Shown here: positions 1 through 64,000 of the stretch, one piece after another
How positions within the stretch are numbered: position 1 is the stretch's first letter
How the letters are laid out: each line of letters starts with the position of its first letter
Assembly (NCBI RefSeq): GCF_000515415.1
Contig: NZ_KI911783.1
Span: 2,346,392-2,410,391, forward strand
Reading direction: 5' to 3'
Source of the DNA: Bradyrhizobium sp. WSM1417
Lineage (GTDB): Bacteria; Pseudomonadota; Alphaproteobacteria; Rhizobiales; Xanthobacteraceae
DNA length: 64,000 nt
Notes under the pieces: generated by a model
The model's database searches: none
What the model saw: only the letters and a program-made list of their open reading frames with translations
What the model was told of the DNA's origin: nothing
Translations under genes and position numbers: made by a program

Positions 1-499
1 CGACCTTGCACCCCTGCAAAGCCAGCAGGCCTCGCAACATACGCGAACCGGCGAAGGGATACTCCAGGTGCAGCCGATCGAGACGCTGCATGATCTCGAG
101 GTCCGCTGAAGAGACCTGACGCGGCAGATAGTACACGCTGCCGCGGCTAATCCTCAAAATCTCCGCCTGTTTCGTGATCGACAGATCGTGTTCACGGTCG
201 ATCATCGCTTTGCGCTCAGCAATCCCGCCTTGGTGAGCGCTCCTTCTCTCCAGCGTCAGTTCTCCGATCTTGGCGTGGAGCGACTTCACATCGACCGTCG
301 GCGTGGCCGGCGTCCCGCCTCCCGATCCGAAAACGTCGGAAGCGCTGCCTTCAAGTTGCGATTTCCATGCTGTGATCTGATTGTGGTGCACATCGAAATG
401 CTCGGCCAACTGGGCTATCGTCCGATCGCCTTTGACGGCGGCCAGAGCCACCTTCGCCTTGAAGGCCGGTGAGTGGTTCCGGCAGGGTCGTCTGCTCAT
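1..499 (-). CDS. IS3-family transposase, OrfA and OrfB fused in one frame (partial)
   Basis: Reading from the ATG at 497-499, the protein opens with the usual OrfA helix-turn-helix region (residues about 8-55, including FKAKVALAAVKGD and QLAEHFDVHHNQITAWK) and the leucine-zipper-like VDVKSLHAKIGELTLE. It then runs with no stop codon into the OrfB start MIDREHDLSIT near position 204 and on to the window edge. In the sister copy at 6205/8124 the two reading frames are different. A small deletion (roughly ten bases) after the ELTLE codons has removed the usual frame change, so this copy would make the fused transposase from one continuous frame. The catalytic DDE part is outside the window, so activity cannot be judged. 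Confidence 0.75.
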   Translation of the reverse strand, partial: MSRRPCRNHSPAFKAKVALAAVKGDRTIAQLAEHFDVHHNQITAWKSQLEGSASDVFGSGGGTPATPTVDVKSLHAKIGELTLERRSAHQGGIAERKAMIDREHDLSITKQAEILRISRGSVYYLPRQVSSADLEIMQRLDRLHLEYPFAGSRMLRGLLALQGCKV

Positions 500-568
500 G
501 GTCTCTCCTGATTCGCGGGGCCTATCGTGCCCGCCGTCAGGCAGAAACTCCACTTAGCGTCCTGTGCA
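1..568 (-). mobile_element. IS3-family element, copy A (5' part, cut by window edge)
   Basis: This is the leading part of an IS3-family insertion sequence read on the minus strand; the rest lies beyond base 1. The outer end is near 568, where the minus strand reads TGCACAGGACGCTAAGTGGA, closely matching the left terminus of the copy at 6140. Next come the orfA start codon at 497-499 and the beginning of orfB. Two further copies, one nested (6140-8994) and one badly decayed (about 12150-13030), show that the family has been active in this island. The exact group within IS3 is not assigned. Confidence 0.85.
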
Positions 569-1248
569 GATTTCCGGGATCGGCTCTGTTTGACGTCAGA
601 TTGCGGTGTGGATAGTGCAGCTCAAGCCGGAGTTCCGGAGAGTTTCGACCTGTCAGCGCTATCGAAAAGAGATCGCTGGATTGCACACCAGGGAGCTGAA
701 GCTGCGAAGCGGCTCCGAAGGATTGGCGCGTCGATGGACATGACGATCACCTGGGTGCACAAGACCGCCAACGTTCTTGCGAACTGCCGAAGAGCTAGCA
801 CCCGAGGCAAACGAATGAACGCGTGTTGGATTAGATCCAGATGCCAAAGCCGAGCTGCGTTCGACGCGTTCATCGCGAGCTACACGCTGAATAAGAGAAG
901 GCGTCGTCGGTAAACGTTGCCGGGTTGAATGTAGGCGGCCAGCGTGAGGCGGGGCAATGGGTTTGCGTCATGCGATCGTGGTTTGGGCGGTGCGCTCGCA
1001 ATGAGAAGCGGAATAGCTCAGCGCCCTGCGACGCTCCATTCCACCATGAACCACCCCGGTTCGACCCGCACTAATCGTCGACAGCTATTCATACGACCCC
1101 TGCCACAAGGCCGTCGTATCAAGGCGCATGCGCGCTTCCAGTTGCACCACGCACGTAGCCGACCTCAAGAGCGCTCTTATGGAATACCTGGAGAACTACA
1201 ATCCGCAGGCGCAATCCTCGAAAATAGTCGCTCGCTAGGGAATAAGCA
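569..1248. other. Stretch with no recognisable gene
   Basis: About 680 bases between the IS3 copy and the end of the racemase-like gene. Short open frames exist on both strands, but none has a convincing ribosome-binding site or a recognisable domain. I see no clear promoter or terminator. Confidence 0.5.
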
Positions 1249-1977
1249 TTACGACGAGGACACCAAGCCTCCTCTCGATATCATCTTTGGAGCTCTAATA
1301 TTATATCGGCTCATTAGGAGATTCGCATTGGTCACGGAATCATACACGGGCAGCTGCATCTGCTCGCGCAGGTGCTGCGTCACTATTGGAAAACCTGCGC
1401 ACTCAAATAAGATCACCTCGACGTCATGATATCGCCTACACATAAGTGCGATTGCGGCCCGCAGATCTTTGGATACCTGTAGACTCGTGTAGTTGTTTTC
1501 GGGTCCCGACATGACTTTCCATGTCTCGGAATGCTCGATGCCACCGATTGCTATTCGGTCGTATGACTCAACACCGGCGCATTTTAGCAGATCGAACGTC
1601 AATGCTCTTGAGTCGAATGTCAATATGCCGACACGTCCCTTCACGGTCGCCATGAGATAGGGCAGGAGCAGCAAGCAGGAGGTCGAAACTGGCACTGGTA
1701 CGGCCTGCATCAACGCATTCTGGTACTTGATCGTGAAACCGCAATTGCTCGTGATCGCGACTGCTCCATCACCCACCAGCTCTTTTGCTGCCCCTATGAA
1801 CGCCTCTTTTAATTTGTCGTCCTCACCACCATAAACCACGTTCCTGGTCCAAGCACCTGGAACTTGGCGATAAACTGTGGGAAATGGAAAAGTATTAGGA
1901 TTGCTGAGCGATCCGGCCATCGTCTGTGGCGTATTCTGTAGCTGCAGTATACCAAGTGCGCCGCTGGTATGGGTCAT
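1249..1977 (-). CDS. Aspartate/glutamate (hydantoin) racemase-like protein
   Basis: A 242-aa protein of the cofactor-independent Asp/Glu racemase fold, the group that also contains hydantoin racemases and arylmalonate/maleate-type enzymes. Both expected catalytic-cysteine neighbourhoods are present: AITSNCGF near residue 78 and LFECAGFP near residue 192. The first is preceded by a run typical of the N-terminal lobe (GAAKELVGDGAVAITSNCG). Length fits the family (220-250 aa). The ATG at 1977 has a weak upstream GGGAG. The gene is third in a minus-strand series after a 74-aa peptide gene (2655-2879) and a SET-domain gene (2198-2644), separated from the latter by 220 bases, so co-transcription is possible but not certain. 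Substrate cannot be told from sequence; an amino acid or small dicarboxylate derivative is the family expectation. Confidence 0.75.
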   Translation of the reverse strand: MTHTSGALGILQLQNTPQTMAGSLSNPNTFPFPTVYRQVPGAWTRNVVYGGEDDKLKEAFIGAAKELVGDGAVAITSNCGFTIKYQNALMQAVPVPVSTSCLLLLPYLMATVKGRVGILTFDSRALTFDLLKCAGVESYDRIAIGGIEHSETWKVMSGPENNYTSLQVSKDLRAAIALMCRRYHDVEVILFECAGFPIVTQHLREQMQLPVYDSVTNANLLMSRYNIRAPKMISRGGLVSSS

Positions 1978-2197
1978 TTAAATCCGGCTCCCGCAAAAAT
2001 CACAACTCATTGTAGCTCCGGCCTGCGACCAAGATCGCAGCGCCACACCAGTTCTGGCGCGTCATCCGCCGGCTGGCGATCTTGCTCTAAATTCTCTCCC
2101 GGCGCCGATGAGACGTTCATTTCGTTCCGAGGGACCGTAAGGTTGTTCGCGGACAGCTATCCATATCGGAGTCCAATCGGTCGATACTGTCCAGTAC

Positions 2198-2644
2198 CTA
2201 GTCAACGAATCTAGGAGCATGCGGATAATCGAACACATTCGCATACCGATGCGTTATTTCGTCGTCTATTTCTATGTCGTCTATCGCCACAATGCTCGCC
2301 CACACTCCAGACGCTGTATCGGCCCATAGTATTTGTGCATTCGGCCTGGATGAGTGATTTACTATCGAGATGAATCCGAAAACAACGTAGCCTGCCAGCG
2401 GGTCACATTTGATATCTCGATCAGGCCGGACGAAGTAGTACTCGAACAGGCCTGTACGATCTAGGAGCTGGGCTTGAGCATGATCAAATCCCCACGTTGG
2501 AGCTCGCTCAATTACATCTCCGATCTTGAACGGAATATTTGCAAATACACCGCGGCCCTTTTGTGGTGCAGTTTTGACATACACAGTGCTGCTGCGGTCA
2601 AAGACGCTTTCCGCCATCATGTCTTTCTTCTCAGTGCCGGGCAT
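2198..2644 (-). CDS. SET-domain protein
   Basis: A 148-aa protein with a compact SET domain, the fold of lysine methyltransferases. Visible hallmarks are KGRGVFANIPFKIGDVIERAP near residues 29-49 (the N-terminal SET strand motif), GFISIVNHSSRPNA near residues 90-103 (the NHS motif that helps form the cofactor and active site), and a C-terminal EIDDEITHRYAN that corresponds to the usual GEEL.ixY segment. Short bacterial SET proteins of this kind are known but few have a defined substrate. The ATG at 2644 is preceded by GAGGCGGCTCA, a good ribosome-binding site, and starts only about ten bases after the stop of the 74-aa gene upstream, so the two are almost certainly one operon. The neighbouring peptide is a candidate substrate, but that is inference only. 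Confidence 0.75.
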   Translation of the reverse strand: MPGTEKKDMMAESVFDRSSTVYVKTAPQKGRGVFANIPFKIGDVIERAPTWGFDHAQAQLLDRTGLFEYYFVRPDRDIKCDPLAGYVVFGFISIVNHSSRPNAQILWADTASGVWASIVAIDDIEIDDEITHRYANVFDYPHAPRFVD

Positions 2645-2654
2645 TGAGCCGCCT

Positions 2655-2879
2655 CTATTGTTTCACCATTCCTGGAGTACCCATTGATGGTCTGGCGTTC
2701 GCAAGCGGACTTGGCTCTGGAATGCTGACCTCAAACGAGCCGAGCGCGCGGGGTGCCAGGTACCCGACATAGCGTTGGCCCTTGTCTCCGCCAACAATCG
2801 CGGGTACGGAACGCGACCCGCGCATTACCGGATGAACGAGCGGACGCATCTTCTCCATTGCGCAATTCGAACCGTTCAT
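2655..2879 (-). CDS. 74-aa peptide of unknown function heading the SET-domain operon
   Basis: A short frame with a strong ribosome-binding site (GTGGAGG, about seven bases before the ATG at 2879) directly followed by the SET-domain gene. The peptide is basic in its first half (residues such as MEKMRPLVHPVMRGSRS) and rich in Gly, Pro and Ser in the second (ends PSMGTPGMVKQ). It has one cysteine, no signal peptide and no membrane segment. I do not recognise it. Good spacing, a clear Shine-Dalgarno and tight coupling to the next gene argue that it is translated. It could be a small partner, a leader peptide, or a substrate of the SET enzyme or another modifying enzyme; nothing in the sequence decides between these. 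Confidence 0.55.
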   Translation of the reverse strand: MNGSNCAMEKMRPLVHPVMRGSRSVPAIVGGDKGQRYVGYLAPRALGSFEVSIPEPSPLANARPSMGTPGMVKQ

Positions 2880-3109
2880 TCAGTTGCCTCCACTCTCAAC
2901 AAGAGCCTATAGCTGATCCAAGCGCTTGATAACCACCTACGTAGATGGGCTGCCAATATGCGTAGGTAACCTTAGCTGCGGATGACAAAAGTTGAGAAAG
3001 CCAGATAGAGCAGCCTACCCGCTTCGTTGAGCCGATGCAGTTGTGGTCCTCCCCGCAGCGAGTTCACCAACGATGCCATGCTGACTTGGGCGATGAGAGC
3101 CGCGTTCCA

Positions 3110-3420
3110 TGGCAATAAATCGCCCGGGCAAGCCCATGCGAACGCTAATCGATAGCCTCAACGAACGGCTGCGGCATGAATTGTTGAACGAGGCGCTGTT
3201 CACCTCGTTGCCTTGGTAAGCGTCACACTCGGATCTTGGCGCGCCGATTACAACAACACACGACCGCACGCCAGGCCCGGATGGAAGATCACGTCCGTGT
3301 TCGCGACCACTTCCCAACCGCGCCGGGATCTGCTCTGCGGTAGGCTGAAGGCTCCACGCCAGCTCCCGTCGCTCCCGGCACGGCCGCGACACCCGAGGGA
3401 TAAGCCGAAAGCTAAGGCCT
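3110..3420 (+). pseudogene. Remnant of IS3-type OrfB C-terminus
   Basis: The plus strand carries pieces of the C-terminal end of an IS3-family transposase of a different group from copies A-C. One frame reads IDSLNERLRHELLNEALFTSL and, after a frame change near 3213, the next reads LGSWRADYNNTRPHARPGWK. This corresponds to the usual C-terminal stretch in which a DYN..RPH motif follows the last catalytic Glu. No complete frame exists. It joins directly to an IS21 remnant, so the region is a patchwork of dead elements. Confidence 0.65.
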
Positions 3421-4095
3421 GCGTCGGAATCGTCGAACGCTGGTTGGTAGTGCGGTTGCGGAACCCAACTTTTTACAGCCTGGACGAACGCAACGATGCG
3501 ATCGCCGAATGGCTGGGCAAGCTCAATGACGGACGGGTGCTGCGCCAGTATGGCCGCACACGGCGTCAGCCGTTCAACGAATTTGAGGCGCCCAACCTTA
3601 AAGCCGCTCCCGGCGAATCGTGGGTCCATTCCGAATGCCGGCGATATGAGATCGAACGAGACTACCAATCGCTGCCCTATCGCTTCGCCCCGCCACGAGA
3701 TAAGCCCGCATTTGTGCGCGAAGGTTGAACGCATTCTCGGGGGCGAGTGGATCGCGCGCGCACATGCGCGGCAGCGGCAACGGGCGGCACACGACGATCG
3801 GCGTCCACATGCCTCGAGCCAGCGGCGTTATGGCGAGTGGACGCCGAGGCAAGCCGGATCGGCCCGATGCAGCGCCCGCTGATGGACCGGATCATTGAGG
3901 ATCGGCCGCATGCAGAACAGGGCTATCGTACGTGCCTGGGATCATCCGGATCGAGAAGCGCATTGGCGGCGAGCGCCTCGAGGCGGCCGCGCTGCGCGCG
4001 ATTGAGATCCAGGCTCGCAACTAGCCGAGTGTCGAACCGATCCTCGAGTAGCGGCCGGTCAGCTTCGCTGCAGTCTCGGACTTCATCGGCCGACA
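3421..4095 (+). pseudogene. Remnant of IS21-type transposase IstA (C-terminal half)
   Basis: One frame from about 3421 to 3728 reads typical C-terminal IstA sequence: FYSLDERNDAIAEWLGKLND, then RRQPFNEFEAPNLKAAPGES and a domain containing YQSLPYRFAPP. After frame changes the sequence goes on with the RYGEWTP...IGP and RPHAEQGYRTCLG motifs near 3830-3950, which in intact IstA precede the C-terminus. At least two frameshifts separate these blocks and the N-terminal half is missing. No function remains. Confidence 0.7.
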
Positions 4096-4149
4096 ATGTA
4101 ATCAAGGCCGAGGAGGAACCGGGGGGCGACGCATGGAGTCACCGTTCAC

Positions 4150-4700
4150 TTAGAGCCTGTGAACGTTCTGAAGCAGGCGATCAAGCCTAGCACCACACGA
4201 GGCGAGTCGGCCGTAGCCCCGCGCGGGTCCAGTTCTGCGAACAGTCGCTGCAGGCCGGGCGTAAAGTACAGAGTGGGTTGTCCCTAAACGCCTTCTGATC
4301 GAGCGCACAGCGAAGCCAACTTTTCCCGACGACAGTTCGGTCGACATCAACGATCGACGGCCGTAGCGGTCTTCAAGGATCTCGAGCAGATATTGACGGC
4401 ATTGGCGTCGATGGCCTGGGGGCCTGGGTCGTCCAAAATCAGGAGCTCGCCGGGGGCGATGCTCTTCATCCAACATCAGAGGCTCGGAATACTGCCATCG
4501 GCTGACCCGCCGCCCCACACTCCACTTGCTTACCGGCTCCGCCTCGCCAGCGTGGCCGCGGCCGAGGCCTTCACGAGCCTCGCCGACAACGAGGAGGTCC
4601 ATTGTCTCGCGCGCGCCGAGAGAATAGCGTTGCTGCTGGGATGGAGCGAGTTGGCGTAACAATCGGCGCTTGGCGCTTCGTCTTTGCAAGGCAAGATTGC
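4150..4700 (-). pseudogene. Remnant of IS21-type helper ATPase IstB
   Basis: On the minus strand the fragments GELLILDD (Walker B region), LLEILEDRYGRRS and LDRLLQNVHRL occur in the order seen in the C-terminal half of IstB, the AAA+ ATPase that helps the IS21 transposase. The frames differ between blocks, and the Walker A region is not recognisable. In an intact IS21 istA and istB lie on the same strand; here the IstB piece points the opposite way to the IstA piece at 3421-4095, so the two come from separate insertions or an inversion has occurred. Confidence 0.6.
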
Positions 4701-5477
4701 GTCATCATGCAGTGCCCGAGGAGGTCCACTAGGGTCGGCCCGTGGGTTCGACTGGAGATTGTTTGACATCCCACTCAACGGAGACTGGATCAATACCACG
4801 AAAACTGCGCCATCGGTCAGCTTCGCCGTCGAGCGGCACCATCAAGCATAGACGTGGTCTCTTCGACAGCTGCTTGACCGCTGGCAAGGATAGTGCCAAT
4901 TGCCTTTTTGATCGGTAGCTTCGCATGCGTGCGATCAGATTGCAACGCTGCGCGGCATCAGATCGGAATAACTGCACGCGATCATTCGAATCCGCATCCC
5001 AAAACCGATCGCAGTAAGCGACCTCTGGGTGCGGTGCTAAAGGACAAACCATCCCAAAGCGCGTAGTCGCGGTGTTGAGCGCCGTTTACGAGGCCGACTT
5101 CGTCGGGTTCTCCCTATTCCGGTCGCAGCGGAGCCCTGGCGCTAAAATGGCCGACTGCTGGACTGTGAGACATGCATGCCCCATTCCTTTGATGCGCCTT
5201 TCCATCGTGCTCAGTGAAAACCACGCGATCATTTCCTAACATCAAAAACGGCAGTGACAGGAACCGTTCCCTGCCCCTTTACTCTCATCATGTCCAGGAT
5301 CAATGATCGAACAAATTGGTAAAGTAGCCGCGATCTTGTATTTCCTACCAGAATCAGCAGGAAGGCTTTCTTTTCTTTTGCTGTACTCTTCAGGGGCCAT
5401 CGGTTCTCGAGCAAGGCCCCATTTTGTACGCGCCGATAACCCGATAGGCATCATACCCGCAAGGAAAACAAGCACCC
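4701..5477. other. Stretch with no recognisable gene
   Basis: About 780 bases between the IS21 debris and the oxidoreductase pseudogene. Short frames exist but none is supported by a ribosome-binding site or a domain. The promoter of the downstream gene, when it was alive, should lie in the last 200 bases. Confidence 0.45.
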
Positions 5478-6204
5478 ATGGAAGATCCGAAACGAACCTC
5501 ATCAACAGCACGTGTGAACCGTGATCACTTAGACCATGTCCAAAGTCAAATTATCTTTGCTCGACGCATCCTGCCGCCCATCGTGGGCCACAATGTTACT
5601 ATTCGCAACGCGCGGCCGATCGTGCGCGAACTATCTCTGGACCAGGAAGGCTTCACGCTAATTCAGCGCAAGATATCTTGCCGTAAACGAGCGCGCGATC
5701 CAACTGTTTTACGCGAGAGATACCAGCAAGAAATGGTTCCTTTCATGAAAGATTACTTCAACGCGTCGTGGGTTGTGGCTCACCAAAATCGTTTGTTGTT
5801 CCTGATGGCAGTGGGAAATCAAGTCCGGAAGGATGCGAACCGCTTGTATGGGCTCATCTTGATTTCGCGCCGGTTGCTGGCCCTATGGTTGCCGCCTTGT
5901 GGACCAGTCGGAGGGCGTTCCGACAAGGCCGTATTCTCGATTGATGATCGCTCAAACCTGGCATGCTCTCTCGCCGCCTCCGCAGGATTTTCCCTTAGCG
6001 TTCTGCGACGGCGCCTCCGTTCACGATACCGATAGTTTTGTGGTAAACTACCGTTTCTTCAATACCACAACTAAGTTGTCGGTCATGTATTTCAATCCGG
6101 CGCAGCGCTGGTATTACTTTAGTGCCGGCTCCGCAAATTTGAACAGGACGATAAGTGGAGTTTCTGCCTGAAGGCGGCGATAATCGCCGTGAACAGGAGA
6201 GACC

Positions 6205-6468
6205 ATGAACAGACGGCCGCGCCGGAACCACACACCGGCGTTCAAGGCGAAGGTGGCGCTTGCCGCCGTCAAGGGCGACCGGACGATAGCTCAGCTTGCC
6301 GAGCAGTTCGACGTCCAGCCCAATCAGATTACGGCGTGGAAGGCGCAGCTGGAGGGTGGCGCTTGCGGAGTTTTTGGACCTGGCAGCGCTGCGCCGGCCG
6401 TGCCGGCGGTCGATGTGAAGTCGCTGCATGCCAAGATCGGGGAGCTGACGCTGGAGAACGATTCCTAA
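6205..6468 (+). pseudogene. IS3 OrfA, truncated by IS110 insertion
   Basis: The 87 codons encode the DNA-binding OrfA protein: FKAKVALAAVKGDRTIAQLA and QFDVQPNQITAWKAQL form the helix-turn-helix, followed by VDVKSLHAKIGELTLEND, the zipper-like segment. The next codons after END belong to the IS110 element and give an immediate stop. Normal IS3 OrfA would continue for about ten residues; the missing tail resumes at about 8073 (TTTAGAAGGAGCGC...). The ATG at 6205 follows AACAGGAGAGACC, a good ribosome-binding site. Confidence 0.8.
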
Positions 6469-7847
6469 GAAACGGCAGCACCGACTTTCGGTTCCAAGGG
6501 CTGGAGAACAAAGCCGAATGCCTTGGCACGCCGATGCAAATTGTTGACCACTCGCGTCCGATAACGCGTCTCGTAGGACGAGGCCCCGGGATCGACATAG
6601 TCCATTCCGTATCGCACAGCATTGTAGAACAGAACTGCGATCTTGCGGGCCGTGGCGGTCACGGCCTTGGCCTTGCCGATGCGCGCTAAGAGCCGTCTAT
6701 AAAAGGCGCCGAGCGCGGTGTCTGTACGACCTACGGTCACGGCAGCAAGGCGCAGAAGTGCCGCCGCCCGGCCGCCGGATCGGCGCGTTCGGGACGAGAG
6801 CATTTTGCCGCCGGAGACCTTGTTGCTCGGCGCCAGTCCCAGCCAGGAGGTAAAATGCTTTGCACTTGGCCACGAGGAGAGGTCGTCGCCGCATTCAGCG
6901 ATCAGCTTCAGCGAGAGGTAAGGACCGAGGCCGTCGATCGTGGTGACGTCCTTTGCGAGCAACGCGAACAGCGCCTCGCGGACGTCGAAAGCTAGAGCGT
7001 TCGCCTGATCGGTTCGATTCCCACGCCGCGAGGCCCGCGGCGCTGATCCATGGTCATGACCGCGATGGATGCTCAGTTCCTTCAACACTGCTTCGATCCG
7101 GGCGTCGCAGGCAGATGCCTTCTCGTGGTAGACGTCGTAAAGTGCAAGTGCCTGCTCGAGCGCAAACAGATGCTCGGCGCGGTAGCTTCCGGTGAGCGCC
7201 TTCGCGATCGTCTCAGCGCTGGAGTGGCAACTGTAATGGCGCAAGCACGCCAGCGCCTCAGGATCGCGCTCGCCGGCAAGGATCGCGCGTATGATACGCA
7301 GGCCGGTCGCGCCGGTGATGTCGGCGACGACGTGGTGCAGCTGAAGATTCATCTCCGTCAAGGCCTTCTGCATATGCTGGATGTGTGAGGCCGCGTACTC
7401 CAGCAGACGCTCGCGCTGACGCACGTAGGCTCGTAGCTCGGCAATCTGCCCTTTGGGCCGAAAGCTGGCCCGCAGCAACCCGAATGAATGGAGCCGCTGC
7501 AGCCATTGCGCATCGCTGACATCGGTTTTGCGCCCCGGCACGTGCTTGGCATCGCGCGCGTTGACAAGAAACACGGCAAATCCCCGGGCATCGAGAAGCT
7601 CGAAAATCGGAATCCAGTAGACGCTGGTCGATTCCATGACGACGGTCTCGACGCCGCATTCAGTAAACCAGTCGACCAGCCGATGCAGATCGGCCGTGAA
7701 GGTACCGAAGCTACGGACTGGCTCCGGTGCGCGATCTGGCCTCACGGCAGCCATGTGCATAGTCGCTCCGACGTCGATGGCAGCCGCGTTCGGGTGCACC
7801 ATCGGCATCATACCACCGTTCCTCGACTTCGATCTTTTGGGGTTCAT
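6465..7847 (-). CDS. IS110-family transposase (DEDD recombinase)
   Basis: About 460 aa, intact. The N-terminal RuvC-like domain shows the DEDD set: Asp in AAAIDVGA, Glu in VVMESTSVYW, and two Asp in GRKTDVSDAQWLQ. The C-terminal Transposase_20 domain has GLGPYLSLKLIAECGDDLS and FTSWLGLAPSNKVSGGK, which contains the catalytic-serine neighbourhood of this family. ATG at 7847 follows AGGAGG at seven bases; a TTG two codons upstream is less likely. The long non-coding stretch lies upstream of the gene, which places it with the IS110 group proper rather than IS1111. In that group the transposase works with an RNA transcribed from this end. Confidence 0.9.
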   Translation of the reverse strand: MNPKRSKSRNGGMMPMVHPNAAAIDVGATMHMAAVRPDRAPEPVRSFGTFTADLHRLVDWFTECGVETVVMESTSVYWIPIFELLDARGFAVFLVNARDAKHVPGRKTDVSDAQWLQRLHSFGLLRASFRPKGQIAELRAYVRQRERLLEYAASHIQHMQKALTEMNLQLHHVVADITGATGLRIIRAILAGERDPEALACLRHYSCHSSAETIAKALTGSYRAEHLFALEQALALYDVYHEKASACDARIEAVLKELSIHRGHDHGSAPRASRRGNRTDQANALAFDVREALFALLAKDVTTIDGLGPYLSLKLIAECGDDLSSWPSAKHFTSWLGLAPSNKVSGGKMLSSRTRRSGGRAAALLRLAAVTVGRTDTALGAFYRRLLARIGKAKAVTATARKIAVLFYNAVRYGMDYVDPGASSYETRYRTRVVNNLHRRAKAFGFVLQPLEPKVGAAVS

Positions 7848-7859
7848 CTCCAATCCTCC

Positions 7860-8072
7860 TGCTGACGGCGGCGGAAGGGCTGGGCTGCGCTATTGGTCAG
7901 ATTCCTAAACGGGATCGCCGGATGGCGTCACCACTCTCAAGTGCGCAACAACCCATGGACCAGGTTTTTTAACGGGGTCACGTGCCACCAAAATCGTATC
8001 GGCCGCTCCCTTCCGGTCGGCAATCTAGCGCCGGTCCGTTTCTATCCCACAGGGGGAGCGCAGCGCCGCGCA
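7860..8072 (-). ncRNA. Candidate IS110 bridge-RNA region
   Basis: IS110-group elements encode a structured bridge RNA in the non-coding end upstream of the recombinase; it pairs with target and donor DNA. Here about 210 bases of non-coding, GC-rich DNA lie between the IS110 end (about 8072) and the transposase start (7847), exactly in that position. I have not folded it, and no pairing loops were assigned. The call rests on position and family knowledge alone. The boundaries given are those of the non-coding end, not of a mapped transcript. Confidence 0.4.
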
Positions 8073-8123
8073 TAGTTTTTTAGAAGGAGCGCTCACCAAG
8101 GCGGGATTGCTGAGCGCAAAGCG

Positions 8124-8952
8124 ATGATCGACCGCGAGCACGAGTTGTCGATCACCAGGCAGGCGGAAGTTTTACAGATCAGCCGCGGCAGCGTTTATTA
8201 CCTGCCGCGCCCGGTGCCGGATGCCGATCTCGCGATCATGCGGCGTCTCAACCGGCTGCATCTGGAGTTTCCCTTCGCCGGTTCGCGAATGCTGAGAGGC
8301 CTGCTGGCTGCCGAGGGGTGCAAGATCGGCCGCCGACATGTCAAAACGCTGATGCGGCGGATGGGGATAGAGGCGCTCTATCGCCGCCCGCGCACCACCA
8401 GACCGGAGCCCGGCCACAAGATCCACCCATACCTGCTGCGCGGCATGGAGATCACGCGACCGAACCAAGTCTGGGCAATGGACATCACCTACATCCCGAT
8501 GGCGAGTGGGTTCGTCTATCTCGCCGTGGTGCTGGACTGGGCAACACGCCGGGTTTTGTCGTGGCGGCTGTCGATCACCATGGAAGCAGCCTTCTGCGCC
8601 TAGACGCTGGAGGATGCCTTGGCTCGTCACGGCAAGCCGGACATCTTCAATACGGATCAGGGCTCGCAGTTCACCGGACAGGCTTTTACCGGCGTGCTCG
8701 CCGACAACGGCATCGCGATCAGCATGGACGGCAAGGGCGCATGGCGGGACAACGTGTTCGTCGAGCGGTTGTGGCGCAGCGTCAAAATACGAGGAGGTGT
8801 ACCTGCGGGCCTATGATAGCGTCAGCGAGGCGCGCAACTCGATCGGCCGATATCTCGACTTTTATAACAGCAGACGTCCCCATTCGAGTCTTGACGGCAG
8901 CACGCCGGATCAAGCCTACTTCACCCCGCTGCCGCTCCGCCTGGCAGCCTAA
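8124..8952 (+). pseudogene. IS3 OrfB transposase with in-frame stop and frameshift
   Basis: The frame begins MIDREHELSITRQAEVLQIS and carries the HTH_21-like segment, then the rve integrase core: AMDITYIPM with the first catalytic Asp, IFNTDQGSQFTG with the second Asp, and NVFVERLWRSVK with the catalytic Glu. A TAG at 8601-8603 stops the frame (normal codons go on as TLEDALARHGKPDIF), and a further shift near 8795 moves the C-terminal piece (KYEEVYLRAYDS to PLPLRLAA, stop at 8952) into another frame. The element has therefore lost its own transposase both by these lesions and by the IS110 insertion. Confidence 0.8.
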
Positions 8953-9185
8953 CCCCGGCAGACGCTCCACTTATCGATGCGGAGATTCTGTTCAGACAAC
9001 CGGGACCAGCTCACTTTCCAGAGATGACCGCGGACGAGTTCATTCTATTTAAGGGGTATGATTCCGAGGTCTGTTGCAACGCAAAGGCAGCTCACGCGGC
9101 GTTTGACAATCGTCGCGCCTATACTAAGGCAAAGCCTCGAGTGAGTGTCGAGGGTCGCTTCCTCGTGTACTTCGCTTGATCGGTT

Positions 9186-10167
9186 GAGGTCTTTCTGGCG
9201 TTTTCCATCGCTGGAAAGATGCCGCTTCGCGCCGCGCCGCTGCCCGAAGCGCGTGTCGGTCTGCGACGACGATCTCCCGGGGACCGATCTCGGCGACCGT
9301 CATGTCGTCAATTGCTGGCTCGCAGCGAAGGAGTAACGATCATGGGGGCAGAGGCTCGCACTGGTCGGAGAATCCGGCTGCGGCAAGCCCACGATCGCCA
9401 AGCTCGTGCCGAAGCCCGAAACGCCCACCTCCGGCGCCGTGAGCTCCGACGGAAGAATCTCGAGGAGATGCCGCGCAAGGAGATCAAGAATTATCGTCGG
9501 CAGGTGCAGGCCGTGTTTCAGGATCCTTACGCCTCTCTCAACCCACGCCTTACGGTGCGTCGGATCATCACTGAGCCGATACTTGCGCGCTACAAGCGCG
9601 ATCGCGCGACACTCAATGCACGCGTCGCCGAGCTCCTGGAGATTGTCGGCCTGCCGCCGAGGGCGGCCGATCTCCGTCAATTCTCCGACGGACAGCGCCA
9701 GCGAAATCGCGATTGCGCGAGCGCTTGCGCTCAATCCGCGCATCATCATTCTCGATGAGCCGATCTCGGCGTGTCGATCCGCGCGCAGGTGTTGCATCTG
9801 CTGATGGACATCCAGGAAAAGTTCGGCCTGACATATCTTCTGATCGCGCACGATCTCGCACTGGTCGAGCATCTGTCGCCGCGTGTGGCAGTGCTCTACC
9901 TTGGCGGCGTGGTCGAATACGGTCAAAGCGAGCAAATCTTTACCGCTCCAAAGCATCCTTACACGCAGGCGCTGCTGGACGCTGGTCCACGTCTCGATCC
10001 GGACTACACACCAAAAGCAGCCGATAGCTTCGCGATACGCGCTCGAACCGCCCAGCGGCTGCGAGTTTCACCCGCGCTGTCCACATGCGATGGCGGTTTG
10101 CAAGTCGGTGAATCCGGCACTCGTGAAACTCGCTGGCGGCGCGAGGCAGCATGCATTCGCTCAGTGA
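9186..10167 (+). pseudogene. Oligopeptide ABC-transporter ATPase (OppF/DppF type), frameshifted
   Basis: The diagnostic blocks of a peptide-importer ATPase are all present but in different frames. Walker A appears as VGESGCGKPTIAKL near 9378 (Pro in place of the usual Ser). Then come VQAVFQDPYASLNPRLTVR (Q-loop, 9505-9560), a damaged signature FSDGQRQR (normally FSGGQRQR, near 9683), Walker B IIILDEPIS (about 9744), the H-loop LLIAHDLALVEHLS (about 9838) and the family C-terminus GCEFHPRCPHAMAVC (about 10050). At least three frame changes and mutated nucleotide-binding motifs show it is dead. Such ATPases work with OppBCD-type permeases. The only possible partner here is a faint permease trace near 51.9 kb, too distant to be linked. 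Confidence 0.8.
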
Positions 10168-10536
10168 TCCGCCAGCGGCTCAAGAGTGAACAACCTGAGC
10201 GCGCTTGTGAGCTCACGAACTAAGTAAGGTGCGAAGCTCGCCACAGTGCACGGATCTGCACGTGGCATCCGCGTACATTATTATATCATTCCGATCAGGC
10301 ATTGGAAAGGACCAAGTAAGCTCAAGGCGGATGACAGCGTGATTTCCCGACTGCGGCGCACTCGATTCCGGGTCGATAAACTGCCTAATATGACAGTGGC
10401 CCGCAAGAATACTTGGTGTTATGGCAATATGGAGTAATTCAGCTAGCTCAGTTGTTGTACCCATATATCGTCGCCCAGTGAGCTTTCCGTTCTGTTCCGC
10501 AAATTGAAGTTACGCGACAACATGGAGCCTAGAACG
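10168..10536. other. Upstream region of the M24 gene
   Basis: About 370 bases with no supported gene. It should contain the promoter of the M24 gene that starts at 10537, but I could not pick out a convincing -35/-10 pair or a known operator. Confidence 0.4.
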
Positions 10537-11721
10537 ATGGCAATTGCAAAAGCGCCCCAGGCCTTCCCGAGGACAGAATATTTGCGCAGATTGGCAGCAG
10601 TGAAATCGGAAATGGCCCGGCGTGAAATCGATGCTCTTATCATCTTAAGCTGGGGCAACATCACTTATCTGACTGGCAACGTGACGCGTATGCTGGCTCT
10701 ACATGCGCTTGTCGTCTCGATCCAAGATGAAGAGCCGACTCTTATCGTGCGCAAGATGTGCGCGCCAGGAGCAGCTCACCAGAGCTTCATGGTCAGAGAA
10801 AAGATTATCGGCTACTCGGAAAGTCTAGTAGGTAAGGCAAATGCCGATGGCTACGATGCGGTGATTGAGTTCCTCCATGACGTCGGTGTCGCGCGGGCAG
10901 CGATTGGCCTTGAACAGGGTAACCTAATGGCCCCGGCCGTAAACAAGTTCATAGGGAAATTGCCGCAGGCCCGGATCGTCGATTGCACGCGATTGGTGGA
11001 CTGGATCCGCTGCGTTAAATCAGACTTGGAAATCGCGGTTATGCGCGAGGCGGCGGCGCTTGCTGACGCGGCCGTTATGCGGGCTAGAGACGTTATCCGC
11101 CCTGGTGTGCGAGAAGCCGATGCAGCAGTTGAGGTCATGGCGGCGCAGGTTAATGGCGTTAAGGGCGGTCCCGCTGCGACCGGATTGCGGCCGCCGTTGA
11201 TTTCCTCAACCCCGCGCACGGGTACGCCCCATATTTTGTGGAGCGAGAGTGTCTTCTCCGATGGCATGCAGATCAACTCGGAAGTCAGCGGAAATCGGTA
11301 TAACTATCTTGCAGCTCTTATGCGTACCTTCTCAATCGGTGCGCCTGCCGACCGCGTACGCCGTCTACATGATGCGCAGGTCGCTGCTATCGAAACGGCA
11401 CTCGATCTCATCCGACCTGGACTCACTTGCAGTGAGGTCGCGCACGCCATGTACAGTGCGATTGAGAAGCACGGCTTTCCGAAGGAATCCCGGTGTGGCT
11501 ATTCCATTGGGATTGAAAATCAATTCACTGCTTGGATTGAACCGACCGCAAGTTTTGGCAGGGAAGATATGACTGTTCTCCAGACCAACATGACCTTTCA
11601 TCTGATGCTGGGCAACTGGATAGAGGAGGAGTTCGGGGTTACGGTGAGCGAAACAATCCGCGTAACTGACACGGGTGTTGAGGCGCTGACTCGTGCGCCG
11701 CGCGAGCTCTTCGTACTCTAG
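10537..11721 (+). CDS. M24-family (creatinase/Xaa-Pro dipeptidase-like) protein
   Basis: About 394 aa. The N-terminal creatinase domain (residues about 10-150) contains IDALIILSWGNITYLTGN; the C-terminal pita-bread domain (about 160-394) carries RCVKSDLEIAVMREAAALAD, the usual start of that fold, and ends with VTVSETIRVTDTGVEALT. The metal-binding Asp residues of true M24 metallopeptidases are not evident: where DxG...D is expected the protein reads QINSEVSGNRYNYLAALMRTF. That suggests a creatinase- or ectoine-hydrolase-like, metal-independent enzyme cleaving a C-N bond rather than a proline dipeptidase. ATG at 10537 is preceded by TGGAGCC; in-frame starts at 10504 and 10522 are possible. It lies between a dead peptide-transporter ATPase and IS debris, and may be the last intact member of a former uptake/catabolism cluster. 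Confidence 0.75.
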   Translation: MAIAKAPQAFPRTEYLRRLAAVKSEMARREIDALIILSWGNITYLTGNVTRMLALHALVVSIQDEEPTLIVRKMCAPGAAHQSFMVREKIIGYSESLVGKANADGYDAVIEFLHDVGVARAAIGLEQGNLMAPAVNKFIGKLPQARIVDCTRLVDWIRCVKSDLEIAVMREAAALADAAVMRARDVIRPGVREADAAVEVMAAQVNGVKGGPAATGLRPPLISSTPRTGTPHILWSESVFSDGMQINSEVSGNRYNYLAALMRTFSIGAPADRVRRLHDAQVAAIETALDLIRPGLTCSEVAHAMYSAIEKHGFPKESRCGYSIGIENQFTAWIEPTASFGREDMTVLQTNMTFHLMLGNWIEEEFGVTVSETIRVTDTGVEALTRAPRELFVL

Positions 11722-12149
11722 TGTTCTTAACCAGAAGTTCCAGGATCACGTCGTGTTTGCTGGGGCATTGTACTGCTAGAAGGTTCGATCGAAGCGCGCA
11801 TGTCATCGGCGGACTTAGTCCATCGGCTGAGTTGGATGCGCGTCTGATCTGGACGCATTGGCAGCGTCGGGCTGACTGCGATCCGGCGCCCTGATGGGGC
11901 GTCTCACCCACACATCGGACGACAGCGTGCTCCGGCGGTAAGACGCAGACGTCGCTCATTTTGGCCACGAAGTGTGGATCGCTTAAGAGCTTGAACGTCA
12001 CCAGCCAGCGTGGCTGGGGCCTGAAGGCCAACAGCGACAGCGCGCTGGGCTTCGCCATCCGGAACTCCGTCGGGGGGCGTCCTCGGGGAACTCTCCAATG
12101 TTTTCACGATTGCGGATTCGATGTTGACATTCTCAACCTTGGTTGGCGC
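11722..12149. other. Stretch with no recognisable gene
   Basis: About 430 bases between the M24 gene and an IS3 remnant. I see no supported frame or terminator. Confidence 0.4.
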
Positions 12150-13030
12150 CAGGGGCGCGGCTCGTCGTGCAGCCCAAGCGCCGCTCCACAGAACGCCGCC
12201 TGCAGCGTGGCGCGGCTGGCGGTGGCGGTTCCGGAGTTCTTGAACTTTGGCCGCTGCGACGTGTCTGCGATGGATGTGAAGTCGCTCCATGACATGCGGC
12301 AAACTTTGTTTGCGCTGAGATCGGGCGGCTCGGCGAACGAGGTATTAGAACGAGCCCTCACCAGAGGCGGGATTGCTCACCGGAAAGCTATGATGGACCG
12401 CGAGCATGATCTGCCGATCACCAGGCATGGAGGTCTCAAGATCGGCCAGCGGCACCGTTCAGGAATCGGCCCCGCGATCGGTGCAGGATGCCGATCGCGC
12501 GATCAGCCGGCGGCTCAACCGGGTGCATGGGGTTTTCGGTTCGCCGCATGCTGATAGATCTGCCGGCCATCGAACTGTACAACCCCCGCCGGCATGTTAA
12601 GGACGCTGACGCGGCAGATGCGGCTGATGCCAGCCGCGCATAACAAAGCCCGAGCCGGGCCCAAGATCTAACCGTACCTGCTGCGCGAATTCGAGATCAC
12701 GCAATTGAACCAAGTTTGGGCGATGGACATCACCTATATCCCAACGGCTGTCGCTTTGGGTGCTGGACTGCGCGGCGCCTAACACCGCTCAAGCTGGCAA
12801 TTGCCAGTGCGGTTTTCATCAGCGCGCTCGCTAACCGCGGCATCGCCATCAGCATGGAGGACAGGGACACATAGCGGGTCGCGAGCGGCCGTGACGCAGA
12901 GTCAGATATGCGGACGCCGGGGCTTATGACAGTGATCGAGACGCGCAGCTTCGATGGATCGAGATCTGGAGACTTTTGACGGCAGCACGCCGGACGACCC
13001 ACTTCGGCCGCTGCCGCCCGCTGCGTTTTT
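12150..13030 (+). pseudogene. Decayed IS3-family element, copy C
   Basis: Scattered blocks in different frames follow the order of copy B. SAMDVKSLHDM (12268-12300) corresponds to the end of OrfA, MMDREHDLPITRHG (about 12391) to the start of OrfB, and QLNQVWAMDITYIPT (about 12703) to the first catalytic Asp. DGSTPDDPLRPLPP (about 12973-13020) corresponds to the C-terminus. Many indels and large internal deletions are present. It is much older than copies A and B. Confidence 0.65.
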
Positions 13031-13629
13031 CGCCCTGATAAATTCGTATGCACCAGCGTGCCCGCTGCTGAACGAATGAAGGACGGCGCGAACACTGTGC
13101 GGCTAGCAATACCTACAAGCGATCGTACCTTGCGCGAGTAGTGGCGCAGCAGCTTGGTCGCGGATTGAGGCAGATTGTCGTGCGCGTCGTGCGTGTTTGT
13201 GCGAAATGAGTGGCTCGACGCACCTGCGCCGCGCCTGGCGTTTGGCTAAGACGTGCGTGCATCGGTCGAATGCCAACTCGTTCCATGAGCCGTTTAACTG
13301 TGGAGCAAGAACTCGGTCCTGCCCTCAAGAACGTCGTCGGGTGGACGCGGAGCTCAGAGTCCGGGAGCCACACGTCAATTCGCATCAGAGCAGCAGCAAT
13401 ACGGATCGAAATCGAAAAGCACAACGTTGCGGAGGCCGAGCGCGAGCTCGATTGCGCCGGGATTCGCTAGCCCGGCGCCAGATGATTGACGGGAGGTAGA
13501 TCTCGCATATTTCAGCGCTACTAACTAAGCCCGATCTCATGCTAAGCGTCGGGCGGATTGGACGTTTTGGTCATTTGAACTGTCGAACTGACAACAGCAC
13601 GCCTGGTAAATCTGAGATGCAGGCGAGCT
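13031..13629. other. Non-coding stretch, possibly another IS3 trace
   Basis: No intact gene. On the minus strand near 13240-13300 a frame reads VKRLMERVGIRPMHAR, which resembles the RLMR..GIR segment of some IS3 OrfB proteins, but the context does not extend the match. It may be another old IS fragment; otherwise I see nothing. Confidence 0.3.
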
Positions 13630-15282
13630 TCAGCGCCAGCGCTTCTCTTCAGTGTCATAGGCGCCGGCACACGGATCTTTAACGGCGGTCAGCTCTCGTT
13701 TGAGCACCTTGTTGCTGGACGTAGTTCGGGGTAGTGCGCGAGTGAAGGCGATGTACCGCGGCACCTTGAAGGAAGCAAGTCGCGCACGAGCATGATCGAG
13801 AATGCGGTGCATGATCTGATCGTCCGGCGTGACCCCATTCCTCAGTTCAACATAAATCTTAGCCTCCTCCCCGCGCTTGAGATCGTGAACGGGCACGGCA
13901 GCCACATCGGCGACGTCTGGAATTTCGCGGATGACGGCCTCCACCTCGCGTGCAGCGATGTTCTCGCCCGAGCGGCGGATCATGTCCTTGATGCGGCCCA
14001 CCAGCCAATGAAAGCCGAGCTCATCTCGGCGCATCAGATCACCCGTTTTAAACCATTCGCCCTCAAACAAGGCGGCATTTGCTTCCGGCTTATTCCAGTA
14101 GCCCTCAAAAATCCCACGCCCTCTCACCCACAACTCACCAATCTCACCGATGGGCGTAGGGTTGCCGTCCGGGTTCATCAGGCGCAGTTCCCTAAAGGGC
14201 GCGCGAATACCCACGGACCCAAAGGGCGCGAATTCGTCCAGTTGGCTCGTCGTTAGTGTGCCGAAGCCGATTTCCGTCATTCCGTAAGCATCTTGAGTGC
14301 GCACCCGAAAGCGCTTTCGAAAGTCACGTGTGGTTTCAGGACTGGAGCCCCAATTCAAGGTGTGCTTCAGGCTTGTTAACCCGGCTTCGCCAGCGGCTTC
14401 GGCCTGACGCGCGATGAGCTCGGTGATTTGGCACCATTCGATATGGTGCTGCTTGACCCAGCCGATGAAGCGCGTCGAGCTGAGCTGCGGTGCCAAGAAG
14501 AGCGTCCCGCCCTGTCGATACGATCTCAGAAGATCCCCTTGCGGATCGCCATAGAAGAAAGGCTTCGCAGATAAATACCTTCGGTATGGCTGCTCGTCCC
14601 AGCACAGCCCCTGATACGAGCTCACGCCCCAGTAGTCGTGGGTCAACATGCAGCCCTTCGGAAAGCCCGTCGTTCCCGACGTATACTGAATGTTCAATAG
14701 GTCATCTGGGCGGATGTCCTCATCTATCGGAGCGTCATCAGCGCTCTTAAGCAATTTCTCGAGAGTGGTCGTGCTCTCAGAGGGGGGGTGTCCTGCCAGT
14801 ATTATTCGACCCTTCGAGAGGTGTTCCGGCCAAGGCTCCATCGACGAAAATACCCGCCACGCGCTCCTTTGGACAACGGCGAAGCTGGCCTGTGTATCGG
14901 TGAGAACGTATTCGATCTCCCGCGGTGTGTATCGCATGTTAATCGGGACCATGACCGCACCCAGTTTCGCAATCGCGAACCAAAGGATGGGGAATTCGAT
15001 GCAGTTTGGCAACATTACGCCAATGCGATCGCACTTGCGTACGCCAAACGCTCGCAGCGCATGCGCGAGTTTGTTGGACAGCTTGTCCATCTCCGAGTAA
15101 GTCGCGCGCTTGCCGCTCTCGAAAACATTGATAGCAGTTGTTGGCCCGTGCGTTCTCGCTCGCGTCGAAACCAGCTGACCAATAGTAATAGTTTCATACG
15201 CCGTTTCCATGGCCTCTAACTTTGACAACAAATTTGCGACGCACTGTTGCAGCTCCAGCGACCTCAACTTTGGATGGATCAT
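13630..15282 (-). CDS. ATP-dependent acyl-CoA ligase (AMP-forming)
   Basis: A 550-aa member of the ANL superfamily, which activates a carboxylic acid as its adenylate and transfers it to CoA. The P-loop-like motif is IQYTSGTTGFPKGC near residue 191, the A5 motif is DAYGMTEIGFGTL near 319, the A7/A8 hinge region is WFKTGDLMRRDELGFHWLVGRIKDMIRRSGENIAAREVE near 413-452, and a C-terminal NKVLKREL carries the catalytic lysine. Length is normal. The ATG at 15282 has AAGGAG seven bases upstream; the TTG one codon earlier is less well placed. The gene stands alone on the minus strand between IS debris. Closest in style to carnitine/crotonobetaine-type or medium-chain acid ligases, but the substrate cannot be read from sequence. 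Confidence 0.85.
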   Translation of the reverse strand: MIHPKLRSLELQQCVANLLSKLEAMETAYETITIGQLVSTRARTHGPTTAINVFESGKRATYSEMDKLSNKLAHALRAFGVRKCDRIGVMLPNCIEFPILWFAIAKLGAVMVPINMRYTPREIEYVLTDTQASFAVVQRSAWRVFSSMEPWPEHLSKGRIILAGHPPSESTTTLEKLLKSADDAPIDEDIRPDDLLNIQYTSGTTGFPKGCMLTHDYWGVSSYQGLCWDEQPYRRYLSAKPFFYGDPQGDLLRSYRQGGTLFLAPQLSSTRFIGWVKQHHIEWCQITELIARQAEAAGEAGLTSLKHTLNWGSSPETTRDFRKRFRVRTQDAYGMTEIGFGTLTTSQLDEFAPFGSVGIRAPFRELRLMNPDGNPTPIGEIGELWVRGRGIFEGYWNKPEANAALFEGEWFKTGDLMRRDELGFHWLVGRIKDMIRRSGENIAAREVEAVIREIPDVADVAAVPVHDLKRGEEAKIYVELRNGVTPDDQIMHRILDHARARLASFKVPRYIAFTRALPRTTSSNKVLKRELTAVKDPCAGAYDTEEKRWR

Positions 15283-15891
15283 CAATGGACTCCTTCGTTT
15301 TCAGGGGCAAAGAGAACGAGCGTGCCCTCTACGGTGACAAGCTTCCGATAGCGAGCGTTGAATCAACCGGTCCTGCAGCCGGGTGACGGATATTCGCTCT
15401 TCGATAACGGCACCGCAGCATGCGCGCGTTAACATCGGAGCGCATAGCTCGCATCGGGTGGAACGGTACACCCGAACGATGCGAATGTTTTGGATCGTCC
15501 AGAGCACCTCCATTCAAGTTAACTTCCCATTGCTGCACCTTCTGATCGTAATCATCAGCCTCATAGCGGAAGAAACTAGGCGAGTACCTCATCACGGAGG
15601 ATCGAGACACTACCTACTCTGGCGAGGAGCATGAATTTGCTGTTTCATGTAGCCAATAATGAGCGATGAAGAGGGCCGTGAGTTCAAGGTCGCGGTTTGC
15701 CATCTGAAGGAGAGACCGATGGCCGCTCAGGAGGGGCGTAACCAGCAAGTTGACATGAACATTCTCCACGTTGGATGAAGCCCTGTGACGCCGATCCGCC
15801 GCAGGTGTTTCCCGTCAATCATCAGAATAAACCCCAAGCAGCAGGAGATTAAACAGCTGCGCCTCGGCCCCATGACCACAGCAGAACGACA
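15283..15891. other. Upstream region of the acyl-CoA ligase; no gene recognised
   Basis: About 600 bases. Minus-strand frames here lack ribosome-binding sites. The last 200 bases before the IS5 transposase probably belong to dead mobile DNA, but I could not define element ends. Confidence 0.4.
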
Positions 15892-16653
15892 ATGCGGGCT
15901 GGTTTGTTTTGGCTGAATGACAGGCAATGGGCACGTATCGAGCCTCATCTGCCGAGCGGCCTTAGAGGACCGGAGCGGGACGACGACCGCCGTAATATCA
16001 GCGGGATCATTCACATGCTGCAGTCGGGGGCGCGATGGCGCGATTGCCCGCGTGAATACGGTCCTTACACGGCCGTCTACAATCGTTTCACCGCTGGGGC
16101 AAGCGTGGGCGATGGCGCGCCATCTTCGAAGCGCTGGCCAAGCCCGGCCAAGATGCCCGTCGCGCTGTCGCTCGACTCGGCCTCGATCAAAGCTCACCGG
16201 TGTGCCTCCGGCGGAAAAGGGGGGGAGCACAGCCAAGCCATCGGCCGTTCGCGGGGAGGCCCCACGACAAAAATCCATGCGCTGAGCGATCCGCTCTGCC
16301 GGCCGGTCGTCCTGCATCTGACCCCAGGCCAGGATGCCGATATTGCGGCGGCGCCCGACGTTCTGGCGCTCGCGCCGCCCATGAGCGCGCTCCTTGCCGA
16401 CAAAGGGTACGACGGCGACAACCTTCGTGGCGAAATCGTTCGTCGCGGCGCCAAGCAAGTCATTCCCAACAAATCCAACCGCGTCGTCATCCATCGCTTC
16501 AACAAACGCGCCTACAAAGACCAAAATGTCATCGAGCGCCGCTTTTGCAGGCTCAACGACTTCCGGCGCGTCGCCACCCGATACGATAAGCTCGCACGGA
16601 ATTTCATGGCCGCTGTTCATCTCGCCGCTCGCGTCGCATACTGGATCAATTGA
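15892..16653 (+). pseudogene. IS5-family transposase with compensating frameshifts
   Basis: The 253-codon frame looks intact but is internally scrambled. Residues 1-65 (LNDRQWARIEPHLPSGLRGP, GARWRDCPREYGPYTAVYNRF) and about 85-253 (LSLDSASIKAH with the first catalytic Asp, LLADKGYDGDNLR with the second, YKDQNVIERRFCRLNDFRRVATRYDK with the Glu and the C-terminal Y-R-E-type signature) are normal. Between 16089 and about 16160 the conserved segment is in another frame (RWGKRGRWRAIFEALAKPGQ). Two opposite indels therefore replace about 20 residues with nonsense. The protein is probably inactive, although no stop codon was created. Confidence 0.75.
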
Positions 16654-16723
16654 ATCTGGACCCTAAATCGAAAGCCAGACCGAGGCAGCTTACGGCGAGA
16701 AGAATCCAAACGCCTTGCCTAGC

Positions 16724-16975
16724 GCAACGGTTACCGCGACGGAATCTGGTAGACCCGTGCCGGCGCGGTCGAGCGCATCCCCAAGCTGCGCAAGGGTTCC
16801 TACTTCCCGGGCTTCCTGGAGCCGCGCCGGATGGCCGAGAAGGCGCTCACCGCCGTGGTGCAGGAGGCTCTGCAGGGCGTCTCGACCCGCTCGGTCGACG
16901 ATCTGGTGCAGGCCATGGGCATGACGGGCATCTCCAACAGCCAGGTCAACCGTCGTCCAGCAGCAATGTCTTAGG
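16724..16975 (+). pseudogene. Fragment of IS256-family (mutator-type) transposase
   Basis: The plus strand encodes [20 protein letters not shown], followed by ALTAVVQEA, then [20 protein letters not shown] and NSQVNR. This is the N-terminal third of an IS256-type transposase, just before its catalytic domain. The piece is in two frames around 16870 and breaks off at about 16965. It lies directly after the IS5 remnant and is not a functional gene. Confidence 0.75.
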
Positions 16976-17417
16976 CAAAGGCGGGAGACTGGCTAAAGTT
17001 AAACATCTTAGGTGGGCAGCTGCTGCTGCAGGATATGATCCCTCGCCAATACTGCCAGCGAGGCTGTCGCACTTACGACGAATGTCGCAATTCCAACAGT
17101 GTTCGTTGCGTTGGCATTAGATCCGCGGATGTCTCAATTGCTTGTCATTGTGCGAGATTTCGTGACCGCAGTGACTGGTACGACACTTGCTGGATTGCTT
17201 CAGGTCCGTCCGCCCCGGAAAGAAGCACATGCACAGTCGCTCCATCAAGCGAGTATCCCATCGGGAGACAGGGCGCCTCGCAGCGCGTGACGAGAAGTAT
17301 GCTTGTTGCATTCGGTCGAGAACTTCGCAATGCCCGAAGTGGCGCCGAAATCCCCCGGACACGTTCAGTCAAACCACGCAGTACCGGCCTGCCTAAATCG
17401 GCGGCGCGAGGCGCCAA
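16976..17417. other. Upstream region of the luxR gene
   Basis: About 440 bases with no supported gene. No inverted repeat of the lux-box type was recognised immediately upstream of the LuxR start, so autoregulation cannot be claimed. Confidence 0.35.
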
Positions 17418-18143
17418 ATGGACTTATTTAGCTTCGTCGAATGTGCAAAACAAACGCGATCTCTCAAGGCGCTATTCGAGCTGCTTGTGAGCTGTTCGAG
17501 CGAACAGGGCTTCAGTCACGTGGCTTACGGGTCACTGACCGACACGGGGCCGGCTCGCCTGCCAGAGTATCTCCGAGCCGCGGTGACGGTGAACTTTCCT
17601 TCCGATTGGTGCGAGCGCTATTCTGAACGCAGGTACAATGCCATCGATCCCGTAGTTCGGCGGACGACTATGCTATCGGCGCCGTTTCTATGGGATCGAC
17701 TCGCCGACCAACATCAATTGCAACCGGGCGAAACGCGTGTGTTGAATGAGGCCAGAGAGGCCGGCCTGAAGCATGGCGTGACCGTACCACTGTTTGGACC
17801 ATTTGGACGGCTATCCGTCGTATCGTTTGCGTCCAGCTTCGACGATGCCGACCCTGAGCATCGTCTCAGTCATCTCAACGCATTGGCTTGGCAGTTTCAT
17901 CATGCGTTTGCAGAGATCGCGCCTTCATCGGACGGCAGATGCCAAATGCAAGTGGCTCTATCCGAACGAGAGAAGGACTGCCTCCGGTGGGTCGAACAGG
18001 GAAAATCATCTTGGGAAATCGGGGTGATTCTGAAGGTCAGCGAGAATACCGTCAACTTTCACCTCAAGAACGCAATGCGAAAGCTGGGGACGAACAGCCG
18101 TACCCACTGCGTCGTCAAGGCGATACGCCTTGGTCTTATTTGA
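17418..18143 (+). CDS. LuxR-family quorum-sensing regulator (solo)
   Basis: A 241-aa protein with an N-terminal autoinducer-binding domain (residues about 15-160) and a C-terminal GerE/LuxR helix-turn-helix (about 175-240: LSEREKDCLRWVEQGKSSWE, then VSENTVNFHLKNAMRKLG). The residues that contact acyl-homoserine lactones in TraR-type proteins all seem to be present: Trp in FPSDWCERY, Tyr in the same stretch, Asp-Pro in NAIDPVV, Trp in FLWDRL and the Gly of KHGVTVPL. It should therefore bind a lactone signal and then DNA. No luxI synthase is present in the window, so in this context it is a solo receptor. The ATG at 17418 follows GAGGCGCCAA. Neighbours are mobile DNA remnants and a long non-coding stretch. 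Confidence 0.85.
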   Translation: MDLFSFVECAKQTRSLKALFELLVSCSSEQGFSHVAYGSLTDTGPARLPEYLRAAVTVNFPSDWCERYSERRYNAIDPVVRRTTMLSAPFLWDRLADQHQLQPGETRVLNEAREAGLKHGVTVPLFGPFGRLSVVSFASSFDDADPEHRLSHLNALAWQFHHAFAEIAPSSDGRCQMQVALSEREKDCLRWVEQGKSSWEIGVILKVSENTVNFHLKNAMRKLGTNSRTHCVVKAIRLGLI

Positions 18144-18890
18144 ATTGATATATGCGACCCAGGGAAGCTAGCGATGTCATTTCTTGACAATAGCTGCGAG
18201 CGGCGCGCTCACTCCGATATCGCCTTAGATGCAGCCGCTGTTGCAATAAATAGGCTGACAAGTGTGTCGTCCCGATCGTCATCGGTAGACAAACGTATTC
18301 TGCCGATGGTGGTTGGTCGTGGGTCGAAAGCGGGAGAGGTTCACACGAACTCCGTTAGTCCGACGCGGGCTGGACATGAGGGCGGACCATTCGCCGCATC
18401 GTTGATTGCGTGCGGTCAGAGTGATCTTCAGCGCAAGCGTAATCATCGGCGCGTGGCCCGCCCCCTCGACCCCGTGCTGCCGCCCGCTCAAGGATGGGCG
18501 CGCATGCAACTGGCCAAGACATGCACGCTTGGATGTTCCTCTTGCCCGTCAATCTGGCTGCCCAATCGAGCCGGAAACCTAAGCGCACGATTCCCCTGTT
18601 CTACGGACGCGCTCTTTAGGGGGTAGTCCCTGTGAAGTGAGGCTGAGTGGGCCCCCAGAGCAAAAGAGGCCCGTTCAGCGCCAGGTGCCAACTCGAACAG
18701 CAGCTTCACAGAATACAGGCCTCATCTGCCCGGTTCGGCTCGATTTTTGACATTCTCGCGTATATGAGCTTTTCGGGCGCGGATCGCGACGACATACCTG
18801 CCCAGGAGAACGGTTTTGCTTGATGCAGCAAGCGCGGCCTCCCGGAATGTCATAAGACCGTGTATGGCTCCTGTACAGCAGACTAACAGG
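18144..18890. other. Stretch with no recognisable gene
   Basis: About 750 bases between luxR and the terminator of the outer-membrane protein gene. Short frames exist on both strands but lack ribosome-binding sites and recognisable domains. Confidence 0.45.
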
Positions 18891-18891
18891 T

Positions 18892-18925
18892 CAAAAAACC
18901 CCGGCCCATGGGCCGGGGCTTTCAA
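18892..18925 (-). terminator. Rho-independent terminator of the Omp25-like gene
   Basis: A perfect GC-rich inverted repeat CCCCGGCCCATGGGCCGGGG (18899-18918) is followed on the minus strand by a run of six T. It lies about 20-30 bases beyond the stop of the outer-membrane protein gene at 18946, exactly where its terminator should be. Confidence 0.9.
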
Positions 18926-18945
18926 TCCGCCGTTTGAACGACAGA

Positions 18946-19683
18946 TCAATATTTGAGAAGAATCGGACCGCCGAACTTATAGTTGAGCCGTGCCGTTATA
19001 AGATCGAACTCCTGGCGGATGCGATCGGTCCCACCAGCGGGCGCGGCGAAGTTCACCGTGGCGCGCCGCATGAATAGGTGGTCGTACTCGAGGCCAACCG
19101 ACCAGTTCGGCGCAAAACCGTACTCGATCCCAGCTTCCAATGCGCCGCCCCAAACTATGTGGTCGCTTTTCCCAAGCTGCGCGCCCGTCAGGGTCGAGCT
19201 CATTTGATAGGTGTTGCTCGTCACTGCGGCGCCACCTTTGGCGTAAAACAATACGTTGTCCAAGGCATAACCGATCTGCCCCGTCATAGTACCGAACGCA
19301 TCAATCTTGCTCTGGTTGACATCCGAAAACGCGACGCTGACATTCGAGCCGGTCAAATCAGCCCAGTTCCCCTGGCCTTCAACACCAAGCACGGTCTGGC
19401 CCATCTGCCATCGATAGCCGATCTGGCCACCAACGATCACGCCGGTCGCATCATGACAGCCCTCGGGCGTGCCGCCATTGAAATCCCAGCAATTCGAGCT
19501 TGAGCCCAAACCGCCATTCATACCGATATAGTAGGCGCTCCAGTCGTAGATTGCAGCCGCGACAGGCTGTGGAACTTTGGTGTAGAGAGGTTGGACGGGC
19601 TGCGCAGCCAGATCTGCACCGAATGCGGGCGCCACTGCGCCAAACGCCACCATGCCCACAGTCGCAAGCAACAGGTTCTTCAT
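18946..19683 (-). CDS. Outer-membrane beta-barrel protein (Omp25/Omp31-like porin family)
   Basis: About 245 aa. The start MKNLLLATVGMVAFGAVAPA, followed by FGADLAAQ, is a typical signal peptide with a cleavage site after AFGA. The mature protein begins with DLAAQPVQPLY and then the family segment YDWSAYYIGMNGGLG. It has alternating barrel strands and ends GLEYDHLFMRRATVNF...ITARLNYKFGGPILLKY, with an aromatic-rich C-terminal strand as in rhizobial and Brucella Omp25/Omp31 and RopB-like proteins. The ATG at 19683 is preferred over one four codons upstream because it sits behind GATGAGAG and gives the normal signal-peptide length. A strong terminator follows. Likely a structural envelope protein. 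Confidence 0.85.
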   Translation of the reverse strand: MKNLLLATVGMVAFGAVAPAFGADLAAQPVQPLYTKVPQPVAAAIYDWSAYYIGMNGGLGSSSNCWDFNGGTPEGCHDATGVIVGGQIGYRWQMGQTVLGVEGQGNWADLTGSNVSVAFSDVNQSKIDAFGTMTGQIGYALDNVLFYAKGGAAVTSNTYQMSSTLTGAQLGKSDHIVWGGALEAGIEYGFAPNWSVGLEYDHLFMRRATVNFAAPAGGTDRIRQEFDLITARLNYKFGGPILLKY

Positions 19684-19905
19684 TTCTACTCTCATCTCTT
19701 GAGTGCCCCGTGCCCCGTGCGTCTTAACAACGTCCGCGCGAATTGCTGTAACTGCATCGCGACATTCGTGCCAAAGGAATGTTCGAACCGAACGCTGCGT
19801 CAGGTTGCGGCATTGCAGATCATCTCCAACCGCGTCGCAATGCTCGGTCGCGTGCGAACAAAGGTAGCTAAAGGTAGCTTGTTGACGAAAAGCGGGCTGC
19901 TGATC

Positions 19906-20220
19906 TCAGCGGATTAAGCGCACCGCAAGCCAGATGATGCCCAGCCACACCGCTACCGAAAAGAGCAAAGCGCTTTGCAACGTCCTTGCTCTTATCCTGT
20001 GACGCCATCGAAGGAGCTGCGATGAGCAACCGGTGAAGCGCCGACCCCGTACAACAGCTATCACTTCATCGTAATCTGTGAACCGGAAGTGAGAGCGATG
20101 CTTACGAATATACTCCAGCCGCTCAGTGGGTGAGAGGCACTGTGCCCACAGCTCCCATGCCTCATCATCAAAACACGCGCGATTCTCAAGGACTTCGGCG
20201 AGGCGCTCGTCAGGCTTCAT
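19906..20220 (-). CDS. Small hypothetical protein with C-terminal membrane segment
   Basis: A 104-aa frame beginning MKPDERLAEVLENRACFDDE. The first 75 residues are charged and hydrophilic (WELWAQCLSPTERLEYIRKH); the last 25 form a probable transmembrane helix (LLFSVAVWLGIIWLAVRL) ending in Arg. I do not recognise the family. The layout (soluble N-terminus, single C-terminal anchor) and coherent codon use support a real gene, but the ribosome-binding site is weak. Confidence 0.4.
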   Translation of the reverse strand: MKPDERLAEVLENRACFDDEAWELWAQCLSPTERLEYIRKHRSHFRFTDYDEVIAVVRGRRFTGCSSQLLRWRHRIRARTLQSALLFSVAVWLGIIWLAVRLIR

Positions 20221-21100
20221 GATGCATCCGCTGTACTGACTATCGCGGATCGAGTTCTACGAAGGAAGCCTCACCTTCGAAACCTCTCAGTTTAGGTAGG
20301 CTAGTTCAGCGAATCGAACTCGGCCAGGAAGCATTGGTCACGGTCAACGCGGCGTTGATCCTGTTGCGAGATGAAATTCGAAGTCGTGAGGCCTCTGGAT
20401 CTCTCTTCTCGTCCCGAAGCACTGTAGATGCCGGAAGGAGAGTCTTGTCGACGCTGCCGCAATCGTGCTCGCCGTTGCACTCAGTTTCAACCGCTCGCTC
20501 GCGTCTCAGACATATCTCCTCCGCGCTTCCCACCAGCGCTGATTGGAATTCGGTCCGGCAATCGCTTCCGCACATGCCAAGATCACACAGCGGTACGTTG
20601 TCAGGCCGGGGCCGGTTGCGAATCCACCGCCCCGACCCGATGATTCGTGAACGGCCGACTCGCAGTCTTGACCGCTCAGTGTCTCGGGTCAGATCGGCGA
20701 TCAGTCACACGTTACGCCGTGCTGTTGGGGCCGACTCAACGCGACCACGCGTGGCCTCAACTCCGCCTTGCGAATCTGTGCTCGACGATGGCGGTGAAGG
20801 GCGTTCGCCATCGCGTGGCGGATCGGCAATTTCCTTCTTTGAACAGGGCCGAATGCAGCGTTAGGAACCACGGCGTGCGGGGCCTCGGAGCGGCGGCGGA
20901 GCAGAAGTGCCGGAATGAAAGAGAGCACCATAGAGCCGGGCGCGCTCACGTCGCTTCCGGGAACGCCAGCTGCGCACACCGTAGCCCAATCCAAAGCCGC
21001 CGAAGAAGATCATAGTGAAAAAAAGGAGTGCTGTCGTCATCTCGATGTCTAATCCAGAGGGATTGCTTTGATGTGTTACGTCGCACTCCCGCCATCGGTG
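20221..21100. other. Stretch with no recognisable gene
   Basis: About 880 bases to the left end of the IS630 element. Overlapping frames on both strands contain low-complexity Arg/Ser-rich translations typical of GC-rich non-coding DNA. No RNA gene or terminator was recognised. Confidence 0.45.
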
Positions 21101-21105
21101 GTTAA

Positions 21106-22377
21106 CTAGACGACCGATTCCATGAACTTGGCAGTCATGGAACGGGACGCTTGTTTGTGGATTCTTCGTTTGGGATTGACTGAACGAGGAGTTTCATCAT
21201 GGCAGGATGGCGGCAAGCGGTCGAGTTGGCGATGACCAATGAGGAGATCGAAACGTTGACGGCTCTTTCGCGGTCGAGGACCGAACCGGCGCGCCGGGTG
21301 TCGCGGGCCGCGATGCTGCTTGCCTACCGCGAGACCCCGTCGTTCTTTGCGGTGGGACAAAGACTTGGTGCCCATCATCAGACGGTCCAGCGCTGCGTCG
21401 AGCGGGCGGTGGCTGACGGTGCATTGACTGCGCTCGACGAGCGCCCGCGACCGGGCAGGGAGCCGGTGATCACGCCGGAGGCCAAGGCGTGGCTGGTCTC
21501 TCTGGCGTGCGACAAGGCCAAGGAGCACGGCTATCCGCACGAATTGTGGACGACGCGGCTGCTGGCCCGCCATGCGCGCGAGCACGGACCGGGGGCCGGA
21601 CATGAATGTCTCGCCCATCTGGTTCAGGGCACGGTGTGCAAGCTTCTCGGCCAGGAGGAAATCAAGCCGCACAAGGTGCGCTACTACCTTGAAAACCGCG
21701 ACGCCGAGTTCGAGCAGAAAATGGCGGAGGTTCTGTATGTCTATCGCGAGGTCCAGGTCCTGAAAAAAGCCCGCCGCCAAGTCGAAGAAATCGGACAAAC
21801 CGGTAGCGATCGTCTCCTACGACGAGAAGCCTGGAATCCAGGCCATCGCGACGACAGCGCCAGATCTGCCGCCCGTGCCGGGCGTGCATGCGACCTTCGC
21901 GCGCGATCATGAGTACAAACGTCACGGCACGCTCAGCCTGTTGGCGGGGATTGACCTGCTCACCGGGAAGGTCCACGCGCTCGTCAAAGACCGCCACCGC
22001 AGCCGAGAGTTCATCGAATTCCTCAAGCTCCTTGATGCCGCTTATCCGGCCAGGACCGCGATCAAGTTGATCCTCGACAACCATTCCGCGCACATCTCGA
22101 GAGAAACCAGAGCCTGGCTCGATACACGACCGGCAGGCCGCTTCCAGTTTACCTTCACGCCCAAGCACGGCTCCTGGCTCAACCTCATCGAGGGCTTCTT
22201 CTCCAAGTTCGCCCGCTCCGTCCTGCGTCACATCCGGGTGACATCAAAGTATGAACTCAAAGAGCGCATCATGGCCGGAATCGACGACGTCAATCGCCAT
22301 CCGGTCGTCCACAACTGGTCCTACAAACTCGCCGACGCCGCCTGATATGATTCGAACCAAGAAAACGCTGAACTAGT
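21106..22377 (+). mobile_element. IS630-family element
   Basis: A transposase gene in two overlapping frames (21199-22345) is bounded by AACTAG-containing ends: GGTTAACTAGACG near 21100-21112 and, on the other strand, CCAACTAGTTCAGCG near 22380-22367. IS630 elements insert at TA, and a TA lies within CTAG at both ends. The inverted repeats are weak, so borders are approximate. Confidence 0.65.
21199..22345 (+). CDS. IS630-family transposase, two frames joined at an A6 slippery run
   Basis: Frame 1 (21199-21912) encodes the helix-turn-helix and linker (LSRSRTEPARRVSRAAMLLA, then FAVGQRLGAHHQTVQRCVER) up to YREVQVLKKA. The catalytic half lies in the +1 frame: VSYDEKPGIQAIATTAPDLP with the first Asp, IKLILDNHSAHIS with the second, FTPKHGSWLNLIEGFFSK with the Glu, ending at TGA 22343-22345. 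The switch coincides with a run of six A at about 21763-21768: frame 1 reads CTG AAA AAA GCC, while the second frame opens straight after a TGA overlapping that run. A slip on the A-run would make a full transposase of about 380 aa. Such slippery joins are known in this family, so the element may be functional. Confidence 0.75.
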
Positions 22378-22408
22378 TGGTCGGCGCGAGGCGGCGGATG
22401 CCTGCTTC

Positions 22409-22437
22409 CTACAACGTGACGCCACGTACGATTCAAG
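22409..22437 (-). promoter_or_regulatory. MerR-type operator/promoter motif, site 1
   Basis: A 29-base block with the same layout as the one upstream of nolA (36509-36537). On the minus strand it starts CTTGAAT (-35-like), then a centre with CGTACGTGGCGTC, and ends GTTGTAG, giving the long 19-base spacer typical of MerR-activated promoters. It faces the IS630 element 30 bases away, so any gene it once drove has been displaced. Confidence 0.45.
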
Positions 22438-23024
22438 TGCCTTCGGCTACTCCCAGCCAAAATGTATTCTAACTCGAGGTGGCCAGCAGCAGCAATGTGC
22501 GTGGAACCAGGCATAGTCTGCAGATCCGCGGAGCGGCCCACGCCGTGATCGTTGCACGAAACGACATTCCTTATGGCTGATACCCGTGGTTTGGTCAGAG
22601 TGGCGCGTTTCTCTCGGCGGCATTGCCCCAGCAGCCCGGGGAGCACCAGAGAAGACTTTCGGTCGCAGCCGAAACGTGGACGAGATCAGCCATCCCACTG
22701 CGCAGTCGGCGTGCTGTTAGGACGACCGGACTATTTGCGCGTCGGGGCGGCCGGCAGGCGGTCGCACTGCAGTGAAGGGGTACCGCACTCATCCTCTGAG
22801 CCCGAGGGTCTGAATTGCAGGATTCTTGCCTTGAGGATGCCGAAGAAGTGGTCCTACCACCTCTCCCGCGGCCTGCCTGCTGACGAGACGAATCTGTTAG
22901 GAAAAGGGGGCTGCCTGTATACACACGCTTGGCGATCTCGAAAGAACCTCCGGGTTCTCAAAAGTAAGGCGATGTCTTATTACGGTTCGAGTTTATTACC
23001 GTTCGAGTGCCTTGACGTATGTCC
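22438..23024. other. Stretch with no recognisable gene
   Basis: About 590 bases upstream of the split-gene tail at 23025. No supported frame, RNA or terminator. Confidence 0.4.
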
Positions 23025-23168
23025 TTAAGCAGAATTCCGCCAGGTGCTAGCTGGAACCTCGATTTGATTAGAAGAGGAAGCGTTGAACGTGTGATCAATC
23101 AAATCGCCAAGAACGCAGGCGCCATGATTTGGGTCGGATTTGAGTTCACTTGTCGTTCCCCTAGCTAG

Positions 23169-24603
23169 CATTACAGTTGCTTTTGTTACGGGCTTCTGAA
23201 TCCATGGGCAACCATGATTCGAATGTCGTGGGCGAGGGCCGCGTTGGTTGAGGAGACGCTTGCGTTGTGGGCGGCGTCGCTTCGAGAGATCAAGCAACGG
23301 ATACGTCCGTTGTTCACGCAAGAGCGTGTTGCGACGAATGCAGGTCTATTCCTGGAAGGTCTGCTCGGAGATGAGCAACGCAAGACCGGTTGGATGCGCG
23401 CGGAGGCGGCTGGCGATCCCGGCCCATGGCGGCAGCAGGCGATTCTGGGTCGTGGAGACTGGGACGCTGATGCCCTGCGCGATATCGTGCACGACTATGT
23501 CATCGAGCATTTGGCGGATGACGATGCGGTGCTGGTGATCGATGAGACCGGTTTTCTCAAACAGGGCAAAGCGTCATGCGGAGTGGCGCGGCAATACACT
23601 GGTTCGGCAGGCAAGATTACGAACTGCCAGATCGGAGTCTTCGCTACCTACGTTTCGCGTCATGGTCATGCGTTCATCGACCGCGCGCTGTATCTTCCGA
23701 AGGAATGGACCGACGATCCGGATCGTCTGGAAGCCGCATATGTGCCTGCCGATGTCGGCTTTGCGACCAAACCAAAGCTTGCGACGAGAATGATCGCACG
23801 CGCGATAGCCGCGTCTGTACCATTCAGGTGGGTTGCCGGCGATACAGTCTACGGCGTTGGCGACATCGAACAGCAACTACGTCGGGCAGGCAAAGGCTAC
23901 GTGCTTGGGGTCAGCAGCGCTCATGTGTTTCGATCCTGGGGCAAGCGACCGCCGGTCGCCGGTACGGCTGCAGACCTCGCCCGGACGCGGCACCAATCCG
24001 ACTGGAAGCGCCTGTCGGCGGGAGCCGGAACCAAAGGACCGCGGCTGCACGATTGGTGTTATCTCGAATTGGCCGATCTCGAGGCCGAGCAGTTCAACAG
24101 TGCAAATGACGGTTTGTGGACACGCGGTCTACTGATCCGTCGTCGCATCGCCGATGATGACCTCGCCTTCTTCACCACCTGGTGCCCAGCGGGAACAGCC
24201 ATTGAAACGCTGGTCGCGGTCGAAGGCCATCGATGGGCGATCGAGGACAGCTTTGAAACCGCGAAAAACGAGTTCGGGCTCGATCACAACGAGAGCAGAT
24301 CCTGGCATGGCTGGCACCGTCACGTGTCCCTGGTGATGCTCGCCTTCGCCATGATGGCTGCGATCCGACATCGCGCTAACCCGCCACCGCCCAAAAAAAC
24401 AAAACGGCGCCCCCCGGCAAAAGCCAAAACACAGCCACGGCGCCACTGATCCGTTGGTCAATCCAGGAAATCCGCCGCATTGCCATCAGACTCGCTCGAA
24501 ACCGTATTCAACCCGCACACATCATCGCATGGTCTTGCTGGCGCAGAGCTCACCAAGCTAACGCCCAACGCGCTCACTTCAAATCAAAAATGCAACTGTA
24601 ATG
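23169..24603 (+). mobile_element. IS701-family element, copy 1
   Basis: 1435 bases with terminal inverted repeats beginning CATTACAGTTGC (left) and the complement GCAACTGTAATG (right). CTAG flanks both sides (23165-23168 and 24604-24607, the latter now opened by an IS5 insertion). The family target is a 4-base YTAR site, which fits CTAG. Copy 2 at 25428-26862 has exactly the same length in inverted orientation. Confidence 0.9.
23214..24449 (+). CDS. IS701-family transposase, copy 1
   Basis: 411 aa, intact, with the DDE_5 superfamily domain. Recognisable features: DDDAVLVIDETGFLKQGKAS (first catalytic Asp near residue 108), CGVARQYTGSAGKITNCQIG, a second acidic site in RWVAGDTVYG, and the C-terminal Glu region WAIEDSFETAKNEFGLDHNE. 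The C-terminal tail is Lys/Pro-rich. It is identical in translation to copy 2, so the duplication is recent. Confidence 0.92.
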   Translation: MIRMSWARAALVEETLALWAASLREIKQRIRPLFTQERVATNAGLFLEGLLGDEQRKTGWMRAEAAGDPGPWRQQAILGRGDWDADALRDIVHDYVIEHLADDDAVLVIDETGFLKQGKASCGVARQYTGSAGKITNCQIGVFATYVSRHGHAFIDRALYLPKEWTDDPDRLEAAYVPADVGFATKPKLATRMIARAIAASVPFRWVAGDTVYGVGDIEQQLRRAGKGYVLGVSSAHVFRSWGKRPPVAGTAADLARTRHQSDWKRLSAGAGTKGPRLHDWCYLELADLEAEQFNSANDGLWTRGLLIRRRIADDDLAFFTTWCPAGTAIETLVAVEGHRWAIEDSFETAKNEFGLDHNESRSWHGWHRHVSLVMLAFAMMAAIRHRANPPPPKKTKRRPPAKAKTQPRRH

Positions 24604-24606
24604 CTA

Positions 24607-25424
24607 GGGTCTGTTTGGATTCGGGATTCTCATCTTGGCTTGGTTATGATTCAAGCTTGGGATGGACCGATTCGTTTTGACTGACGCCCAATGGGCGAAG
24701 ATGGAGCCGCTTTGTCTTGGCAAGCCGGGTGATCCCGGCCGGAGCGGCAATAACAACCGGCTGTTTGTCGAAGCCGTGCTGTGGATTGCCCGCACAGGCA
24801 GTCCGTGGCGCGATCTGCCGCGCGCCTTCGGCAACTGGATAACCGTGTACACGCGCTTTCGCTACTGGGCGAAGGCGGGCGTCTGGAAGCGCATGTTTGA
24901 TGCGGTCTCAGACGAGCCGGACATGGAGTACGCCATGGTCGATGCCACCATCGTCAAGGTCCACCGCCAAGGACAGGGCGCAATAGGGGGACGCAAAACC
25001 AGGCCATCGGCCGCTCGAAAGGCGGAATGACCACCAAAATCCTGGCACTGACCGACGCGCTCGGCAATCTCGTGCGTTTCGTGCTGCTGCCAGGACAGCG
25101 CTTTGACACGGTCGGCGTCCCGCCACTGATCGAAGGACTGACCTTCGATGCGCTGATTGCAGACAAGGCCTTCGACAGCAACGCCATCATCGCCGACCTC
25201 GACGCACGCGGCGCCAAGATCGTCATCTCTCAGCACCCGCGGCGCGCAAAACCTCTCGCCATCGACGCCGAAATCGACAAATGGCGACATCTGATCGAAA
25301 ACTTCTTCTGCAAGCTGGAATTCAAGCGGATCGCCATGCGAGCCGACAAAACTGACATCAGCTTCGAAGCAATGATCAATCTCACCGCCGCCGTGATAAA
25401 TTCAAGATGAATCCAAACAGACCC
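24607..25424 (+). mobile_element. IS5-family element inside the CTAG joint of two IS701 copies
   Basis: 818 bases with good inverted repeats: GGGTCTGTTTGGATTC at the left and GAATCCAAACAGACCC at the right. The flanks read CTA on the left and TAG on the right, so a TA target duplication inside the sequence CTAG is the simplest reading. Confidence 0.9.
24662..25410 (+). CDS. IS5-family transposase in two frames (probable -1 frameshift)
   Basis: OrfA (24662-25030) encodes LTDAQWAKMEPLCLGKPGDP, then ARTGSPWRDLPRAFGNWITV and MVDATIVKVHRQGQGA with the first catalytic Asp. OrfB continues in the -1 frame: the codons before its nominal start at 25027 read NQAIGRSKGG, followed by MTTKILALTDALG, then LIADKAFDSNAI (second Asp) and IENFFCKLEFKRIAMRADKT (Glu). 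The two frames meet at a run of five G (about 24986-24990), a likely slippage site. Together they give about 250 residues, the normal length for this group. The element ends are intact, so it may be active. Confidence 0.82.
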
Positions 25425-25427
25425 TAG

Positions 25428-26862
25428 CATTACAGTTGCATTTTTGATTTGAAGTGAGCGCGTTGGGCGTTAGCTTGGTGAGCTCTGCGCCAGCAAGACC
25501 ATGCGATGATGTGTGCGGGTTGAATACGGTTTCGAGCGAGTCTGATGGCAATGCGGCGGATTTCCTGGATTGACCAACGGATCAGTGGCGCCGTGGCTGT
25601 GTTTTGGCTTTTGCCGGGGGGCGCCGTTTTGTTTTTTTGGGCGGTGGCGGGTTAGCGCGATGTCGGATCGCAGCCATCATGGCGAAGGCGAGCATCACCA
25701 GGGACACGTGACGGTGCCAGCCATGCCAGGATCTGCTCTCGTTGTGATCGAGCCCGAACTCGTTTTTCGCGGTTTCAAAGCTGTCCTCGATCGCCCATCG
25801 ATGGCCTTCGACCGCGACCAGCGTTTCAATGGCTGTTCCCGCTGGGCACCAGGTGGTGAAGAAGGCGAGGTCATCATCGGCGATGCGACGACGGATCAGT
25901 AGACCGCGTGTCCACAAACCGTCATTTGCACTGTTGAACTGCTCGGCCTCGAGATCGGCCAATTCGAGATAACACCAATCGTGCAGCCGCGGTCCTTTGG
26001 TTCCGGCTCCCGCCGACAGGCGCTTCCAGTCGGATTGGTGCCGCGTCCGGGCGAGGTCTGCAGCCGTACCGGCGACCGGCGGTCGCTTGCCCCAGGATCG
26101 AAACACATGAGCGCTGCTGACCCCAAGCACGTAGCCTTTGCCTGCCCGACGTAGTTGCTGTTCGATGTCGCCAACGCCGTAGACTGTATCGCCGGCAACC
26201 CACCTGAATGGTACAGACGCGGCTATCGCGCGTGCGATCATTCTCGTCGCAAGCTTTGGTTTGGTCGCAAAGCCGACATCGGCAGGCACATATGCGGCTT
26301 CCAGACGATCCGGATCGTCGGTCCATTCCTTCGGAAGATACAGCGCGCGGTCGATGAACGCATGACCATGACGCGAAACGTAGGTAGCGAAGACTCCGAT
26401 CTGGCAGTTCGTAATCTTGCCTGCCGAACCAGTGTATTGCCGCGCCACTCCGCATGACGCTTTGCCCTGTTTGAGAAAACCGGTCTCATCGATCACCAGC
26501 ACCGCATCGTCATCCGCCAAATGCTCGATGACATAGTCGTGCACGATATCGCGCAGGGCATCAGCGTCCCAGTCTCCACGACCCAGAATCGCCTGCTGCC
26601 GCCATGGGCCGGGATCGCCAGCCGCCTCCGCGCGCATCCAACCGGTCTTGCGTTGCTCATCTCCGAGCAGACCTTCCAGGAATAGACCTGCATTCGTCGC
26701 AACACGCTCTTGCGTGAACAACGGACGTATCCGTTGCTTGATCTCTCGAAGCGACGCCGCCCACAACGCAAGCGTCTCCTCAACCAACGCGGCCCTCGCC
26801 CACGACATTCGAATCATGGTTGCCCATGGATTCAGAAGCCCGTAACAAAAGCAACTGTAATG
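25428..26862 (-). mobile_element. IS701-family element, copy 2 (inverted)
   Basis: Same 1435-base length and same CATTACAGTTGC ends as copy 1, but in opposite orientation. CTAG flanks both sides (25424-25427 and 26863-26866). Copy 2 shares its inner CTAG with copy 1, which suggests one copy inserted into the target duplicate of the other. Confidence 0.9.
25582..26817 (-). CDS. IS701-family transposase, copy 2
   Basis: 411 aa, identical in translation to the copy at 23214-24449, with the same catalytic Asp (VLVIDETGF), second acidic site (WVAGDTVYG) and Glu region (WAIEDSFETAKNEF). Intact and potentially active. Confidence 0.92.
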   Translation of the reverse strand: MIRMSWARAALVEETLALWAASLREIKQRIRPLFTQERVATNAGLFLEGLLGDEQRKTGWMRAEAAGDPGPWRQQAILGRGDWDADALRDIVHDYVIEHLADDDAVLVIDETGFLKQGKASCGVARQYTGSAGKITNCQIGVFATYVSRHGHAFIDRALYLPKEWTDDPDRLEAAYVPADVGFATKPKLATRMIARAIAASVPFRWVAGDTVYGVGDIEQQLRRAGKGYVLGVSSAHVFRSWGKRPPVAGTAADLARTRHQSDWKRLSAGAGTKGPRLHDWCYLELADLEAEQFNSANDGLWTRGLLIRRRIADDDLAFFTTWCPAGTAIETLVAVEGHRWAIEDSFETAKNEFGLDHNESRSWHGWHRHVSLVMLAFAMMAAIRHRANPPPPKKTKRRPPAKAKTQPRRH

Positions 26863-27278
26863 CTAGAACAAGTTTTGCGATTTGCGTACGATTGGCGATA
26901 GTACGGCAATCTGGCGGTAAAGCCGCGACTGCCTCGTCGAAAAGTTTAGCTAGGATGCGGAGGTCTTCTGGATAGAAGAGGCCACCGTATTTTTCCGCTG
27001 GGACTGTTCGCCTGCTGGCGCTCGCCTCGCCTATTGCGCCAAGTTCCAGTTTTGCCGCGACCAGTTCGCTTGTGAGTTCGTCGAGCAGCTTGACCGCTCC
27101 GAGCGCGAATTTGTCCTGGCAGATCAGTTGAGCCACGACCTCCAATTGTAGAGCAATGCGGTGCTCAATGTGCTGAATGCGCGACATGCAAACAATCTCC
27201 TTCGGTTTATCGGTTCTGGGGGCCGGGTACAAAAACTTGAAATGCCTTCCATTTTCGTCGGACAAATCTGGCGGTCTA

Positions 27279-28461
27279 CGCGAGAGCCAGTCGCTGTTGC
27301 TCAAGGTACAGAGCGCATAGATTTCATCGGGAGCAGGAGGAAAATGTTGATCGGGGTGTGCAGCGAGAAGCCGAGAAATCGGAGCTCGCCGGCACGAAGG
27401 GCCGCCAGGCTGCATCGAATCATGGTCATCGCGACGATGGTCATACCGGTCCACCAGGGCACGCTGCCCGTGAGCGCGAGCTGAGCGAGCGCGGCAATCG
27501 ACGAGATGGCGAGCAGCAGCGGCCCGAGGTTTTGTCCGAGCACATCGAGCGTGAGGTACCGATCGAGGCCGGGCAACAGGTGCAAACCGAGCAGCGTGTC
27601 GCGGTAGGTGCTCCGCGCCCAGCGGAGCTGTTGCCGCAGATACGGCACGAGCTTGTCCGGGACCACCGTGGCGGCGATGGCGTCCGGAACGTACTCGGTT
27701 CGAAACCCTGCCTTGAGCATGAGGATCGTGAGATGACGGTCCTCACCGAAGTCGCTCGGCTTTCCCCGGAAGAACTGCGTCTCGTACTGGTCGAGCAGCA
27801 ACATGAGCGCGGAACGGCGGTACATGGCACAGGGCCCGCAGCAGCACATGACGGCACCAAAGCGCGTTTGCGCCGCGCGCTCCTCGTTGCAAGCCAGCCA
27901 GTACTCCATGTCGATCAATCCGGTCAGCCAGCTGTGGTTCCGGTTGCTGGCCGTCAATTGACCCATCGCCGCGCCGACGGCCGGATCCTGCATCTTGCGT
28001 ACGAGCTTGCTGACGACGTCGGGCGCGATTTCCGTGTCGGAATCGACGTTGAGCACGAGATCGCCGAATGACCGGCGTATCGCGGCGATCTGTGCCTTGC
28101 GCTTTCCAACGTTACTTGGCAGCAGAATGACACTGACCCTCGGGTCATACGCGTAGCTCGCGTGGACCGGGGCCACTGCACCGACATTTGCAGAGCCGTC
28201 ATCGACCACATAGACCTGCAATCGCCCTGGGTAGTCCTGGCTTGCGATCGACTTCAGGCAGGCCGCCAGCGTGCGCGGGTCCTCGTTGAAGCAGGGCACG
28301 ATGACATCCACGCTAGGCAGAGCACCGGTGTCGACCGCGTCGTATCTCGGCAGTGAGGCGTCGGTTCGCAGCGCATAAAGCGCCTGCGCGCTCTTATGGA
28401 CGCTGGAGAGCAACGCGTAGGAGGCAACAGCAGCGGTGCTGATGGTGGCAAGCAGGCTCAT
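27279..28461 (-). pseudogene. nodC: Duplicated nodC, frameshifted near its 3' end
   Basis: The first about 380 codons match the functional nodC at 42248 almost exactly (for example MSLLATISTAAVASYALLSS and VDVIVPCFNEDPRTLAACLK), with a few substitutions such as Ser for Asn in PRVSVILLPSN. At about 27320 one base is missing relative to the functional gene, so the frame ends MKSMRSVP instead of MKAYALCTL. The following bases still spell LSNSDWLSRR in the next frame, and similarity stops at about 27279. Most of the catalytic glycosyltransferase core (DDGS, the DSD region and QQLRWARS) is preserved, so a truncated protein would be made, but it lacks the C-terminal membrane end. Confidence 0.85.
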
Positions 28462-28476
28462 GGGAATTGATCTATT

Positions 28477-28795
28477 TCAGTGAGATTGAGGAAGCGACCG
28501 GATTGCAAAGCCACGGTCATGGAGTGCTGGAATGAGCTCGGCGAGCGCCGTCACAGTCTGGTCGCGCCGACCAGCATGAGGGCAGCGTCCCAACTCGTCG
28601 GGAGGGCATCCGTCGTAGGAGCACGATTGCCCCCGGCCGGATCGAGGTCAGCACCGCGGCAACAATCGCCTCGGCGCCAGGACGAGACCAGTCTTGCGGG
28701 TCGACTGACCAGTGCAGGGCTGCCAGTTCGGCCTTCGCCGACGCGGCAAGGGCCTCCTTGGTCCATATCCCATACGGCGCACGCATGTGCCGTGG
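28477..28795 (-). pseudogene. nodB: Duplicated 3' fragment of nodB
   Basis: Minus-strand sequence matches the last third of nodB (41917-42232): [20 protein letters not shown] and [20 protein letters not shown], then a small deletion in what should be [12 protein letters not shown], and the same TGA and nodB-nodC spacer. The match begins abruptly at about 28795. The first two thirds of nodB, including the metal site, are absent. Together with the nodC copy it forms a 1.5-kb inverted partial duplication of the nod operon. Confidence 0.85.
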
Positions 28796-29404
28796 CCGCG
28801 AGCCCGCATCAAAGACACTCCAGTTCCTTGTTGACTCGCAAAGCACTCACGATCGACACGGCGCCGGACCGGTGCGCGTTAGCGCAGCCATCCGGGATCA
28901 GGCTGCCAGAGCGCTGCACCAAACGGCGCTAGACCGCCCTTGTCGCTATTGGCTTGCGCTGCGCTGCGCTGCTCCTGCTAACGTTGGCTAGAGATCTGAA
29001 GGCGAGCTGCCCACGCTGTCTCAAGGCTGGTGTTGGAGCCAGATGAATGCATGCAAGCAGCTCGCTCGTGCCACCATAGCGAGATCAAGACTTGCCTCTA
29101 TCTGAACGCAAGGGGTGGTCATGTGCTGACGCTTGCTCGTCATCCGTACATTGCATTGAAAATCGCGAATACATCGTCACACGCCTTATCCTGAATCATC
29201 CTTGCTATAGGCGGCGACAGCATTTCGGCAGGTTCCAACCAAGCGTGCCGGCCCCAGGAGACATTAGATTCATCAACTAGCGAGGTCGCTGTCGCTCGAT
29301 TCCACCAGCTTCAAAGCTCCTCAGGAGCTCAATCGAAGCGCCTCGGCTAACATCAACAGTGCACAGCCAAGTGTTGCGGCGGGCGATGGGTGAGCGGGCA
29401 TGGA
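28796..29404. other. Stretch with no recognisable gene
   Basis: About 600 bases between the nodB fragment and the 114-aa gene. No supported frame. The AT content is a little higher near 29100-29260, but I see no promoter I would defend. Confidence 0.4.
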
Positions 29405-29749
29405 TCAATGCATCTTGGGATTAGCGCTGCAGATACCGACTCGACTAAGCGGATCCTGAATGCGGCGCGGTTCGCTGGTCATAAACATTTTCATCGCAAA
29501 ATCGAGCGACCTGAATGCTCGGTCGCGGACTGCCTGCGACAAATCGGGAGTTGCGTCGATCGCAGCGCGCGCGTCGGTCACAATCTTAACTTTTGCGGAA
29601 AGAAGCTTTGCGTCCAATATTACGTGAAGCGTATCTCGCATGTCAGGTGCGATCGAGCTGTCGCCATCGATCAATTCTCGAAATTTCCAAAACATACGCT
29701 CGACTGCTACCATCGACCCGAGGACTGACATCAGTCTTGGTGACATCAT
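29405..29749 (-). CDS. Hypothetical 114-aa protein
   Basis: The ATG at 29749 has AAGGAG seven bases upstream, one of the better ribosome-binding sites in this part of the window. The protein is alpha-helical and charged (MSVLGSMVAVERMFWKFREL, DSSIAPDMRDTLHVILDAKL, LSQAVRDRAFRSLDFAMKMF), with no signal peptide or membrane segment. I do not recognise it. Predicted helices and a regular pattern of hydrophobic residues suggest a small folded or oligomeric protein. It lies alone between non-coding stretches, downstream of the nodBC duplication. Confidence 0.55.
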   Translation of the reverse strand: MMSPRLMSVLGSMVAVERMFWKFRELIDGDSSIAPDMRDTLHVILDAKLLSAKVKIVTDARAAIDATPDLSQAVRDRAFRSLDFAMKMFMTSEPRRIQDPLSRVGICSANPKMH

Positions 29750-30425
29750 TGGCCATCTCCTTCTCCAGCCAGATTCTGGCGACCATCCCAGCGAAATCAG
29801 ATCTGTCCCTGTTTGACACCGGCGCGCGAGGCGACCGTGTACAGGCGAATGACTGGGCTAATTTCCTCTGCTACGCCCCAGGGGGGGTGAGCCGGACGTT
29901 CAAGATATGCCTCAGGGGAACTCGCAAAGAGTGCGATTGCGAGCAAAGCATCTATCTCTCCTGTGCTCGAGACCGTAAGCTGGGCGCGTGCGGTGGCTCA
30001 CCTTCAAAACCGACATGAAGGGTGTGCGCCGTTTTCTGTTGCCACAATATTGCCAGCGAATCGGACTTGGACCTCTACTGCCACGCGACCGCGCTCTTCC
30101 GGTTGTTCACTCTGATCGCTCTGTTAGCCAGTCGGTATCGACTGAGTGATCCCGGTCACCCAAAGGTGGTCATTCGATATCCCGGTGCTCGGGGCCGGCG
30201 CGTTTTGTGATTGCATGGGTGCATCGAGATCGAGCCTCCCGATCTGTCGACGGTGTGTTGGTCGTGCGCTACGTTGGCCTCGATCGATCTCTTGAGTCTT
30301 CATCGGGCCGTCCGGTCGAGCCCAGGAGAGATACCAACTTAAACGCACAGATCATTTCCATGTGCCGGATTCCGTATCTCGGATTGATTCATCCCGTCTC
30401 TCTTACTGTTCTCGTCACTGCACGG
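29750..30425. other. Stretch with no recognisable gene
   Basis: About 680 bases. Nothing convincing on either strand. Confidence 0.4.
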
Positions 30426-30728
30426 CTATGCTGTGCAAACCGTGCATTTCACCAACCAGCGGCCACCGCGTTTCTCCGCGCGCAACTTGCCGCGGCGGAT
30501 CCGAGAGAGCACGGCTTCGGGGCTTATGTGGTTCATCACTGCGAACCGCTGAACAGTGAGGTAGTCCTCCCCGAGAGGTCGCGGGGTGCTAATGCCGTGC
30601 GCGGCCAGCAGAATGCGCAGCGAAGCCAACTCCGCCAGGACGATCTCGAGCTTACGCGCGATCTCCTCCGTCTTGGCGGAGCGCTGCCGGGACCGCGTCA
30701 CGACAGGGCCGCTCGGGCGATAAGCCAC
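30426..30728 (-). CDS. Small helix-turn-helix protein (excisionase-like)
   Basis: A 100-aa frame. The C-terminal half, LTVQRFAVMNHISPEAVLSR followed by IRRGKLRAEKRGGRWLVK, has the form of the winged MerR/excisionase-like HTH_17 domain, including the final wing GGRWLV. The N-terminal half is a basic, probably coiled helix (EEIARKLEIVLAELASLRIL). The start is a GTG at 30728, within the end of the upstream 30698-30970 gene; the ribosome-binding site is poorly spaced, so an internal start is possible. Likely a DNA-binding accessory protein from a mobile region. Confidence 0.5.
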   Translation of the reverse strand: MAYRPSGPVVTRSRQRSAKTEEIARKLEIVLAELASLRILLAAHGISTPRPLGEDYLTVQRFAVMNHISPEAVLSRIRRGKLRAEKRGGRWLVKCTVCTA

Positions 30729-30970
30729 ACCTTGGATTCGTGTGGAATGAGATCGAGGAACTGGCGCGCCAAAGCGGGATGAGCGTGAGCCAACTCACCT
30801 GTCCAAGCAAACCCCTGCTCCGGCAATGTCAACGCACGCAAAATGAGGGCCAGGCCATTTATTGCCGTCAAGCCTCCTGTTTGGTGATGTAGTCGAAAAG
30901 GTCGCATGCGCGTAAAAGCCATTTGAACCATGAGAGCGGCCTGATCGATGCATTCGGCGGCGGTACTCAT
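30698..30970 (-). CDS. Hypothetical protein overlapping the small HTH gene
   Basis: From the ATG at 30970 (GAGG four bases upstream) the frame encodes about 90 aa: STAAECIDQAALMVQMAFTR, then MRPFRLHHQTGG and QFLDLIPHESKVWLIARAAL. It overlaps the following HTH gene by about 31 bases, which suggests translational coupling. I do not recognise the family. Confidence 0.4.
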   Translation of the reverse strand: MSTAAECIDQAALMVQMAFTRMRPFRLHHQTGGLTAINGLALILRALTLPEQGFAWTGELAHAHPALARQFLDLIPHESKVWLIARAALS

Positions 30971-31038
30971 TGGCCTCGGTGTTGCCATTTGTTTGCCGGG
31001 TCAAGGGCGAACGTTTTGGAATCGCTGTTGGGTCACCG

Positions 31039-32067
31039 TCAGCGCTCTGCCGCTATGAGTTCGGAGTGAATCGCAGTTGCGGTGTTGATGCAGGCATCCA
31101 GTGACAGGGATCCGAAGGCGAGCTGGCAAAGGAGATAGTTGGCCCCTGCCTCTTCCAAGTGATCGAGAAGAGTTTGGCGCACCGAAGCGCGGGTTCCGAC
31201 AACGCACAGTTCACTTTCAATTGCGGCATCCAAGGTCAGGGGCAGGTTGGATGGAGGAGGGATGTCGTTGAGCTCGTACAGGAACTTAAAGCTCTTGAGC
31301 CATGTTTCGTAGGCTGGCGCCGCGAGGGAGTGGGCCGCTGCTTCAGAGCTGGCAATTACGACCATGCGGAGCAATGCGAGAAACGGTGCTGAACCGCCCA
31401 CGTCACGCTCCGTGTTTCGATGAGCGCGATAGACATCGGTTATCTTGCGAACGGCAGAAGAGGGGCCCATGCACGCGAGATTGGCGCCATTTGCCGCAGC
31501 CCAGCGGGCTGAGTCTGGCCGATTTGTTGCAATCCATGTCGGGGGACAAGGATGCTGGTGAGGAGAAAGCGTGAGAGGAACGTCGGTCAGCGCAAAATGT
31601 TGCCCTTGGTATGAGAGCGGGCCGCCATTCATCGCGCCAATAAAGATTTGGGAAGCTTCCTCGTAACGGCTTGAGGCAACATCGGCTCCAACTCCAAAAT
31701 AGCTCAGTTCGATCGGTAGGGAGCCGCGACCAAGGCCGACCTCAACCCTGCCGCTGCTCAGGTGATCCAACATGCAAATCTCCTCGAATGCACGCAGCGG
31801 ATGATAGAGGTTGAGCAGCATGACCAAGGGACCAACGCGAAGTCGCCGTGTGCGTTGTATGACGCTCGACAGAAACAAGTTCGGCGATGGGCCCCGTCCA
31901 TGGGGAGTGCAATGATGCTCCGCCAGATGATAGGCATAGAAACCGAGCCGGTCGTAGGCCTCCGCGAGGGTGAGGCGGTCCGCGTATTGCCGTGCGATAT
32001 CGCGGCCGTCCTCGTCAAGATGATCAAAGATGCCGCAGGTCAGGTTTGAGGGAAGAACGTTTCTCAC
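31039..32067 (-). CDS. LLM-class flavin-dependent monooxygenase
   Basis: A 342-aa luciferase-like (bacterial luciferase/alkanal monooxygenase superfamily) protein. Visible motifs: GFYAYHLAEHHCTPHGRGPS near residues 42-61, the PLVMLLNLYHPLRAFEEICM strand, LDHLSSGRVEVGLGRGSLPI near 101, and PPTWIATNRPDSARWAAANG near 178. These enzymes use FMNH2 (or F420) and oxygen to oxidise a substrate. The start is a GTG at 32067 behind AGGAG at eight bases. The gene lies downstream of a HisC-like aminotransferase on the same strand, with a 220-base gap, so the two may act on related compounds. The true substrate is unknown. Confidence 0.85.
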   Translation of the reverse strand: MRNVLPSNLTCGIFDHLDEDGRDIARQYADRLTLAEAYDRLGFYAYHLAEHHCTPHGRGPSPNLFLSSVIQRTRRLRVGPLVMLLNLYHPLRAFEEICMLDHLSSGRVEVGLGRGSLPIELSYFGVGADVASSRYEEASQIFIGAMNGGPLSYQGQHFALTDVPLTLSPHQHPCPPTWIATNRPDSARWAAANGANLACMGPSSAVRKITDVYRAHRNTERDVGGSAPFLALLRMVVIASSEAAAHSLAAPAYETWLKSFKFLYELNDIPPPSNLPLTLDAAIESELCVVGTRASVRQTLLDHLEEAGANYLLCQLAFGSLSLDACINTATAIHSELIAAER

Positions 32068-32287
32068 TCAGCTATCTCCTATAGAGAGAGGACCGGAGTC
32101 CGCCGCGTTTCGGGGGTGCAAGAGGTGCTCGCCGGCAATGCGCTGCATATGCTGCGAAGCCGTTCTCAATAGCTCGTAATGCGCTGACTGGATGAAAACT
32201 GACTCCGGCTGCGTCGCGAAAGCTGCATCAGGTGTTCGATCCAGATCGATCACGAACGGGGATGCGTGACATGAGTGGAAGGGGCCA

Positions 32288-33385
32288 CTAGCCACGGGAT
32301 CCCACTTTCTTAAGAATGCTGCCGACAGCCGCAAGAAAAGCATCCATCTGGCGCTTTGTACCGATGCTAACCCGAATACACTCTTCCAGGCCGGCGTCCG
32401 GAAAGAAGGCAACAAGGACTTTCTGGTCTTCCAACGCCGCCTGCCACCATCTGCCACTCTGGCCTGCGGGCACACGGGCGAGGAGGAAATTCGCGTGAGA
32501 AGGCGTTACAGAGAACCCAAAGTCTGAAAGGGCGGCCGCTACGCGCTGCCGCTCAAGCGTGACGTGGCGATGGTTCTCCTCGTAGGCGTCGCGATGCGCA
32601 AGGACGCTCATGCCCACTGCATGAGCGACCACATTCATGTTGAAAACATTCTGGATGTTGCGAAGCCGCCCAATCAGCTCTGGATGGCCGAAACCGAAGC
32701 CGACGCGAATGCCAGCGGCGGAATAACTCTTGGAAAACGTGCGCAGGACCAGCAGATTCGAATGGCGCTCAACAAGGCGCAGGCCGTCCTCGGGTGCGAA
32801 ATCGACATAAGCTTCGTCCAATACAATCAATCGGTCAGATCGTATAACGAGGCGTTCGATCTCGGCGAGCGGAACAAATGTTCCGGTCGGATTGTTCGGA
32901 TTGGCCAGCAGAATGAATTTGGCATCTTTCGCCGCACCGAAAAGCAGCTCGTCCATCGGCAAGCAATCAGGTTCAGACCAGGGAATTTCAATGAAGCGAG
33001 CCCCTTGCAACATGGCAAGCTTGCGATTGAATGAGAAGCCGGGCGACATCATTGCGACGCCGTCGCCGGGGGCAAGAAGGGCTCTGTAGATCAGGCTGAG
33101 GAGTTCAGACGATCCATTGCCAGCCATCACGCGATCAGTTGCAATGCCATAGGCAGCTGCGGCCGCTTGTCTCAAGCTGACATTGTCGTCTTCTGGATAG
33201 AGGTATTGCAACTCAAGAGCTGCAATTGCGCTTCGCATCACGATGCCTGGCAAAGGAAATGGGTTCTCATTCGTGTTCAGTTTCACGCAACCATTGTCGG
33301 GGGTAGGCCGCCCGGACGGCAGGGCATCCAATTCGCGTGCGACCGGCGAGAGCGAGGAAAGCATAGCTTGCAGTTTGGTATCCAA
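32288..33385 (-). CDS. Histidinol-phosphate aminotransferase-like protein (class I/II PLP enzyme)
   Basis: 365 aa with the fold-type I aminotransferase pattern of HisC. CVKLNTNENPFPLPGIVMRS is the usual N-terminal HisC segment, ANPNNPTGTFVPLAEIERLV carries the NPNNPTG motif, IVLDEAYVDFAP has the Asp and Tyr that contact PLP, RTFSKSYSAAGIRVGFG contains the Schiff-base Lys (SKS) and the Arg-binding region, and ECIRVSIGTKRQMDAFLAAV is the C-terminal substrate Arg site. TTG at 33385 is a plausible start because GGGAG lies nine bases upstream; the next ATG is seven codons further in. Located in an accessory region, it is probably a specialised amino-acid transaminase rather than the housekeeping HisC. 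Confidence 0.85.
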   Translation of the reverse strand: MDTKLQAMLSSLSPVARELDALPSGRPTPDNGCVKLNTNENPFPLPGIVMRSAIAALELQYLYPEDDNVSLRQAAAAAYGIATDRVMAGNGSSELLSLIYRALLAPGDGVAMMSPGFSFNRKLAMLQGARFIEIPWSEPDCLPMDELLFGAAKDAKFILLANPNNPTGTFVPLAEIERLVIRSDRLIVLDEAYVDFAPEDGLRLVERHSNLLVLRTFSKSYSAAGIRVGFGFGHPELIGRLRNIQNVFNMNVVAHAVGMSVLAHRDAYEENHRHVTLERQRVAAALSDFGFSVTPSHANFLLARVPAGQSGRWWQAALEDQKVLVAFFPDAGLEECIRVSIGTKRQMDAFLAAVGSILKKVGSRG

Positions 33386-33823
33386 TTTGGTGTTCTCCCT
33401 TTTGTCGACGCGAGCAGTTGACGGCGTTCATCGAGCCTACGTGGCGCGTGCTATATTCGGAGCCGGGAAGCGCAAGGCGTTCATGAATGAATGTTGGGGG
33501 TTCAATAGCCGGGCTTAGATCTAAGCGCCGCACCGGATCAGAGCCCGTCTCAAATTGTTAACGATCAGCACGGATCAGGCGCCGCACGGCGTTATCCAAA
33601 CGGATATTTATTTCCGCGAAGAGAAGGCACGCCACGTCCACTCCGCCGAACAGCGCTCTAACGCTTGGCTCGAATTCGCGCAAATCGTAGAGCGACTGTG
33701 CGCGACTGACATCTTGCCCATAAGGTACGTTCCTTCTGAAGAGGCCATGACAGTTTCCAATCAGTTTGAAGAGCGGGAAGAAGGTGCCGATGTTCGTCGG
33801 CCTTGCGAATCTGGAAGTGGTGC
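33386..33823. other. Upstream region of the aminotransferase; no gene recognised
   Basis: About 440 bases. A plus-strand frame from 33555 to 33971 exists but covers the 57-aa gene on the other strand and has no ribosome-binding site. Nothing else recognised. Confidence 0.35.
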
Positions 33824-33997
33824 TCACTGCAGTGGCACCAGGCGAATGGGAACGTACTCTTCGGGCGGCCGTTCGGGCGCGCACGACAGCTGTGATAGCA
33901 CTGCTGTGAGGGCGAGAAATGCTGCGACTGCTGCGACTGCTGCGACTGCGAGGCACGTGGGCAGCGCGTAATCGCTATGTCGAGGATGGTTCATCAT
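33824..33997 (-). CDS. 57-aa membrane peptide with Ala-Val repeats
   Basis: Starts at the ATG pair near 33997 with GGAG seven bases upstream, 30 bases after the stop of the periplasmic binding-protein gene, so it is probably in the same transcript. A short basic N-terminus (MMNHPRHSDY) precedes a single hydrophobic segment (LAVAAVAAVAAFLALTAVL), a cysteine and a charged, Pro-rich tail (APERPPEEYVPIRLVPLQ). The Ala-Val stretch is encoded by tandem repeats of a nine-base unit (33916-33950), which could expand or contract. It looks like a single-pass membrane peptide; function unknown. Confidence 0.5.
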   Translation of the reverse strand: MMNHPRHSDYALPTCLAVAAVAAVAAFLALTAVLSQLSCAPERPPEEYVPIRLVPLQ

Positions 33998-34029
33998 TCG
34001 AACGCTCCGTGCGGTGTTGAGTCGGGCGA

Positions 34030-35136
34030 TCAGTTCTGCTCGACCGCTTCGACGGTATTGTCGCGCCAGCCGTAAACGATGAAGCCAGGAGCGGCATTGT
34101 CTCCCTTGGAGTCGAATCGAACTGTGCCAATGGCCGTTTCGATTAAACCCGAGCGTAGGGCCGCAGCGACCGGGGTGGCATCGAAGCTCCCGGCCCGTTT
34201 GACGGAGTCTGCCCATGCTTGAACCGCGGAATAAGCGTAGAGCGTGTAACCCGCGGCCGATAGGCTCGAATCCTTGAGCCTAGCGACAGCGGCTGCCCCT
34301 GCAGCATTATTCGTACGGTCCGGCATAAAGGTGATGAGCGTGCCCTTTGCGGCCTCGCCGGCAATGGCCAAAAGGCCGCTTGACATCAGCGGATCGTCGG
34401 CGATCACGGTCAGGCGTGCGCTCGCCTCAGCAGCTTGACGCAAGATGATGTCGATCTCGTTGTAATAGCCGATATAGACGATCTGGAGTCCCTCTCTCTT
34501 CAGTTTCGAAACTCGAGTGGTGTACTCCTTCTCGCCGGCAACATCGCTTTGTCGAACAGTGTGCTCGCCAGCTGCTCGAAGCCGCGGTTCAACGATATCG
34601 GCGATGCCTTCTGCTGTACCCTTATCGTCGAGGACCGCGAGCTTGGCGCCTTGGTGGTGCCGCACGATGTAGTCGGCCGCACCCCTGCCTTGTTGGTCAT
34701 CGCGGCGGCAAATCCGAAACAGCGTGGTTAGGCCACGCTCTGTCAGGCGGGGATTCGTCGAGCCAGGTGAAATCTGAATCACCTCCGCTTCGGTGTATAT
34801 ATCTGAAGCCGGGGTCGACGAATTTGAACGGAAGGGCCCAACGACAAGCTCGATCCCGTCAGCGGTCAAGCGATTGGCAACAGCGACGGCCCGCTTGGGA
34901 TCGCTTGCGTCGTCGGCAATCCTCAATACGGGCTTTGTGTCAGGCAGTAGACCCGATGCATTTATCGAATCCATGGCCGCGGTCGCTCCGTCGCGTATCT
35001 GCGCGCCCAGCGCCGCAGTACTTCCCGTCATTGGGCCCGCTACCGGAATGTAAACATCGTTTGCCCAGGCGCTCGAACTCAGGGTCAAGGAAAGGAGCGC
35101 AGCAATTGCAAGCCTATGAACGCGAAGAATCGGCAT
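34030..35136 (-). CDS. Periplasmic branched-chain amino-acid (LivJ-type) binding protein
   Basis: About 368 aa. MPILRVHRLAIAALLSLTLS followed by SSAWAND is a signal peptide. The mature protein shows the type-I periplasmic-binding fold: VYIPVAGPMTGSTAALGAQI, KPVLRIADDASDPKRAVAVA, GPFRSNSSTPASDIYTEAEV, GLTTLFRICRRDDQQGRGAA. The ATG at 35136 has GGGAG seven bases upstream; longer starts would bury the signal peptide. No LivFGHM permease or ATPase genes are near, so either it works with distant components or it is an orphan sensor/scavenger. The gene is followed by a 57-aa membrane peptide on the same strand, and a MerR-like motif lies 430 bases upstream (35565-35593). Confidence 0.85.
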   Translation of the reverse strand: MPILRVHRLAIAALLSLTLSSSAWANDVYIPVAGPMTGSTAALGAQIRDGATAAMDSINASGLLPDTKPVLRIADDASDPKRAVAVANRLTADGIELVVGPFRSNSSTPASDIYTEAEVIQISPGSTNPRLTERGLTTLFRICRRDDQQGRGAADYIVRHHQGAKLAVLDDKGTAEGIADIVEPRLRAAGEHTVRQSDVAGEKEYTTRVSKLKREGLQIVYIGYYNEIDIILRQAAEASARLTVIADDPLMSSGLLAIAGEAAKGTLITFMPDRTNNAAGAAAVARLKDSSLSAAGYTLYAYSAVQAWADSVKRAGSFDATPVAAALRSGLIETAIGTVRFDSKGDNAAPGFIVYGWRDNTVEAVEQN

Positions 35137-35564
35137 GTGGGGCTCCCGACTATCGCGCCACGTCTTAGTCTGCTTCGCCGTTGGTATGACGCGGCGACCA
35201 GCAGCCCGGCGCAATGATGTTTGAATCGAACTCAGATTGGTACGAACAGGCTCAAGTTGTTGCCAAGTTCATCCATAAGCATCGGGCGGGCACGGACGGA
35301 TTGGGGAGTGGTCAGGAGAGCGTCCTCCAGGCGTTGATAGGACCCATATCGAACATCCTGCCGGCATCCGGTACACTCGCCAAATCTCCTGTGCTCGGCA
35401 GATGTGTGCCGACGAGGCGCTTGAAGGGCCCGGACGATCATCCACCGACGTGTTCGCGCCGAGGCCTCTCACCGGGAAAGTCCGAAAGTGATGCCGATCA
35501 TTGGAGTCTCCCTCGGTTTAGCCGACGGTCTGTCCGCCCCGTCGCTGTGACGACGCGTTAGACG
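35137..35564. other. Upstream region of the binding-protein gene
   Basis: About 430 bases without a supported gene between the binding-protein start and the MerR-like motif. Its promoter probably lies here. Confidence 0.35.
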
Positions 35565-35593
35565 GTACAATATGACGCTACGTGCGAATCAAG
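35565..35593 (-). promoter_or_regulatory. MerR-type operator/promoter motif, site 2
   Basis: 29-base block: on the minus strand CTTGATT, a centre with CGCACGTAGCGTC, then ATTGTAC, in the same spacing as the nolA site. It points toward the binding-protein gene (start 35136). The last half differs most from the other sites (ATTGTAC instead of GTTGTAG). Confidence 0.4.
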
Positions 35594-35770
35594 TGCTTCG
35601 AAGCTTGCACGTCGAGGTTGCTTGCCAAACCTCACAGAGCGAAGGACTCAATGAGTGCCGACAATGCAGAGTCGGAGAGGAACTGCTACAGGCCAACGAC
35701 CTCGTCAGAATTGATCGGTCACCATCAACTCGTTGGTTACAGACATTCCGACAAGCAGTGCGCAACCGCG

Positions 35771-36490
35771 TCAATTCTGTCCCAGTTGGTCCTCCAGCGC
35801 GGCGAGGGCGAGATCGAGGTATCGCATGAGGCTCGCATCCCAGCCGGCGAGATTATGTGGTTCGGTCAATCGCGTCAGCACCTTGAGTATCATTGAGACG
35901 GTCGAATCAACTCCTGCGATCTCAGTCAGCAGCGAACGGGCCTGACGCGCGACCGCAATTGCCCGCTCACTGCATGGAGGCTCGCCCTGATCCATGCAGC
36001 TTCGTAGCTCGTCGCGAATCGTGCGCCACCGATCTTCGCGGCTAGCATTAGAGGCGCATGTGCAGATCGCCGAGCGGGTACGCTTCTCAATCCGCGACAT
36101 TGCGTCCAACGTGGCCGGCAGTTCGTCGACACTGACTTGTGTCTCACCTTGCGTCGTCATATTGCGCAATCGGTCCCTTAATAATGTCGCCCGCGCGACT
36201 TGAAGTTCAATCCGTTCCAGATGGTTGCGCAATAGGTCCGTGAGAGACGTCCGCCCCTCGATTGCTTTGCGGATCTCAGGAAGCGAGAAGCCGAGCTCAC
36301 GCAGCGCGCGAATCTGAGAGACGCGTTGTAGGCTTTCACGATCGTACATGCGGTGACCGCCATCGGTACGTTCCGAGACCGCCAACAGCCCGATTTGTTC
36401 GTAGTGATGCAGAGTGCGTACCGTTACGCCGGTCGCCTCTGCAAGTTCTCCAATGCGCCATCGGCGCCGTCGTGGTGTGGCGTTTGTCAT
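35771..36490 (-). CDS. nolA: NolA, MerR-family nodulation regulator
   Basis: 239 aa from the ATG at 36490. The N-terminal MerR winged helix-turn-helix is clear: WRIGELAEATGVTVRTLHHY, then EQIGLLAVSERTDGGHRMYD and LQRVSQIRALRELGFSLPEI (residues about 11-80). A long helical dimerisation segment and a C-terminal domain of about 110 residues follow, ending LDLALAALEDQLGQN; this is the layout of Bradyrhizobium NolA. NolA governs genotype-specific nodulation and cell-density-dependent repression of nod genes. Published work describes three in-frame starts; internal Met codons (GHRMYD, RNMTTQGE) are present at plausible places. Position next to nodD2 and nodD1 supports the call. A MerR-type promoter lies just upstream (36509-36537), consistent with autoregulation. 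Confidence 0.9.
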   Translation of the reverse strand: MTNATPRRRRWRIGELAEATGVTVRTLHHYEQIGLLAVSERTDGGHRMYDRESLQRVSQIRALRELGFSLPEIRKAIEGRTSLTDLLRNHLERIELQVARATLLRDRLRNMTTQGETQVSVDELPATLDAMSRIEKRTRSAICTCASNASREDRWRTIRDELRSCMDQGEPPCSERAIAVARQARSLLTEIAGVDSTVSMILKVLTRLTEPHNLAGWDASLMRYLDLALAALEDQLGQN

Positions 36491-36508
36491 GGTCCTCAAT
36501 TTTCAAGC

Positions 36509-36537
36509 CTACAACCTGACGTCACGTGAGAATCAAG
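36509..36537 (-). promoter_or_regulatory. MerR-type operator/promoter of nolA, site 3
   Basis: On the minus strand CTTGATT (-35), then CTCACGTGACGTC, then AGGTTGTAG with TAGGCT as a -10. The 19-base gap between elements is longer than the normal 17 and is the hallmark of promoters activated by MerR proteins. It lies about 20 bases upstream of the nolA start, so NolA is the obvious candidate ligand. Confidence 0.6.
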
Positions 36538-36604
36538 TTATTTCAATGATCTAGATGATGCGTCTCTTGCTGCGAACCGCAGAAGGACTGAGAGCTGCTG
36601 TTGA

Positions 36605-36808
36605 TCAAGCGGCCGAGACAAGTGCAAGCATCAAGTTCGCCAGCGACCCCAATTCATCCCTCGCTGCGCGTTGCAGAACGAGTCTCGCGATCGCCGCTCG
36701 GTTCTCGCTGTTTCGCATGCATGTCGGTAAACATGTGATTGCTTGATCAAAAAGGTGTCCCAACATCGCGAGATCCTCCGGATCGTAGACTCCACTCGAT
36801 TCATTCAA
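36605..36808 (-). CDS. Small conserved protein, paralogue of the split gene at 23025-27187
   Basis: From a TTG at 36808 with AAGGAG seven bases upstream, the frame encodes 67 aa: NESSGVYDPEDLAMLGHLFD, then QAITCLPTCMRNSENRAAIA and RLVLQRAARDELGSLANLML. This matches the C-terminal half of the split gene (FYPEDLRILAKLFDEAV...RTQIAKLVLARG). Both are small helical proteins of unknown function. Longer upstream starts exist but have no ribosome-binding site and give Arg/Ser-rich non-coding-like sequence. It sits between nolA and a long gap. Confidence 0.55.
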   Translation of the reverse strand: MNESSGVYDPEDLAMLGHLFDQAITCLPTCMRNSENRAAIARLVLQRAARDELGSLANLMLALVSAA

Positions 36809-38029
36809 GAGTAGGCTCCTTTCATTGTCGCACTCGCGCCGCACGTGACGAAGCCGTTTGGCCGTGGTGGGGCAAAAACGAGACGGACTGGCGACGTGCG
36901 CGAAGGAATGCGACAGGGAGGAGTCGCGTGATGCCATTGTGCAACACGGCGTGTGCTTACTTTTGTCCACGATCGCGCTAACCGGAAACTGTGCAATTTC
37001 TCCTGGATGCTGCCGCCGCCGTAGCCATCAGCTGTCTGATCGGCACGAAAAGCGAGCGCATGTGCATGCACCTCCGCTTGATCTTAAGATAGTGCGTCAC
37101 GAAACGGCGGACCCAGACACAGTTCTGATCCGGTGGGCCTCTTTCGATCGCAATCCTCGCTGTGGTGTCTATCGTTGAGCCGGGCGTTGATTGGTCAATC
37201 ATGGCAGATCAGCTCTACCACCAGGTCGTGGCGCGGCCGCCGGCTCAGCGCCTAAGAGCGTTTTCAACACTCTGCTAGTCCTGTTGGGATGGCATTGTGG
37301 GCGCGAAGGCGTTGCTCGCGCATGGCTACATCTGTTTTTGGAATGCCACAAGATGAGGGCTGCTCATTAATGGCGCAACTCCGCGGCCGCGAAGCGTCGG
37401 GAGGATGAGCGAAAGCGGGCCTCAAAACCATTTCCGGCATGGATCTCAACGCAAGCGCATCTCGCGCGGCTGGCGAGACGTTGCTCACGATTGAGGAACG
37501 AGTCTCGAAGGAGCACTCCGGCATCCGTGGACGTGGAGGCGCTCGAAACGGGTCCATGGGTTCCGGCGGCGCAGCGCGGCCACGCACGGCGAAACGACAA
37601 CGTGCCATGGCTCCTAAAGCAATGACTCGCATATCCAGACCTGTGCCGGATCAGTGCCGCGGACCGCGGTACATCGGACGGCCTCGCCAGATGCAATCCA
37701 CTACAAGTGCAGGGATCATAGCGGCATTGTGTTTGCAGAAAACTTGACGAGCCTTGCTGACAGCCGCGCTATGCGCATCCGCAATAGCAAAGGATGATGA
37801 TGCTATAGCTTGCACGAGGATCTTAATGCGCGCTCAAGCCAACGCCACCCCTCCAATCTGGGGGGCCCGTGTCTGGCGAATTCGCCGCAAGTATCCTATC
37901 GAACATAAGGATCGAAGTTCCCCCTTCGCGGTATTGACTTGCTCGTCCGGCAGCTCACTCACTCAATTTCATCGTCGAGCAGTATCGCTTTGACGTGTGC
38001 GCGCTGGACATAAATGCTTCGGGTAAGAT
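36809..38029. other. Long stretch with no recognisable gene
   Basis: About 1.2 kb between the small conserved gene and the nodD2 relic. Overlapping frames on both strands are Arg/Ser/Ala-rich and have no start signals. No IS fragment could be identified either. Confidence 0.45.
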
Positions 38030-38470
38030 AGGCAAATCATGTTACTGCGCCGATGGCCCATCGGGCTCAGCGGTGAGGGGCAGCAACTCGAGATCGGCGG
38101 CGGTGGCGTCGCGCGTCACGCCACGACATTTCCGAAAGGACATGACTGTCGCGAGAACCGAAGGAAGGGCCCCGCACGCATGATCCGATCTGGCTTGGGT
38201 GAACATGTCGGCCAAATAATCAAGAGCTGGAGGTGGAGCAGGGCTCGGCGAATTGGAACGGCGAGCCTTTCTGTTCCGTGCGCGGACATTGGCACAGCTG
38301 CCGTCCTCTCATCAGAAACACTCATCACAAACACCTGGTCAACGCGCCAATGCCGCGAGTTCATGGTTGGCGGATCCAGGTTGATCCTACGGGCCGCGAC
38401 TTTGCGGTTGCGCTCGATCATGCCGGATCGAGTACAACAGAGTAAGATAGGCATCATTGAGATGACGTGT
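38030..38470 (-). pseudogene. nodD2: nodD2 relic
   Basis: On the minus strand, blocks align with NodD1 in order but in more than one frame. INLDPPTMNSRHWRVDQVF corresponds to [39 protein letters not shown] to [38 protein letters not shown] to [18 protein letters not shown]. Near 38085 the DNA shares the GGCAGCAACTCGA run found at 39680 in nodD1. The first about 30 codons and the whole C-terminal half are missing. The position, upstream of nodD1 and next to nolA, is that of nodD2 in B. japonicum. It is dead, so NodD2-mediated repression is absent unless another copy exists elsewhere. Confidence 0.7.
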
Positions 38471-39141
38471 CCCAACCTGCATTTCTAGCGTTACGCAATA
38501 CCTCTGACTTGCAGGTCCCGCTCTCCCGAGTTTACGTCAGCTCGCGTTGGGCTTTGCGCGCCCGAGGGCCGACGGCGTTGGCGTTCGGCAGAACAAGTTG
38601 GTTCGACGCGAACGAGCGGACATCGCCCTTTTAGGTCGCCCGTCACATAGACGTCTAGCTACTGGCGTCCTTCGGCATTACTTCGATCGTCGGACAGTTG
38701 ACGGTAAGAAGAATGTCCAGCGTCAGGCGAAGAGCGGTGCGGGTGCGCTACGAACGTCCAGTTTGCAGCCTCGATCGCAGGTGCTGGTCTACAACCTGAC
38801 GCGGCGTGCGATTCAAGGGAATTGTGGTGCTGAAGCCGGATATTGTTCACCCGACTCGCCGGATCATTTCGTGAGCTCTGACCTCGGCTCACATTGAGCG
38901 GTGCGATGCAGCCGGTCTGGATCAGCGAAAATCGTTGGGGAGAGCGCCGCCGAACGAGCTGTATGACGCACAAGATCATCATGCCAGCGCGAGATCAACA
39001 GCGCCTGCGGCTCGATCAAACTGCGCTCGAGCGTGGCAATTTCGACCATGCTCAACGTCAGTCAGAGGACACCGGAGCTTCGAGCCTGGCGTAGATCTGG
39101 TTAGGTCGCAGCCGGCCCGAACAATCCTACAACGAGCTGTG
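38471..39141. other. Stretch between nodD2 relic and nodD1
   Basis: About 670 bases. A 63-codon minus-strand frame (38864-39055, starting MSMVEIATLERSLIEPQALL) has coherent sequence but no clear ribosome-binding site and no recognised family. The rest is non-coding, apart from a MerR-type motif at 38789. Confidence 0.35.
38789..38817 (-). promoter_or_regulatory. MerR-type operator/promoter motif, site 4
   Basis: 29-base block: CTTGAAT, a centre with CGCACGCCGCGTC, then AGGTTGTAG on the minus strand, with CTACAACCTGACG identical to the nolA site on the other strand. It faces the degraded nodD2 region; no intact gene follows directly. Confidence 0.45.
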
Positions 39142-40071
39142 TCATTGGCTGCTCTCGGACGGGGGGAGCATCATGGATGCTTCTTGCAAGAATATGTTGC
39201 GCATCCAAATGCTTGCAGGATCAGTGTTATGAATCGCCGGCCATTGGACGGCCTCAGTGAATGTGAGAAGTCGCAGCGGAGGTTCGATGACCCGCAGGGG
39301 CATCGTCTTTGCGAAATGGCTGACGAGCCTTGATGGCATGCTCGCGATACGGTTGGTGCCCAATAACATAGGCGGAATCATACCAAAACCCTGGACGGCG
39401 ACCTCGGTGCGTATCTTGAAACCATACTCGAGCAAGAGCCATTCATGGAAGGAGGGCCTCAAGAAACGCCCAAACCGAGCTTCGACGTGCCCGATTGACA
39501 TGTATTTCTCGAAAGTGAGTCGCGGTGCTAGCTGCTTATTCATGGGGCAGCCCACGCAGACGAAGGTGTCCTCGAACAGTGTCGCCTTGGGATGCTCACT
39601 CGACATGAACATCTCCGGATACATGAGAAAATCAACTTCACCGCGCCGGAGAAGCTCGTCGGGTTCCTCTGCGGGTGGCAGCAACTCGAAATTGATTGTT
39701 GGAGCTTCCCGCGCGACGCGGTCCACGATTCTTCGAAAAAACACGACAGTCATGAAGTCGGACAGGATGATCTTGAATCGCCGAGTCGATTGAGACGGAT
39801 TGAAGTCGTCCGGAGAGATGATGGACAGCTGAATGTGAGCGAGAGCCTCGCGAATTGGGGCTGCGAGTGCTTCAGCCCGCGGCGTCGGCACAAGTTTTCG
39901 GCCCCTCATCGTGAATAGCTCATCGCGAAAGTAAGAGCGAAGCCGCGCGACGGCGGCACTCATGGCAGGTTGACTGAGGTTGATGCTTCTTGCCGCCGCA
40001 GTGAGGTTGCCTTGCGTCACCAGGGCGTCGAACGCGACGAGAAGATTCAGATCGAGGCCCTTGAAGCGCAT
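39142..40071 (-). CDS. nodD1: NodD1, LysR-family activator of nod genes
   Basis: 309 aa from the ATG at 40071 (longer frames upstream run through the nod box and are not coding). The N-terminus [20 protein letters not shown] leads into the winged helix-turn-helix [20 protein letters not shown], followed by [20 protein letters not shown]. The C-terminal effector domain contains [20 protein letters not shown] and [20 protein letters not shown], all typical NodD. NodD binds the nod box and turns on the nod operon when plant flavonoids or isoflavonoids are present. It is divergent from nodY-nodA with the nod box (40083-40129) just 12 bases upstream of its start, so it probably also controls its own transcription. 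Length is normal. Confidence 0.95.
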
Positions 40072-40082
40072 AATGCTGAGTG

Positions 40083-40129
40083 ATCCACGGTGTGAATATG
40101 TTCTATCGATACAATCGATTTTACCATTT
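40083..40129 (+). promoter_or_regulatory. nod box (NodD binding site)
   Basis: A 47-base element that follows the nod-box consensus: ATCCACGGTGTGAATATG at the left, then CTATCGATACAATCGATTTT and ACCATTT at the right. The conserved ATC...GAT half-sites and the ACAATCGATTTTACC core are clear. It lies between nodD1 and nodY and should drive the operon to the right about 400 bases before the nodY start. Confidence 0.9.
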
Positions 40130-40530
40130 GTACCGAATGAGGATAGCAAACGATAGTTTAGCGAGAAGTCAGATCTATCAGAATGGTTATGAAGCGTTGC
40201 GCCGGGTTCGAGATGGCCTCTCAGCTCAGGGCCAAGGATCAATCAACGCGTCTGGACCGTGCGCTCGCAGTTTCGCGCGTGTTGCGCAAGCCATATCTCG
40301 ATCTAGGACGGTGGGCATCCGCAAACTTGCGTTGGCATATACGACGGGCAAACCTTCGTTTGGCTTTGCCAACCCATTCTATATTCGCCGTGTACCGCCG
40401 TAGAATTGAGCGAACGCTCAACTTGGCCGTAGATTTCCGTCCAGTCAGACCCTCCCGGTTGCGGGTGCCGAATGTGTTGTGGTCGCAGTCGATTGGATTG
40501 CGTCCTTGCTGGGGTGAAATCGTGCGGAAC

Positions 40531-40947
40531 ATGCAAACGAAGATGTCCTTGGCGAATCTGATGCGAGTTGCGCACACGCTCGATGTGGTCTCGATTGTGA
40601 ATGCAGATCGGTCAGTGCGTGAAACTCTCACGGATGTGGTGTTTTCCGCGGGTTACGTGCCCGAACCGTTTGAGAGCGCAGACGGGTTCTTGAAATCGGG
40701 CCGCCGTTCGATCACGTCCTGCCTGATCGCGGAGATGCAGTCGAGCGCGATGAGTGGACTCGATCTTGTCCATCATCTGGTTGCCTCCGGAGGCGCGATT
40801 CCTACGATTCTGCTCACCGACCATTTTGAAGACGACGTGACGCGAGTGATGCAAGCTGGACTCCAGTTCTTGAGAAAACCTTTCGAACGTAGCCAACTGC
40901 TGGCCTGCATCAGGAGCCAGATAATGAATAGGAATTACTCTCTATGA
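40531..40947 (+). CDS. nodY: NodY/NodK-position protein with a degenerate receiver domain
   Basis: 138 aa from the ATG at 40531; the frame is open further upstream, but that part overlaps the nod-box leader and reads like non-coding DNA. The whole protein is a receiver-like domain of FixJ/NodW style: [20 protein letters not shown] (strand 1 to helix 1), [20 protein letters not shown] (the phosphorylation loop), [13 protein letters not shown] (strand 4) and [15 protein letters not shown] with the conserved Lys. The phospho-accepting Asp is replaced by Glu (residue 68) and the acidic pocket reads Asn-Ala-Asp instead of Asp-Asp-Glu/Asp. It therefore probably cannot be phosphorylated. It is the first gene after the nod box and overlaps the nodA start in an ATGA, the place of nodY/nodK. 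The role of that gene is not known. Confidence 0.7.
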
Positions 40948-41576
40948 ACATGATCGCGCCCGAATCCACACGAGGTGCTTCGGCGCGCCCTCCAGTTCGT
41001 TGGAGGCTGTGCTGGGAGAACGAGCTTCAACTCGCTGACCATATTGAATTGTCCGACTTCTTCCGCAAGACCTATGGTCCGACCGGGGCATTCAACGCAA
41101 AGCCCTTTGAAGGTCATCGAAGCTGGGCCGGCGCAAGGCCTGAGATTCGGGCAATCGGCTACGATGATCGAGGCGTCGCGATTCACATTGGCGCACTGCG
41201 CCGCTTCATCAAAGTTGGTGAGGTCGATCTGCTAGTGGCTGAACTCGGACTGTACGGGGTACGCCCGGACCTCGAGGGGCTCGGAATCAGCCACTCCATC
41301 CGCGTGATGTATCCCGTGTTGCGAGATCTTGGCGTACCGTTCGGCTTCGGCACGGTCCGATCTGCCCTGCAGAAACATATTACGAGACTGCTCGGTCGAC
41401 AGGGATTGGCGACCGTTCTGCCAGGGCTTCGTGTCCGGTCCGCTCGGCCGGATATCTATCTCACTGTGCCTCCGACGCGCGTGGAGGAGGTGGTCGGCCT
41501 CGTTCTGCCGATTGCTAGGCCAATGAGCGAATGGCCGGCCGGTGAGATGATTGAACGGAACGGGCCAGAACTGTGA
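40944..41576 (+). CDS. nodA: NodA, N-acyltransferase
   Basis: 210 aa. NodA moves a fatty acyl chain to the free amino group at the non-reducing end of the de-N-acetylated chitin oligomer, the step that makes a lipochitooligosaccharide. Typical stretches are [40 protein letters not shown] and [20 protein letters not shown]; the last is the hallmark of NodA. Length is normal. ATG at 40944 overlaps the nodY stop by four bases (ATGA); a second ATG at 40950 is possible. The stop overlaps the GTG of nodB, so nodY, nodA and nodB are translationally coupled. Confidence 0.97.
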
Positions 41577-42232
41577 CGTCGACAAACAAAGTGACTGAAG
41601 CGCGGAGCGACTACGCCGAGGCCGGCGGAGAGAACTGCGTCTATCTGACCTTCGATGACGGTCCTAACCCACATTGCACGCCGGCTATCCTGGACGTTCT
41701 GGCGCAGCATCGGGCCCCCGCGACCTTCTGCGTGATCGGCGCATATGCCGCGGGCCAGCCACAGCTGATTCAGCGGATCGTTGCAGAAGGACACGAAATC
41801 GCAAACCACACAATGACGCACCCGGAATTGTCCAAATGCATGCCGGATGAGGTGGACTACGAGATCCTCACGACGAACAAGGTCATCGGAATGGCCTGCC
41901 CGCAATACTCTGTGCGGCACGTGCGTGCGCCGTATGGGATATGGACCAAGGAGGCCCTTGCCGCGTCGGCGAAGGCCGAACTGGCAGCCCTGCACTGGTC
42001 AGTCGACCCGCAAGACTGGTCTCGTCCTGGCGCCGAGGCGATTGTTGCCGCGGTGCTGACCTCGATCCGGCCCGGGGCAATCGTCCTCCTACACGACGGA
42101 TGCCCACCCAACGAGTTGGGACGCTGCCCTCATGCTGGTCGGCGCGACCAGACTGTGACGGCGCTCGCCGAGCTCATTCCAGCACTCCATGACCGTGGCT
42201 TTGCAATCCGGTCGCTTCCTCAATCTCACTGA
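41573..42232 (+). CDS. nodB: NodB, chitooligosaccharide deacetylase
   Basis: 219 aa starting at a GTG that overlaps the nodA stop (GTGA). It removes the N-acetyl group from the terminal GlcNAc of the chitin chain made by NodC, opening the site that NodA acylates. The carbohydrate esterase 4 motifs are complete: [11 protein letters not shown] with the catalytic and metal Asp, [10 protein letters not shown] with the two metal His, [16 protein letters not shown] and [12 protein letters not shown]. Length is normal. A damaged copy of its last third exists at 28477-28795. Confidence 0.97.
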
Positions 42233-42247
42233 AATAGATCAATTCCC

Positions 42248-43606
42248 ATGAGCCTGCTTGCCACCATCAGCACCGCTGCTGTTGCCTCCTACGCGTTGCT
42301 CTCCAGCGTCCATAAGAGCGCGCAGGCGCTTTATGCGCTGCGAACCGACGCCTCACTGCCGAGATACGACGCGGTCGACACCGGTGCTCTGCCTAGCGTG
42401 GATGTCATCGTGCCCTGCTTCAACGAGGACCCGCGCACGCTGGCGGCCTGCCTGAAGTCGATCGCAAGCCAGGACTACCCAGGGCGATTGCAGGTCTATG
42501 TGGTCGATGACGGCTCTGCAAATGTCGGTGCAGTGGCCCCGGTCCACGCGAGCTACGCGTATGACCCGAGGGTCAACGTCATTCTGCTGCCAAGCAACGT
42601 TGGAAAGCGCAAGGCGCAGATCGCCGCGATACGCCGGTCATTCGGCGATCTCGTGCTCAACGTCGATTCCGACACGGAAATCGCGCCCGACGTGGTCAGC
42701 AAGCTCGTACGCAAGATGCAGGATCCAGCCGTCGGCGCGGCCATGGGTCAATTGACGGCCAGCAACCGCAACGACAGCTGGCTGACCGGATTGATCGACA
42801 TGGAGTACTGGTTGGCTTGCAACGAGGAGCGCGCGGCGCAAACGCGCTTTGGTGCGGTCATGTGCTGCTGCGGGCCCTGTGCCATGTACCGCCGTTCCGC
42901 GCTCATGTTGCTGCTGGACCAGTACGAGACCCAGTTTTTCCGGGGAAAGCCGAGCGACTTCGGTGAGGACCGCCATCTCACCATACTCATGCTCAAGGCG
43001 GGGTTTCGAACCGAGTACGTTCCGGACGCCATCGCCGCCACGGTGGTTCCGGACAAGCTCTTGCCATATCTGCGCCAACAGCTCCGCTGGGCGCGGAGCA
43101 CTTACCGCGACACGCTGCTCGGTCTGCACCTGCTGCCCGGCCTCGATCGGTATCTCACGCTCGATGTGCTCGGACAGAACCTCGGGCCGCTGCTGCTCGC
43201 CATCTCATCGATCGCCGCGCTCGCTCAGCTCGCGCTCACGGACAGCGTGCCCTGGTGGACCGGTCTGACCATCGTCGCGATGACCATGGTTCGATGCAGC
43301 GTGGCGGCGCTTCGCGCCGGCGAGCTTCGATTTCTCGGATTCGCGCTGCACACCCCGATCAACATCTTCCTCCTGCTTCCGATGAAAGCCTACGCGCTCT
43401 GCACCTTGAGCAATAGCGACTGGCTTTCGCGCAAAGTAGCGAAATCACCAGACGTTGATGAATCGAAGGCCTCGATCGAAGACGCGACAACTGGACCAAG
43501 TCTTAACCGGGCATCGGAAAGGCCTGGCTCAATTCGCAGGGCAGGCCTTTCGTGCTCTTCCTCGCAGCTGATCGCGCCGGATGGCATTGCGGCAGAGACT
43601 GACTGA
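42248..43606 (+). CDS. nodC: NodC, chitin-oligosaccharide synthase
   Basis: 452 aa, a membrane family-2 glycosyltransferase that polymerises UDP-GlcNAc into the three-to-five-residue Nod factor backbone. An N-terminal membrane segment (LATISTAAVASYALLSS) precedes the catalytic domain: VDVIVPCFNEDPRTLAACLK, VVDDGSAN, LNVDSDTEIAP (DSD), FGEDRHLTI (the catalytic ED) and QQLRWARSTYRD (QxxRW). Two C-terminal membrane segments follow (LLAISSIAALAQLALT and a second region around FALHTPINIFLLLPM). ATG lies 15 bases after nodB. The C-terminal tail after NSDWLSRK is variable among rhizobia and somewhat short here. An almost identical but frameshifted copy is at 27279-28461. Confidence 0.97.
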   Translation: MSLLATISTAAVASYALLSSVHKSAQALYALRTDASLPRYDAVDTGALPSVDVIVPCFNEDPRTLAACLKSIASQDYPGRLQVYVVDDGSANVGAVAPVHASYAYDPRVNVILLPSNVGKRKAQIAAIRRSFGDLVLNVDSDTEIAPDVVSKLVRKMQDPAVGAAMGQLTASNRNDSWLTGLIDMEYWLACNEERAAQTRFGAVMCCCGPCAMYRRSALMLLLDQYETQFFRGKPSDFGEDRHLTILMLKAGFRTEYVPDAIAATVVPDKLLPYLRQQLRWARSTYRDTLLGLHLLPGLDRYLTLDVLGQNLGPLLLAISSIAALAQLALTDSVPWWTGLTIVAMTMVRCSVAALRAGELRFLGFALHTPINIFLLLPMKAYALCTLSNSDWLSRKVAKSPDVDESKASIEDATTGPSLNRASERPGSIRRAGLSCSSSQLIAPDGIAAETD

Positions 43607-43630
43607 GCAGTTTTGTAGGGGTATTAACTC

Positions 43631-44260
43631 GTGAGCGTAGACAACACATATCAGTCGTTGGAACGGGAGCTGGCTAACGACGATCCGTGGCGGCTTGACG
43701 ACAATCCGTTTGAACGTGAGCGTCACACCCAATTGCTGCGGCTATCGCTGTCGAGCGGTGCCGTCTCAACCGGCCTCGAGATCGGGTGCGCGGCCGGTGC
43801 ATTCACGGAGAAGCTTGCTCCTCACTGCAACCGGCTCACGGTCATCGATGTTATGCCGCGAGCGATCGGTCGAGCGGTCCAGCGCACCAAGAGGTGGTCG
43901 CATATCAGCTGGGCGGCGACCGATATTCTGCAGTTCTCGACCGAAGAGCTGTTCGATCTGATCGTGGTCGCCGAAGTTCTCTACTATCTCGAAGACGTGA
44001 CGCAGATGCGTACCGCAATCGACAAGATGGTGAAGATGCTTGCTCCAGGTGGGCATCTGATCTTCGGATCTGCGCGTGATGCCACCTGTAGGCGATGGGG
44101 GCATGTCGCCGGCGCCGAAACAGTCATCGCGATTTTGACTGAAGCGCTCATTGAGGTCGAACGCGTGCAGTGCCAAGGGCAGTCGGCTGACGAAGACTGC
44201 TTGTTGGTCCGCTTTCGCAATCCGGAGCAATCTTCGGTCCGTCCCAACGGCCGAGCTTGA
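43631..44260 (+). CDS. nodS: NodS, SAM-dependent N-methyltransferase
   Basis: 209 aa from a GTG at 43631 (AGGGG nine bases upstream). It methylates the free amino group on the deacetylated terminal residue of the chitin chain. The Rossmann SAM-binding signature LEIGCAAGAFTEKLAPH is at residues about 49-65; VIDVMPRAIGRAVQR follows, then FDLIVVAEVLYYLEDVTQMR as motif II and MLAPGGHLIFGSA as motif III. Length is typical of NodS. It lies between nodC and nodU; the nodU start is 11 bases after the stop. Confidence 0.95.
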   Translation: MSVDNTYQSLERELANDDPWRLDDNPFERERHTQLLRLSLSSGAVSTGLEIGCAAGAFTEKLAPHCNRLTVIDVMPRAIGRAVQRTKRWSHISWAATDILQFSTEELFDLIVVAEVLYYLEDVTQMRTAIDKMVKMLAPGGHLIFGSARDATCRRWGHVAGAETVIAILTEALIEVERVQCQGQSADEDCLLVRFRNPEQSSVRPNGRA

Positions 44261-44271
44261 AAGGAGCCACT

Positions 44272-45984
44272 ATGCGTATCTGCGGTATCAAGTTGACGCA
44301 TGACGGGGCAGTCGCTCTGATCGAGGACGGCCGGCTGGTGTTTTGTGTCGAACAGGAGAAGCTGAACAACAATCCGCGTTATCAAACCATTGACAACCTG
44401 GATGCCGTTGTTAGCTCCTTGGCGGAGCACGGGCTGGATCCAACCGATGTTGATCAGTTCGTCATTGATGGCTGGGATGGAGAGTCCGAATCCCAGTTTG
44501 AAGTCCTTAGTGGGACGACGACCATCAAGCTCAAGGGCGCGCCGTATGTCGAACGGCAAGGCGATAGCCCCCTAGCTTCCCGCGATCGCATTGGCCTCAT
44601 GCTCGATGGCAAGCTGTATCCCTATCGAAGCTATCCGCACGTCACCGGGCATGTAACATCCGCATACTGCGCCAGCTCATTCGCCAAAACCGCACAACCT
44701 GCTTTCTGCTTGGTGTGGGACGGCTGCATGTTTCCACGCCTTTATTATGTAGAGCCCCACGGCATCCGGTTCATCGAGTGCCTGTTTCCAATGATCGGCC
44801 ACGCCTATGCGGCGGCAGGACATCACTTTGGACCTTACAGCCGGGCGGACCGGACTGGCTGGGACCTCGGTATTGCCGGAAAGCTGATGGCCTATATCGC
44901 GCTGGGATCTGCCGATGCGGACATCGTTCGAACGTTTCAGGAACTCTATCAGGCGCACTTTGCCAGCAGTGCCGAGGGAGCTTGTCCTGACCTTGCAGAC
45001 ATCAATAGCGCACAAACGCCACTTGAAGCCCTGCATGACTTCTTCGATGCCTGCGCAACGCGATTGAAGGCCGAGCGAGCCGAAGACGTGCTTGCGTCGT
45101 TTCACGTCTTTCTGGAGCAGCTGCTGGTTCGCAAAATTTCTGATGTTGTGCAGCGGCACTCCGATCTTGCGGGGGCGCGTAACCTCTGCATTGCGGGCGG
45201 CTGTGGTCTGAACATTAAGTGGAATAGTGCGTTTCGAGCGACCGGGCTGTTTGATGCCGTGTGGGTACCGCCCTTTCCAAACGACAGCGGCTCAGCGATC
45301 GGTGCTGCTTGCGCCGCACTTGCGGCACAACAAGGCTTTAAAGCCCTGGACTGGTCGGTCTACAGTGGGCCGTCCGTTCGTCCGACCGAAGTCCCGCCCG
45401 AGTGGGAGGGCGCGCCCTGCACTATGGGCGAACTTGCGGCAATCCTCGCGAGCGACAAGCCCGTGGTCTTCCTTGCCGGGCGTGCCGAGCTCGGACCACG
45501 AGCCTTAGGTGGGAGAAGTATTCTTGCAGCTCCCAGCTGGGAGGGAATGAAGAATCACCTCAACGACATCAAACTCCGTGAGCATTTCAGGCCGGTAGCG
45601 CCGATATGCTTGGAGGATCGTGCCCTGGAGATTTTTACCCCAGGAACACCCGATCCATACATGCTGTTCGATCACCAGACGAGACCGGAATGGCGGGACA
45701 AAATTCCCGCTGTCGTACATCTCGATGGATCTGCTCGGCTGCAGACGGTTTCCAGAGCCTCTGAGCACAAAGTGGCCGAGCTTCTCATCGAATTCGAGAA
45801 GCTCACAGCCATTCCGCTGCTCTGCAATACCAGCGCCAATCTACATGGACGCGGCTTTTTCCCAGATGCTGCAGCGGCGTGCCATTGGGGACGCGTCGAT
45901 CACGTCTGGTGTGACGGCCTGCTTTGGACAAAAAAGCGCGCGGACGAGGAATCGGCGCGAGCAACATCCGTCGCGATGGCCTAA
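44272..45984 (+). CDS. nodU: NodU, carbamoyltransferase
   Basis: 570 aa from the ATG at 44272, chosen because AAGGAG lies five bases upstream; an in-frame TTG at 44257 inside nodS is unlikely. NodU transfers a carbamoyl group, from carbamoyl phosphate, to O-6 of the terminal residue. The N-terminal kinase-like fold has [20 protein letters not shown], and the catalytic region reads [20 protein letters not shown] followed by [10 protein letters not shown] and [13 protein letters not shown]. The overall layout and length are those of NodU. It is a clear paralogue of NolO, encoded at 47889. Confidence 0.95.
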
Positions 45985-45988
45985 GCAA

Positions 45989-46903
45989 ATGTCTACCGCG
46001 GCAATCGATCTTTTCGAGGTGAGCAAGTCCTACAACGGCAAGATCGTCGTTGACGACCTTTCGTTTACGGTCTCGCCCGGAGAGTGCTTCGGTCTACTGG
46101 GGCCGAACGGCGCGGGCAAGAGCACGCTTGCGCGTTTAATCCTGGGTGTCGCATCGCCGGACGCAGGTAAGATCTGCGTGCTCGGCGAGCCGGTGCCTGC
46201 ACGTGCGCGCTTAGCGCGCCGGGGCATCGGGGTCGTCCCACAGTTCGATAACCTTGATCTTCAGCTCACGGTTCGCGAAAACTTGCTCGTTTTCGGGCGC
46301 TACTTCGCCATGAGCGCGACAGAGGTCAAAGCGGTCACGCCGGCACTGCTCGAATTCGCCCGGCTGGAAAACAAGGCGGATGCTCGCGTCGGCGAACTGT
46401 CCGGGGGCATGAAGCGGCGGTTGACGCTGGCTCGGGCCCTGATTAACGACCCGCAGCTTTTGGTGCTTGACGAGCCGACGACCGGCCTCGATCCGCACGG
46501 CCGGCACCTGATTTGGGAACGCTTGCGCTCGCTATTGGGACTCGGAAAAACGATTCTTCTCACGACCCACTTCATGGAAGAGGCCGAGCGACTGTGTGAC
46601 CGCCTGTGCGTGCTTGAGCACGGCCGTAAGATCGCCGAAGGCCAGCCTCACGCGCTCATCCAGGAGCAGATCGGCTGCCAGGTGATCGAGATTTACGGTG
46701 GCGATCCGCATGAACTGCTGCCGCTGGTCAGCCCGCAAGTGCAGCGCGCTGAGGTGAGCGGGGAGACTCTGTTTTGCTATGTCACCAATCCAGAGCAGGT
46801 GCGCCTCCGGCTCGCCAACCGCACCGATCTCCGCCTTCTGCAGCGTCCCCCAAATCTGGAGGATGTTTTCTTGCGGTTAACCGGGCGAGAGATGAAGGAC
46901 TGA
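45989..46903 (+). CDS. nodI: NodI, ABC-transporter ATPase for Nod factor export
   Basis: 304 aa from the ATG at 45989, five bases after nodU. The ATPase works with NodJ to export Nod factor across the inner membrane. Motifs: [18 protein letters not shown] (Walker A, residue about 33), VVPQFDNLD (Q-loop), [17 protein letters not shown] (signature), [13 protein letters not shown] (Walker B) and [14 protein letters not shown] (H-loop). The C-terminal about 80 residues are specific to the family. A longer in-frame opening upstream within nodU is not coding. Confidence 0.95.
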
Positions 46904-46906
46904 ACG

Positions 46907-47695
46907 ATGCGGCAACGTTTTGCGCCTGCACTCCCTGCCAATCCATGGAACTGGATCGCCATATGGCGCAGAAATTTTCTGGTTTGGCGGAAAGTAGCCT
47001 TGGCGTCGATTCTTGGCAATCTGGCCGAGCCGATGAGCTCTCTGTTCGGTCTTGGTTTTGGCCTTGGAATGATCATAGGTGGCGTCGATGGGACCTCATA
47101 CATCTCATTCCTTGCGGCTGGCATGATCGCCATAAGCGCAATGGTCGCCGCAACCTTTGAAACGATCTATGCAGCTTACGCTCGCATGCAGACGAACTGC
47201 ATGTGGGAGGCAGTGCTCTGTACACCGCTTACGCTCGGCGACATTGTTCTCGGTGAACTGGCATGGGCAGCGAGCAAGGCCTTGCTGGCCGGGACGGCGA
47301 TCACGATTGTTGCCGTAACACTCGGTTATGCGGAGTGGTCATCCATTCCCTATGCATTACCAGCCATCGCACTGACTGGTCTCACTTTCGCGAGCCTCGC
47401 AATGGTCGTTGCAGCACTTGCACCGAGCCATGACTATTTCATCTTCTACCAATCACTCATTCTCACGCCCATGATGTATTTGAGCGGAACGATCTTCCCA
47501 GTGAGCCAGTTGCCAGGTTCATTTCAACGCATAGCGGCCTTCCTGCCGCTGACGCATGCGGTCGATCTCATTCGTCCAGCAATGCTCGGTCGGTCGGTCG
47601 ACAGCGTCGGCATGCATATGGGCGCACTGTGTCTTTACGCGGCAGTTCCATTTGTCGTCGCGGCCGTGCTGCTTCAGCGGCGCCTGATGCGGTGA
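46907..47695 (+). CDS. nodJ: NodJ, ABC-2 type permease for Nod factor export
   Basis: 262 aa, six predicted membrane helices of the ABC-2 family: [78 protein letters not shown], and near the C-terminus [20 protein letters not shown] plus [19 protein letters not shown]. It is the membrane partner of NodI. ATG at 46907 lies three bases after the nodI stop with AAGGA upstream, so the two are coupled. Confidence 0.95.
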
Positions 47696-47888
47696 TGGGC
47701 ACGACGAGACCAAAAGCGAAGCACCGCGTGCGCGACAGCAGATGTCGGACGCAACGAAAGGTTTCGGTTGCGTGCCACGCGTTTCCTGCGCGTCGTTGCG
47801 CTGGTGATGCGCAAATCTATCCGCGGCGAGGTCCGGCCTACTCGCAAAGCAAGCGACAAGTAATAGGCCGGAAGGCCTCTCAGGATGT

Positions 47889-49913
47889 ATGGAGAACAAG
47901 ATGTTGTGTCTAGGACTGAGTGGTGGGCTCGACAGGGTCTATGAAAACCCGCTTGAGCTACCGAACACGTTTCTGCACGACGGCGCTGCGGTACTTGTCA
48001 AAGACGGGCGCGTGATCGCCGCCGTCGAAGAGGAGCGCCTCAATCGGATCAAACACTCAAACAAGCTCCCGAGCAGTGCGATCGAATACTGTCTTGCAGC
48101 CGCGGGCGTGGAGCTTCGCGACGTCGATCGTATTGCGTTCTACGCCAGTGAAGCCTATTGCAACGCGATGCTTGAACGGCTCTTGATATCACAGCCGGAA
48201 AGTTCAGTTCCCACCGATGCCAATCTGCTGTTGCGGCACCTTTTAGCGGCGGAATTCGGTACCGAAATTGATCCCTCGCGGGTGTCATTCGTGGGCCACC
48301 ATCAGGCCCATGCCGTGAGCGCTCTGGCGATGTCGGGTTTTGAAGAAAGCCTGGTTCTCGCGGTCGACGGTTGTGGCGACTTTCTGTCGGGGCTCTTGGC
48401 GGTCGGGTCGGGCACCGAAATGACCGAGCTTGCGACGTTTCCAGAGAATAACTCTCTCGGACTGTTCTATCTGGAGACGATCCGATACCTCGGTTACGGC
48501 CTGTTCGACGAGTATAAGGTCATGGGACTGGCTCCCTACGGAGATCCCGCTCGCTATCGCGAGCTGTTTGCCAAATTCTATGAGCTCTCCGCAAACGGTG
48601 GCTACCGCGTTCACCTCGACCGTATCGGCCCGGCATTGCTGCGCAATATCGAGGTCCGGCGAAAAGGAATGCCGTTCACGCAACAGCATCGAGATGTGAG
48701 CGCATCGTTGCAGGAGGCGCTTGAGCGGATCGTGTTTCACATTCTTCGGCATTATCGTGAGTCGACCGGAATGAAACGGTTGTGCCTGGCTGGCGGAGTG
48801 GCCCACAACTGCACTCTGAACGGAAAACTTTTGTATTCAGGTCTGTTCGAGGACATCTTCGTGCAGCCCGCCGCGCATGATGCCGGATGCGCATTGGGCG
48901 CAGCACTGATGGTATCTAACGAAGCCGGCAAGCCGGCGCCCCGCGAGCGACTGCAAGCGGTATATTGGGGGCCGGATGTCGGCAGCGACGATAGCATTGA
49001 ACAGGAACTGAAGGGATGGGCCGGACACCTGGAGATTGAACGGGCCGCTGACGTTTCAGCCAGAGCGGCCGAGTGGATTGCGGATGGCGCCGTGATCGGG
49101 TGGGTACAGGGCCGGTCCGAGTTCGGCCCGCGCGCGCTCGGCAATCGCAGCATTCTGGCGGACCCCAGGCCCGCCGCAAACAAGGAGCGGATCAACGCGA
49201 TGGTCAAGAAGCGCGAAAGCTATCGTCCATTTGCGCCGTCAGTTCTGGAGGAGGATGCGGGCGCCTTCTTCGAGTTGCCGGATGGTCGCGCAGAGTACCC
49301 CTTCATGAACTTCGTCGTTCGCGTGCGAGAACCCAAGCGTCCTTTGCTGGGCGCGATCACGCATATCGATGGTACGGCTCGGCTGCAGACGGTTTCCCGC
49401 ACGACCAATGCCGCTTATTGGGACCTCATCAATGCGTTCAAGAGCCGGACCGGCGTCCCAATTCTGCTTAATACGTCCTTTAACAACAATGCCGAACCGA
49501 TCATCGATTCCGTTGCCGATGCGATTACGGCGTTTTTGTCGACCGAGCTGGATGGCCTTGTCGTCGGGTCATTTCTCGTCAAGAAGCGGGCAACAACGCT
49601 CGAAAACTGGACTGCGCTCACTGTGTCACTGCCGCCCCATGTATCTCTTTACCGCGTTCGCGCTCATGCGGGTCGAGAACGCCAGGAAACAGTCTGTGAG
49701 GTTCGCATAGATCACTCCAACCGTGATGGCGTGCGCGTTTCGCATGATCTGTTCGAAATGCTGATGCAAATTGAGAAGGAAGCTGTTGTTGGCGATCTTC
49801 TCGACAGCGTCACCTCTGATGGGGCCAAGAGGGAGGCTCTCGTGATGGAGCTGCGCGGGCTCTGGGATCAGCGCCGCATTCGGCTGCATCCATCACGGAA
49901 TGCGCGTTTGTAA
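47889..49913 (+). CDS. nolO: NolO, carbamoyltransferase (NodU paralogue)
   Basis: 674 aa. NolO carbamoylates the terminal residue of Nod factors, usually at O-3 in rhizobia where it has been tested. It shares the NodU architecture: GLSGGLDRVYENPLELPNTF and HDGAAVLVKDGRVIAAVEEE at the N-terminus, VGHHQAHAVSALAMSGFEES, then LAGGVAHNCTLNGKLLYSGL and WVQGRSEFGPRALGNRSILA with the family signature, and FKSRTGVPILLNTSFNNNAE. The extra about 100 C-terminal residues distinguish it from NodU. Two starts are possible: ATG 47889, or ATG 47901 with GGAG six bases upstream. In B. japonicum nolM and nolN are described between nodJ and nolO; here only 190 bases lie there. Confidence 0.93.
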   Translation: MENKMLCLGLSGGLDRVYENPLELPNTFLHDGAAVLVKDGRVIAAVEEERLNRIKHSNKLPSSAIEYCLAAAGVELRDVDRIAFYASEAYCNAMLERLLISQPESSVPTDANLLLRHLLAAEFGTEIDPSRVSFVGHHQAHAVSALAMSGFEESLVLAVDGCGDFLSGLLAVGSGTEMTELATFPENNSLGLFYLETIRYLGYGLFDEYKVMGLAPYGDPARYRELFAKFYELSANGGYRVHLDRIGPALLRNIEVRRKGMPFTQQHRDVSASLQEALERIVFHILRHYRESTGMKRLCLAGGVAHNCTLNGKLLYSGLFEDIFVQPAAHDAGCALGAALMVSNEAGKPAPRERLQAVYWGPDVGSDDSIEQELKGWAGHLEIERAADVSARAAEWIADGAVIGWVQGRSEFGPRALGNRSILADPRPAANKERINAMVKKRESYRPFAPSVLEEDAGAFFELPDGRAEYPFMNFVVRVREPKRPLLGAITHIDGTARLQTVSRTTNAAYWDLINAFKSRTGVPILLNTSFNNNAEPIIDSVADAITAFLSTELDGLVVGSFLVKKRATTLENWTALTVSLPPHVSLYRVRAHAGRERQETVCEVRIDHSNRDGVRVSHDLFEMLMQIEKEAVVGDLLDSVTSDGAKREALVMELRGLWDQRRIRLHPSRNARL

Positions 49914-50102
49914 AAAGGTCAGCATACGGAGGGCTCAGTGAGCGCGTCTTGCATGATCTGCCAATCGCTTGCCAGCGAGGGTCGGCGTGCGAGTTGATCG
50001 CCTTGCGTCTGGCTGACCAGCCTCCATTGGCGTCGATCGGAATCCCAGATGAGTAGATGCTGCACATAAAGTGATGTTGCGCAACGAGAAGGGTGTCACA
50101 AC

Positions 50103-51077
50103 TTGACGAACGAACGCTTTGTTATTTCTCGGAGGCGTACTGGTTTTGGTGATTGCCTCTGGTCGTTGGCGTCAGCCTGGTCGTATGCGCAGCGGACCGG
50201 GCGAACGCTCGTCATCGATTGGCGCGGTTCGTGCTATGTCGATCAGCCGTTCAGCAACGCCTTTCCGGTGTTCTTCGAGCCGGTTGAGGAGATCGCTGGC
50301 GTGCCGGTGATTTGCGATGATCGGATCAACCAGCTCTCGTTCCCCGGACCGTTCTACCCGAGTTGGTGGAATAGGCCGTCAATCGACTGCATCAATCGTC
50401 CGGACGAGCAGATTTTCCGAGAACGTGACGAACTGACCGAGCTGTTCCAGGCACGAGAGGATAACCAAGCCAACACCATTGTCTGTGACGCTTGCCTGAT
50501 GTGGCGTTGTGCCGAGGAAGCCGAACGACTGATTTTTCGGAACATCAAACTCAGGTCCGAGATTAAAACGCGGATCGAGGCTTTGTATGAGGACCACTTC
50601 AGCGGCCACAGCGTCATCGGCGTTCATGTTCGGCACGGCAATGGCGAAGATGTCATGGGGCATGCGCCGTACTGGGCCGATTCAGAGCTCGCGCTTCGTC
50701 AGGTGTGCATGGCCATCCATAAAGCCAAGGCGTTGCCATATCCAAAGCCGGTAAAGGTTTTCCTGTGCACGGATAGTGCACAGGTGCTCGATCACGTATC
50801 GGGTCTGTTTCCCGATGTCTTCGCCGTACCAAAACGGTTCCAGGCCGATCGGGCAGGGCCGTTGCATAGTGCGGAAATGGGAATTGAAGGTGGAGCTTCC
50901 GCTCTCGTCGACATGTATCTTCTTGCGCGATGCGCTACCGTGATCCGCTTTCCCCCAACCAGCGCCTTCACGCGCTATGCCCGTCTGCTCGTGCCACGCA
51001 TTATTGAGTTTGATCTGAGCAATCCGGAGCATTTGACGATGATCGATAACCCATACGAGCATTTCGCCGCTTCATGA
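50103..51077 (+). CDS. nodZ: NodZ, alpha-1,6-fucosyltransferase
   Basis: 324 aa from a TTG at 50103 (AAGGG about nine bases upstream). NodZ moves fucose from GDP-fucose to O-6 of the reducing-end GlcNAc of the Nod factor; it is a GT23 enzyme. The motifs are clear: ISRRRTGFGDCLWSLASAWS (nucleotide-sugar N-terminal region), VIGVHVRHGNGEDVMGHAPY with the catalytic Arg pair of the HxRxG type, KVFLCTDSAQVLDHV and IRFPPTSAFTRYARLL. The donor is made by NoeL and NolK, encoded at 60893-62933. No nod box was seen in the 190 bases between nolO and nodZ, so it depends on the upstream operon or on a separate promoter. Confidence 0.95.
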   Translation: MTNERFVISRRRTGFGDCLWSLASAWSYAQRTGRTLVIDWRGSCYVDQPFSNAFPVFFEPVEEIAGVPVICDDRINQLSFPGPFYPSWWNRPSIDCINRPDEQIFRERDELTELFQAREDNQANTIVCDACLMWRCAEEAERLIFRNIKLRSEIKTRIEALYEDHFSGHSVIGVHVRHGNGEDVMGHAPYWADSELALRQVCMAIHKAKALPYPKPVKVFLCTDSAQVLDHVSGLFPDVFAVPKRFQADRAGPLHSAEMGIEGGASALVDMYLLARCATVIRFPPTSAFTRYARLLVPRIIEFDLSNPEHLTMIDNPYEHFAAS

Positions 51078-51969
51078 CGTGCCATAAATCGTCTCGAGCC
51101 TGAGCAATGGTCAGCCAGATCATCAGCCGCATGCTGATGGTCTCGGACAATATCGAGTTTCGCGCTCACAGAAGCGGCGGACAGGACTTCCCTCCGCAGG
51201 CGACGGTACCGACGTGGCGATGGAGAGTGCCGGCGTCGGCCTGCTCAAGGGGTACTTTATCGGCATCGACCTGTCGCCGGGCTCGATTTTAAGCGCCGGA
51301 AGGATGGCGAGCAGCAGGTCGGCAATAAGTCACGAATCGAGTTTATGGGGTGACCGGCGCACTATCACGGTTCTGGTGCGAGTGGCCGGGCGGACGCCTG
51401 CGAAACTTAGGCCAATGCCGGCGAGCGCCGGCGGCTTTGCCTCGCAATGCTTCGGGCCGTCATGTGTCAGTCGGGCCGCGCGGAAAGGTTATGGTCGTGT
51501 CATGATCTGGCCTAAATCGCCATAGCTGGCCGGACGGTGAAGAGCAGGGCCCTGGAGGGTCCGGGCCGCCAAGGAAATCTGACGGAGCCGACAGTCGTGT
51601 CAGAATGTCTGAGCAGCAAGGAGGCGCGTCCGGTAAAATGGTTCGCCTTTCCTGGGCAATCCTTTTGCGGTCACCTCGGTTGCTTGATGACCGCGTTATT
51701 CATGAGCCGCTCGCAGAGTTCTATCGGACCGAGGCGTAATGAACAGCACGGCCTGTGGCCGGTCGGTACCGCCCGTGGCGTGAGGCGCAGCCATGTCGCC
51801 TGCGAGCGCAAGTCTCTGGGCTCCCGAGACGTAGCGCACGCATTGGGCGGCGCGTCCGGCAACTGGACGCCACGACTTGCTGCGGCGCTGCTGCTGTCGA
51901 AAAGCAAACACCAGCTGTTCGGAACCGACCATTTGGGTCGTAACGTCCGCCGTTGTGCCCCCCATCGCT
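51078..51969. other. Degraded stretch between nodZ and the fixR promoter
   Basis: About 890 bases without an intact gene. One plus-strand patch at about 51885-51945 reads SKSKHQLFGTDHLGRNV, which resembles the GTD.LGRD motif of DppC/OppC-type peptide permeases, so a permease gene fragment may lie here. The rest is unrecognised. Confidence 0.35.
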
Positions 51970-51986
51970 CTGGCCCGGATCCTGCA
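51970..51986 (+). promoter_or_regulatory. Sigma54-type (-24/-12) promoter of fixR-nifA
   Basis: The sequence CTGGCCCGGATCCTGCA keeps the invariant GG and GC at the required 10-base separation of a sigma54 site, with the TGG...TGCA outline. It lies about 37 bases upstream of the fixR GTG. In B. japonicum the fixR-nifA operon has such a promoter and is also read from an overlapping sigma70 type; I could not identify the upstream RegR or NifA sites by eye. Confidence 0.6.
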
Positions 51987-52022
51987 CCAGGTGCACAGCC
52001 GAGGGGAGGGGGAGCGAGCCGC

Positions 52023-52803
52023 GCGTGAGTCTAGATCCACCAGCTGACAAAGCGATCCCAGCTCAATCGTCGGAAACGGACCCTGGCCGTCCAGTTCACG
52101 CCGATCGAGCGGGCCGTTCGCTGCGTGAGCGGAAGACGCTGGTATTGACGGGGGCATCGCGCGGTATAGGTCGCGCCACCGGAAAATTGCTTTCGGAGGC
52201 CGGTTGGCGCGTCATTTCTTGCGCGCGCCAACTATTCGATGCGGTGCGCTGCCCATGGGACACAGACGGCGACAGCTATATCAACGTCGACCTGAACGAG
52301 CATCGCAGCCTGCCGCGGGTGCTTGCCGTTCAAGGAGCGCCTTGCAGGGGCACGGTTGCACGGACTGATCAACAACGCCGGAAACTCACCAAAGACGCCG
52401 AACGATACCCGGCTGACGTCGCTGGCGACCTCAGTCGATACCTGGATGAGGGTGTTCACCTGAATCTGGTGGCGCCGATCCTGCTCGCTCAAGGTCTATT
52501 CGACGAACTAAAAGCAGCTTCAGGGGCGATCGTCAATGTGAACTCAATCGCTTTGCAGGCACGGCATATGCAATTTCGAAAGCCGCACTCGCTTGTCTCA
52601 CGCGCGAAATGGCGCACGATTATACTTCACATGGCATCGCGCCCGGCGAAATCAAGAGGGACACATTGTCGCCTGACACCGAAGCGCATCTTGTGCCAAA
52701 GATCCCACTTCTGGCGCCGAAGTACCGATCAATGGCGGACAACGCTTGTGACCAAGGCCGCTCCTGCCGAGTCGGTCTGGACCTAAGCAATGAAGCCATT
52801 TAG
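52023..52803 (+). pseudogene. fixR: fixR relic (short-chain dehydrogenase/reductase)
   Basis: From a GTG at 52023 the frame begins SLDPPADKAIPAQSSETDPG, then enters the SDR fold: LVLTGASRGIGRATGKLLSE (nucleotide-binding TGxxxGIG) and WRVISCARQLFDAVRCPWDT. Around 52330 the frame breaks (NNAG is in another frame, near 52374), then LNLVAPILLAQGLFDELKAA returns. Another break near 52580 leaves SKAALACLTREMAHDYTSHG in a different frame, where the YxxxK site should be. FixR is the first gene of the fixR-nifA operon in B. japonicum and is not needed for fixation. Here it is inactive, but its promoter and the nifA reading frame downstream are preserved. Confidence 0.8.
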
Positions 52804-52931
52804 CGGGGGCGAATCGGTGCGGCGAGCTGGAAAGAGAGCAGCAAATCGAATCTCTGTAAGAGCTGCCGGCGGTGCCAAGAGCGTGACCTCTCGGCCCGAC
52901 CGGAGGACTGGATGTCGGATCGAGGATTGGC

Positions 52932-54755
52932 ATGCAACGCAATTGCAACAAATCCGATCGCGCTGATGGGGAGGATCAAGAAAGGAACGGAGAAGTCGTT
53001 ATGCTGGATGGCGTTTCCCCACGCGAAAATCCAAACTCAACCCCCGAGGCGGACCCTTCCGACTATATTGTGCCGTCGCAACAGAAATCGCTAAACACGA
53101 TCTTTGAAATAGCGCACACCCTCACCGCCCTCTGCCGGCTAGAAGCCAAGATGGCGAGCGTCATCGAGTGTCTGCGGTCGCTTTTGCCGATGCGGCGCGG
53201 CATCGTATGTCTCCTCGATCACGACGGAACGCCGGAGATCTTCGTAGGCGGCGACGGGAGCGAGGCGCACGATGAGCGCAGTGGGCTACGCTTGCCGCGA
53301 GGAGCAATTGATCAGATCTTGACGACGCGGCGGCCGCTTATCGTGGAGGATGTAGCGCTGCATTCGGCCTTCACTCCTTCGGACCTCCGCATGCTAGATG
53401 CGGCCGGCACGACCCGTGTCGCCTTCATCGGCGTTCCCATCGACATTGGCGACAAAGTTGTTGGCACGCTGAGCGTCGACCGAATCGCGGATGATAGGTC
53501 GCGTGCGCAGCTTCAGGATGACCTCGGCCTGCTGACCATGGTCGCTAGCTTGCTGGGCCAGACGGCAAAGCTGCATCGTGTGTCAGCGCGCGATCGCGAG
53601 CGGCTTATGGACGAGGAGTTTCGGCAGCAGAAGCAGCTGTCGGAGCTCAAGCCTCATGGGCGGGAGCGTAAGAAGGTTGAAGTTGACGGAATCATAGGCG
53701 ACAGCCCTGCGCTATGCGCCTTACTTGAGAAGGTCGAGGTGATCGCAAAATCAAACAGCACGGTTCTGCTGCGTGGCGAATCGGGTACCGGCAAAGAGCT
53801 GGTCGCGAAGGCTATTCACGAGCGTTCGGCGCGCGTCAAGCGCCCGTTTATCAAGCTCAATTGCGCAGCTCTCACCGAGACGGTGCTGGAATCCGAATTG
53901 TTCGGTCATGAGAAGGGGGCGTTTACAAGCGCATTCAACGCGCGCAAGGGCCGCTTCGAGCTCGCCGACAAGGGAACGTTGTTTTTGGACGAAATTGGAG
54001 AGATTTCGGCCTCGTTCCAGGCGAAACTGTTGCGCGTGTTGCAGGAGCAGGAATTCGAGCGCGTGGGCGGCAATCAGACGATCAAAGTGGACGTCCGCGT
54101 GATTGCAGCCACGAACAAGAATCTTGAAGAGGCGGTGGCAAGAAACGAGTTTCGCGCCGATCTATATTATCGCATCAACGTGGTTCCTCTGCTGCTGCCG
54201 CCCCTGCGCGAAAGACGTACTGATATTCCGCTTCTCGCCGCTCGATTCTTGGAGAACTTTAACAAAGAGAACGGCCGTGCTCTGACCTTGGATCCAGGTG
54301 CGATTGACGTGCTTGTGAATTGCGCATTTCCCGGTAATGTCCGCGAGCTCGAGAACTGCATGCGGCGGACCGCGACCCTAGCGCAAGGATCGTCGATCGT
54401 AAGAGACGATTTTGCGTGCTGCCAAGGGGAATGCCTGTCGGTCAAGCTATGGAAGTGCGGACCAGAGGAATTGGGGCGACAGCCGAGCCCGACAATCTCA
54501 CTGCCCGCGAGCCTGAGCATGCCGCCAACACAAGCTGTGCCACATGTTCAGCCGGTCAGTGGCGAACTGACCCCGCTTGAGCCCCCCGGCCGACCTGTAA
54601 TAGGCGCGGCGAAGGTCATCGATCGCGAGCGCCTTATCGCTGCGATGGAAAGGTCCGGGTGGGTACAGGCCAAGGCGGCACGCCTGCTTGGACTGACGCC
54701 GCGCCAGATTGGGTATGCATTGAGAAGGCTGGGCATCGAGATCAAGCGCTTCTGA
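52932..54755 (+). CDS. nifA: NifA, sigma54-dependent activator of nif/fix genes
   Basis: 607 aa from the ATG at 52932 (GAGG seven bases upstream); a second ATG at 53001 also has GGAG eight bases upstream, so the true start is open. Domains: N-terminal GAF (residues about 60-215), central AAA+ ATPase (about 252-490) with LLRGESGTGKELVAKAI (Walker A), ELFGHEKGAFTSA (sigma54 contact loop), GTLFLDEIGEIS (Walker B), then FPGNVRELENCMRR. A linker holds Cys residues in FACCQGECL and LWKC, as expected for an oxygen-sensitive rhizobial NifA, and the C-terminal Fis-type HTH is WVQAKAARLLGLTPRQIGYA. The contact loop reads GAFTSA rather than the usual GAFTGA. Behind fixR, it should be expressed at low oxygen and activate nif and fix genes. 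Confidence 0.95.
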   Translation: MQRNCNKSDRADGEDQERNGEVVMLDGVSPRENPNSTPEADPSDYIVPSQQKSLNTIFEIAHTLTALCRLEAKMASVIECLRSLLPMRRGIVCLLDHDGTPEIFVGGDGSEAHDERSGLRLPRGAIDQILTTRRPLIVEDVALHSAFTPSDLRMLDAAGTTRVAFIGVPIDIGDKVVGTLSVDRIADDRSRAQLQDDLGLLTMVASLLGQTAKLHRVSARDRERLMDEEFRQQKQLSELKPHGRERKKVEVDGIIGDSPALCALLEKVEVIAKSNSTVLLRGESGTGKELVAKAIHERSARVKRPFIKLNCAALTETVLESELFGHEKGAFTSAFNARKGRFELADKGTLFLDEIGEISASFQAKLLRVLQEQEFERVGGNQTIKVDVRVIAATNKNLEEAVARNEFRADLYYRINVVPLLLPPLRERRTDIPLLAARFLENFNKENGRALTLDPGAIDVLVNCAFPGNVRELENCMRRTATLAQGSSIVRDDFACCQGECLSVKLWKCGPEELGRQPSPTISLPASLSMPPTQAVPHVQPVSGELTPLEPPGRPVIGAAKVIDRERLIAAMERSGWVQAKAARLLGLTPRQIGYALRRLGIEIKRF

Positions 54756-54783
54756 ATAGGAATCGGGCTGGCTTCTCTCTCTG

Positions 54784-55150
<367 letters not shown>

Positions 55151-55167
55151 ATGGTATGACACTTGCT
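55151..55167 (+). promoter_or_regulatory. Sigma54-type (-24/-12) promoter of fixA
   Basis: ATGGTATGACACTTGCT has TGG and TTGCT with the GG and GC at 10-base separation, close to the TGGCAC-N5-TTGC consensus. It lies about 40 bases before the fixA start, as expected for a NifA-activated gene. Confidence 0.75.
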
Positions 55168-55205
55168 GGTCATGGGCAGCCTGCTCAACATCTTAGGAGA
55201 AGCAT

Positions 55206-56072
55206 ATGCACAGCATCGTCTGCATCAAACAGGTCCCCGACTCCGCACAAATCCGCGTGCATCCTGTCACGAATACGATCATGCGTCAGGGCGTGCCGAC
55301 AATCATCAACCCATACGATCTCTTCGCACTGGAAGCTGCGCTCGAGCTACGAGATAAATTCGGCGGCGAAATCACTGTCCTCACAATGGGGCCGCCGTCG
55401 GCCGAAGAATCTCTTCGAAAGGCACTGACATTTGGAGCCGATCGTGCTGTCCTGCTCACTGACCGTAGTTTCGCAGGCTCCGATACGCTGGCGACGAGTT
55501 ACGCGCTGGCCTCCGCGATTCGCAGTATAGGGAGGGAATATGGCCCACCGGACGTTATATTTACTGGCAAGCAGACGATTGACGGCGACACGGCACAGGT
55601 GGGCCCCGGCATTGCAAAGAGGCTGGGGGTCCAGCAGCTAACTTATGTTTCTACAATCAAAGCGTTGGACTTCAAACTACGCACGATCGAGGCGGAACGG
55701 CGCTGCGAAGGAGGAGTCCAGGTGCTGCGTTCTAAGCTGCCGTGTCTCGTCAGCATGTTAGAGGCAACCAATCAAATTCGCCGTGGCGCAATGATTGATG
55801 CCTTGCGTGCCGCCCGTGCCTCCATCATAAAATGGAGCGCCCAAAATGCCGGTGTGGATGACATGGCCAAATGCGGTCTGAGGGGGTCGCCAACCGTCGT
55901 CAAGCGTGTTTTCGCGCCCTCGGCGCGAGCGGAGAAGGCGACGTGGGTGGAGGCGGCCGAGCAGCCGGCGCAAGCGTTGATCAACGCCCTGTTCGAGCGC
56001 AACCCTGCGCTCGAGGCGGAGCTCGTACAGCTCGCGCGCGGTACGGCATCCGCGCAAGCTAGCAGCGGGTGA
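55206..56072 (+). CDS. fixA: FixA, electron-transfer flavoprotein beta-type subunit
   Basis: 288 aa from the ATG at 55206 (AGGAG eight bases upstream). FixA with FixB forms an electron-transfer flavoprotein that, with FixC and FixX, bifurcates electrons to supply nitrogenase. The N-terminal strand HSIVCIKQVPDSAQIRVHP, INPYDLFALEAALELRDKFG and LRKALTFGADRAVLLTD are ETF-beta features, and IFTGKQTIDGDTAQVGPGIA is the ETF signature region. In B. japonicum fixA is separate from fixBCX. Here too no fixB follows: the next gene is an oppositely oriented transporter. A sigma54-type promoter lies at 55151-55167, so NifA is expected to control it. Confidence 0.95.
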   Translation: MHSIVCIKQVPDSAQIRVHPVTNTIMRQGVPTIINPYDLFALEAALELRDKFGGEITVLTMGPPSAEESLRKALTFGADRAVLLTDRSFAGSDTLATSYALASAIRSIGREYGPPDVIFTGKQTIDGDTAQVGPGIAKRLGVQQLTYVSTIKALDFKLRTIEAERRCEGGVQVLRSKLPCLVSMLEATNQIRRGAMIDALRAARASIIKWSAQNAGVDDMAKCGLRGSPTVVKRVFAPSARAEKATWVEAAEQPAQALINALFERNPALEAELVQLARGTASAQASSG

Positions 56073-56604
56073 AGTCGCGGTTGATCGAGCAGAGCCACTG
56101 ATGGACTGGGCCTTGGTCATGCATCGCCCGTCGCCGGCTTGCACGAGGCACCATCGACCTTATCGGTTGATCACTACGAAATATGGTAAGGAAGGGGAGC
56201 CTTCAACTTGCGTACCTGAGCACCGAGAGGCTCGTATCAAGTCAAGGTAACAGACCTCTCGTTAGGCTGACTTGTGATAGACGAGTTCGCTGGCGAGTTC
56301 CTGACGTCAGAAGGCGTTTAGTTTGTTTGGCAGCGGCGATCCAGGAGCCCGCGCGAGCTCTGCCGTTTTCGCGTGACTGCAAGGTGCGAAGATGACCCTC
56401 CCGCCGTTCGACCACGGGAGGGTGTGGAGCGTCGCGACAATGCTCGGCCATCAACATCGGCGCCGGCCCTCCCTGATACTGCTCAAAATCGCAGAGGACA
56501 GTGATCCGCAGAGCGGCACGCGGACCACCGTGAGATCACCGCAAAGACAGTCACGCGCCAGGCTCAGTTCAGGTTGCGCCGTGAACGTCCCCGTGCGAGC
56601 GCCG
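56073..56604. other. Convergent spacer between fixA and the MFS transporter
   Basis: About 530 bases. A perfect nine-base stem (ACCCTCCCG with its complement, 56395-56425) is present but lacks a T-run on either strand. No gene is recognised. Confidence 0.4.
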
Positions 56605-57954
56605 CTAATACGTGCTTAATTGCGCCTTTACGGCCCGGTTGGTTCGCTCTGCCCGCGATGCATTCGCAACTCTCTTGGCGTTTCCTGGATAGATCGTGAG
56701 TGCGGCGATGATGCCGAGAAAAGCTGCAAACATCAGCCAGAAACCGGGCGAGGCCTTGTCATCGGTCCGGTCGATCAGCCAGGTCGACGCGAGCGGCGTA
56801 AATGTGCCAAATAGAGCCGCGGCAAGTGCGAAGGCCAAAGAAAAGCAGGTTGTGCGAACATGCTTCGGCACGATCTCGACCAGAGCGCCCAACATGGCGC
56901 CGCTATAGGTGCCAAAGTAGAACGACAACATCATCTCCACTGCCAGCATCTTGCCAAAGCTTGGGTTTGTTACAAGCCAAGACAGTGCCGGATAGACGGT
57001 CACCAAGGCGAGGCCGGCAATGGTCAGCAAGACAGGCTTCCGGCCAATTCTGTCAGAGATTGCGCCGCCGATTGGGTTCCAGATGAAGTTCGTCACGGCG
57101 ACCAAGAGCGTCACCAAGAGCGTGTTCTGGGAGGAGAGCTGCAAGACGTGCTTGCCGAAAGTAGGCGTGTACACGGTGGCGAAATAGAAGGTCGTGGTCG
57201 TCAGCATCGCGATCATCATGCCGAGAATGACGATGCGCCAGTTCGCAACTGTCGAGGCAAGCACCTCGCGGGCCGTTGGGTGCTTCTTCATGACGAGAAA
57301 CTCCGGAGTTTCCTCCAGGGTGCGGCGCAGGAAGAAGATAAGCGGAACGATTAAGCAGCCAAGGAAGAACGGGATCCGCCAGCCCCAGGCGGCAACCATT
57401 TCGGCCGGTAGAGCTTCGCTTAAGAAATATCCGATAAGAGCCGCGACAAAGATGGCGACCTGCTGGCTCGATGACTGAAACGACGTGTAAAAACCGCGAT
57501 TGCCCGCAGTGGCAATTTCGGAGAGGTAGACGGAAACGCCGCCAACTTCAACGCCGGCAGAAAAGCCCTGCAAAAGCCGCCCGAACAGCACAATGACGGG
57601 TGCGGCGATGCCGATCGTTGCATAACCGGGACAGAACGCGATGATGACTGTGCCAATAGCCATGATCGAAAGCGTGATGATCAGACCTTGCCGACGGCCA
57701 ATCTGGTCGATATAGGCTCCCAACACGATCGCGCCGACAGGTCGCATCAGTGCCCCCAGCCAGAACACACCGAAGGTGTTGAGCAGAGAAGCGGTTTCGC
57801 TTCCCGATGGAAAGAATGCGTTTCCGATGGCGCTGGCGTAGAACCCGAACAAAAAGAAGTCGAACTGTTCGAGGAAATTACCGCTCGTGGCACGAAAGAT
57901 GGCGCCAATGCGCGATTTGGCATTTGACGCGTGCGCAATGGACGCTGGTGACAT
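56605..57954 (-). CDS. MFS transporter, MHS family (citrate/shikimate/betaine-type proton symporter)
   Basis: 449 aa with 12 predicted membrane helices. It opens with the MHS-type N-terminus [20 protein letters not shown]; the loop-2 motif reads [20 protein letters not shown], and [20 protein letters not shown] corresponds to the loop-4 signature of this family. A second GRKP motif is in [19 protein letters not shown]. Members take up citrate, tricarballylate, shikimate, betaine or related acids with protons. The ATG at 57954 follows AAAGGAAA. The gene converges with fixA. In a symbiosis island it may supply a carbon or signal compound to the cell, but the substrate is not known. Confidence 0.85.
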
Positions 57955-58854
57955 CGCGAGTTTCCTTTCAGGTTTGGATGGGCCGGCTACGGAGAAAATC
58001 TCACGCCAGCCGAGCGCAGTGTTATGGCCGCGAATCTGCCATCACGGCACTGTCGACCGACCCGTAAGCGCCTGACGTTTCCGGCATATTTTCGGCAATT
58101 GCAGCAAGGTCGTACAGATTTTCGGACGTTATTTCGCTCGCAGCAGGAGTGACTCCCAACCTACTGAAGCCCCGGGCAATTCTCGGTGATCAGTTGTTGC
58201 GGCGCGGCGGAATTTCATCGAGCGCACCGACATGCAACGACACGACGCCTGGCCTTACGCGCCGGCGGGCAAACATGTCACCCGACGTCCAGCGATTTGG
58301 CCTGGATATTGCCCCCGAGTTGTCTCGACGTTTGACGAGAGGATTGGTGAGTGTTCCTGGCTTTAAGCCCGTCCGCAGCGGGATCGCCGTGCTCGGCAAG
58401 CACCACGTCGCCGTTCGAAGCGCGGCGTGCCTTGGACATCGAGGGCGCTACGGTCCAAATGCGGTCGAATCCCGCAAGTGAGGGGACAAACGTGCCGCCC
58501 ATCGACGACAGCATTCGTTGTCAGTCGAACAGGTTCATCTGGCCGCACTATCCGCCCTCTCAAAAAAACTTGGAGTCCTCACGAACTATGAGCACGTCCC
58601 AGCAATCGGAATGCCGCGATCGGTCAGCTCCTTGCACGGCGGAGGCAAGGCTACGTCAGTGTCCCCACCTGATTGGCCTTAGAGTTTTCGCACCGTCCCA
58701 GCTTCCGTAGACAAAGACCATGAACCGGCACAACCAGGACGCCATGCGATCCGTCGGGCCCGGAACCGGGAGGCAGATCGTGATGACATCGGACCGGGGT
58801 TTTGTGCGTCTTCGGTTTCTGAGCCACTACAATCCCAAGTGCCGTCGCCTTGGC
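57955..58854. other. Long stretch with no recognisable gene
   Basis: About 900 bases between the transporter start and the nodM stop. Overlapping frames lack ribosome-binding sites and recognised domains. The transporter promoter should lie in the first 150 bases. Confidence 0.4.
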
Positions 58855-60681
58855 TCATTCGACGGTAACTGATTTCGCGAGATTTCGAGGTTGGTCGACG
58901 TCCGTGCCCATCAGGGTGGCCGTGTGGTAGGCTAGGAGCTGCACCGGAATGGCATAGACAATGGGCGTAAATGTCGACCCCATTTCCGGCAGCACGATCG
59001 TCGCGAGTGAATCTGTGGACGCCTCCGCGGCTCCCCTCGCGTCCGTGATCAAGATAATCTTGCCGCCGCGTGCGGCGACCTCCTGCATGTTCGACATGGA
59101 CTTCTCGAACAACCGGTCCCAAGGAGCAATGACGATTACCGGAACGCTCTCGTCGACCAAGGCAATGGGCCCGTGCTTGAGCTCTCCGGCCGCATAGCCG
59201 GCTGCGTGAATGTAGGAGATCTCCTTCAGCTTCAATGCCCCTTCCAGCGCTAGCGGAAACGACGTGCCGCGACCAAGATATAGCACGTCACGCGATTTGG
59301 CGATGTCGCGTGCAACCTTCTCGATCTGCGGCTCGCAGGCAAGCGCCGATGCAACTAGCCGGGGGATTTCGATCAGCGCTCTTACGAGCTCGACCTGGTC
59401 CCTCTCGCACAATTCACCGCGCGCCTTGCCCGCAGCGATCGCAAGTGCCGCCAGAACGACCAGCTGACATGTGAATGCCTTTGTCGAGGCAACGCCTATT
59501 TCGGGTCCCGCGAATGTCCGCAATACTGTCTCGCTTTCGCGCGCAATGGTCGAACCCATTACGTTCACGATCGAGAGGGTATGCAGGCCTTGCGATTTAG
59601 CGTAGCGGAGCGCGGCCAGCGTATCGGCCGTCTCGCCTGATTGCGAAATGAAGATACCAAGATCTCCCTTGCGCATCGGTGCCTCACGATAGCGAAACTC
59701 GGAGGCAACATCGAGCTCGACCGGAATACGAGCCAGCCGCTCGAACCAGTATTTGGCGATATGGCCGGCATAGCCTGCCGTACCGCAAGCCGTGATCGAG
59801 ATATGCCCGACCTCATTGAAATCGAACGGAACCTGCTGCGGCAGTGCAACGCTCGCGGTGGCGACCTCAACGTAATGCGCCAGTGTCTCCCTGATTACAT
59901 CTGGCTGTTCGTGGATTTCCTTCGCCATGAAGTGGCGGTAGTTTCCTTTGTCAGCGAGAAGTGACGACGCGCCGGATGTCACCACCTCGCGGTCAGCGAC
60001 GGTGCCTTGTGCGTCGTAGACCACGCTGAAGTTGCGGTTGAGTACAGCCAGATCGCCGTCCTCGAGATAGGTGATCAAATCGGTAAGCGGGGCGAGCGCG
60101 ATAGCATCCGATCCGAGATACATTTCGCCTTCACCATAGCCGATCGCAAGCGGTGAGCCCTTGCGCGCGCCGATCATGAGGTCGTGTCGGCCCTTGAATA
60201 CGATTGCAAGCGAAAAAGCGCCCGCTAGCCGCGGCAGCGACGCTTTTACTGCGTCCTCCGGGGAGCAGCCATTTTTCAGATAAAAGTCGAGGAGATGCGC
60301 CACCACCTCGGTATCTGTTTCAGAGGTGAAACGGGCGCCACCCTGTTTCAGCTCTGCACGCAGCTCGCGGAAATTCTCGATGATGCCGTTATGGACGACT
60401 GCAACGTTGTCCGTTGCATGCGGATGAGCATTGTGCTCGGTCGGCTTGCCATGAGTAGCCCAGCGCGTGTGCCCAATCCCGATATCGCCAGCGAGCGGAT
60501 AGCAGCGAAGGCGTGTCTCAAGGTTCTTCAGCTTGCCTTCCGCGCGCCGAAGCTCGATATGATTTCCTTTGAGCGTTCCGATACCTGCTGAGTCATAGCC
60601 CCGATATTCCAGTCGCTTAAGTGAATCGATGAGGCGATCCGCGACCGGACCGCGCCCTAAGATACCGACAATTCCGCACAT
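58855..60681 (-). CDS. nodM: NodM, glutamine-fructose-6-phosphate aminotransferase (GlmS paralogue)
   Basis: 608 aa. It makes glucosamine-6-phosphate from fructose-6-phosphate and glutamine, feeding UDP-GlcNAc to NodC. The Ntn glutaminase domain begins with the catalytic Cys in MCGIVGILGRGPVADRL and includes GIGHTRWATHGKPTEHNAHP; two SIS domains (residues about 285-425 and 460-595) contain SITACGTAGYAGHIAKYWFE, FISQSGETADTLAALR, LYLGRGTSFPLALEGALKLK and ELKHGPIALVDES, with the usual C-terminal LAKSVTVE. Length is normal. Location beside nolK and noeL in the symbiosis region favours nodM over housekeeping glmS. The 210 bases upstream contain no clear nod box. Confidence 0.9.
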   Translation of the reverse strand: MCGIVGILGRGPVADRLIDSLKRLEYRGYDSAGIGTLKGNHIELRRAEGKLKNLETRLRCYPLAGDIGIGHTRWATHGKPTEHNAHPHATDNVAVVHNGIIENFRELRAELKQGGARFTSETDTEVVAHLLDFYLKNGCSPEDAVKASLPRLAGAFSLAIVFKGRHDLMIGARKGSPLAIGYGEGEMYLGSDAIALAPLTDLITYLEDGDLAVLNRNFSVVYDAQGTVADREVVTSGASSLLADKGNYRHFMAKEIHEQPDVIRETLAHYVEVATASVALPQQVPFDFNEVGHISITACGTAGYAGHIAKYWFERLARIPVELDVASEFRYREAPMRKGDLGIFISQSGETADTLAALRYAKSQGLHTLSIVNVMGSTIARESETVLRTFAGPEIGVASTKAFTCQLVVLAALAIAAGKARGELCERDQVELVRALIEIPRLVASALACEPQIEKVARDIAKSRDVLYLGRGTSFPLALEGALKLKEISYIHAAGYAAGELKHGPIALVDESVPVIVIAPWDRLFEKSMSNMQEVAARGGKIILITDARGAAEASTDSLATIVLPEMGSTFTPIVYAIPVQLLAYHTATLMGTDVDQPRNLAKSVTVE

Positions 60682-60892
60682 GCTAATTGGTTTACCTGAA
60701 GTTCAAAACAGACCATCTTAGGACCGCAAGGCGCGCCCGACTGAATTCGCTACCTAAAGTTATTCGCCATTCTAGCGGCTTGCTCTCTTCTGGGGCACGG
60801 GTCGAGCTCCAACTACAAGTAAAGCTCCGTCGAGTCGCGCGAAACAGCGTCGATCTTGAACAACTTTCGGGAAACCGAACAAGTAGGCGTCG

Positions 60893-61867
60893 TCAGCTCG
60901 CCGATTGTCTCCTCTTGCCCGATGTAGCTGATTCCGCCAAGAAGGCCCGGTAACTGAGCCGCATTCCAGCTGCAAATGACGTCGTGGCACGCCAGCCGAG
61001 CCTTGCCAGGCGGCTGACGTCGAGCAGCTTGCGCGGCGTGCCGTCGGGACGCGAGGGATCGTACGTAATATCGCCGCTGTAACCGACGACCCCGGCAACG
61101 ATGCGGGCCAATTCGGCGATGGTGATGTCCTCGCCGGTGCCGATGTTGATCAGGTCCGCCCCGGAATAGGTCTTCATCAGATGCACGCAGGCATCCGCCA
61201 TATCATCGACATAGAGGAACTCGCGCCGCGGCGTTCCTGTACCCCAGACAACCACATTCTTCGCGCCCGCCAGTTTCGCCTCGTGAAAGCGGCGGATCAG
61301 CGCGGCAACGACGTGGCTTAGCTCGGGGTGATAGTTGTCGCCCGGGCCGTAGAGATTGGTCGGCATCACGCTGATGAAGTCGCTGCCATACTGGCTGCGA
61401 TAGGCTTCGGCCATCTTGATGCCGGCGATTTTGGCAATGGCGTAAGGCTCGTTGGTCGGCTCCAGCGGGCCGGTCAGCACGGTATCCTCGTGCAAGGGCT
61501 GCGGCGCTAGTTTGGGATAGATGCAGGACGAGCCGAGAAACATCAGCTTCTCGGCGCGGTTCACATGCGCGGCGTGGATCACGTTCGCGGCGATCGCGAG
61601 GTTGTCGTAGATGAATTCAGCGCGTAGCGTGTTGTTGGCGACGATGCCGCCGACCTTGGCAGCGGCAAGGAACACAACTTGCGGCCGCGCCTTCGCAAAC
61701 CAGCCGAACACGGCGGCCTGGTCGCAGAGATCGACCTCGCGCCGGTCCACCGTGATGAGCTTAACGTCCTCCCGCGCCAGCCGGCGCACAAGCGCACTGC
61801 CGACCATGCCGCGATGGCCGGCGACGTAGACGCTTTTGCCCTTGAGCTCAAACGGTGCGTTTGCCAT
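60893..61867 (-). CDS. nolK: NolK, GDP-L-fucose synthase
   Basis: 324 aa of the extended SDR family. It converts the GDP-4-keto-6-deoxymannose made by NoeL to GDP-L-fucose by epimerisation and NADPH reduction, providing the donor for NodZ. The cofactor motif is [40 protein letters not shown] carries the Ser and substrate contacts, and [20 protein letters not shown] has the catalytic Yxxx[21 protein letters not shown] is also characteristic. ATG at 61867 lies inside the end of noeL (20-base overlap), so the two are coupled. Confidence 0.95.
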
Positions 61868-62933
61868 CGACCGCTTCGCGTTTTGCTTCGGCCAGATCGC
61901 TCGCCATCATCTCTGCGACGAGTTCCGCAAACGTCCGCTTCGGCTTCCAGCCGAGCACTTCGCTCGCCTTGCTGGCGTCGCCGATCAGGAGATCGACCTC
62001 GGTCGGGCGGAAATAGGTCGGATCGATCTTCACCAGCGTCTTGCCACTCTTGGCATCGACGCCGGTCTCGTCGACGCCCTTGCCGCGCCATGCGATGCGG
62101 CAGCCAACTTGCGCGAACGACAATTCGACCAGCTCGCGCACCGAGTGCATCTCTCCGGTCGCGAGCACGAAATCATCCGGCTTGTCCGCTTGCAGGATCT
62201 TGTGCATGCCTTCGACGTAGTCCCTGGCATGGCCCCAGTCGCGCTTGGCTTCGAGGTTGCCGAGATAGAGCGTCTCTTCCAGCCCGACCTCGATGCGAGC
62301 GACGCCGCGGGTGATCTTGCGGGTGACGAAGGTCTCGCCGCGGATCGGGCTCTCGTGGTTGAAGAGGATGCCGTTGGCCGCGAACATGCCATAGGCTTCG
62401 CGGTAGTTCACCGTGATCCAGTAGCCGTAGAGCTTTGCGACGCCGTAAGGCGAGCGGGGATAGAACGGCGTGGTCTCCTTCTGCGGGATCTCCTGCACGA
62501 GGCCGTAGAGCTCGGAAGTGGACGCCTGGTAGAACCGCGTCGCCTTCTCCATGCCGAGGATGCGGACCGCTTCCAGGAGCCGCAGCACGCCGAGGGCATC
62601 GGCATTGGCGGTGTATTCGGGGCTCTCGAAGCTGACGGCGACGTGGCTCTGGGCGGCGAGATTGTAGATCTCGGTCGGCCGGATCTGCTGCACCAGGCGA
62701 ATCAGATTTGTCGAATCCGTCATGTCGCCGTAATGCATCAGGAACGGCACGTCGCCGAGATGCGGGTCCTGGTAGAGATGGTCGACACGCGCGGTGTTGA
62801 ACGAGGACGAGCGCCGCTTGATGCCGTGCACGACATAGCCGAGCGACAGCAGGTATTCAGCGAGATAGGCGCCGTCCTGGCCGGTCACGCCGGTGATGAG
62901 AGCGACCCGCCCTCTTCTCTCTTGGTTTGACAA
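61848..62933 (-). CDS. noeL: NoeL, GDP-mannose 4,6-dehydratase
   Basis: 361 aa. First committed step from GDP-mannose to GDP-fucose. The start is placed at the TTG at 62933, giving [20 protein letters not shown] as the N-terminus, the normal distance before the GxxGxxG motif; the frame is open upstream, but those codons have no start signal or similarity. Diagnostic stretches: [60 protein letters not shown] (catalytic Thr/Glu region), [20 protein letters not shown] (YxxxK) and [20 protein letters not shown]. The gene overlaps nolK. I looked for a nod box upstream and found only a doubtful trace. Confidence 0.93.
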
Positions 62934-63213
62934 AGTGGTTCTCTGGGCAGGCGGAATGTCTTTCCGCGATCGATGACCTTCAATCGCGTCTGGCCTGTTC
63001 GAATGCGGAAGGCTCTCGCTTTCGAAGCACCGAAGTATCGATCGTGTACAGGCATTGCATCGAACGCACAACTGTACGCAGCTAAACCTTCACATCGAAA
63101 GGGTTTTGAAGAAGTATACGAACGTTTGTAATGCGGCGGAATTGTTGGGATTAGCTATGCTATCTTGCGAGCGGCCAGCATCTCGAAGCGCCGGTCATGG
63201 GCGCGTCTCCCAG

Positions 63214-63477
63214 TCATCTTGAGCTGCGGGCGATTGTTAGGCCGGCATTCTCGAGCCTATCCAAAATCCTATCAACAACCGCCCGCGGATCGCGCTGATC
63301 CTCTAGGCTCACGCAGGCCAAAGTAGCAGAGATGATCGCGTGTGCAGTTCTGCGCTGGAGGCGATCGTACTCGGCATACTCACCGCAAGAGTTGCAGGTG
63401 ATCACCGGTCGGCCAGTCCAAGGATCGTGCAGTACAACCTCGTACCAATTGTCTGCGTGACATTTTGGACAGAGCAT
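63214..63477 (-). CDS. Small zinc-ribbon protein
   Basis: 87 aa. The N-terminus MLCPKCHADNWYEVVLHDPW followed by TGRPVITCNSCGEYAEY forms a four-cysteine zinc-ribbon (CxxC near residue 3 and CxxC near 30). The rest is helical (LQRRTAHAIISATLACVSLE, RAVVDRILDRLENAGLTIAR). The ATG at 63477 follows GGGGAG at nine bases. I do not recognise the exact family; a DNA- or protein-binding role is possible. It is read in the same direction as noeL, nolK and nodM, 280 bases upstream of noeL. Confidence 0.55.
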   Translation of the reverse strand: MLCPKCHADNWYEVVLHDPWTGRPVITCNSCGEYAEYDRLQRRTAHAIISATLACVSLEDQRDPRAVVDRILDRLENAGLTIARSSR

Positions 63478-64000
63478 CAATGGTGACTCCCCTCAGAGTT
63501 CCCGCGGTACGTTGTCTGTAGCGCACCTGCACCTGAACATGGTGGGGCGGCTCAATTTATCGTTCGACATGGAGCCGGCCGCCCAGAGTACCGGAGCCCT
63601 CAGTCTACCTGATGGCAATGGCATCCTGCAGAGGATCGAGATCGCACGCGATCCGTATGGTCGCACGCCGCCGGGCTGCCGAAGATCTCACGAGCACGGG
63701 CGCTCCGCACGAAACTGTCGCAGATCATTCTCCTGCGCCGCTGCAGGTGCCACCCCAAATCCGTTTCGCTGAACGACGTTGCGAGCCGCTGCGCACTACG
63801 ATCGCCCGGGTTGCAAGGTAGTTTGTTGCGGCGCTTGCTCGAGTGATCCAGCCTTGCATTGTGGTCCTTTGGAGGGGGCGCCCAAGGCCCTGTTGTTGTT
63901 GTAAGACGCTGGGCGAAGACATGTGACCTGCTCCAACAACCGATCGTTGGCGCAGAAGTGCTTGCAGTCGGGCTCCTCGAGGTTTCGATTCGCACATCGA
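63478..64000. other. Right-hand end with no recognisable gene
   Basis: About 520 bases to the window edge. Frames on both strands are Arg/Ser/Pro-rich with no start signals. Nothing recognised; a gene beginning beyond 64000 could end here. Confidence 0.35.

Follow-up and report, generated by a model that had tools for sequence, protein, structure and literature searches.

The first gene of the nod operon of Bradyrhizobium sp. WSM1417, nodY, encodes a receiver domain, as shown by its sequence and predicted fold, and the acidic metal-binding pair of receivers is, in the aligned sequences, gone from NodY throughout the clade to which the gene belongs (clade A). We consider NodY most likely to be a phosphorylation-independent binding partner controlled by dosage, with a modest and lineage-limited role, and we hold this reading with moderate confidence.

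Background

The gene has a long history as the opening gene of the B. japonicum nod operon: a 1990 title cited by PMC4339197 already contains nodYABC. PMC4339197 itself describes nodY as Bradyrhizobium-specific and isoflavone-induced, and induction by flavonoids through NodD/NodW has been reported for B. japonicum (PMC5793154, PMC4339197). Passages in other papers report strains in which nodY was not detected (PMC8374602) and strains that have nodK in its place (PMC5596368). As to function, the matches listed in a search of the open-licence literature offered a single statement, made in passing, that Nod-factor synthesis requires nodY (PMC4070659), and the sole paper in that literature to match all search terms for nodY mutants mentions nodY in passing only. 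Neither a pseudo-receiver reading of NodY nor a NodY-like gene before noeI was among the listed titles and abstract starts of the same literature; database records already name NodY homologues "response regulator" or "CheY-like".

The nodY locus

The window, that is, the whole 64,000-nucleotide stretch of DNA analysed, carries nodY as the first gene of the nod operon, as the preliminary description had it, with 400 bases between it and a nod box and with an overlap into nodA (Table 1). Scored against the nod-box consensus, this nod box stands well apart from the runner-up within the window (27) and from the best of 30 shuffled 6-kb sequences (28). The gene has both properties by which we recognised orthologues, being the first gene between nod box and nodA and a sequence relative of NodY. 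It shares its place with NodY/NodK of other bradyrhizobia (nodYABC in B. japonicum), and 19 homologues that cover the domain are 74–96% identical to it, from which it differs by Glu68 in place of Asp, common only to Bradyrhizobium sp. RT5a among those seen. A longer NodY (up to 223 residues), as in some database records, was rejected: the upstream frame closes in 61 codons or fewer at 12 of the 24 loci, and the upstream stretch lacks a clear coding signal, with dN/dS of 0.70 in frame vs 1.03 and 0.90 in the other frames.

Table 1. Features of the nodY locus, in window positions
Feature	Position	Strand	Basis or remark
nod box (NodD site) of the nodYABCSU operon	40083..40130	+	37/42 consensus positions
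Leader, nod box to nodY, 400 nt	40131..40530	+	conserved DNA; nodY frame closed upstream in 12/24 loci
Conserved leader element (AAACcwTCGTATgg...CCAACCcnTTCnATAT...TACC..CGTA)	40350..40415, approximate	+	alignment
nodY, 138-aa stand-alone pseudo-receiver	40531..40947	+	sequence and predicted fold
Codons N24 and A25, replacing the acidic pair (DD1, DD2)	40600..40605	+	
Codon GAG, Glu68, phospho-Asp site	40732..40734	+	
Thr96 (conserved T), then Asp97 at T+1	40816..40821	+	
Lys116 (conserved K)	40876..40878	+	
nodA	40944..41576	+	ATGA overlap with nodY stop
nodD-type LysR regulator, divergent	39142..40242	-	listed open frame; true start probably nearer 40072

A receiver without its acidic pair

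NodY matches PF00072 above the Pfam cut-off, and its predicted model is a (βα)5 fold, confidently CheY-like, which is what the preliminary description expected of a structure prediction; the sequence likewise confirms the stand-alone 138-residue product described there, with Glu68, N24-A25 and the retained Thr and Lys. The five catalytic positions (DD1, DD2, D, T and K) read N, A, E, T and K, so that NodY is not a canonical, phosphorylatable receiver, while T96, K116 and Phe113 (Y-T coupling) are retained. Bourret et al. 2025 define as pseudo-receivers those domains in which any one of DD, D, T and K is missing, with an aspartate-less subset in which Glu is the commonest replacement at the phospho-site (PMC12632262). 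By this definition NodY, which is without DD1, DD2 and D, is a pseudo-receiver; the window protein and that of RT5a are also aspartate-less, and the other 22 distinct clade A sequences are not. With bacterial pseudo-receivers NodY shares the receiver fold and the absence of catalytic residues, three of five in its case; it differs in standing alone, with no output domain, at the head of a biosynthetic operon behind a nod box.

The replacement extends across the clade. Among the 23 distinct clade A sequences DD1 is Asn in 21, Thr in one and Ser in one, and DD2 is Ala in 22 and Thr in one, neither position ever being acidic. The T position is Thr in 21, Ile in one and Ala in one, Lys is present at K in all 23, and D+4 is Ser in all 23. 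Because the acidic pair is replaced in every distinct sequence, every clade A NodY is, as a predicted protein, a pseudo-receiver irrespective of Glu68. The preliminary description was thus right to call the phosphorylation pocket abnormal, but the residue on which it centred, Glu68, is not supported as the key feature; what the clade shares is the loss of the acidic pair. Stand-alone relatives (group S) have D, D, D, T and K in 13/13 sequences and Pro at D+4 in 11/13, and FixJ/NodW-type receivers (group R) have canonical catalytic positions in 17/17 (one with Glu at DD1) and Pro at D+4 in 17/17. All 30 S and R sequences have Ala or Gly at T+1, in contrast to clade A, where this residue is Asp in 21 and Gly in two.

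Relatives of NodY and distribution of the gene

In the phylogenetic tree the receivers that follow a nod box (clade A and two further sets, B and C) form one group with support of 100/98 among the stand-alone S receivers, and the FixJ/NodW-type rows lie on the other side, apart from one long-branch row; the basal joins are weak (82/25, 84/57). As judged from this tree, NodY shares its ancestry with canonical stand-alone receivers. FixJ-type receivers rank high among the fold and family matches of NodY, but the nearest relatives are stand-alone, and NodY, a 138-residue receiver only, has no LuxR-type (GerE) DNA-binding domain, falls outside the FixJ/NodW group and is not a response regulator of that type.

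Within the genome itself, NodY is closest (43% identity) to a canonical receiver, likewise stand-alone, encoded at G000:C1:2420370-2420741 on the minus strand, 33 kb from nodY and immediately following a NodW/FixJ-type gene. Like NodY it consists of a single receiver domain; unlike NodY it has all five catalytic residues, and the best nod-box score in the surrounding 18-kb region is only 27/42. The neighbouring regulator (227 residues) has Asp71, close to the Asp70 reported for NodW (PMC5591287); the name NodW was nevertheless rejected, as no nodV-like gene was seen upstream on its strand. In locus L018 the regulator and receiver occupy 8338-9501 (minus strand), divergent from a gene at 11132-17149 (plus strand) for a 2005-residue Ser/Thr kinase-ATPase-GAF-PAS-histidine kinase protein.

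Set B comprises receivers before nodA in five genomes and in Microvirga lotononidis. Set C, in nine genomes, comprises receivers 301–397 bases behind a nod box (by automatic start choice), followed on the same strand in 9/9 by an FkbM-type methyltransferase gene that is noeI-like by position and family, the name being inferred; the nearest nodA of these genomes is 18–34 kb off, behind a nod box of its own and without a recognisable NodY. USDA 110 is arranged differently, since a passage of PMC5793154 places noeI of that strain among the genes without a preceding nod box. At the acidic pair the set C receivers (L041-L044, L047-L050, L052) carry Cys and Asp/Asn, and their Thr is replaced by Val/Leu.

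Across the genus, nodA is found in 139 of 265 genomes, at 150 places. In 120 upstream regions, which include the window and the other clade A loci, a profile derived from sets A, B and C together with one deleted copy found 24 full-length NodY (23 belonging to clade A), 15 copies that carry a deletion but stay in one frame, six copies in different frames, two partial copies and 73 regions with none recognisable; five further places, in the set B genomes, have a full-length NodY, which brings the coverage to 125 of 150. A few of the 73 regions are short or have no clear nod box (L133, L141, L179 and L191 among them), and in some a short open frame persists, its start faintly similar. The deleted, NodK-type copies (L105-L112, L115, L116, L118-L122, L129) have lost about 24 internal residues over β4-α4 with the frame kept; 15 of these 16 were scored as one-frame and L116 as partial, and eight (L115, L116, L118-L122, L129) have Asn at the phospho-Asp site. 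At L070-L078, which belong to genomes carrying set C, and at L135, from another genome, 837–879 nt separate nod box and nodA, with no recognisable NodY and with open frames of 262–298 codons running up to nodA.

A proposed dosage-controlled binding partner

With its acidic pair lost, NodY would no longer take part in phosphotransfer and would work by protein contact, its activity following from the amount produced once the nod box is fired by NodD (and NodW). Because phosphorylation is improbable in a protein unable to bind the metal ion, its main control would be the level of expression from the nod box; pseudo-receivers that work through binding or through expression level are discussed in PMC12632262. 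The likeliest partners, as a guess, would be regulators of the NodW/FixJ family or their kinases, with a mild adjustment of nod-gene output as the result. Contact with the NodW circuit suggests itself since nod-box genes of B. japonicum USDA 110, twenty of them, depend on NodW and on NodD as well (PMC5793154), and since kin of NodY lie beside NodW/FixJ-type genes. In the window strain Asp68, no longer able to work with a metal ion, may have drifted to Glu with its negative charge kept. Three observations argue against such a binding partner: NodY changes about three times faster than NodA; with 73 of the 120 nodA regions lacking a recognisable NodY and 23 holding deleted, frameshifted or partial copies, its role would be dispensable in much of the genus; and nearly all intact members retain Asp68, although pure binding would not by itself require that residue. 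The pseudo-receiver reading turns a gene of unclear role into a testable question, namely which kinase or regulator NodY touches and whether dose alone matters.

Selection on nodY

The nodY reading frame is intact in 24/24 clade A loci, with a pairwise dN/dS of 0.39 (95% 0.29–0.53), or 0.31 (0.18–0.50) for the window against the other 23 loci, and 58 of the 138 residues are invariant across the 24. Estimated from these substitutions, purifying selection acts on the intact NodY protein, which evolves about three times faster than NodA (dN/dS 0.13 in the same genomes). The ratio is 0.25 for residues 19–76 and 113–138 and 0.84 for residues 77–112; in a best-window scan of length 36, as extreme an excess arose in 99 of 1000 shuffles for dN/dS and in 27 of 1000 for non-synonymous changes only. 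Relaxed selection confined to residues 77–112 was therefore set aside as suggestive only, the scan being borderline and the segment merged post hoc; seven S and seven R sequences have no such excess, and in set C it is not clear.

These figures also bear on a different reading, in which the NodY protein does little and the gene, decaying, is kept mainly to feed ribosomes into nodA. The ATGA overlap with nodA fits a translated leader of this kind, as do the 15 internally deleted copies that stay in one frame (14 of which can be seen to stop 5 nt short of nodA), the high ratio in residues 77–112, and leader DNA that is about as conserved as nodY itself, with an element that survives where NodY is not recognisable. 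A ratio of 0.25 in the remaining segments, well below 1, and the invariant residues nevertheless speak for a working protein, and the excess in residues 77–112 is only borderline. Moreover, the set C receiver heads a different operon, where about 220–300 bases (reckoned) separate it from the next gene, so that translational coupling would not operate there. We regard this explanation as possible but doubtful, and prefer the dosage-controlled binding partner.

Glu68 and the parallel with PhoB

At codon 68 the window has GAG, and the other 23 of the 24 loci in which nodY precedes nodA have GAC or GAT, one transversion apart; these 23 come from 22 further species genomes of the genus and a plasmid of Bradyrhizobium sp. 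187. Twenty database homologues, out of 43 candidates found by shared short words, have Glu only in RT5a (96% identical) and Asp in 18, one not covering the site. The preliminary description named homologues with a normal Asp as evidence against its idea, and these proved to be the rule: Glu68 was rejected as a conserved trait of NodY, with Asp in 23/23 other nodY loci and 18/18 other homologues covering the site. Counted by distinct sequences, Asp68 is present in 22/23 of clade A, 5/5 B rows and 9/9 C rows. Of six frameshifted nodY copies (as assembled), four have Glu (L113, L130, L131, L139) and one has Asp (L134), the site in L176 being unreadable; L130, L131 and L139 are second nodA places in genomes G182, G190 and G191, which also hold an intact NodY with Asp. 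Glu in four of six such copies favours relaxed constraint, the site appearing to change where constraint is relaxed, and as clade A otherwise has Asp, the Glu of the window and that of the frameshifted copies are most simply taken as separate.

The suggestion that Glu68 mimics phosphorylation gains a specific parallel within the window lineage, to which it is confined by the Asp of the other relatives. The fifth-ranked Foldseek hit for the NodY model is 2jb9, titled as the constitutively active double mutant D10A and D53E of PhoB, and in an alignment with the deposited PhoB sequences A25 falls on D10 and E68 on D53. The same two substitutions thus stand at the aligned DD2 and D positions, engineered in the E. 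coli protein, which has acidic Glu9 at DD1, and natural in NodY, which has Asn24 there. PhoB has a DNA-binding domain.

On this analogy Ala25 and Glu68 would lock NodY in an active-like state in the window lineage only, as a permanently active partner or decoy whose production requires active NodD, which we think unlikely. The PhoB pair is the best argument for it, although one that would reach the window lineage only: Glu alone is often insufficient and a second change needed, with PhoB the named example (PMC4395418). The retained T96, K116 and Phe113 agree with it, and the Glu of RT5a speaks against a sequencing error. No other intact relative seen has Glu, however, and the frameshifted copies that do are unlikely to function. 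K+2 of NodY is Phe, a residue that at this position biases CheY towards inactive conformations (PMC12632262), the natural Glu receiver ChxR stays active after replacement (PMC4395418; see also PMC12632262), and the predicted model is blind to the difference between the states, activated and inactive PhoP chains scoring 18.9 and 18.8. The A25+E68 lineage beside its A25+D68 relatives is a natural pair for asking whether Glu switches a receiver on in its own setting.

A broader scheme, speculative and in our view rather improbable, would see the nod-box receivers as a family of stand-alone pseudo-receivers that heads Nod-factor operons (nodABC, and the noeI-like gene in nine genomes), was recruited from a kinase-linked stand-alone receiver, supplies phosphorylation-free feedback adaptors to NodW-type regulation, and is locked on in the window strain by the equivalent of PhoB D10A/D53E. 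That NodY with Asp68 slowly accepts phosphate from NodV-like kinases in the relatives, as a sink lost in the window strain, is highly improbable despite the prevalence of Asp68, given that neither metal-binding position is acidic in any clade A sequence, that a bulky Asp occupies T+1 in nearly all of them, and that in GlnR and RamR the Asp is needed for dimers and not for phosphorylation (PMC12632262).

The conserved leader element

The leader has no match in Rfam and yielded no convincing RNA fold: the consensus fold reaches only -4.2 kcal/mol over 448 columns, with some two-sided change in 10 of 23 predicted pairs. The conserved element has one match in the genome at no more than 3 mismatches. 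It scores at least 15/20 in 93 of 110 nodA upstream regions with a nod-box score of at least 35, and in 0 of 60 shuffled controls. It lies 199–238 nt after the nod box in the 47 loci scoring at least 17, its best match is about 510 nt after the box in L070, L076 and L135, and a related sequence aligns in three set C leaders.
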